Notes under the pieces: generated by a model
Databases searched by the model: none
What the model was told of the DNA's origin: nothing
The model's input: the letters and a program-made list of their open reading frames with translations, nothing else
Position numbers and translations under genes: made by a program
Origin: Armatimonadota bacterium
GTDB taxonomy: Bacteria > Armatimonadota > Armatimonadia > Armatimonadales > Capsulimonadaceae
Assembly: GCA_019239955.1 (NCBI GenBank)
Contig: JAFAZD010000252.1
Location: 1-32,009 of the forward strand
Direction: 5' to 3'
DNA length: 32,009 bases
Shown here: positions 1 to 32,009 of the stretch, piece after piece
How the letters are laid out: the number at the start of each line of letters is the position of its first letter
How positions within the stretch are numbered: the first letter of the stretch is position 1

Positions 1-143
1 GCCGTTCGTGTGGGGCGGCAAGCGCCAGGCCCGGCGAGAGCGGGCGCGGCAGCGGCGGCACGCGCTGGGCGGCTCCGGCGCCTGCACGCTCCGGCCCGTG
101 CGGCGGTCCAGGCCGAAAGGCTACGCCCATGACAAGTGACCCA

Positions 144-1403
144 CTAGAGACCGAAGTTCAGCGACAGGTCGGCGGCGGCGCGCTGCTGCGGGTCCGTGCC
201 AGCGGCGGCATTGAAGCGCAGGGGGCCGAAGTTCAGCCCCAGGCCGTACACGAATCGGTCGTTGTCGTAGCCGATCCGGGGGACGACGTATTTGAACGCC
301 GTGTATTCCGCGCCGACGTGGAACGTGTGTCCCCCGCCGTTCTCGCCGCCGATGTTGTGGACCTCGCCGACCAGGCGAGCGCCGTAGGCCGAGGCCCCCG
401 CGCCCAGGTCCACCTCCGGGTGGAGGCTGAAGTTGAAATTGGCGGGCGCCGTGTCCTGAAAGCCCGCGCTGGCGTTGTTGATGTTCTTGGCGAGGCTGAA
501 GGACGGGCTGAGGATGTGGCGCACGACGAGCGCGCCCTGGACGGCGACGGGGGGCGCGCCCGGGGCGGGCGAGACGGTCAGAGTCGGGGAGATGTAGCCG
601 GCGTCCAAGTCGAACTGCTGGCTGTTGACCTCCCCGAAGGCGGCGCCCGTGATGCTGCCGCCGGTCTGAGTCGCGTTCTCCGTGGCGTTGTCGTTGAAGC
701 CCGCGTAGTCGGCGCGCACGATCTTGGGCGTCAGTCCGACCGTGCCAGCGTTGTTCGGCAGCAGGTACGCGACCGGAATGCCGATGCTGGTCAGTCCCAC
801 CGCGCCGCCATTGATCGTGATGTTGCGGCTCCCATCGCCCAGCGTCTGTGCGGTGATCCGTGCGTCGGCGCTGACGCCGCCGTAGGCGACCGCGCCGAAA
901 CTGAGGCCGTGCAGGTGGATCACGCTGAGCAGCCCGCCGCCGCTGCCGCCGATGCCCGCGGAAACGCTGCCGGTCAGGCGCGCTGGCGAGGCGCCGCTCG
1001 CGCCGGCGGCCGTGGCGAAGTTGTACACGTCGTTGAACGCCCCCTGCGCGCCCTGGAGGTTGTTGGGGTTGTTGGGGTTGTTGTTGATCTGGTCGCGCAG
1101 GGTCTTCAGCCGGTCCACCAGTTTGGTGACGTCGCCGATGTTGATGTTGCTGGTCTGCCCCTCGGCGGCCAGGCCCAGGCCGGCGGCCTGCCGGGCCTGC
1201 GCGGCGGCGGCCGGGTTGAAGATGACGCCGTAGGAGTCATCGCCCAGCAGCAGGTACGAGCCGCCCAGGCCGAGGGCGTGGGCGCTGGGGCGTATGTTGG
1301 TCTTGTCGATGTCGCCGGGGACGACCTGGGCGTGTCCCGGCCTCACGCCGCCGAGCATGGCGAGGCCACCCAGGCCCGCGACGAGCAGAGTTCTGTTCCG
1401 CAT
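144..1403 (-). CDS. Outer-membrane beta-barrel-like conserved hypothetical protein with signal peptide
   Basis: ORF 144..1562(-). Internal Met MRNRTLLVAGLGGLAMLGGVRPGHAQ gives a proper signal peptide, so the start is set at 1403. 'SYLLLGDDSYGVIFNPAAAAQA' resembles PorV/FadL-like barrels. The C-terminus is Gly/Asn/Phe-rich and ends in a terminal aromatic region. Confidence 0.7.
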   Translation of the reverse strand: MRNRTLLVAGLGGLAMLGGVRPGHAQVVPGDIDKTNIRPSAHALGLGGSYLLLGDDSYGVIFNPAAAAQARQAAGLGLAAEGQTSNINIGDVTKLVDRLKTLRDQINNNPNNPNNLQGAQGAFNDVYNFATAAGASGASPARLTGSVSAGIGGSGGGLLSVIHLHGLSFGAVAYGGVSADARITAQTLGDGSRNITINGGAVGLTSIGIPVAYLLPNNAGTVGLTPKIVRADYAGFNDNATENATQTGGSITGAAFGEVNSQQFDLDAGYISPTLTVSPAPGAPPVAVQGALVVRHILSPSFSLAKNINNASAGFQDTAPANFNFSLHPEVDLGAGASAYGARLVGEVHNIGGENGGGHTFHVGAEYTAFKYVVPRIGYDNDRFVYGLGLNFGPLRFNAAAGTDPQQRAAADLSLNFGL

Positions 1404-1560
1404 TCTGATGGGATGATCTTTCTGTGGTTGCTTGAGCCTAAACACTGCTGATTTTACCACAGAAGGCTGGTTTCCCACAGGACAAATTTCTGTGACGGCA
1501 TTCCTGAGCGCTCCATGCTCGGCTGTGACGTTTTTCACGCGCCGCCGGTGGAGTCGGCAC

Positions 1561-1599
1561 AAAGAAGCCCCGCCGACATTTGGCCGGCGGGGCTTCTTT
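1561..1599. terminator. Strong hairpin terminator, probably bidirectional, downstream of ssb
   Basis: AAAGAAGCCCCGCCG-acatttgg-CCGGCGGGGCTTCTTT is a near-perfect inverted repeat with A/T-rich ends, immediately 3' of the ssb stop. Confidence 0.8.
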
Positions 1600-1610
1600 C
1601 CGAGGAACTT

Positions 1611-2192
1611 CTAGCTGTCCGCGAAGGGGTCGTCCATGTCGTCCTCGGGTGGGGGGGCCTGGTAGCGGCTGCCGCCGGACGGGGCGGAGTTGCCGGGGCG
1701 ACGGCTGGGGGCCGGAGCGGGTGCGGCGGCGCGGGCGGCGGGGGCCTCACGCGCGGGCGCGGGCTCGCGGGCGGGGGCGGACTCGTCGTGGAAGTCGTCG
1801 TGCTGGCCGCCGCCACGGCCATAGCCGCCTCCGCCGTTGCCGCCGCCCTCGCCGGCCTCCTTGGGCCGGTCCAGCGACTTGAGGTTGTCCACGACGATCT
1901 CCGTGTCGCGTCGCTTCTGGCCGTTGTGCTCGTACTCGCGCACCTGGAGACGGCCCTCGACCATCACAAGACGGCCCTTGCCGAGATAGTTGGCGACGTA
2001 CTCCGCCGACTGCCGCCAGGCAACGATCGAGAAGAAGTCGGCCTGCTTCTCCTGGCCGCTCTGGCGCGCCTCGGCGGACATGGGACGGTTGACCGCCATC
2101 CGGAACTGGGTGACGGCGATGCCGCTGGGGGTGTACTTCAGCTCGGGGTCGCTGGCGAGGCGGCCGATGAGAATCACGCGGTTGTAGTCCAT
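1611..2192 (-). CDS. ssb: Single-stranded DNA-binding protein
   Basis: MDYNRVILIGRLASDPELKYTPSGIAVTQFRMAVNR OB-fold, low-complexity linker and acidic C-terminal tip DDPFADS. Confidence 0.97.
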   Translation of the reverse strand: MDYNRVILIGRLASDPELKYTPSGIAVTQFRMAVNRPMSAEARQSGQEKQADFFSIVAWRQSAEYVANYLGKGRLVMVEGRLQVREYEHNGQKRRDTEIVVDNLKSLDRPKEAGEGGGNGGGGYGRGGGQHDDFHDESAPAREPAPAREAPAARAAAPAPAPSRRPGNSAPSGGSRYQAPPPEDDMDDPFADS

Positions 2193-2254
2193 GGTCTCAA
2201 ATCTCCTTACACCAAGTCAGTGTCTCACTACTCGTCGGATCAAAGTGCCGCGCG

Positions 2255-2674
2255 TCACGCGGCGGTCGTGGCCGCCTCGGGTGCGGCCATCTCGGCGGCG
2301 TCCAGTTGGGAGCCGGCGGTCTGCGCGGCGGGAGCGGCCACCTGAGCGGCGGGGGCGGCCGGCGCGCCGTCCTCGTCCAGCCGGACGATCAGGGAGCGAA
2401 TCTGGTCCTCGCTGATCTGGAAGATGCGGCGCAGCTCGGCCTCCACGTTGGCCTGGCCGGTGAACTGCATCACCACGTAAATCCCCTCGGTGCGGCCCTT
2501 GACCTCGTAGGCCAGCTTGCGGCGCTCCCAGACATCAATCTTCTGCACCTGGCCGCCGTTGGACTCGACCAGTCCCTTGTAGCGGCCGGTGACGGCCGCG
2601 ATCTGCTCCTCGCCGGAGTCGGGGTCCAGGATGTAGACCGCCTCGTAAGGGCGCGTGATGGCGATGGATGGCAT
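2255..2674 (-). CDS. rpsF: 30S ribosomal protein S6
   Basis: MPSIAITRPYEAVYILDPDSGEEQ...KIDVWERRKLAYEVKGRTEGIYVVMQF...LIVRLDE. Start set at 2674 because of the strong SD GGGAGGAAAACT-ATG. Confidence 0.96.
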   Translation of the reverse strand: MPSIAITRPYEAVYILDPDSGEEQIAAVTGRYKGLVESNGGQVQKIDVWERRKLAYEVKGRTEGIYVVMQFTGQANVEAELRRIFQISEDQIRSLIVRLDEDGAPAAPAAQVAAPAAQTAGSQLDAAEMAAPEAATTAA

Positions 2675-2705
2675 AGTTTTCCTCCCTATGGGCAATGGGT
2701 TGAGG

Positions 2706-2735
2706 CCCCGGCGTGGCTGCCATGATGAGCCGGGG
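2706..2735 (-). ncRNA. Hairpin in the rpsF 5' leader (candidate r-protein autoregulatory element)
   Basis: CCCCGGC (2706-2712) / GCCGGGG (2729-2735) 7-bp stem between the predicted promoter and the rpsF SD. Confidence 0.35.
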
Positions 2736-2784
2736 CAGAGAGGAACGAAACCGTCGGAAAACGTCCTCGTTCAGCAATCGGACT

Positions 2785-2790
2785 ATTATA
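2785..2790 (-). promoter_or_regulatory. -10 element of the rpsF-ssb promoter
   Basis: Minus-strand TATAAT (plus ATTATA). A weak TTGTTT -35 lies about 18 bp upstream and overlaps the preceding terminator's T-tract. Confidence 0.55.
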
Positions 2791-2803
2791 GCACGGCGGG
2801 CCG

Positions 2804-2853
2804 GCAAAAAACAATGGCCCCCGGCCTCCGATTCCGGCGGAGGCGGGGGCCGA
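2804..2853 (-). terminator. Rho-independent terminator of the phosphatase / PEP-CTERM transcription unit
   Basis: GGCCCCC-g-GCCTCCG attccgg CGGAGGC-GGGGGCC stem followed on the minus strand by attgttttttgcc. Confidence 0.7.
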
Positions 2854-2869
2854 GGAGCGACGACGACGA

Positions 2870-3448
2870 TCAGCGCACATGCCGGCGACGCAGGCCGGCG
2901 ACGCAGAGCAGCCCGAGGCCGGCGGCAAGCAGGGCCATCGTGCCGGATTCGGGGACGGTGGAGTTCGGCACGCCGTTCGCGTTGTAGGTCTGGATGATTG
3001 AAAACCCATAGTTCTGACCGTTGGTCAGGTTGGTCGCCGTCGCGGTGATCACGAACGGCAGTGGGTTCTGCGTGTTCGGGTCAATCAGCACATTCTGCGG
3101 CTGTGGCCCGAACGGCAGGGCGAACGTGTTCGGGAGGTTCAGTCCGCTGCCCGTGTCCGACTGGATGGTCTGGCCGGGGTTCAGAGCCAGGGGCGTGATT
3201 CCGTCCAGAAAGGTCGTCGTACTCAACGCCAGGGTCGGGTTGGAGAGCAGGGACTCGTTGATCGTCAGGTTGGACAGCGGAAAGCTGAACGGGTCGGTGA
3301 TGGTCATCTGCTCGATGTAGCCGTTGGTGCCGGGCGGGAAGCTGTACGTGTACGGGAGGGGCAGGGTCGCGGCCCGGGTCGGCGCCGTCAGGAGCGGCAG
3401 GCCGAGCGCGAGGCCGGCCGCCGCGAAGCTTTTCATCAGGGAGCGCAT
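2870..3448 (-). CDS. PEP-CTERM sorting-domain protein
   Basis: N-terminal signal MRSLMKSFAAAGLALGLPLLTAPTRA. C-terminal VPESGTMALLAAGLGLLCVAGLRRRHVR matches the PEP-CTERM pattern (VPES, TM helix, Arg cluster). Confidence 0.85.
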   Translation of the reverse strand: MRSLMKSFAAAGLALGLPLLTAPTRAATLPLPYTYSFPPGTNGYIEQMTITDPFSFPLSNLTINESLLSNPTLALSTTTFLDGITPLALNPGQTIQSDTGSGLNLPNTFALPFGPQPQNVLIDPNTQNPLPFVITATATNLTNGQNYGFSIIQTYNANGVPNSTVPESGTMALLAAGLGLLCVAGLRRRHVR

Positions 3449-3475
3449 GGAACGGGTTCCTTTTTTGGGTTTGGG

Positions 3476-5311
3476 TCAGAAGCCGGGCAGGGTCTGGGTG
3501 CCCTGCGCCTGCACGGCCGTCAGGCTCTGCGGGTTGAGGCCCAGCAGCTTCAGGATGGTCGGCGCCACCTGGGTCGTGTGGACCTGCACGGGATTGGAGG
3601 TGCCGGGGGCGGTCACGCCGGCGCCGGCGACCAGCAGGGCGACATTGGTGTCGTCGGACGTGAAGCCGCCATGCTCGGCGACTTTCTTGCCCGATCCCGA
3701 GTAGATGACGCCCGGGTAGGGCTGGGCGATGATGTCCGGCGTCCGCGGGTCCGTCGCTGGGTTGTCAAAAGAGAACTGCATCAGCGGCCCGTACAGCATC
3801 GTCTGGATGGCGTCCTGAGTCCGGTCCATGGTCAGCTTGAGGACGGCGGACATGGTGTTGGCGCCGGGCTGGAGCCACATCAGCGAGATGTCGTCCTCGA
3901 TGCCGTGCGCGACGTAGGTGTGTCCGAGGTCGCCGAAGGGGGACTGCGTGACGGGACCGACCGGGGATTTGGTCGTGCCGCCGGCCATCATCCGCAGCGT
4001 GTTGATGTTGATCGGCGACTGGCCGTGCTTGGCGGTGACGATGATCGTGGTGCTGCTGAGCAGGCCCTGGCTCTGGAGTTCGGCGTAAAACTTGCCCAGG
4101 CGATTGTCGATGTAGCTCAGGGCGCTGCTGAGCAGCGGGCCGGGCGTGCCGTTGGCGCCGGTATAGCCGCCCGTCATGGGGGTGGTCGCGCTGTAGAAGG
4201 CGTCGGTCGCCGCGCCGGCCACCGGGGCCGGCTCCTTGGTGAGTTTCTCCCCGACGCTGACGGCCTGGAAGTTCATGGCGAAGATCGACGGCACAGGTTC
4301 CGTCGTCGTCCCGGTGTGGTCCTTGCCGTCGATCTCGTTCAGGATGGCCCGGACCTTCAGGTCGTCGTAGGCCTCGACGTTGAGGATGCTGCTGGTGCCG
4401 GTGCTCTTGCCGGCGGTGAAGTTCGAGTCGGCCAGGGTCGTGGCCGAGGCGGTGGTGGGGTCCACGACCTCCATCAGCCCGCGGGAGTCCAGCAGGGGAC
4501 TGTTCCCGTTGGCCGGATTAGGGACCACGGCGAGGTAGGCGGCGATCTCCGGGCTGTAGTAGTCATTGACGCCCGGCCCGTACTTGTCGGGACCGTTGGC
4601 GATCGTGTACGCGGCGGCGTGCTTGTCGCTGAAGGCGGTGTACAGGCCTGAGGCGTGGGCGACCTGGAAGATGGTGTTGTTGCGCCCGAAGTTGTTGGGG
4701 GTGACGGGGAGGTTGTTGTTGTTCGGGTCGCGCGGGACGCGGGTGGGGTCCAGGACCGCGCCGCCGTTCAGGCTCGCGCCGCCGTCCAGGTGCTGGAAGT
4801 CGTACTCGATGAACTCGTCGTACTCGGCTTGGGTGCCGGTGATGGCGATGCCCGCGGCGAAGGTGGGGGCGTTCATGCCGACGTAGTCGAAGGAGCCGGG
4901 GCCGCCGCTGGTCGGGTCGATGCCCTGGACGAAGCCCTGGTTGGTCGGCGGCAGGTAGGAGCGGTCGTAGCCGACGTCATAGTAGACGCCCTCGGTGACG
5001 GGGTCGCCGCCCGTCAGCAGCGCCATCGTGCCGGGGAACGAGTCCGACGGGCGCGTGGTGGCGGCGTTGGGGTAGATGACGCCCTTGCCGGCAAGAAACG
5101 CCAACGTCGAGGTCGGATTGTTCTGGATGTAGTAGGCGAGATCGGAGGCATGCAGGCCGTCCACGCTGATCAGCAGGACGTGAGCAGCGGGCGCGACGGT
5201 GACGGCGCGAACCTGAGCAGGGGACGCGGGCCGGGCGGGCGGCTGCGCGTGGCTGGCCGAGGCCAGCAAGGCGAGGCCGAGCGCGGCGGGCAGGGCGGGG
5301 CGAAGTTTCAC
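3476..5311 (-). CDS. Alkaline-phosphatase-superfamily protein (type I phosphodiesterase/nucleotide pyrophosphatase-like)
   Basis: Signal peptide plus VLLISVDGLHASDLAYYIQN, PSDSFPGTMALLTGGDPVTEGVYYD, TAKHGQSPI and AEHGGFTSDDTNVALLVAG motifs. Confidence 0.88.
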   Translation of the reverse strand: MKLRPALPAALGLALLASASHAQPPARPASPAQVRAVTVAPAAHVLLISVDGLHASDLAYYIQNNPTSTLAFLAGKGVIYPNAATTRPSDSFPGTMALLTGGDPVTEGVYYDVGYDRSYLPPTNQGFVQGIDPTSGGPGSFDYVGMNAPTFAAGIAITGTQAEYDEFIEYDFQHLDGGASLNGGAVLDPTRVPRDPNNNNLPVTPNNFGRNNTIFQVAHASGLYTAFSDKHAAAYTIANGPDKYGPGVNDYYSPEIAAYLAVVPNPANGNSPLLDSRGLMEVVDPTTASATTLADSNFTAGKSTGTSSILNVEAYDDLKVRAILNEIDGKDHTGTTTEPVPSIFAMNFQAVSVGEKLTKEPAPVAGAATDAFYSATTPMTGGYTGANGTPGPLLSSALSYIDNRLGKFYAELQSQGLLSSTTIIVTAKHGQSPININTLRMMAGGTTKSPVGPVTQSPFGDLGHTYVAHGIEDDISLMWLQPGANTMSAVLKLTMDRTQDAIQTMLYGPLMQFSFDNPATDPRTPDIIAQPYPGVIYSGSGKKVAEHGGFTSDDTNVALLVAGAGVTAPGTSNPVQVHTTQVAPTILKLLGLNPQSLTAVQAQGTQTLPGF

Positions 5312-5342
5312 GGTGTCCTCCAGGGAACGATGCTTCCCCGAA

Positions 5343-5348
5343 ATAGTA
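5343..5348 (-). promoter_or_regulatory. -10 element for the phosphatase-like gene
   Basis: Minus-strand TACTAT, about 32 nt upstream of the ATG. Confidence 0.4.
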
Positions 5349-5369
5349 CCTGTGCCCGCCCGCCTGTTT

Positions 5370-5410
5370 CCGTTAACGAACTGTTAAATCGCGGTTAAAT
5401 TTGGGTTAAG
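5370..5410 (-). promoter_or_regulatory. Pho-box-like array of 4 direct repeats with 11-bp period
   Basis: Minus strand: CTTAACCC aaa TTTAACCG cga TTTAACAG ttc GTTAACGG. On plus, GTTAA starts at 5372, 5383, 5394 and 5405. Confidence 0.75.
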
Positions 5411-5416
5411 AAGGCA

Positions 5417-7252
5417 TCAGCGGCGCTGCGCCAGCAGGATGCAGGCGTCATCGGCGAGGGGGCCGCTGGCGAAGGCGCGCGCGCCGTCGAGGATGGACCG
5501 GCTGATCTCGCCGACGGAACCGCAGTCGCGGCACGCCCGCGCGAGGCGCTTGAGGCCGTCCAGGCCGAGCAGGGGCCCGCCGGGGCGGCGCGCCTCGGTG
5601 ATGCCGTCGGTCGCCATTAGCAGCATCCCGCCGGGGGGAAGGCGGAACGTCGTCTCCCGGTACCTCTGGCCCGGCGACACGCCCAGGATCAGGCCGCTGC
5701 CCAGGCCGACCTCCTGAATCGCGTCGCTCTCCGCGTCCGGGGGCGGCAGCGCCAGCAGCGGCTCGGACCCGGCGGAGGTGTACGTGACCTCGCCGGTATT
5801 CGGCTCAATGAGGGCCAGGGCGAGCACGACCATGTTGGTGTTGCCCCAGTCGTCCTGCCGCTGGGCCTCGCAGACGAAGTCATTCAGGCGGGCCAGGGCG
5901 CGCCCCGGCTGGGGCGTCTCGCGCAGGAAGGCGCGCAGGGCGAATTTGATCTCGGTGGTGTGGGTCGCCGCGCTCAGGCCCTTGCCGGACACGTCCCCGA
6001 CCACCAGCGCGACCTTGCCGCTGTCCACCGTGAAGGCGTCGAAGAAGTCCCCGCCGACCCTGGCCTCGTCGGAGGCGGCCTTGTAGAGCGTGGAGACGGC
6101 CAGGCCGGGGAAGGCGTTCTCGGAGACGGTCTGCAGCAGTGCGGTCTGCAGGGCGTCGGCGATGCGACGGGTCCGGTCCAGGTCCCGCCCCTGTGCCAGC
6201 TCGGCCCGCTTACGCTCCGTGATGTCCCGGACGACGACGCCCACCCCTGTCGCCTCGCCCATGGTCGGCACCGGGTAGTAGGAGACCAGGAAGTGGCGTA
6301 TCTCGCCGGGATAGGCCGGGGACTCGCCGGAAAGGTCCTGGTCCAGCACGGCCTCGCCCGCGAGGGCGCGCCGGCACAGCGGCTCCCGGGCCCGCCAGGC
6401 GTCCGCCCCGATCACGTCGGCGGGGCGTCGCCCCTGGTGCGCCTCGGCCGGGAGGCCGTTGAGCCGGGCCAGGGCAGGGTTGACCCGCACGTAACGCAGG
6501 TCGCGGTCCAGCAGGGCGAAGCCGACGGGGGCGGCGGACAGCAGCGCCTCCACCAGCGCGGCCTGCTCCCGGCTGCGGCGCTCGGCGGCCTCCAGCTCCG
6601 CCGTGCGCTCCTGGACGCGCCTTTCCAGCTCGGCGTTCATCTGCTGGAGGCGCGCCTCCCAGTTCTTGCGCTCGGTGATGTCGCGCACCAGCCAGCGCAG
6701 GCCGATCGGGGCGCCGTCCCGCCCCCGCACGGCGCTGACGGAGAGGGCGGCGGGGAGGGCGGCCCCCCGGCGCGGACGCAGCACTACCTCCCACTCGGCC
6801 CGAGCATCCTCTTGCTGCATCTGTCTTAGACGGGAGCGGAAGTCCTGGCGGGATTCCAGCGTAACGTAGGCGGCCAGCGGCTTACGCGCCAGGTGCCGGG
6901 ACTGGATGCCCAGCAGCCTGCCGGCGGCCCGGTTGGCCTCCAGAATCCTGCCGTCTATATTGGTGACGAGGTAGGCGTCGGGCGCGGAGTCGAACAGGTC
7001 CTGATACCGCCGGTGCTCCTCCTCGACCGCCAGGCGCGTCCTGCCCAGCTCCTCGTTCTGCGCGTGCAGCTCCTCCTCGGCGACGCGCAGCTCCTCCAGG
7101 GAGATGCCGAGCTCCTGAAGCGAATCCGCCAACAGGCCGCCCCGCTGCGCTCCCTCCTCCCCGACCAAGTCGCGGAGGTCGGCCATGCGCGCGTGCGCGT
7201 CAGTGATCTCTTCGGTGAACGGTTTCAAGTTCATGCCCATGGTCTTGTTCAT
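5417..7252 (-). CDS. PAS-PAS sensor with PP2C/SpoIIE-type phosphatase domain
   Basis: Two PAS domains (YQDLFDSAPDAYLVTNIDGRILEANRAA; VRDITERKxxE) and a SpoIIE domain (ARVGGDFFDAF, VALVVGDVSGKGLSAA, GGMLLMATDGITEAR). Confidence 0.92.
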   Translation of the reverse strand: MNKTMGMNLKPFTEEITDAHARMADLRDLVGEEGAQRGGLLADSLQELGISLEELRVAEEELHAQNEELGRTRLAVEEEHRRYQDLFDSAPDAYLVTNIDGRILEANRAAGRLLGIQSRHLARKPLAAYVTLESRQDFRSRLRQMQQEDARAEWEVVLRPRRGAALPAALSVSAVRGRDGAPIGLRWLVRDITERKNWEARLQQMNAELERRVQERTAELEAAERRSREQAALVEALLSAAPVGFALLDRDLRYVRVNPALARLNGLPAEAHQGRRPADVIGADAWRAREPLCRRALAGEAVLDQDLSGESPAYPGEIRHFLVSYYPVPTMGEATGVGVVVRDITERKRAELAQGRDLDRTRRIADALQTALLQTVSENAFPGLAVSTLYKAASDEARVGGDFFDAFTVDSGKVALVVGDVSGKGLSAATHTTEIKFALRAFLRETPQPGRALARLNDFVCEAQRQDDWGNTNMVVLALALIEPNTGEVTYTSAGSEPLLALPPPDAESDAIQEVGLGSGLILGVSPGQRYRETTFRLPPGGMLLMATDGITEARRPGGPLLGLDGLKRLARACRDCGSVGEISRSILDGARAFASGPLADDACILLAQRR

Positions 7253-7290
7253 GGTTTTTGCCGGCTTTCTGGGGCAGGGCGGATCTCCTG

Positions 7291-7335
7291 CGTATGGCGA
7301 AGAGGCGTATGGCGAAGAGGCGTATGGCGAAGAGG
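7291..7335. repeat. 15-bp minisatellite, 3 exact copies
   Basis: CGTATGGCGAAGAGG x3 (7291, 7306, 7321), in the gap between the CheR-like and SpoIIE-like genes. Confidence 0.95.
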
Positions 7336-7417
7336 CCTATTTTTGGTTTACCCGCCTGGGCCTCACGGTTAAACATGACGATTCCCATTCCGAGCGAACG
7401 CCGATCTCAGGCCGCCG

Positions 7418-9292
7418 CTACTCCGCGTGGTTCAGCTCCTCCATCAGCAGGATGACGCCCCCCATGTCATCGCCGGAGCCGAGCAGGGGGTTGCAGGTGA
7501 CCCTGCATCGGATCGGGCGGCCCCGCCGGTTGATGGCGTCCAGGACCACATCCTCCGTGGCCTGGCCCATCAGACAGGCGCGAATGGGCTGCCGGAGCCG
7601 GTCCACGGGCAGGCCGATGTCCAGATTCAGGAAGTGCTTGCCCTGCGCCTCGTCGGCGCGCAGGCCCCACATGTCCTCGGCGTGGCGGCTCCAGACCAGC
7701 ACCTGCAGGTCCGGGTCCACGACCGCCACGCCGGCCTGCAGACTGGTCAGGATTGAGGCCAGGAAGGCGTTGACGCCGTCCAGCTCCGTGCTGCGCTGGC
7801 GCAGCGCCAAGTTCATGGTCTGCATCTCCTCATTGGTGGATTGCAGCTCCTCGTTCATGGTCTCCAGCTCTTCGTTGGACGATTGCAGCTCCTCGTTGGT
7901 GGTCTCCAGCTCCTCGTTGATGGACTGCAGCTCCTCGTTGGTGGTCTCCAATTCTTCGTTGGTGGACTGTAGCTCCTCGTAGGCCGTCTCCAGCTCGCGG
8001 TTAGTGTCCTCCATCTCATGGTTGACCTCTTCCAATGCCGCCTGCATCAGTTTGTAGCGAGTCACATCGGTGAAGGCAACGCTGACGCCCAGGAGGGCGC
8101 CCCGCGAGTCCAGCAGGGGCATCACCAGCACGTCCAGGTACTTGACCTCGCCACCCACGGCCAGCCACTTGCTCTCCTTCAGGCTGGCGGGGCGGCGCTC
8201 GACACAAACGCGCTCGATCAGAGCGCGCAGCTCGGCGGGCTGGGAGGACATCTCCAGGTCCTGGAACGAGCGTCCCAGGTCGCGGGCGCTCAGGCGGAAC
8301 AGGTCGCGCGCCTGCTCGTTGGCCAGGGCGAGCTCCCCATTGGCGTCCACCACCACCTCCGCCACGGATCCCCTATCGAAGACGGCCTCCCGGATGAGGA
8401 GTTGGCGCTGGAGCGAGGTCTCCTTCTCCTCGCCGGCGCGGGCCGGCGGCAGCAGGTGGTCGCGCAGGCTGCGGGACGGCACCTTGGTGAAGACGCGCCA
8501 CTTCAGGTCGCGCGGCAGGAACAGGTTGCTGTGCGCGAACAGCATCTCGGCCTTGCCCAGGAACAGGAAGCCGGTGTCAGTGAGGGCGAAGTGGAAGCGG
8601 GAGATGATGCGCGCCTGCGCGTCGGCGTTCAGGTACATCAGGGTGTTGCGGCAGATCAGCAGGTCCACCCGGGAGATGGGCGCGTCGCGCACCAGGTCGT
8701 TGCGCCCGAAGATCACGTTGCGGCGCAGTTCCCGGTGGAACAGCAGGCGCGAGTCGGTGCGCTCGAAGTACCTGTCCAGCAGGGGCGCGGGGACGCCGTC
8801 GACGTCGCGCAGGCTGTAGGAGCCGTGGCGGGCGTGGCCGAGCGCCTCCTCGTCCACGTCCGTGCCGTAGATCTTGACGCGATCGCGGAATTGGTCCACG
8901 CCCAGCGCCTCGGCCAGCAGCATGGCGGCCGTGTACGGCTCCTCGCCGGAGGCGCAGCCGGCGCTCCAGACGCGGATCGGCTCGTGCGGCGACTTTTCCT
9001 CCAGCAGCAGCGGGAGCACCACGTCGGCGATGTAGCGCCAGGCCTCCGGGTCCCGGAAGAAGCCGGTGACGTTGATCAGAATCGTGTTGAAGAGCGCGCC
9101 GAACTCGTCCGGGTGCTCTACCAGGTAGGCGCGGTACGCGGCGTAGTCAGGGGCGCCGACCGCCTGCATCCGCTTCTGGAAGCGGCGGGCCAGTCCGGCG
9201 CGCTTGTAACCGGTGAAGTCGAAGCCGCGCTCGCGCTTCAGGGACTCCAGCAGATTCTCGAACTCGGGATCGATCTCGGCAGTGCGACTCAT
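7418..9292 (-). CDS. CheR-type methyltransferase with long heptad coiled coil and PAS domain
   Basis: MSRTAEIDPEFENLLESLKRERGFDFTGYKRAGLARRFQKRM; FNTILINVTGFFRDPEAW, VWSAGCASGEEPYTAAMLLAE and DLLICRNTLMYL. C-terminal PAS and a repeated NEELETTNEELQS coiled coil. Confidence 0.93.
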   Translation of the reverse strand: MSRTAEIDPEFENLLESLKRERGFDFTGYKRAGLARRFQKRMQAVGAPDYAAYRAYLVEHPDEFGALFNTILINVTGFFRDPEAWRYIADVVLPLLLEEKSPHEPIRVWSAGCASGEEPYTAAMLLAEALGVDQFRDRVKIYGTDVDEEALGHARHGSYSLRDVDGVPAPLLDRYFERTDSRLLFHRELRRNVIFGRNDLVRDAPISRVDLLICRNTLMYLNADAQARIISRFHFALTDTGFLFLGKAEMLFAHSNLFLPRDLKWRVFTKVPSRSLRDHLLPPARAGEEKETSLQRQLLIREAVFDRGSVAEVVVDANGELALANEQARDLFRLSARDLGRSFQDLEMSSQPAELRALIERVCVERRPASLKESKWLAVGGEVKYLDVLVMPLLDSRGALLGVSVAFTDVTRYKLMQAALEEVNHEMEDTNRELETAYEELQSTNEELETTNEELQSINEELETTNEELQSSNEELETMNEELQSTNEEMQTMNLALRQRSTELDGVNAFLASILTSLQAGVAVVDPDLQVLVWSRHAEDMWGLRADEAQGKHFLNLDIGLPVDRLRQPIRACLMGQATEDVVLDAINRRGRPIRCRVTCNPLLGSGDDMGGVILLMEELNHAE

Positions 9293-9338
9293 GGCTTCTT
9301 CCCGGCATCCGTTCAGAGGCATGGGGCGTGGAGGGCGT

Positions 9339-10382
9339 TTAGGGCGCGAGGGACGATGGATCGTCCCCCCTGGCGGCCTCGGCCTGCTCGTGGGCCAGGG
9401 CCTGCCGGATGATGGCGGCGCGCTGGTGGGCATCCTCGGCCTGCTGGCCGAAGCGCACCGCCAACAGAACGTGGCCGCGCTGTCCGGCCCGTTCGCCCAT
9501 GCGGCGCGCCATCGCGGCGCTCTCCTCCAGGGCGCGCAGCGCGATCCAGAGGGCGGCCTCCAGGCCCTCCACCTGGGAGGCGAGCAGGCTATCGGGCGAG
9601 TAGGCGTGGCCGACGCGGCAGCGGTAGCGCACCAGCTCGCCCTCCTGCACCTCCCAGAGCGAGCCGTGACAGTCCGGGCAGGTGAACTCGCTGGGGGTGC
9701 CGTCCCGACGGGATTCGATGGCGGCCATGTCCATCTCCGCGATCTCAGACTCGGTCTGTATCCTGTCTGGCATAGGGTATTCCGACTCCGCGGGCGCGGG
9801 CGTACGCGCCAGGTCGGCCAGGGCGGGGCCGAGTGCGGCCAGGGTCAGTATCTGATCCACGGCGACGTTCTCCAGGGCGCTGCGCGGCATGGACGAGAAC
9901 AGGGCCTCCTCCGGGTCCTGCACCACGGCCAGGCCGCCGCGCATCTTGACCGCCTGCAGGCCCGCCGTGCCGTCGTCCAGCGCGCCGGACAGCACCACCC
10001 CGATCACGCGGGGGCCGTAGGCCCGTGCCGCCGTGCGGAACAGCACGTCCACGGCGGGCCGGTGGCCGTTCTCGGTAGGGCCGCGCGAGAGGCCGACGCG
10101 CCCGGCCTCGACCAGCAGGTGGTGGTCCGGCGGGGCGACGTAGATGTGGCCCGGCCGGATGGACTCGCCATCGCTGGGATGGCGGGCGGGCATCGGCCCC
10201 TTGCGGCTCAGGATCGCCGGCAGCACGCTGGGCGCGAAGGCCGGGACGTGCAGCACCACGAAAACCGCCGCCGGCAGGTCGGCGGGCAGGCCCTGCGCCA
10301 GCGCCGCCAGCGCCTCCACGCCGCCCGCCGAGGCCCCGATCACGATGATGTCATGCCCATTTTTGGGCGCGTTTGATTCCAC
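9339..10382 (-). CDS. CheB-type methylesterase with C-terminal zinc-ribbon-like region
   Basis: IVIGASAGGVEALAALAQGLPADLPAAVFVVLHV...GHIYVAPPDHHLLVE...VIGVVLSGALDDGTAGL. No receiver domain. FTCPDCHGSLWEV...YRCRVGHAYS tail. Confidence 0.93.
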   Translation of the reverse strand: MESNAPKNGHDIIVIGASAGGVEALAALAQGLPADLPAAVFVVLHVPAFAPSVLPAILSRKGPMPARHPSDGESIRPGHIYVAPPDHHLLVEAGRVGLSRGPTENGHRPAVDVLFRTAARAYGPRVIGVVLSGALDDGTAGLQAVKMRGGLAVVQDPEEALFSSMPRSALENVAVDQILTLAALGPALADLARTPAPAESEYPMPDRIQTESEIAEMDMAAIESRRDGTPSEFTCPDCHGSLWEVQEGELVRYRCRVGHAYSPDSLLASQVEGLEAALWIALRALEESAAMARRMGERAGQRGHVLLAVRFGQQAEDAHQRAAIIRQALAHEQAEAARGDDPSSLAP

Positions 10383-10555
10383 GGGGTGCCAAGTCCTTGT
10401 TGCGCGGCGCGAGCGACAGTGCTATAGATAATTGTACCAGATTTCCGACGAGATTGCCAGCGGTAGGCGGAAAAAGCCGCCCCTCCGGGGTTGCCAGTGC
10501 CGGGCGGGAGGATGCCGCAGAGTGAGGCACGGACGAAGCAGGGATGTAGGCGGCC

Positions 10556-12082
10556 TCACATCCTGTAAATCTCCCCGTACTTTCTTTGCAGGTAGCGCAG
10601 GTAGGGCGCGGGGTCAAGCGGGCCGCCCGTCACCCGGCGGATCAGGTCGGACGGGTCGTACTTGCGGCCCCACTGGTGGACGTGCTCGCGCAGCCAGGCC
10701 AGCAGCGGCGCGAAGTCGCCGCGCGCGACCTGGTCCGCGGTTTGGCCGCCTAGGTCGGCGTCGGCCTTCTCGAAGAGCTGCACGGACAGCAGGTTGCCGA
10801 CGGTGTAGGTGGGGAAGTAGCCGAAGGAGCCGCCGGACCAATGGACATCCTGCAGAATTCCCTGCGCGTCATTCTCCGGCGTCAGGCCGAGGTACTCCCG
10901 CATCTTGGCGTTCCAGGTCTGGGGCGCGTCGGCGACGGACAGCCGCCCTTCCAGCAGGTCGTTCTCCAGCTCGAAGCGCAGCAGGATGTGGAGGTTGTAA
11001 GTCACCTCGTCTGCCTCGACCCGGATGAGGGAGGGCCACACCCGGTTGATGGCGCGGTAAAAGGACTCCAGGGGCACGTCACTGAGCGCGCCGGGGAAGG
11101 CGGCCTGCAGCGACGGGTAGAAACACTGCCAGAACGGGCGCGAGCGTCCGACCAGATTCTCCCAGAGCCGTGACTGGCTCTCGTGGACGCCCAGCGACGT
11201 GCCGCCCTCCAGGGTGTTGCCGTCGTAGCGCGGGTCCACCCCCTGCTCGTAGAGCGCGTGGCCGGTCTCGTGGATCGAGCCGAACAGAGACATCGGCGGC
11301 CAGTTCTTGTCGAAGCGCGTCGTGATCCGCACGTCGTCGCGGCTGAACGAGGTGCAGAAGGGGTGGACGGCGCGGTCCTGGCGGCCCCGCGCGAAGTCGA
11401 AGCCGAGCCGGCGGACGACCTCCAGCCCGAACTGCGTCTGCGTCGCCTCGTCGTAATCGAGCTGCAAGGGGGAGGCATCAATGAGGTCGGGTCCTTTGGC
11501 GATGATGGCCTGCACAAGCGCGACCTGGGCGGGCCTGAGGGCGTCGAACATCGCCCGCACCTCGCGCGTCTTCATGCCCGGCTCGTACAGGTCCAGCAGG
11601 GCGTCGTACATCACATCTTGATAGCCGAGGTGTTGCGCGACTTGGCGCGTCAGGTCGAGTATCCGCTCCAGCCAGGGGGCGAAGCGGGGGTAATCGCTGT
11701 CCTGCCGGGCCCGCGCCCACTCCTCGTGGGCCAGGGCGGTGACGCGGCTGAGTTCCGCGACCAGGGCCGTGGGCAGCTTGGCGGCCTGATCGTAGTCGCG
11801 GCGCGCCACCCGCACGAAGGACGCCTCGTCCGAGTCGGGGTCGGCGTCTTTGGTTTCCCGCTCCGCCTCGGCCAGCAGGCGCTCGGTGTCCGGGCCGGTC
11901 GCCATCTCGTGGCTGATCTTGCTGAGGACGGACAACTGGTTGGCGCGCGCCCCGGCCCCGCCGGGCGGCATGTAGGTCTGCTGGTCCCAGCCCAGCACGG
12001 AGGCGGCGCCGCGGACGGCCTTCACATCCGCCAGCCGCGCCTGCAACTGCTCAATGGCCCGCATCGGTGTCTCTGTCTGCAT
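10556..12082 (-). CDS. Carboxypeptidase Taq (M32) metallopeptidase
   Basis: MSLFGSIHETGHALYEQGVDPRYDGNTLEGGTSLGVHESQSRLWENLVGRSRPFW; HExxH present. Start trimmed to MQTETPMRAIEQLQARL. Confidence 0.95.
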   Translation of the reverse strand: MQTETPMRAIEQLQARLADVKAVRGAASVLGWDQQTYMPPGGAGARANQLSVLSKISHEMATGPDTERLLAEAERETKDADPDSDEASFVRVARRDYDQAAKLPTALVAELSRVTALAHEEWARARQDSDYPRFAPWLERILDLTRQVAQHLGYQDVMYDALLDLYEPGMKTREVRAMFDALRPAQVALVQAIIAKGPDLIDASPLQLDYDEATQTQFGLEVVRRLGFDFARGRQDRAVHPFCTSFSRDDVRITTRFDKNWPPMSLFGSIHETGHALYEQGVDPRYDGNTLEGGTSLGVHESQSRLWENLVGRSRPFWQCFYPSLQAAFPGALSDVPLESFYRAINRVWPSLIRVEADEVTYNLHILLRFELENDLLEGRLSVADAPQTWNAKMREYLGLTPENDAQGILQDVHWSGGSFGYFPTYTVGNLLSVQLFEKADADLGGQTADQVARGDFAPLLAWLREHVHQWGRKYDPSDLIRRVTGGPLDPAPYLRYLQRKYGEIYRM

Positions 12083-12188
12083 GAGGAAGTTATACCACTT
12101 TTCCTCGCCGGCCGACCCAATCGCCCGGAACAAATCGGCGGGATTCATGTTAAAATAGGAAAGACCATGGGGGCGGAGAAGTAGGAAC

Positions 12189-13517
12189 GTGATCAAGTGG
12201 TCGCGGGTGCGGCTGGCGTTTTCGATCTTGACCTGCGAGGGGCTGTTTGCGACCCTGCGCGAGCGCCTGCAATGGGCACCCAGGCGCTGGCGCGGGGAGC
12301 CGTCGGCGGGGCCATCCGCCGCCAGGCCGCCGGCCATGCCGCGCTACCATGACTACGCCGGCGCGCTGCACGTCCACTCCACCTACAGCGACGGCATGGG
12401 CACGGTGGCGGACATCGCGGAAGCTGCGAACGCCGCGGGGCTGGATTATGTCATCCTGTGCGACCACTCCAGCCTGGACGCGCGCCGGAACGGCGAGAAC
12501 GGCTGGCGCGGGCGGACGCTGGTGCTGGTCGGCACGGAGGTGACCACCGACTCGGGCCACCTGCTGGCGCTGGACGTGCCGCTCTCGTTCCTGCCCGCCC
12601 CGGATCATGCGCCCGACACCCAGCGGGCGATCCAGGAGAGCGGCGGCTTCGGCTTCATCGCCCTGCCCTGCGACCTCAAGGACCACTGGCGCGACTTCGG
12701 GCTGCGGCGCGAGGGCGTCGGGCTGGAGGTGTTCAACCTCTCCTCCATCGCGCGCGCCAAGATCAGCCTGCCGGGATTCATGCTGGTCTGGCTGCGTTAC
12801 AAGGGCGACCGGCCCCAGCGGGCCTTTCACTGGGTCTCGGCGCGTCCGGCGCGCGAGCTGCGGCTGTGGGACCAGTTGACCGCCGCGCCCGCGCCGGACG
12901 GCGGCCCGACGCGGGTGGCCGGCATCGGCTCGCTGGACGCCCACGGCGTCATGAAGGTCGCCGGACGCGCCTACGCGCTCCCGACGTATGATGAGCTGTT
13001 TCGGACGCTCCGCACCCATGTGGTCACGGGCCGCCCGTTCTGCGGCGACGCCGGGGCCGACCAGGCGCTGGTCCATGGGGCGCTGGCGGCGGGCCACTGC
13101 TACATCGCCTACGACAATTACGGCGACTCGACCGGCTTCGTCTTCGAGGCCGCCCCGGGCGATGCCGGGGGGACGCCTGCGTTGATGGGCGACTCGGTGG
13201 CCCTTCCGGCTGCGTCGGGCGCTCCTGCCCGGCGCGCTGTGGGCCTGACGGCGAGCGCGCCGCGCACCCGGTCCCTGCTGCGCCTTTACCGGAACGGCCG
13301 CCTGGTCGCCGCCGCGCGCGGGGGCCGGCTGGACTACCGGGCGACCGAGCCGGGCGCGTATCGGGTGGAAGTTTATCTGTACCGCCACCGCCTGGGCCGC
13401 CTGTGTCTCGGTGCGAAGCCCTGGATATTCTCCAACCCCATCTACCTGCATCCCGTCGCCGTCGCCTCTCCCGAACCTGCGGCGCGGCGCGGGGTCGCCT
13501 CCTCTTCCTCCGAATAG
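12189..13517 (+). CDS. PHP-domain (CehA/McbA-like) metallohydrolase
   Basis: GALHVHSTYSDGMGTVADIAEAANAAGLDYVILCDHSSLDAR. GTG start. Confidence 0.85.
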   Translation: MIKWSRVRLAFSILTCEGLFATLRERLQWAPRRWRGEPSAGPSAARPPAMPRYHDYAGALHVHSTYSDGMGTVADIAEAANAAGLDYVILCDHSSLDARRNGENGWRGRTLVLVGTEVTTDSGHLLALDVPLSFLPAPDHAPDTQRAIQESGGFGFIALPCDLKDHWRDFGLRREGVGLEVFNLSSIARAKISLPGFMLVWLRYKGDRPQRAFHWVSARPARELRLWDQLTAAPAPDGGPTRVAGIGSLDAHGVMKVAGRAYALPTYDELFRTLRTHVVTGRPFCGDAGADQALVHGALAAGHCYIAYDNYGDSTGFVFEAAPGDAGGTPALMGDSVALPAASGAPARRAVGLTASAPRTRSLLRLYRNGRLVAAARGGRLDYRATEPGAYRVEVYLYRHRLGRLCLGAKPWIFSNPIYLHPVAVASPEPAARRGVASSSSE

Positions 13518-13587
13518 CGCTCTCTGGTCCGCCCTCGGCAAAGGCTTCCTCTTTTGGCGGCTTTTGCCAGTAAAAAAATTGCAAAGT

Positions 13588-13617
13588 CTTTTCAAGAATT
13601 TAACATTTTGTTAATGT
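13588..13617 (+). promoter_or_regulatory. Degenerate Pho-box-like array upstream of the SLH porin
   Basis: CTTTTCAA gaa TTTAACAT ttt GTTAATGT (starts 13588, 13599, 13610). An 8-nt gap precedes -10 TACAAT (13626-13631), the same gap as at pstS. Confidence 0.45.
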
Positions 13618-13798
13618 TCCTGTGCTACAATGGCTCACGGTTGCTTTGGAAACTGAGTGGCAACATTTCGCGGGCTATAATTGAGTCATCACAAAGCCGT
13701 GTGCCCTCATGTTATCCAGGCATCTGCGACGCGGTCATCAGAAGCCGCGTTAAGTTGAGACAACGATCTCAAGACCATGACCTTTGAGGAGGATACGC

Positions 13799-15493
13799 AT
13801 GAAGATTTGGACTGCCGCACTGGCCTGCGGCGCGCTGGCGGGCGGGGCCGCGCTCGGCACGTTGCCGGCTCAGGCCCAGGGGACCACCTTCCCCGACGTG
13901 CCCGCCAACCACTGGGCCTACCAGGCGGTGCAGGACCTGGCCGACAAGGGCTACGTCAAGGGCTACCCCGACGGCAGGTTCCTGGGCAAGCGCGACCTGA
14001 CGCGCTACGAGTTCGCCACCGTCATTGACCGCATCGTGCAGACGGTCAACGACCTGAACACCAAGGTCGGCGCGATCCCGACCACACCGACGGGCACCCC
14101 CGTCACCCAGGACGACCTGAACAAGATTCAGGCGCTGGTGGACAGTTTCAAGGCCCAGTTGGACACGATCCAGAGCAACGTCACCAACCTGACCGACCAA
14201 CTGGATGCGCTACGCCAGGACGTGCTGGACACCAAGGCCCTGGCGAACAAGGCCCAGGACACCGCCAACAACTCCTACGGCGCAGGGGCGAACCGCAAGT
14301 TCACCATCAGCGGCTACGTCCAGGCGCGCTACGAGTCTACCGGCAGCGGCAACAACACGCTGTTCCCGCGCGGGGGCGCATTCGCTCCCGGCTCCTACAA
14401 CGGCACGTATGACCAGGGCAACAACTCGCAGTCATTCCTGGTGCGCCGGGCCCGCCTGAAGGTCGCCGGGGCGATCACCGGCAACACGAAGTACGGCATC
14501 CAAATTGACACCTCCGGTGCGACGGGGGCGGCCGTGTCCCCGACCAACCAGCAGGTGACTGTCCGCGAGAGTTATGTCGCTTACACCTTCGGCAACGGCG
14601 ACTCGACCCTCAATCCCACGGTGACGGCCGGTCTGTTCGCCAACCCGTATGGCTATCAGCTGTTTTCCTCCGCCGCCAACATCCTCTCTCCGGAGCGCCC
14701 GCTCGCCTTCAATGAGGGCGGCCAGGGCATCTGGGCGAATGAGGACTATGTCCTGGGAGCCCAGATCGGTTACAACACCCAGCGCCAGCTCGTCTTCCTG
14801 CCGAGCGGCCTGCATCTCTCCTACTCTGCCGTCAACCCCAACGGGCGCGCGACCGACAATCAAACGCGCCACATCGACAGCATCTATCGCGCCAACTACC
14901 AGACACCGAACAAGGAACTGGGCCTCGGCGTCTCCTATTACGATGGCGAGGTCTCCAACGGTACCGGCACCACGTTCCGCGAGCCGAAGAAACAACTGTT
15001 TGGGGTGGATGGACAACTGCAAACCCCGGCAGGTTTCTTCCTCAACGCTGAATACGAGACGGGCAAGTACGAGACGCGCAGCTACTTCGGCCCGCCCAAT
15101 GCGAGTGGTTTAGCGACCTTCGTGACTGATCCCTACGTCAAAAACAACCAGATCGCCGGCTACTACGTCCAGGGAGGCTGGACCTTCAATCAGACCGGGG
15201 CACATCCCCTGACCCTGGCGGCCAGTTACGACGCGCTGTACCGTTCGCACAGTGCGCACAACGATACCGGCAACATTTACGCCGGCACCGTGAACAGCAT
15301 CACAGAGGGTTATAGCTCCGGCGGCGGCTCCTACGACGACACGAACCTCGGGTACGGCGTCCTGTACAATCTGGACAGAGCCACCCGCCTGCGCGTCTGG
15401 TATGAGCAGCCGTTCGCGGTCGCGCACGCCTACAACGCGCCGACGCCGCAGCGCATCGGCCTCTTCACCACGGAACTTCAGGTGAAGTTCTGA
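13799..15493 (+). CDS. SLH-domain outer-membrane porin, phosphate-selective porin O/P-like barrel
   Basis: FPDVPANHWAYQAVQDLADKGYVKGYPDGRFLGKRDLTRYEFA SLH module, coiled coil, then FTISGYVQARYES...FLVRRARLKVAGAITGNTKYGIQID. SD GGAGGA before the ATG at 13799. Confidence 0.85.
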   Translation: MKIWTAALACGALAGGAALGTLPAQAQGTTFPDVPANHWAYQAVQDLADKGYVKGYPDGRFLGKRDLTRYEFATVIDRIVQTVNDLNTKVGAIPTTPTGTPVTQDDLNKIQALVDSFKAQLDTIQSNVTNLTDQLDALRQDVLDTKALANKAQDTANNSYGAGANRKFTISGYVQARYESTGSGNNTLFPRGGAFAPGSYNGTYDQGNNSQSFLVRRARLKVAGAITGNTKYGIQIDTSGATGAAVSPTNQQVTVRESYVAYTFGNGDSTLNPTVTAGLFANPYGYQLFSSAANILSPERPLAFNEGGQGIWANEDYVLGAQIGYNTQRQLVFLPSGLHLSYSAVNPNGRATDNQTRHIDSIYRANYQTPNKELGLGVSYYDGEVSNGTGTTFREPKKQLFGVDGQLQTPAGFFLNAEYETGKYETRSYFGPPNASGLATFVTDPYVKNNQIAGYYVQGGWTFNQTGAHPLTLAASYDALYRSHSAHNDTGNIYAGTVNSITEGYSSGGGSYDDTNLGYGVLYNLDRATRLRVWYEQPFAVAHAYNAPTPQRIGLFTTELQVKF

Positions 15494-15508
15494 GCCTGTT
15501 CCTCTCCG

Positions 15509-15544
15509 GGCCGGGGCATGAGCAGTCATGCCCCGGCCTTTTTT
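15509..15544 (+). terminator. Rho-independent terminator after the porin gene
   Basis: GGCCGGGGCATGA gcag TCATGCCCCGGCC TTTTTT. Confidence 0.93.
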
Positions 15545-15559
15545 GCCACCCAGCCCAAT

Positions 15560-15600
15560 CTTAATGCCGTCTTAACATTCCCTTAGTCTTCACTTAACAT
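15560..15600 (+). promoter_or_regulatory. Pho box of 4 direct repeats with 11-bp period upstream of pstS
   Basis: CTTAATGC cgt CTTAACAT tcc CTTAGTCT tca CTTAACAT, starting at 15560, 15571, 15582 and 15593. Confidence 0.88.
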
Positions 15601-15608
15601 ACGCCGAG

Positions 15609-15614
15609 TATACT
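15609..15614 (+). promoter_or_regulatory. -10 element of the pstS promoter
   Basis: TATACT placed 8 nt after the last Pho-box unit. Confidence 0.65.
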
Positions 15615-15686
15615 GACCTCTGCAACAAGCAGGCCGCTTCCCCCGTCAGGGTGAGAAGCGCGCACAACCTGGAGGAACACGACGCG

Positions 15687-16691
15687 ATGTTATCTTTCAA
15701 GCGCATTATCACACTGACGGCGGGCGTGGCCGCGGGCCTGTCGGCCCTGGCGGGCGCGGCCCAGGCGCAGGAACTGACCGGCGCGGGGGCGACCTTCCCG
15801 GCCCCCCTCTACCAGCGATGGTTCCAGGAATACGGACAGTCGCACGGCGTCCGCATCAACTACCAGCCCATCGGCTCCGGCGGCGGCATCAAGCAGATCA
15901 CCGCCCGCGCCGTGGACTTCGGCGCGTCCGACGCGCCCATGAACGCCACCGAGTTGGCGGCAGCCCCCGGCATCGTCCACATCCCCACCGTGGCCGGCCC
16001 GGTCTGCGTCGCCTACAACATCCCCGGCGTCGGCCCCGGCATCCACCTGACCGGCCCCGTCATCGCCGACATCTTCCTGGGCAAGATCACCCGCTGGAAC
16101 GACTCGCGCATTACGAGTCTCAGCCCCGGCACCCGCTTCCCCGCCACCAACATCTTCGTCGCCCATCGCTCCGATGGGTCGGGCACGACCAACATCTTCA
16201 CGACCTACCTGAGCGAAGTCAGCAGCGGTTGGAGGGACGATGTCGGCGCGGGCAAGTCCGTCCGCTGGCCGGTCGGCCTGGGCGGCAAGGGCAATGCGGG
16301 CGTCGCGCAGCTGATCAAGGCCAACGAGGGCGGCATCGGCTACATTGAGCTCAACTACGCCGTCACCAATTCGATCCCCTACGCCGCCGTCCGCAACCGC
16401 GCCGGCCGGTTCGTCTATCCCAACGTGGAGGACACGTCCGAGGCCGTGGACGGCGTCTCGCTGCCCGCCGACTTCCGCAAGGTCGCCGTCAACACGTCCG
16501 CGCCCAACGGCTACCCCATCACCGGCTTCACCTTCCTGCTGGTCTACCGCAACGGCACCAAGACCGCCATGAAGCAGTTCCTGGAGTGGGCGCTGACCAG
16601 CGGACAGAGCATCGCGCCCTCCATGCAGTACGCGCCGCTGCCGCCCGGCGTGCGCCGCCGCGCCCTGGCCGCCGTGGCCTCCATCCATTAG
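15687..16691 (+). CDS. pstS: Phosphate ABC transporter substrate-binding protein PstS
   Basis: ELTGAGATFPAPLYQRWFQEYGQSHGVRINYQPIGSGGGIKQITARAVDFGASDAPM; VAHRSDGSGTTNIFTTYLS. SD GGAGGA. Confidence 0.96.
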   Translation: MLSFKRIITLTAGVAAGLSALAGAAQAQELTGAGATFPAPLYQRWFQEYGQSHGVRINYQPIGSGGGIKQITARAVDFGASDAPMNATELAAAPGIVHIPTVAGPVCVAYNIPGVGPGIHLTGPVIADIFLGKITRWNDSRITSLSPGTRFPATNIFVAHRSDGSGTTNIFTTYLSEVSSGWRDDVGAGKSVRWPVGLGGKGNAGVAQLIKANEGGIGYIELNYAVTNSIPYAAVRNRAGRFVYPNVEDTSEAVDGVSLPADFRKVAVNTSAPNGYPITGFTFLLVYRNGTKTAMKQFLEWALTSGQSIAPSMQYAPLPPGVRRRALAAVASIH

Positions 16692-16712
16692 CCTCACAGC
16701 AAGCCTTTTGCG

Positions 16713-16751
16713 AAAAAGCGCGGGATGATTTCGATCATCCCGCGCTTTTTT
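16713..16751 (+). terminator. Rho-independent terminator after pstS
   Basis: AAAAAGCGCGGGATGAT TTCG ATCATCCCGCGCTTTTTT. Confidence 0.93.
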
Positions 16752-16804
16752 GTCGTTCCGGGGCCGCCCGCTGTTTTGAATGCCCCCTCCCCGTGTCATA
16801 ATCC

Positions 16805-16823
16805 CTTAACATTCTCTTAACGA
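16805..16823 (+). promoter_or_regulatory. Pho-box-like pair upstream of DUF47-PiT
   Basis: CTTAACAT tct CTTAACGA, 11-bp spacing. No clear -10 downstream. Confidence 0.6.
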
Positions 16824-16853
16824 TTCACCATCAAAGGATGAAAAAGCGCGCCC

Positions 16854-17474
16854 ATGCGACTGCTGCCACGCGAGGAAAAGTTTTTCGATCTGTTCGACCG
16901 GCTGGCCGAGAAGGTCACGATCGGGGCGGAGATGCTGGAAGATGTCTTGAGAGATTTCAGCCAGGCGGAGGCGGCGAAGGCGCGGCTGCGCGACCTCGAA
17001 CACGAGGCCGACCGCCTGGTGCATGAGGTGATGGACCGGCTCAACAAGACGTTCGTGACGCCCCTGGACCGCGAAGACATCCACGCGCTGGCGCACGTCA
17101 TGGATGACGTGCTCGACTATGCCGACTCCTCCCTGGACCGGATGCTGCTCTACGGCATTGACCGGCCCATCCCCCATGCGCTGGAGATGGCCACGCTGCT
17201 CGTGCGGGCGAGCCAGCAGATTCGGCAGGGGGTGACGGGCCTGCGCAACTTCGGCGACATCCGGGGCATCCTCGACCCGTGCGTCCGCATCAACGAGCTG
17301 GAGAACCAGTGCGATGTCATCAACCGTCAGGCGCTCAGGGCGCTGTTCAGCGACGGGATGGACCCCATCACGATCCTGAAGTGGCGTGAGATTTACGACC
17401 GCCTGGAGAACGCCCTGGATCGGTGTGAGGACGTGGCCGACGTGCTGGAAAGCATCGCCGTCAAGAACAGCTAA
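16854..17474 (+). CDS. DUF47 / PhoU-like family protein
   Basis: LLPREEKFFDLFDRLAEKV...LEHEADRLVHEVMDRLNKTFVTPLDREDIHALAHVMDDVLDYAD...DRLENALDRCEDVADVLESIAVKNS. Confidence 0.93.
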   Translation: MRLLPREEKFFDLFDRLAEKVTIGAEMLEDVLRDFSQAEAAKARLRDLEHEADRLVHEVMDRLNKTFVTPLDREDIHALAHVMDDVLDYADSSLDRMLLYGIDRPIPHALEMATLLVRASQQIRQGVTGLRNFGDIRGILDPCVRINELENQCDVINRQALRALFSDGMDPITILKWREIYDRLENALDRCEDVADVLESIAVKNS

Positions 17475-17502
17475 ATGACCTATTTCCGAAGAGGACCTGC
17501 GC

Positions 17503-18495
17503 TTGGACCATACGCTGTTTTGGATCGGGATCGTCGTCGTCCTGGCCCTGACGTTTGACTTCTCCAACGGCGTGCATGACGCCGCCAATGCCATCGCCAC
17601 CACGGTCACGACGCGCGCGCTCTCCATGAGCCGCGCCGTGCTGATAGCGGCCTTCTTCAACCTGATCGGCGCCCTCGTCAGCACGGGCGTCGCCCACTTC
17701 GTCGGCAAGGGGCTGGTGGACGCCCACCTGGTCACGCTGCCGGTGGTGGCGGCGGCCCTGGTCGGGGCCATCGGCTGGAACCTGCTGACCTGGTACTACG
17801 GCCTGCCGTCGTCGTCCTCGCACGCTCTCATTGGTGGGATCGTGGGCGCGGCCCTGTTTTCCTTCGGGCCGCGCTCGGTCCATCCATCCGGCCTGATCAT
17901 GACGGTGGCGGCGCTGATCACCTCGCCCATCGCCGGATTTCTGGGCGCTTACCTGCTCATGCGGGCGCTGCTGTGGGCCTTCGCCAGCCGGCCGTTCACC
18001 CCCACGATGCGCGCATTCCGGCGGCTGCAACTGGCGTCGGCGGCGTTCATGGCCTTCTCGCACGGCTCCAATGACGCGCAGAAGACGATGGGCGTCGTCA
18101 CCCTGGCGCTGGTCAGCGGGCACTTCCTGAGCAGCCAGGCGCCCATTCCCTTGTGGGTCATTCTCGCCTCCGCGACGGCGATGGCGTTGGGGACGGCCAT
18201 CGGCGGCTGGCGCATTATCAAGACGCTCGGCAGCAAACTGGTGGACCTCTCGCCCGCACACGGCTTCGCGGCGGAGACGGCGGCGGCGGCCGTGATTCTG
18301 ACCGCCACGCACCTCAACCTGCCGATCTCGACCACCCATGTCATCGCCTCGTCCGTGCTGGGCGTGGGGGCGACGCGGCGCGCCCATTCGGTGCGCTGGG
18401 GCACGGCCGCCAACATCGTGCTGGCCTGGGTGCTGACCATCCCGGGGGCCGGCCTGGCGGCGGGGCTGGCGGCTTTGCTGGTGCGCCATCTCTGA
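17503..18495 (+). CDS. Inorganic phosphate transporter, PiT family
   Basis: FDFSNGVHDAANAIATTVTTRALSMSRAV...AFSHGSNDAQKTMGVV. Probable TTG start after GAAGAGGA. Confidence 0.94.
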   Translation: MDHTLFWIGIVVVLALTFDFSNGVHDAANAIATTVTTRALSMSRAVLIAAFFNLIGALVSTGVAHFVGKGLVDAHLVTLPVVAAALVGAIGWNLLTWYYGLPSSSSHALIGGIVGAALFSFGPRSVHPSGLIMTVAALITSPIAGFLGAYLLMRALLWAFASRPFTPTMRAFRRLQLASAAFMAFSHGSNDAQKTMGVVTLALVSGHFLSSQAPIPLWVILASATAMALGTAIGGWRIIKTLGSKLVDLSPAHGFAAETAAAAVILTATHLNLPISTTHVIASSVLGVGATRRAHSVRWGTAANIVLAWVLTIPGAGLAAGLAALLVRHL

Positions 18496-18707
18496 GGCGC
18501 GCCCGGCGAAGGCTTATCCCAAAATCTGTTCCGGCCGCTGCCGGCCCGGCTCGACCTCCCCTGCTGGCTGGGCCGCCCCCGCACCGGCTAAGGCTTTATT
18601 GGGGGACAGCGAAACCGCCTGCCGCAGCGTTTCGACAGCGACTCGGCGGCCCAGGGAGCAGAAGGGAGCGGAATGCGGTGGGGCACCTCGGCAAGTCCGG
18701 TTTGGGG

Positions 18708-18713
18708 TAGAAT
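18708..18713 (+). promoter_or_regulatory. Possible -10 upstream of the SIS-hypAB leader
   Basis: TAGAAT. No clear -35. Confidence 0.3.
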
Positions 18714-18720
18714 CTCCTTA

Positions 18721-18846
18721 TGAGGGATGCGCGAGTCCATCCGGGAGGGGGTACGTTCGCCGGTGGAAGAGTGCTCGGCGGAACTCCCCTGGTGAGCGCC
18801 AAGACCCCGGAAGTCCTCACCTCCGATGCGCCGGGACGAAGGGGGT
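18721..18846 (+). ncRNA. Candidate structured 5' leader (class unassigned) upstream of SIS-hypAB
   Basis: Stems GGATG/CATCC (18725-29/18738-42), GGGAG/CTCCC (18743-47/18784-88) enclosing TTCGCCG/CGGCGGAA, and GGTGAG/CTCACC (18791-96/18816-21), ending at the G-rich SD. Confidence 0.35.
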
Positions 18847-18854
18847 AGATCAAG

Positions 18855-20039
18855 ATGCAGGAGAGCATGACGGGGCTGGCGGCGCGCAGTCGGCAGGACC
18901 TGCTCCGGCGCAATGCGATCTTTGAGGCCTTCTTTCAGGCGGAGGCGGGCCGCTTGGCGGAAGCCTGCCATGAGATGTCGCGCCGGTTCCTGGCGGGAGG
19001 GCGGCTGCTGGCGTTCGGGAACGGGGCGGCGGCGACGGACGCCCAGCACGTCTCGGTGGAGTTCGTGCATCCGGTCATCGTCGGCAAGCGCGCCCTGCCG
19101 GCGCTGGACCTGGGCCTGGATTTTGAGGCCCGCCTGCCGGTCCTGGTGCGTCCGGAGGACATGGTGATGGGGTTCGCGTTCCCCGCGCCGGAGGCCGCCG
19201 TCGAGCGCGCGCTACAGGCGGCCCGCACGCGGGGGGCTCTGACGTTTGGGTTAGCCGGGGAGGCGGCGGAGTATTCCTTTGCGTCGCCCGACGAAGACCC
19301 ATTTGTCTGCCAGGAGGTGTTTGAGGTCCTCTACCATGTCCTCTGGGAGACCGTTCACGTCTACTTCGAGCACCGGGAGCAGGGGCATGATGTGGGCGCG
19401 TCCGCATTCCTCTATCCCTTTTTGGGCAAGCGTGAGCAGCGCCTGGAAAGCGTGGTGGCCGAGGTTCAGGGGTCCATGCGGCAAAAGGCCGAGGAGGTGA
19501 ACCGCCTGCGGACGACGGCGGCGGAGACGGAGACAGAGGCAATGGCTGAGATCGCACGGGAGATGGCCGAGCGGCTGAGGCGGGGGGGCAAGGTGATCGC
19601 GTTCGGCAACGGCGGCTCCGCCACCGATGCGAATGATCTTGTGGCGGACTGCGTGATGCCCCCGCCGGGGTGGACGGCCATCCCCGCCATCTCGCTCGCG
19701 GCGGAGCCGGCCAACATCACGGCCGTCGCCAATGACATCGGCACGGAGGCCATCTTCGCCCGCCAGCTCATCGCGCAGGCCCGGCCCGAAGATGTAGCAA
19801 TCGGTATCTCCACCAGCGGCAACTCGGCAAACATCTTGGCCGCCTTGGCGGAGGCGCGGAAGCGGGGGCTTTACACGGTGGGACTAGCGGGCTATGACGG
19901 GGGGAAGGTCGTGAGCGAGCGGCTGGCTGACGGCGCGCTGGTCATCCGCTCGGACTACATCCCCCGGATTCAGGAGGCGCAGGCGTCGGTCTATCACGTC
20001 CTGCGCGCCCGGATCGAGGAGCTCGTGAGGGGCGGCTGA
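18855..20039 (+). CDS. Tandem SIS-domain protein (GmhA/phosphoheptose isomerase-like), hydrogenase-gene-linked
   Basis: Two SIS cores: AFGNGAAATDAQHVSVEFVHP and AFGNGGSATDANDLVADCVMP...AIGISTSGNSANILAALAEARKRGLYTVGLAG. Confidence 0.85.
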   Translation: MQESMTGLAARSRQDLLRRNAIFEAFFQAEAGRLAEACHEMSRRFLAGGRLLAFGNGAAATDAQHVSVEFVHPVIVGKRALPALDLGLDFEARLPVLVRPEDMVMGFAFPAPEAAVERALQAARTRGALTFGLAGEAAEYSFASPDEDPFVCQEVFEVLYHVLWETVHVYFEHREQGHDVGASAFLYPFLGKREQRLESVVAEVQGSMRQKAEEVNRLRTTAAETETEAMAEIAREMAERLRRGGKVIAFGNGGSATDANDLVADCVMPPPGWTAIPAISLAAEPANITAVANDIGTEAIFARQLIAQARPEDVAIGISTSGNSANILAALAEARKRGLYTVGLAGYDGGKVVSERLADGALVIRSDYIPRIQEAQASVYHVLRARIEELVRGG

Positions 20040-20044
20040 CAGGT

Positions 20045-20437
20045 ATGCATGAACTCTCCCTGGCGGCCTCGGTCGTCGAGATCGCCCTCCGGCACGCGGC
20101 GGGGCGGCGGGTGACGCGGGTGGAGTTGGAGGTGGGTGCGCTGCGGCAGGCGGTCCCGTCGGCCCTGGCCTTCAGTTTTGAGGTGGTCGCCCACGGGACG
20201 CTGGCGGAAGGAGCCATCCTGGACATCCGGGCCATCCCGGCCCGGGGCGCGTGCCGCCGCTGCGGGGCCGTCAGCGAGCTGCACTTGTTTCCCTTGCAGT
20301 GCCCGTCCTGCGGGGCATTTGATTTAGAGATCGTGGCCGGGGAGGAGCTGCTAGTCGCCTCCCTGGAACTGGAGGAAAGACACGATGGAGAGCACGACCA
20401 AGACGGTGGTGATGGAGGGCATCCTGGATGCCAATGA
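20045..20437 (+). CDS. hypA: Hydrogenase/urease nickel metallochaperone HypA
   Basis: MHELSLAASVVEIAL (MHE N-terminus) and zinc motifs CRRCGAV...CPSCGAFDLEIVAGEELLV. C-terminal His/Asp tail overlaps hypB. Confidence 0.93.
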   Translation: MHELSLAASVVEIALRHAAGRRVTRVELEVGALRQAVPSALAFSFEVVAHGTLAEGAILDIRAIPARGACRRCGAVSELHLFPLQCPSCGAFDLEIVAGEELLVASLELEERHDGEHDQDGGDGGHPGCQ

Positions 20438-21071
20438 CGCGCTCGCCCAGGCCAACCGGGATAAGTTCGACCAGGCCGGCACCTACGTCATCAACATGAT
20501 GAGCTCGCCGGGCGCGGGCAAGACAACGATCCTGGAACGCACCCTGGAGGCGCTCGGCGGCAAGTTACGCATGGGCGTCGTGGAGGGCGACGTGCAGACG
20601 TCGCTTGACGCCGACCGTCTGGCCCGCTTCGGCGTCCCCACCGTGCAGATCAACACCGGGTCGGAGTGGGGCGGCGGGTGTCACCTGGACGCGAACATGG
20701 TGCGCTGCGGGCTGCCGTCGCTCCCGCTGCAGGAGATTGACCTGCTCTTTATCGAGAACGTCGGCAACCTCGTGTGTCCGGCGGGCTTTCGGCTCGGAGA
20801 GGACACGCGGGTGATGGTCGCCTCCGTGACCGAGGGGGAGGACAAGCCCCTCAAATACCCGTTCATGTTCCGCTCCGCCGAGCTGGTGCTGGTCAACAAG
20901 GCCGACCTGCTGACGCATCTTGACTTCGATCTGGCGCTGTTCCTGCGGAACCTGGACGCGGTCAATCCGGGCGCGCCACGGATTCTCCTGAGCGCCCGCA
21001 CCGGCCAGGGCATCCAGGAATGGTATTCATGGCTGATGACGCGGCGCGAGGCCGTTGCTCAAAGTGTATAG
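20385..21071 (+). CDS. hypB: Hydrogenase nickel incorporation GTPase HypB
   Basis: NMMSSPGAGKTTILERTLE P-loop, GVVEGDVQTSLDADR, GGGCHLDANMV, LLFIENVGNLVCPAGFRLGED, LVNKADLL. Confidence 0.97.
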   Translation: MESTTKTVVMEGILDANDALAQANRDKFDQAGTYVINMMSSPGAGKTTILERTLEALGGKLRMGVVEGDVQTSLDADRLARFGVPTVQINTGSEWGGGCHLDANMVRCGLPSLPLQEIDLLFIENVGNLVCPAGFRLGEDTRVMVASVTEGEDKPLKYPFMFRSAELVLVNKADLLTHLDFDLALFLRNLDAVNPGAPRILLSARTGQGIQEWYSWLMTRREAVAQSV

Positions 21072-21093
21072 AGAGAGTGCTTGGATCGCCCCC

Positions 21094-21305
21094 AGGGTCA
21101 TTCCGTTCTCGTGCCTGGCGACTGAAGTCGCGGCTATTCAGCGCACTGTCCCCCTCCGGGGACGTTTTGGCCCCCCGGGGGCGTTCTTGCCGCCGGCGCG
21201 GACTTCTTGCCCTGCGTGCGGGGCAGGCCGGGTCTGCGTCGGCGCAGGCCGACAGCGCCCCGGATAGCCGCGACTTCAGTCGCCAGGCGAGAACGGAATG
21301 ACCCT
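21094..21305. mobile_element. MITE-like non-autonomous element
   Basis: Termini AGGGTCATTCCGTTCTCG[TG]CCTGGCGACTGAAGTCGCGGCTAT (left) and its reverse complement (right, 21263-21305, lacking the TG). Flanked by exact direct repeats GGATCGCCCCC at 21083-21093 and 21306-21316. Confidence 0.85.
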
Positions 21306-21326
21306 GGATCGCCCCCCTGCCCATGT

Positions 21327-22379
21327 TCAGGCCGCCTCGTAGTTCTTGAGGCGGTAGACCAATACGGACACGACCCACCCCAGCAGGAACGTGCCGATGA
21401 TGACGTAGCCGAGGCTGTCGAAGCTCAGACGCCCCACCGCGCCCCAGAACCGCCCCCGCAGCGAGAACTCCTGCTGCAAGATCTGCAGCAGCTCGTAGGT
21501 CCCCACCACGAAGGCCACCAGCACCGAGAGCGTCGTGATGCTCAGGTTGTAATAGAGCTTGCGGATCGGCTTGACAAAGGCCCAGCCGTAGGCCCCCAGC
21601 ATCAGGACCCCGTCCAGCGTGTCCACCAGGCACATCCCCGCCGTGAACAGCAGGGGCAGCAGCATGAGGGTCCCGAAGGGGACGCCTGACTGGCCCGAGC
21701 GCGCCGAGATCGCCAGAATCCCCACCTCCGTGGCCGTGTCGAAGCCCAGGCCGAACAGGAAGCCGACGAAATACATCTGCCAGGAGTGTCGGATCAGGCG
21801 CAGCACGGGGCGGAAGAAGCGCCCCAGCAGGCCCCGCTGCGCCAGAAAATCCTCCACCTTCTGGTCGGCATAGTCCCCGCCGCCCGCCACCTGCCGGAAC
21901 GCCCGGTACAAGTCCCACAGCACGATCAGGTTGATGACTCCGATGACATACAGGAAGACGCTGGAGATGAGGGTTCCCGCGACCGCTCCGGTGCTCTGCA
22001 AGGCGGGCAGGTGCCTCTGGACGTAGGCGGTGGAGAGCGCCAGGGCCGCGCAGAGCAGGACCACGACGGTGGAATGACCCAGCGAAAAGAAGAGGCCGAC
22101 GCCCAGGGGCCGCTGGCCGTCCTGCATGAGCTTGCGGGTGGTGTTGTCGATGGCGGAGATGTGGTCAGCGTCCACAGCATGGCGCAGCCCGAAGCCGTAG
22201 GCCAGCAGCCCCGTCGAGAGCAGCAGGGCATAGTGGCGCGACGCGCCCCAGGTCAACAGCCAGACCAGGACACTGACGCCGACCAGGCCCGACAGCAAGG
22301 CGATGGCCCTGGTCTTGAGGCTCCCCTGGCGACCATTCGGGAAATCAGGCATGAGAAACTTTCGTTGACGGACTCTCAT
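21327..22379 (-). CDS. NiCoT-family nickel/cobalt permease
   Basis: GFGLRHAVDADHISAIDNTTRKL (NiCoT HX4DH signature), FSLGHSTVVV, GFDTATEVGIL. ATG at 22377-22379 overlaps the tonB stop (ATGA). Confidence 0.93.
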   Translation of the reverse strand: MRVRQRKFLMPDFPNGRQGSLKTRAIALLSGLVGVSVLVWLLTWGASRHYALLLSTGLLAYGFGLRHAVDADHISAIDNTTRKLMQDGQRPLGVGLFFSLGHSTVVVLLCAALALSTAYVQRHLPALQSTGAVAGTLISSVFLYVIGVINLIVLWDLYRAFRQVAGGGDYADQKVEDFLAQRGLLGRFFRPVLRLIRHSWQMYFVGFLFGLGFDTATEVGILAISARSGQSGVPFGTLMLLPLLFTAGMCLVDTLDGVLMLGAYGWAFVKPIRKLYYNLSITTLSVLVAFVVGTYELLQILQQEFSLRGRFWGAVGRLSFDSLGYVIIGTFLLGWVVSVLVYRLKNYEAA

Positions 22380-23380
22380 TCTACCTCGAACTCGAACCGG
22401 AACCGCTGTGTGCTTCTGATCGGCCGGCCGTCCCGCAGGGCCGGCTTCCACTTCCAGCGCTGAAGTGCCTCGATGACGCGCCGGTCAATCTCGGAGTTGC
22501 CGGACGACGTGCGCAAAGTCACCGAGAAACCGCCGTCTGCCTCGATGTCTACCTTCACCCGCACAAAGGTCTTGAAGCTTTCCTGCTTCAGCTCATCCGG
22601 GATTTCGGGCTTGATCTGGTTGCTCGGCTCCGCGTCCTGGGTCGGCCCGGACGGCTCCGCATCCGCCGGAGGAACCGGCTTGGTTTCGGGTCTTGTTTCC
22701 GGCTTGGCCTCCGGTCTGCCTTCCGGCCTTGTCTCCGGCTTCTGATCGCTGTGGTCGCCGCTATCCGATGACTGATGCTCGATAGGCTTGCCGAGAGTTG
22801 CATGGCCGCCTTGCGGCACCGTGAATTCCCGATTCTGGGAGGACGGGCTTCGTGCGGTCAGAACGTGATGGTGTGCTGCCGGATGCGCCGGAGCGCTGAC
22901 GGCCTTCGGCTTCGAGATCGTTCGGGGCCGGATGACCACATGGGGTTTGACGACCGGCTTGACAATCGGCCTCGGTTTTATCACAAGCCGGGGCTTGAGG
23001 CGCGGCTTCGGCTTTGCAATCCTCCTGGGTCTGATGAGGGGAATGTGCCGCGCAATCCATTTTGGCATGACGATGCGCTTCGGCTTCGGGGGTGTTTTAT
23101 GAATGATCTTCTTGTGAACGGCCTTCCGGGGCGGCTTCACCGTCGGCAACAGGATCCGCGTGATCTCGATGGGCGCTGCCGGCGCGAGAACGTGGCGTCG
23201 CACGGTGTCGGCGGCGGTCAACCACAGGATGGCGTTGACAGGGATCGAGATCAGCAGGCCCCAGCCCAGGCGCCGTCCGGGCACGTCTGGGGGCAGACGT
23301 GCGCCTGCGCGCGGCGCGGATTCCGGCACCGCGTCCTCCGGCGGGGGCATCGGCGGCAGTTCCAGCTTAAGGGACGGCAC
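22376..23380 (-). CDS. tonB: TonB-family energy transducer
   Basis: One N-terminal TM helix, long Lys-Pro/Arg-Pro linker, C-terminal ADGGFSVTLRTSSGNSEIDRRVIEALQRWKWKPALRDGRPIRSTQRFRFEFEVE. Confidence 0.88.
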   Translation of the reverse strand: MPSLKLELPPMPPPEDAVPESAPRAGARLPPDVPGRRLGWGLLISIPVNAILWLTAADTVRRHVLAPAAPIEITRILLPTVKPPRKAVHKKIIHKTPPKPKRIVMPKWIARHIPLIRPRRIAKPKPRLKPRLVIKPRPIVKPVVKPHVVIRPRTISKPKAVSAPAHPAAHHHVLTARSPSSQNREFTVPQGGHATLGKPIEHQSSDSGDHSDQKPETRPEGRPEAKPETRPETKPVPPADAEPSGPTQDAEPSNQIKPEIPDELKQESFKTFVRVKVDIEADGGFSVTLRTSSGNSEIDRRVIEALQRWKWKPALRDGRPIRSTQRFRFEFEVE

Positions 23381-23813
23381 CGCGCGTCTCCGTCTGATCC
23401 TCCGGGGCCGTGGCGATGGCGAAGCGAGTGACCCCGACCTTGCGCGCCTCGTCCATGCAGCCGACCACCAGGCCGTGCGGTACGCTCAGGTCGGCGTTAA
23501 TGACGACCGAGGACGTACTCAAGTCCACCGTCGGACCTCCCGCCCTTGCCACGAGCGTCCGCCCCAGTTCGTCCAAGCGAACCGGCTGCTTGTTGACGTA
23601 GACCTGGCGGTTCTTGTCAATCGTGATGGTCAGGTCGTTGGCCTGCCGCGTCTGCGCCGTCGCCGCTTTGGGCAGGTTGACCGGCAGGCCGTTCAGCTTG
23701 ACCAGAGCCAGCGACGAGAGCATGAAGAACACGAGAAGAAAAAAAATTGTGTCGATCATCGGGATGATCTCGATCCTGGTGCGCTTCAGCTCACGTCGCT
23801 GTTTGAACTGCAT
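23367..23813 (-). CDS. exbD: Biopolymer transport protein ExbD/TolR family
   Basis: MQFKQRRELKRTRIEIIPMIDTIFFLLVFFMLSSLALVKLNGLPVNLPKA. Confidence 0.93.
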   Translation of the reverse strand: MQFKQRRELKRTRIEIIPMIDTIFFLLVFFMLSSLALVKLNGLPVNLPKAATAQTRQANDLTITIDKNRQVYVNKQPVRLDELGRTLVARAGGPTVDLSTSSVVINADLSVPHGLVVGCMDEARKVGVTRFAIATAPEDQTETRGAVP

Positions 23814-24495
23814 GGCCCTCTTCCTCCCCGGCCGACTGCGCGACATGGTTGTCGCGTCCATGCCCGGCACGCGCCTCGTGGTGGCGCTCCACCAGGACGT
23901 TGATCAGCTTGGTCGCCGCCTGCTCCGTCTGTGCCGTGATGGTGCGGTAGCGGGCCGTGAAGTAGTTGTAGGCGGCGAAGCAGATCACGGCGATGATCAG
24001 GCCGGTCGCCGTGGCGTACAGCGCCTCGCCGACGCCGCTTAAGACGGAGTCGGTGTTGCCGTGGTGGGTCTGGAGGGCGATGGCGTTGAACGCACCGATC
24101 ATGCCGGCGATGGTGCCGAGCAGGCCCAAGAGCGGCGAGATGGTCGCCGTGGTGTCCAAGGCGGGCAGCATCTGTTCCAGCCTGATGAAGTAGTCCTGCC
24201 CGGTCTCCTCCACAAGCCGCTCGATCTCTCGGACGGGTTGCTGGCGATGCTCCAGGACGACCGCGAGGCAGGCCGCAAGCGGGCCGCGCCGCCCACGGCA
24301 GGCTTCCAAGGCGTCGTCATAGCGGCCCTGGCGGCTCAACAGCAGGACGCTGTCCAGGAGACCCGGGGCGGTGCCGCCGTACTGGCGGAAGGCGATCAGG
24401 CGCTCCACGATGACGACGACGGTGGCCAGGGAGAGCGCCAGCAGCGGGTACATCACAACCCCACCGCCGTGGATGAAGTGCAGTAAGTTTGACAT
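23791..24495 (-). CDS. exbB: MotA/TolQ/ExbB proton channel family protein
   Basis: MYPLLALSLATVVVIVERLIAF...ATISPLLGLLGTIAGMIGAFNAIA...GVGEALYATATGLIIAVICFAAYNYF. Confidence 0.94.
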   Translation of the reverse strand: MSNLLHFIHGGGVVMYPLLALSLATVVVIVERLIAFRQYGGTAPGLLDSVLLLSRQGRYDDALEACRGRRGPLAACLAVVLEHRQQPVREIERLVEETGQDYFIRLEQMLPALDTTATISPLLGLLGTIAGMIGAFNAIALQTHHGNTDSVLSGVGEALYATATGLIIAVICFAAYNYFTARYRTITAQTEQAATKLINVLVERHHEARAGHGRDNHVAQSAGEEEGHAVQTAT

Positions 24496-24522
24496 CGTTC
24501 TCTCCACGGCCCCAGGCCGCAG

Positions 24523-26877
24523 TTAAAAACTGTAGGTCAGGCCCACTCGGAATGACCGCGGTTCCGCCGGATGGGCCACGATGCCGGAAACTCCTGTGGC
24601 CGGCTGGCCGGGCAAGCGGTACGTGTAGTCGTATTCGATGTCGTTGACGGAGCCATTCAGCAGGTTAAATACCTGCAATGCGATCTTGTAGTTCGGGGCT
24701 AACTTATAGCCGACCTGCGCTTCAATCAGCTCGCTCGCATGGGAGCGGACGGTGTCGTCCTGGGTGAGAGGTTCAGGCCCGAACACCCGCAGGCGCAGAC
24801 TGCCGTATGTCCGGGTCTTCGGAGTATAGGAGATGCCTGTCCCAATCACCCCCTCGACTGAGCCGGGAATAAAGTCGCCGCCGGGCGGGTTGTCGGTGAA
24901 CTTCGCCCAGGAGTAGGCGAAGTCGGCGTCAACGGTCAGCGCGGGATAAGGCGTGTAGTAGTTCGTAAACTCGACCCCGACACGCTGGCTGGGGTCACCG
25001 GCCACGGAACTGCCCAGGTCGGGATCAAAGACCAGTTCGGAGTCGAGGTGCAGGTACCAGAGGGAAAGCGTACTTTGCAGGTTCTTGACCGCCGCCGTTC
25101 GCACGCCGATCTCCGCCTCGTTCGACCGGGTCAGGGGCTTGTCGGACGCAATGGGCTGGAGATAGGCCGATGGCCCATCTTCCGGGTTCGGGTCGGTCTT
25201 GAGGGTGACCGCGCGCGCGTCGTTGCTGTGGAATCCCTGGCCAAGATTGAGATAGTATTCGGTCTTCTTCCACGGCCCGAAGATCAGGCTGAGCTTGGGG
25301 CTGGCGATGTTGGCCGAGACGTTCCCGGAATTGGCGGCAAGGTTCGCGTTGACATTGAAATTGTAGAAGTCCCACCGCAGTCCCGCCACGGTCCGGAAAG
25401 AATTGGACCATTTAATCCGATTTTCCACGTAGGGGGCGTAGCTGAGCTGCTTGACGGAGTCCTGGCTCACCGTGAAGAAGCGGACGCGGTCCTCGGTGTT
25501 GTACAGCCCAATCTTGTAGATGTCGTCGTAGCGAAGCTGGGCGCCGTATTCGTCGGTCATGGGCCGTCCCGCCAGTTTGCCGGCGACCGTCCGGGAGACC
25601 TGGCCGCCGTAGACCGCACGATCGTCGGCCTGCTCGATCTGGTCGCCCTGCTGAGGATAAAACAGGAAGTAGGTGAAGTCAGAAAAGAGGTCAAGGCGAT
25701 ACTTAATCGCGTAGGCGTTGAACTGAGTGACGCCCTGGTTGTCCCGGCTGTGGAGTTCGCCGGACAGGCTGTACCGGTTGCTCCTCCCGCCGTCGCTGGG
25801 ATTGAGCGAACCGAAGCGGTCAATCATCCCCTCGCTGATCGCCTGATCGGGGACCTGGTCGGTGGCATTCCAGACCCCGTCGTAGGCCATCGCGGTCGCG
25901 TCCCAGCCATGCCGCTCGTTTCCGTGCGTGTACCTCAGCACCCCGTTGGCGCGGTGGTAGTCATCCGGGTGGTCCCACGGCCCATCATAGTGGTAGAGGT
26001 CGAGAGCGTAGACTAGGCTGTCGCTCCCCAGGTGGGGCGATCCGACCGTGAGCAAGCGCCGCTCGCCGAAATTTCCGAAGCTTGTTTCGAGGATGCTCGG
26101 GTGTATGTGCGTGAAATAGTCGAGCTTGATCGTGCCGGCGGAGGAGAAATCGCCTTGCTCGGCATTATACGAGCCTTTCCGGTAATTGATCTCGGAGACC
26201 AGTTCGGGGATGACGAAATTCAAATCCGCGTAGCCGGGACCGTGCGCGTGGGTGGGCATGTTCACCGGCATTTCATCGACATAGAAGGCCACATCCGTGC
26301 CGTGATCGAGATTGAATCCGCGAAAGAAGTACTGGTTCGCCTTGCCGCCTCCGCTATGCTGCGTCACGATGACGCCGGGGACGGTTTCCACGATCTCGCC
26401 CGTGCGCAGCAGAGGCTTGCTGTCCAGTTCCTTCCTGCCGACCGTGCCCTGTGTCGCGCTGTCCGCGACGCCAAGCAAGTTGTTGGAGCGCTCGACGGTG
26501 ATCTTGATGACCTTCTCCTTCTGCGGCTCCAGCAGCACCTCCACGTCCGTAGTACCCTCCGCCACGGTGATGGTGCGGGTGTCCAACTGATACGCATCGG
26601 CCTCGGTCTCGACCCGCCAGGCGTGGGCCTCCAGCGGCGGGCTGGTGACGCCGCCCTGGGCGTCAGTGGTCAGGGGGACATCCGGGCGGCTCTTTGCGCT
26701 GTCGTGGAGCGTGACCGTCGCCCCCGCCAGCGGCTTTTCCGTGTCGGCGTCTTTCACGGAGAACCGTAAGTATCCCGTCGTCCCGGCGCGGGCCGTCCCG
26801 CCGAGGAGAATGCATGATGCCCCCAGGGCGAGCCGCAGGGCGAGAAAGCGTGGACTGAATGGCGACCGATGTGTCAT
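24523..26877 (-). CDS. TonB-dependent receptor with N-terminal carboxypeptidase-regulatory-like domain
   Basis: Signal MTHRSPFSPRFLALRLALGASCILLGGTARA; plug GEIVETVPGVIVTQHSGGGKANQYFFRGFNLDHGTDVAFYVDEMPVNMPTHAHGPGYADLNFVIPE; C-terminal RSFRVGLTYSF. SD AGGAGA before the ATG at 26877. Confidence 0.94.
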   Translation of the reverse strand: MTHRSPFSPRFLALRLALGASCILLGGTARAGTTGYLRFSVKDADTEKPLAGATVTLHDSAKSRPDVPLTTDAQGGVTSPPLEAHAWRVETEADAYQLDTRTITVAEGTTDVEVLLEPQKEKVIKITVERSNNLLGVADSATQGTVGRKELDSKPLLRTGEIVETVPGVIVTQHSGGGKANQYFFRGFNLDHGTDVAFYVDEMPVNMPTHAHGPGYADLNFVIPELVSEINYRKGSYNAEQGDFSSAGTIKLDYFTHIHPSILETSFGNFGERRLLTVGSPHLGSDSLVYALDLYHYDGPWDHPDDYHRANGVLRYTHGNERHGWDATAMAYDGVWNATDQVPDQAISEGMIDRFGSLNPSDGGRSNRYSLSGELHSRDNQGVTQFNAYAIKYRLDLFSDFTYFLFYPQQGDQIEQADDRAVYGGQVSRTVAGKLAGRPMTDEYGAQLRYDDIYKIGLYNTEDRVRFFTVSQDSVKQLSYAPYVENRIKWSNSFRTVAGLRWDFYNFNVNANLAANSGNVSANIASPKLSLIFGPWKKTEYYLNLGQGFHSNDARAVTLKTDPNPEDGPSAYLQPIASDKPLTRSNEAEIGVRTAAVKNLQSTLSLWYLHLDSELVFDPDLGSSVAGDPSQRVGVEFTNYYTPYPALTVDADFAYSWAKFTDNPPGGDFIPGSVEGVIGTGISYTPKTRTYGSLRLRVFGPEPLTQDDTVRSHASELIEAQVGYKLAPNYKIALQVFNLLNGSVNDIEYDYTYRLPGQPATGVSGIVAHPAEPRSFRVGLTYSF

Positions 26878-26899
26878 AGTAGGCTCTCCTGAGTCACTA

Positions 26900-26937
26900 T
26901 TGGCGTGCCAGTTTGAAACTTGCCACATCGACGCCAA
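26900..26937 (-). promoter_or_regulatory. Nested hairpin in the TBDR leader
   Basis: TTGGCGT (26900-26906)/ACGCCAA (26931-26937) enclosing GCCAGTTTgAAACTTGCC, just 5' of the SD. Confidence 0.5.
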
Positions 26938-26955
26938 CTGAGTGTTTGCCGACTC

Positions 26956-26985
26956 GTTATAACACGACTCCCAACACAAAGTCAA
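26956..26985 (-). promoter_or_regulatory. Sigma70-like promoter of the TBDR-exbBD-tonB-NiCoT operon
   Basis: Minus strand TTGACT (-35; plus 26980-26985) - 17/18 bp - TTATAA/TATAAC (-10; plus 26956-26962). Confidence 0.7.
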
Positions 26986-27218
26986 GCACTATTACGGCAT
27001 AAATCTTAATATAATATTACAATATACCTGAACTTATCTTGGACTCCTCATCAGGGTTCTAGATCATCCTTTGCGACATATTCCCACGCAGCCTTTCTTC
27101 TGTCGAGGAATGCCTTTCGTGCCACCGATCCTCAGTCAACAGGATCGTATTGATTTTTCCAGAAAATGTGTCATCATTTTGGCTGGCGGTGGCGATGAAG
27201 CAGAAAGAGGGCGTCGTG

Positions 27219-27608
27219 ATGCAGGATAATCAGGAAGGCGGGGGAGAGATGCCGATAAACGGACACGACTTTCGGAGCGGGAATCAGCTTCAAAGCTGGA
27301 TCGAGCATGAACTGGCCCACCTGGCGGTGCAGGATCAGGAGGACAGCGGCGAGGTGAGCCTGCCGGATCGGAACCTCTCGCTCCGCATCCCGGTCATGAC
27401 GCACCTCATGCTGTACCGCATCGCGCAGAAACTGGGCCGGAGCAAGACAGCGTTGGGCGAGGAAATTCTCATCCATGCCGTGCGGGATGTCTACCGGCAG
27501 TTCGACCTGCCGCGCATCTCTACGGCCGACCTGGAGGAGTATGCCTCCCAAACAGAGAAGGCGATCCCGGAGAAAGCGCCCAGGGCGACAACTTCGGGAA
27601 GGCGGTGA
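27219..27608 (+). CDS. Small ribbon-helix-helix-like putative DNA-binding protein
   Basis: RNLSLRIPVMTHLMLYRIAQKLGRSKTALGEEILIHAVRDVYRQF resembles the RHH (beta-strand, helix A, G-x-S/T, helix B) pattern. SD-like AAAGAGGG before the ATG at 27219 (alternative ATG at 27249). Confidence 0.6.
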   Translation: MQDNQEGGGEMPINGHDFRSGNQLQSWIEHELAHLAVQDQEDSGEVSLPDRNLSLRIPVMTHLMLYRIAQKLGRSKTALGEEILIHAVRDVYRQFDLPRISTADLEEYASQTEKAIPEKAPRATTSGRR

Positions 27609-27622
27609 CGCGGGGACCGCGT

Positions 27623-29173
27623 CTAGAACCCACCGGGGGTGAAGGCACGGACGACCAGCATCAGGCCGATCAGCGTGATGGCGGCGGCGCTGGCGAGCGG
27701 CAGGCGCTGTAGGACCGGCCCGCTGCTGGGGAAGCGGTCGGCCAGCCGCCGGGCCGACACGACCAGCAGGCCGATGGCGACCAGCACCGACGCCAGCCCG
27801 ACGCTGAACGCGCTGATCAGCAGCAGCCCGTAGGCGACCCGGTGCAGCGCGATGGCGGACAGCAGCACCACTAGGGCGGAGGGACAGGGCACGATGCCGC
27901 CGGAGACGCCCAGGGCGACCAGCGCCTTCGTCGTGATCGGCCCATCCGGGACGTGGTGATGGTGGTGATGCCCAAAGCCGTGCGAGTGTTCGTGGTCGTG
28001 AGTGTGCCCATGCTCGTGGTCGTGCGTATGCTCGTGCAGATGGATCTCGTCGGGGCCATGCTCATGGTCGTGAGAATGCGTATGCTCGAGGTCATGGGAA
28101 TGGTGGTCATGAGAATGGCCGTCGGAGAGGCCGCGCAGGCGGGACCAGAGCAGCCAGAGGCCGACGCCAAACACCGACAGGCCGCTGACGACGCTGAGCA
28201 CCGGGTACAGCTTCTCCGGCACGATGTAGCGCGCGGCGAACAGGGTGATGAAGCCGAGCAGGAAGACGCCGAAGGTGTGCGTGACCGTCACGATGGTGCC
28301 GAGCGCGACGGCGTGCCGGGGGGTGCCGCGCGAGCCGACCAGGTAGGCCGCCACCATGGTCTTGCCGTGCCCCGGCGAGAGCGCATGGAACGCGCCGAAG
28401 AGGAAGGCGAGCAGCAGGCCGGCCAGCATGATTCCGGGTGTCAGCGTGTGGCGGGCAATGGCCTGCGTGAAGGCGTCGCGCGGCGTGGCATCGCGCGCAG
28501 GAAGGGCTGGAGTCATCGCGGGCGTCGCCACAGCCGCCGTCAGACTCCCCGGCACGACAGTGAAGCGCGCCTGGGTGTCCTGGGGCGGAATGACGTCGCG
28601 CGGGTAGACGCTCAGGCCCTGGCTGCGGTCCTCCGTGGCCGCGGACGAGGCCTGCAGAGCGTCCCCGGCCCCGCCGACCGCGATGATCTCCTTCCAGCCC
28701 GTCCGGTCCGGGTAGTTGCGGTCGGCCCAGGCCACGACCGGCGCGGCGCGGGCCGGCGGCAGGGGGGCCTGCCAGTCCAGGAAGATCTTCATCGTCTCCA
28801 GGCCGCCCGCGCCGGGCGACAGCCGCAGGTCGCTGTCCTGAAGATGGAGCGGGACGGGGCGGCCGTTCACCGTCAGCGTCACGCCCGCGCGCAGCTGCCG
28901 CTCCTGTGCGGCCAGGTAGGCCGCCTTCTCCGGCGGGCTGATGACTCCGTCGTGGTCGGCGTCCAGCGCTTCCTTCTCGGTGACGGTGGGGATCTCGGCC
29001 AGGTCCAGGATGTAGCGGACGTACAGCGTGTCCCCATCCGCCTGTAGCCGCGCGTAGTGGCTGATGGAGAAGTTGCCCATCGGGTGCGCCTGCGCGCCGT
29101 GCCCGGCCGCCAGCCATACCAGCACGGCCAGCCACGCCACGGCGACGATTCGCTCCCCTCTTCGGACGTCCAT
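27623..29173 (-). CDS. NicO/RcnA/HupE-like nickel-cobalt transporter with EF-hand-like motif and His-rich loop
   Basis: GAFHALSPGHGKTMVAAYLVGSRG...VTHTFGVFLLGFI...SGGIVPCPSALVVLLSAIAL; HSHDHHSHDLEHTHSHDHEHG...HHHHHH loop; DADHDGVISPPE motif. Start MDVRRGER at 29173. Confidence 0.85.
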   Translation of the reverse strand: MDVRRGERIVAVAWLAVLVWLAAGHGAQAHPMGNFSISHYARLQADGDTLYVRYILDLAEIPTVTEKEALDADHDGVISPPEKAAYLAAQERQLRAGVTLTVNGRPVPLHLQDSDLRLSPGAGGLETMKIFLDWQAPLPPARAAPVVAWADRNYPDRTGWKEIIAVGGAGDALQASSAATEDRSQGLSVYPRDVIPPQDTQARFTVVPGSLTAAVATPAMTPALPARDATPRDAFTQAIARHTLTPGIMLAGLLLAFLFGAFHALSPGHGKTMVAAYLVGSRGTPRHAVALGTIVTVTHTFGVFLLGFITLFAARYIVPEKLYPVLSVVSGLSVFGVGLWLLWSRLRGLSDGHSHDHHSHDLEHTHSHDHEHGPDEIHLHEHTHDHEHGHTHDHEHSHGFGHHHHHHVPDGPITTKALVALGVSGGIVPCPSALVVLLSAIALHRVAYGLLLISAFSVGLASVLVAIGLLVVSARRLADRFPSSGPVLQRLPLASAAAITLIGLMLVVRAFTPGGF

Positions 29174-29190
29174 GACTGACTCCCCTCGGC

Positions 29191-30576
29191 TCAACGCGCC
29201 GCGACCTTCGGCGGCTCCGGCGTGCGCGACCCCAGTTGCTTGAGCGTGGCGGCGGCGACGGGGGCGTAGAGCAGGCTGAAGTTGGGGTTCAGGCTCACCG
29301 CCCGGTACAGGTCCATCTGCGCGGCGGAGCGCTGCCCCAGTTTGGCCGCGATCATGCCGGCGTGGAACAGGAAGCCCGCCTCCGGCGTGTGCCGGCTGAG
29401 CGACTTGCGGACGGCGGCCTGCGCCTCGGCGTAGCGCCCGTTCTTGTAGAGGCACCAGGCCAGGGTGTCGGCGACGTAGACGTTGGGGCGCGTCTTGTAC
29501 TCCTCCTGGACCATTCTTAGGGCTTCCGGCAGGTTCCGGTCGTGGTCGGCGTCAAACTGGGCGACCTGCCAGTCGCCCCGGACGCCGTTGGCCTGCATGA
29601 GTCGGTGGATGACCTCCACGAGCGCGTACTGCCGCTCCGCCTCCTGGGGGCGGCCGGTCACCCGATATAGATCGCCCAGGGCGACGACGGAGTCGTGCAG
29701 CGGGACGACGGCGATGGCCTGCTTGTAGTAGTTGATGGCCGCCGGGTACTGCCGCTCCGCCGCCTTCACCTTGCCCATCGCGGCCAGCAGCTGGTAGTTA
29801 TGGGGGGCGACCTTCAGCGACGCCTTCAGCACCTGGTCAGCGGGGAGCAGCGCGCCGTCGTTGTAGAGCATCAGGCCGATCTGGGCGCGGCACCAGGCCG
29901 TGTTCTCCGCGTAGGGGGCGCCCGTCTTGACCGCCTTCATCATCAGCCAGAGCGCCTTGCGGGTGTCGCCGGTCAGCCACAATAAGTGCGCCCCCCGGCT
30001 GTACGAGGAGATGTCGGGGCGGACGTCAAGCATCTGCTGGTAGTGGGCGTACGCCTGGTCGTAGTTGCCCATCTCCACGTCGGCATCGCCCATCAGGCCG
30101 TAGGCGGCGTTGTCCTGCGGGTCGAGCGCGGCGGCCCTGCCGGCCCAGTCCAGGCTCTTTTCAAACTCGTGGCGGCCCCCATTGACCCAGGCCATGCCGT
30201 TCAGGGCCGGCACACTCCTGGGGTTGACGACCAGGGCCTGTTGATAAGCGCGCTCTGCGTGGCCGTAGTAGGCCACATCCGCCGTCTCGCGCGCCTTCTG
30301 CATCAGCGCGTCGCCGAGATTGGACCAGGCCTTGTCATCATCGGGGGCCTGGCGCGCGCGCTCCACCCAATGGGCGACGGCCTGGTCGCTGAGGGTCTTC
30401 CCCGACGTGGCGGGCAGCGAGTCGAGCACGTCGGCGGAACTGGCCGCGGCGGCGTGGGACGCCGCGCCGGCCGGGGCGCGCGGCCCCTCCTTGCGGAAGG
30501 CCCAGGCGGCCATCGCCGCCAGACCGAGCGCAAGGCAGACGATCACGATGCGGGGATAAAGGACCGATTTTTTCAT
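29191..30576 (-). CDS. Tetratricopeptide-repeat protein with N-terminal TM anchor
   Basis: Single N-terminal TM helix and repeated TPR-like modules, e.g. DDKAWSNLGDALMQKARETADVAYYGHAERAYQQALVVNPRSVPALNGMAWVNGG. Confidence 0.88.
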   Translation of the reverse strand: MKKSVLYPRIVIVCLALGLAAMAAWAFRKEGPRAPAGAASHAAAASSADVLDSLPATSGKTLSDQAVAHWVERARQAPDDDKAWSNLGDALMQKARETADVAYYGHAERAYQQALVVNPRSVPALNGMAWVNGGRHEFEKSLDWAGRAAALDPQDNAAYGLMGDADVEMGNYDQAYAHYQQMLDVRPDISSYSRGAHLLWLTGDTRKALWLMMKAVKTGAPYAENTAWCRAQIGLMLYNDGALLPADQVLKASLKVAPHNYQLLAAMGKVKAAERQYPAAINYYKQAIAVVPLHDSVVALGDLYRVTGRPQEAERQYALVEVIHRLMQANGVRGDWQVAQFDADHDRNLPEALRMVQEEYKTRPNVYVADTLAWCLYKNGRYAEAQAAVRKSLSRHTPEAGFLFHAGMIAAKLGQRSAAQMDLYRAVSLNPNFSLLYAPVAAATLKQLGSRTPEPPKVAAR

Positions 30577-30583
30577 GGCATAC

Positions 30584-30612
30584 GTAGGGGCGACTCGTCG
30601 AGTCGCCCCTAC
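30584..30612. repeat. REP-like perfect palindrome
   Basis: GTAGGGGCGACTC gtc GAGTCGCCCCTAC, 13-bp perfect arms. Confidence 0.85.
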
Positions 30613-30631
30613 CTCCTCAGCGGCGGGGCCA

Positions 30632-32009
30632 TTAGAACCCGACGTTGATGCTGGAGTCCTTGCTGTTGTGCGTACCGCCCCAGGGCGTGGCGGCGTAGGG
30701 GAAGGTCATGTTGTAGACCTGATCGTTGGCGGCGACGTTGTCGCCGATGAGAACGATGTTGGAGTAAGACGGACCGCTGGCGACGGCCGTGAGCGCGATG
30801 TCTATCACGTCATCGCCCAGACGCCGCCCGTTGGGCCAGCCGCCGGGGACAGTTTCCGGGTTGCCGCCGGCATCCGTTCCCGTGAGAGTATCCCCGCCCA
30901 GGAAGCTGAGGCGGGAAAAGCCGGTTTCTCCCGCCGCGTGGACGGGGCCGGTGGTCGTGTCCACCCGGATCACGTCGGGGGTGTAGACGGCGGCCAGGTC
31001 GGTACGGTTCGTGGTCACGATGGGGCCCGGCAGCGCCGAACCGTAGAGGGCGTTGATCAGGACACCGACCTCGGGGTTGAGCGCGTACTTCTGGTACTTG
31101 GCGACGTCGTTGGTGGGGCTGTCGCGGTTGTAGTTGTCCTTGTCCCGCAGGGCCACGAGCACCTCGTTGAAGAGCGGGTTGGCCTCACGGTTGACCTGGA
31201 TGAACGGGCCGGAGTTGGCGTTGATGCCGCTGGTGTTTCGCAGCGTGATGCGGGGCCGGGCGACGGAGGCGTAGACGCCGACGCCCATCCGGGTGTCCAC
31301 GCCGGGTGCCATGCCGTTGGAGAACGGGGCCGCGTACGGCATCGGGGCCGGAAGGTCGGCCAGGGGGATCGTGATGGCGTAGTGGAACACGTTGTAGCCC
31401 TTGAAGCCGTCCACGCCGCCGCCGGCCTGCCCGAACACCGCGGTCACGCCTGCGGGCTTGCTCCCGCTGGGGATCAGGATGCGCGGGTCCAGCAGGTCGA
31501 AGATGCCCGGCGTGTCGGCGTAGAAGCCGTCCTCACGCACCCCGGCGAAGGTGGTGACGCCGTTCGGGGCCGCCGGTACGCCCGGCAGGTCGTAGACGGT
31601 CTCGCGGGTGTACGTGTCCAGGCTGGCGCGCGTGGACGCGCCTGAGACCGCCCGTCCGTAGTTCCGGTTGGTCGCGGATGTGCCGCTGAGGTCGTTGTAG
31701 AGCGGCGTGATGCGCGGGCCGGTATTGTAGGGAGGGACCTTCAGGCCGGTACCGAGCACGGTGGACGCGCCCGTGGCGTCCACAAACTTGGTGACGGTGT
31801 AGGTCTGGACGAAGTTCTGGTGGGCGTCGCCGACGTTCATGATCGCCCCGGCGTCGGGCATACCGTTCACGTCCGCGCCGCGCCCGTAGCGGAGGATGGT
31901 GTCCAGATTCTTGTAGCCGCCGCCGGCGGCGTCCACGCGCGAGAACTGGAAGTCATAGCGCTGCAATTCCGCGCCGGTGGCGGGATTGGCGATGTGGATG
32001 CTGTAGCGC
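30632..32009 (-). CDS. DUF4331 family protein (5' end outside window)
   Basis: GYKNLDTILRYGRGADVNGMPDAGAIMN...REDGFYADTPGIFDLLDP...GFKGYNVFHYAITIPLADL...WPNGRRLGDDVIDIALTAV. Frame stays open to the window edge (...RYSIHIANPATGAELQRYDFQFSRVD). Confidence 0.82.
   Translation of the reverse strand, partial: RYSIHIANPATGAELQRYDFQFSRVDAAGGGYKNLDTILRYGRGADVNGMPDAGAIMNVGDAHQNFVQTYTVTKFVDATGASTVLGTGLKVPPYNTGPRITPLYNDLSGTSATNRNYGRAVSGASTRASLDTYTRETVYDLPGVPAAPNGVTTFAGVREDGFYADTPGIFDLLDPRILIPSGSKPAGVTAVFGQAGGGVDGFKGYNVFHYAITIPLADLPAPMPYAAPFSNGMAPGVDTRMGVGVYASVARPRITLRNTSGINANSGPFIQVNREANPLFNEVLVALRDKDNYNRDSPTNDVAKYQKYALNPEVGVLINALYGSALPGPIVTTNRTDLAAVYTPDVIRVDTTTGPVHAAGETGFSRLSFLGGDTLTGTDAGGNPETVPGGWPNGRRLGDDVIDIALTAVASGPSYSNIVLIGDNVAANDQVYNMTFPYAATPWGGTHNSKDSSINVGF

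Follow-up and report, generated by a model that had tools for sequence, protein, structure and literature searches.

The pstS gene of this bacterium lies behind four direct repeats in 11-bp phase (15560..15598, forward strand), recognized from the sequence and from pattern scans, that very probably serve as operator for a response regulator of the PhoB/PhoP type, that is, as a Pho box. The hallmarks of such a box were found: tandem direct repeats of about 11 bp with at least two units, a position upstream of a −10 where they substitute for the −35, siting before phosphate genes genome-wide, and, encoded in the same genome, a matching PhoB/PhoP regulator with its PhoR kinase. Here, "the window" denotes the whole 32,009-nucleotide stretch that was analysed; genome-wide results rest on pattern searches and sequence stretches. 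Sequence shows the phasing of the units and of the −10, the enrichment, the gene associations, conservation and the presence of the regulator; that the regulator is phosphorylated, binds the array and activates or represses its genes, and in which direction phosphate acts, we infer.

The pstS promoter and its probable Pho box

The units start at 15560 (CTTAATGCcgt), 15571 (CTTAACATtcc), 15582 (CTTAGTCTtca) and 15593 (CTTAACATacg), and each combines an 8-mer (CTTAATGC, CTTAACAT, CTTAGTCT and CTTAACAT, respectively) with a 3-nt linker. Their hexamers read CTTAAT, CTTAAC, CTTAGT and CTTAAC, the third being the sole departure from CTTAAY. The −10 hexamer TATACT (15609..15614, +) is in phase with the array at an offset of 5 (ccgag) after the last 11-mer, which places it 8 nt past the last 8-mer and 10 nt past the last CTTAAC. 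The initial annotation had given the four starts and the 8-nt step to TATACT, and both proved exact. It had also placed the array in the role of the −35, and there is indeed no −35-like hexamer 16–18 nt from TATACT, the best (TCTTCA) matching at 3/6 positions as judged by eye.

That the repeats arose by chance is suggested by the degenerate third unit and by nothing more. A three-unit phased CTTAA pattern (≤3 mismatches) occurs eight times in the window, where shuffled sequence would yield 0.02, and the enrichment extends across the order; a chance tandem repeat is almost certainly not what we see.

The gene itself (15687..16691, +; TIGR00975, PBP_like_2) is a single-gene unit encoding a phosphate-binding protein, and its product scores 357.4 bits against the TIGR00975 cut-off of 205, in keeping with the name pstS that it had been given. 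An intrinsic terminator-like hairpin (15508..15539, +) lies between the upstream SLH-porin gene and pstS; because it separates the two, pstS should have its own promoter.

The Bacillus subtilis PhoP box consists of TT[ATC]ACA repeats and has the TTAACA core and the 11-bp period in common with this array. The cyanobacterial SphR Pho box, CTTAACCT, comprises three tandem repeats of 8 bp plus a 3-bp linker (PMC1906773). Our array resembles it in the CTTAAC/CTTAAT core, in the 8-bp unit with 3-bp linker and in lying upstream of pst and phosphatase genes (PMC1906773), but here there are two to six units with the −10 at one of two in-phase distances, positions 7–8 are often AT, TG or CC rather than CT, the lineage is different and there are extra targets. 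With the E. coli PhoB box it shares 11-bp direct repeats, a minimum of two units, a TAN3T −10 and the replacement of the −35 (PMC1906773, PMC4415409), whereas the unit is CTTAAY here and CTGTCAT/CTGTACTA in E. coli.

The earlier view that the unit is more cyanobacterial than the E. coli CTGTCAT type holds for its sequence, since CTTAAC and the 11-bp period match the SphR box (PMC1906773, PMC4415409). The resemblance is confined to the unit and does not extend to descent, the organism very probably being neither a cyanobacterium nor a Deinococcus. A Deinococcus origin, which the SLH-porin and the GC content had suggested, was rejected on PstS identity. PstS is about 46% identical to Deinococcus proteins, 42–46% to cyanobacterial ones and up to 75% to those of same-family genomes (the named relatives are too distant for footprinting of the box). 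Each of 19 genomes of the order encodes 15–80 PF07596 pseudopilins, compared with none in the Synechococcus control, and it is because of this difference, together with the PstS identity of only 42–46%, that a cyanobacterium is very unlikely. The pseudopilin expansion and the SLH-porins hint at an Armatimonadota-like order, a tentative placement on which the Pho reading does not depend.

Phasing and putative target genes across the order

A search for three CTTAAY units in 11-bp phase (≤2 mismatches) in the 19 genomes returned 190 matches versus 11 for the reversed pattern, overlapping triplets within one array being counted more than once; in the window's genome alone there were 14 versus 0. 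The 14 lie ahead of pstCAB, pstS, phosphoesterase genes and a pseudopilin gene, besides a few unclear sites. The condition that the initial annotation had named as refuting its reading, phased matches without enrichment before phosphate genes, was not borne out. At a 10-bp phase, the same search over the order gave 4 matches versus 10 reversed, that is, no enrichment. Two units plus a −10 at fixed distance were found 15 times in the window's genome, and twice with the reversed pattern. Of 91 arrays, 40 have TAnnnT at offset 5 and another 16 have it 11 bp farther on, at offset 16 (56/91 together); 1.4 would be expected per offset. Such a fixed offset is what an activator arranged head to tail on one DNA face and touching sigma would require.

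These figures bear on the proposal that the repeats are −35/UP-type elements of ordinary constitutive promoters, with a periodicity due to A/T tracts or DNA bending. Although a weak sigma-70-like match (TTAACA-17-TAACAT) does occur inside the pstS array, the phasing is specific to 11 bp and near zero at 10 bp, the unit is a defined hexamer and not an A-tract, the array genes are functionally coherent, and at pit the boxes lie downstream of the −10. We consider constitutive promoters highly improbable.

Besides that of pstS, the window holds three arrays, two of which (5410-5372, minus strand, and 16805-16821) were reached from three-unit pattern matches and one (13599-13631) from a later scan. 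The array at 5372..5410 (−) has four units (CTTAAC, TTTAAC, TTTAAC and GTTAAC) upstream of a gene for a type I phosphodiesterase/sulfatase-fold hydrolase (3476..5311, −; PF01663, PF00884); its TACTAT misses the phase by 2 nt, which counts against a Pho assignment. At 13599..13631 (+), two units (TTTAAC and GTTAAT) and an in-phase −10, TACAAT, form the apparent promoter of the SLH-domain/Porin_O_P outer-membrane porin gene (13799..15493, +), which heads the pst operon in relatives. Lastly, two CTTAAC boxes (16805..16821, +) lie just downstream of a −10, CATAAT (16797-16802), a predicted repressor position, ahead of genes for a PhoU_div (DUF47) accessory protein (16854..17474, +; PF01865) and the low-affinity phosphate transporter Pit of the PHO4 family (17503..18495, +; PF01384).

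Two other gene groups in the window may be recorded. A cluster encoding a SpoIIE-PAS phosphatase, CheR-PAS and CheB (5417-10382, minus strand) probably serves stress signalling, and 20045-23380 encodes a nickel maturation and transport group (HypA, a CobW/HypB-like GTPase, a NicO nickel transporter and a TonB-like protein).

In the window's genome as a whole, arrays precede pstCAB, both pstS genes, the SLH-porin gene, phoU_div-pit and genes for the phosphodiesterase, a PF04185 phosphoesterase, a metallophosphatase and a pseudopilin. Here, pstCAB is on a separate contig and has a four-unit array to itself (TTTAACATTTT CTTAACATTTT CTTAATGTTGA CTTAACGGCTC GCAGTGTATAC...), and several relatives have porin, pstS, pstC, pstA and pstB together in an apparent operon. 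Most array-bearing genomes for which the region was available have a box ahead of this operon, or of one with pst alone: G001, G010, G011, G013-G017 and, irregularly spaced, G018. The picture in G008 was ambiguous, and the sequence available for G009 and G012 covers the region in part. A box directly before pstS was looked for in the relatives and not found there, because pstS lies inside the porin-pstSCAB operon and the box before the porin gene. Further targets in relatives are two PhoX genes and the genes for a phytase-like protein and for three PF04185 phosphoesterases of the YncE type. In the one genome of genus g8 examined, the pst region shows no clear box though phoB is present, which counts against the assignment. 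More broadly, G001 and G002 (genus g6) and G004-G007 (genus g8) have almost no three-unit arrays despite a PhoB ortholog; contraction of the regulon or the use of two-unit boxes is possible.

The window's genome assembly consists of 409 contigs with an estimated contamination of 5.55%, so that individual contigs, C207 or C254 for example, may be foreign. Contig C207 (72.5% GC, possibly foreign) carries a strong four-unit array (L032:5740-5778) before a possible 34-aa membrane peptide, and this array has no in-phase −10 having TA. A two-unit box precedes a short secreted protein without family assignment (C106:2608-2640, L323). Two good intergenic units at L037:1838-1865 (minus strand) face away from genes for an aquaporin/GlpF-like protein and a HAD hydrolase, and possibly act in repression. 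Contigs C379 and C341 also carry three-unit matches, outside the clear gene associations. Matches on contigs C264, C133, C278 and C281 contain no TTAA units and were rejected, as they look like chance.

The regulator and its predicted action

Every one of the 19 genomes encodes one PhoB ortholog, that of the window's genome being on contig C35. The recognition helix RTVDVHxRWxREK is present in all 18 readable orthologs, including 5/6 of those from the array-poor genomes of g6 and g8. A histidine kinase gene follows phoB directly in 17/19 genomes (five cases checked by Pfam); in the other two the contig ends, and in the window's genome the kinase gene is itself cut by the contig end. In G018, phoB, phoR and pstCAB are contiguous. 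The C35 regulator scores 240.4 bits against the TIGR02154 PhoB equivalog cut-off of 296.2, still its best family; the shortfall counts against the assignment, and we class the protein as PhoB/PhoP-like without equating it with PhoB of E. coli. The targets, the PhoB ortholog of all 19 genomes, the kinase in 17/19 and the phoB-pstCAB contiguity in G018 combine into a strong case for Pho control.

Under phosphate starvation, the phosphorylated C35 regulator would line up head to tail on the 11-bp units, always on the same DNA face. The last of its subunits, a single turn away from the −10, would stand in for the missing −35 and recruit sigma-70 RNA polymerase to pstS. Other phosphate-scavenging genes of this genome and of the order would be driven by the same element, with two to six units and the −10 in helical phase.

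The phoU_div-pit boxes sit on the apparent −10 or immediately after it in all four genomes read there, namely the window's own (G000), G015, G018 and G014; the −10 was assigned by eye, and the G015 boxes are on the opposite strand. This position suggests that starvation represses the low-affinity transporter sterically: the regulator bound on or after the −10 would block the polymerase and shut Pit off. Phosphate stress lowers pit expression in Sinorhizobium meliloti, in a manner reciprocal to Pst (PMC8829014). The two systems are alike in having a pit gene with an accessory protein, reciprocal to high-affinity transporters (PMC8829014), and unlike in that repression here is suggested by box position only.

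Pseudopilin genes and a candidate small RNA

Among seven relatives, DUF1559/N_methyl pseudopilin genes lie downstream of 30/65 arrays (those with a downstream ORF) versus about 1.9 expected, a background derived from larger first-look gene counts. These arrays fall at L150-L227 (e.g., L154, L183 and L212). Pseudopilins are not known to be linked to phosphate, which counts against a Pho assignment and would suit an operator for a different OmpR-family regulator, one whose role at the surface or in nutrition is broader and for which phosphate genes are only part of the targets. The window's genome does encode six further OmpR-type DNA-binding domains, but all three full-length regulators that were scanned besides PhoB (L044, L046 and L047) are CusR/CopR-like, the recurrent annotated targets are pst operons, phoX, a phytase-like gene, phosphodiesterases and pit, and the PhoB ortholog occurs in every genome and adjoins pstCAB in G018. 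Another OmpR regulator is accordingly an unlikely reading, and we retain the PhoB/PhoP-type operator. For Fimbriimonas (Armatimonadetes), 79 pseudopilin genes and a PhoBR pair have been reported (PMC4072686); the literature searched revealed no link between the two.

In five genomes of the family, a four- or five-unit array is followed by a candidate small RNA of about 80 nt (L035 ~6537-6616), which is always upstream of a SpoU-type methylase gene. The locus is L035:6480-6620 on contig C337 of the window's genome, and L334, L335, L336 and L337 in relatives. Neither the stem GAGGTT/GACCTC nor the tract CCCATTGCTCATC varies, and the terminator stem shows compensatory changes. An Rfam search gave no family, the best match being below gathering, and an RNA duplex search for targets gave chance-like matches only. 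Its function as a small RNA is inferred; the element may instead serve the methylase gene as leader or attenuator.

Apparently no Pho box has been described for this order in the literature searched, and the pseudopilin arrays (about half of those examined in relatives) and the array-headed small RNA look new. We lean towards a Pho regulon extended to DUF1559 pseudopilins and, in one family, to the ~80-nt small RNA, so that starvation would remodel the surface and bring in post-transcriptional control. For a poorly studied order, the analysis offers a precise definition of the putative Pho operator: its unit, its 11-bp phase, two −10 distances, and activation versus repression by position. The regulon it predicts is an unusual one, whose phosphate-starvation genes would include pseudopilins and a new small RNA, and the very large DUF1559 family would thereby gain its first functional lead.
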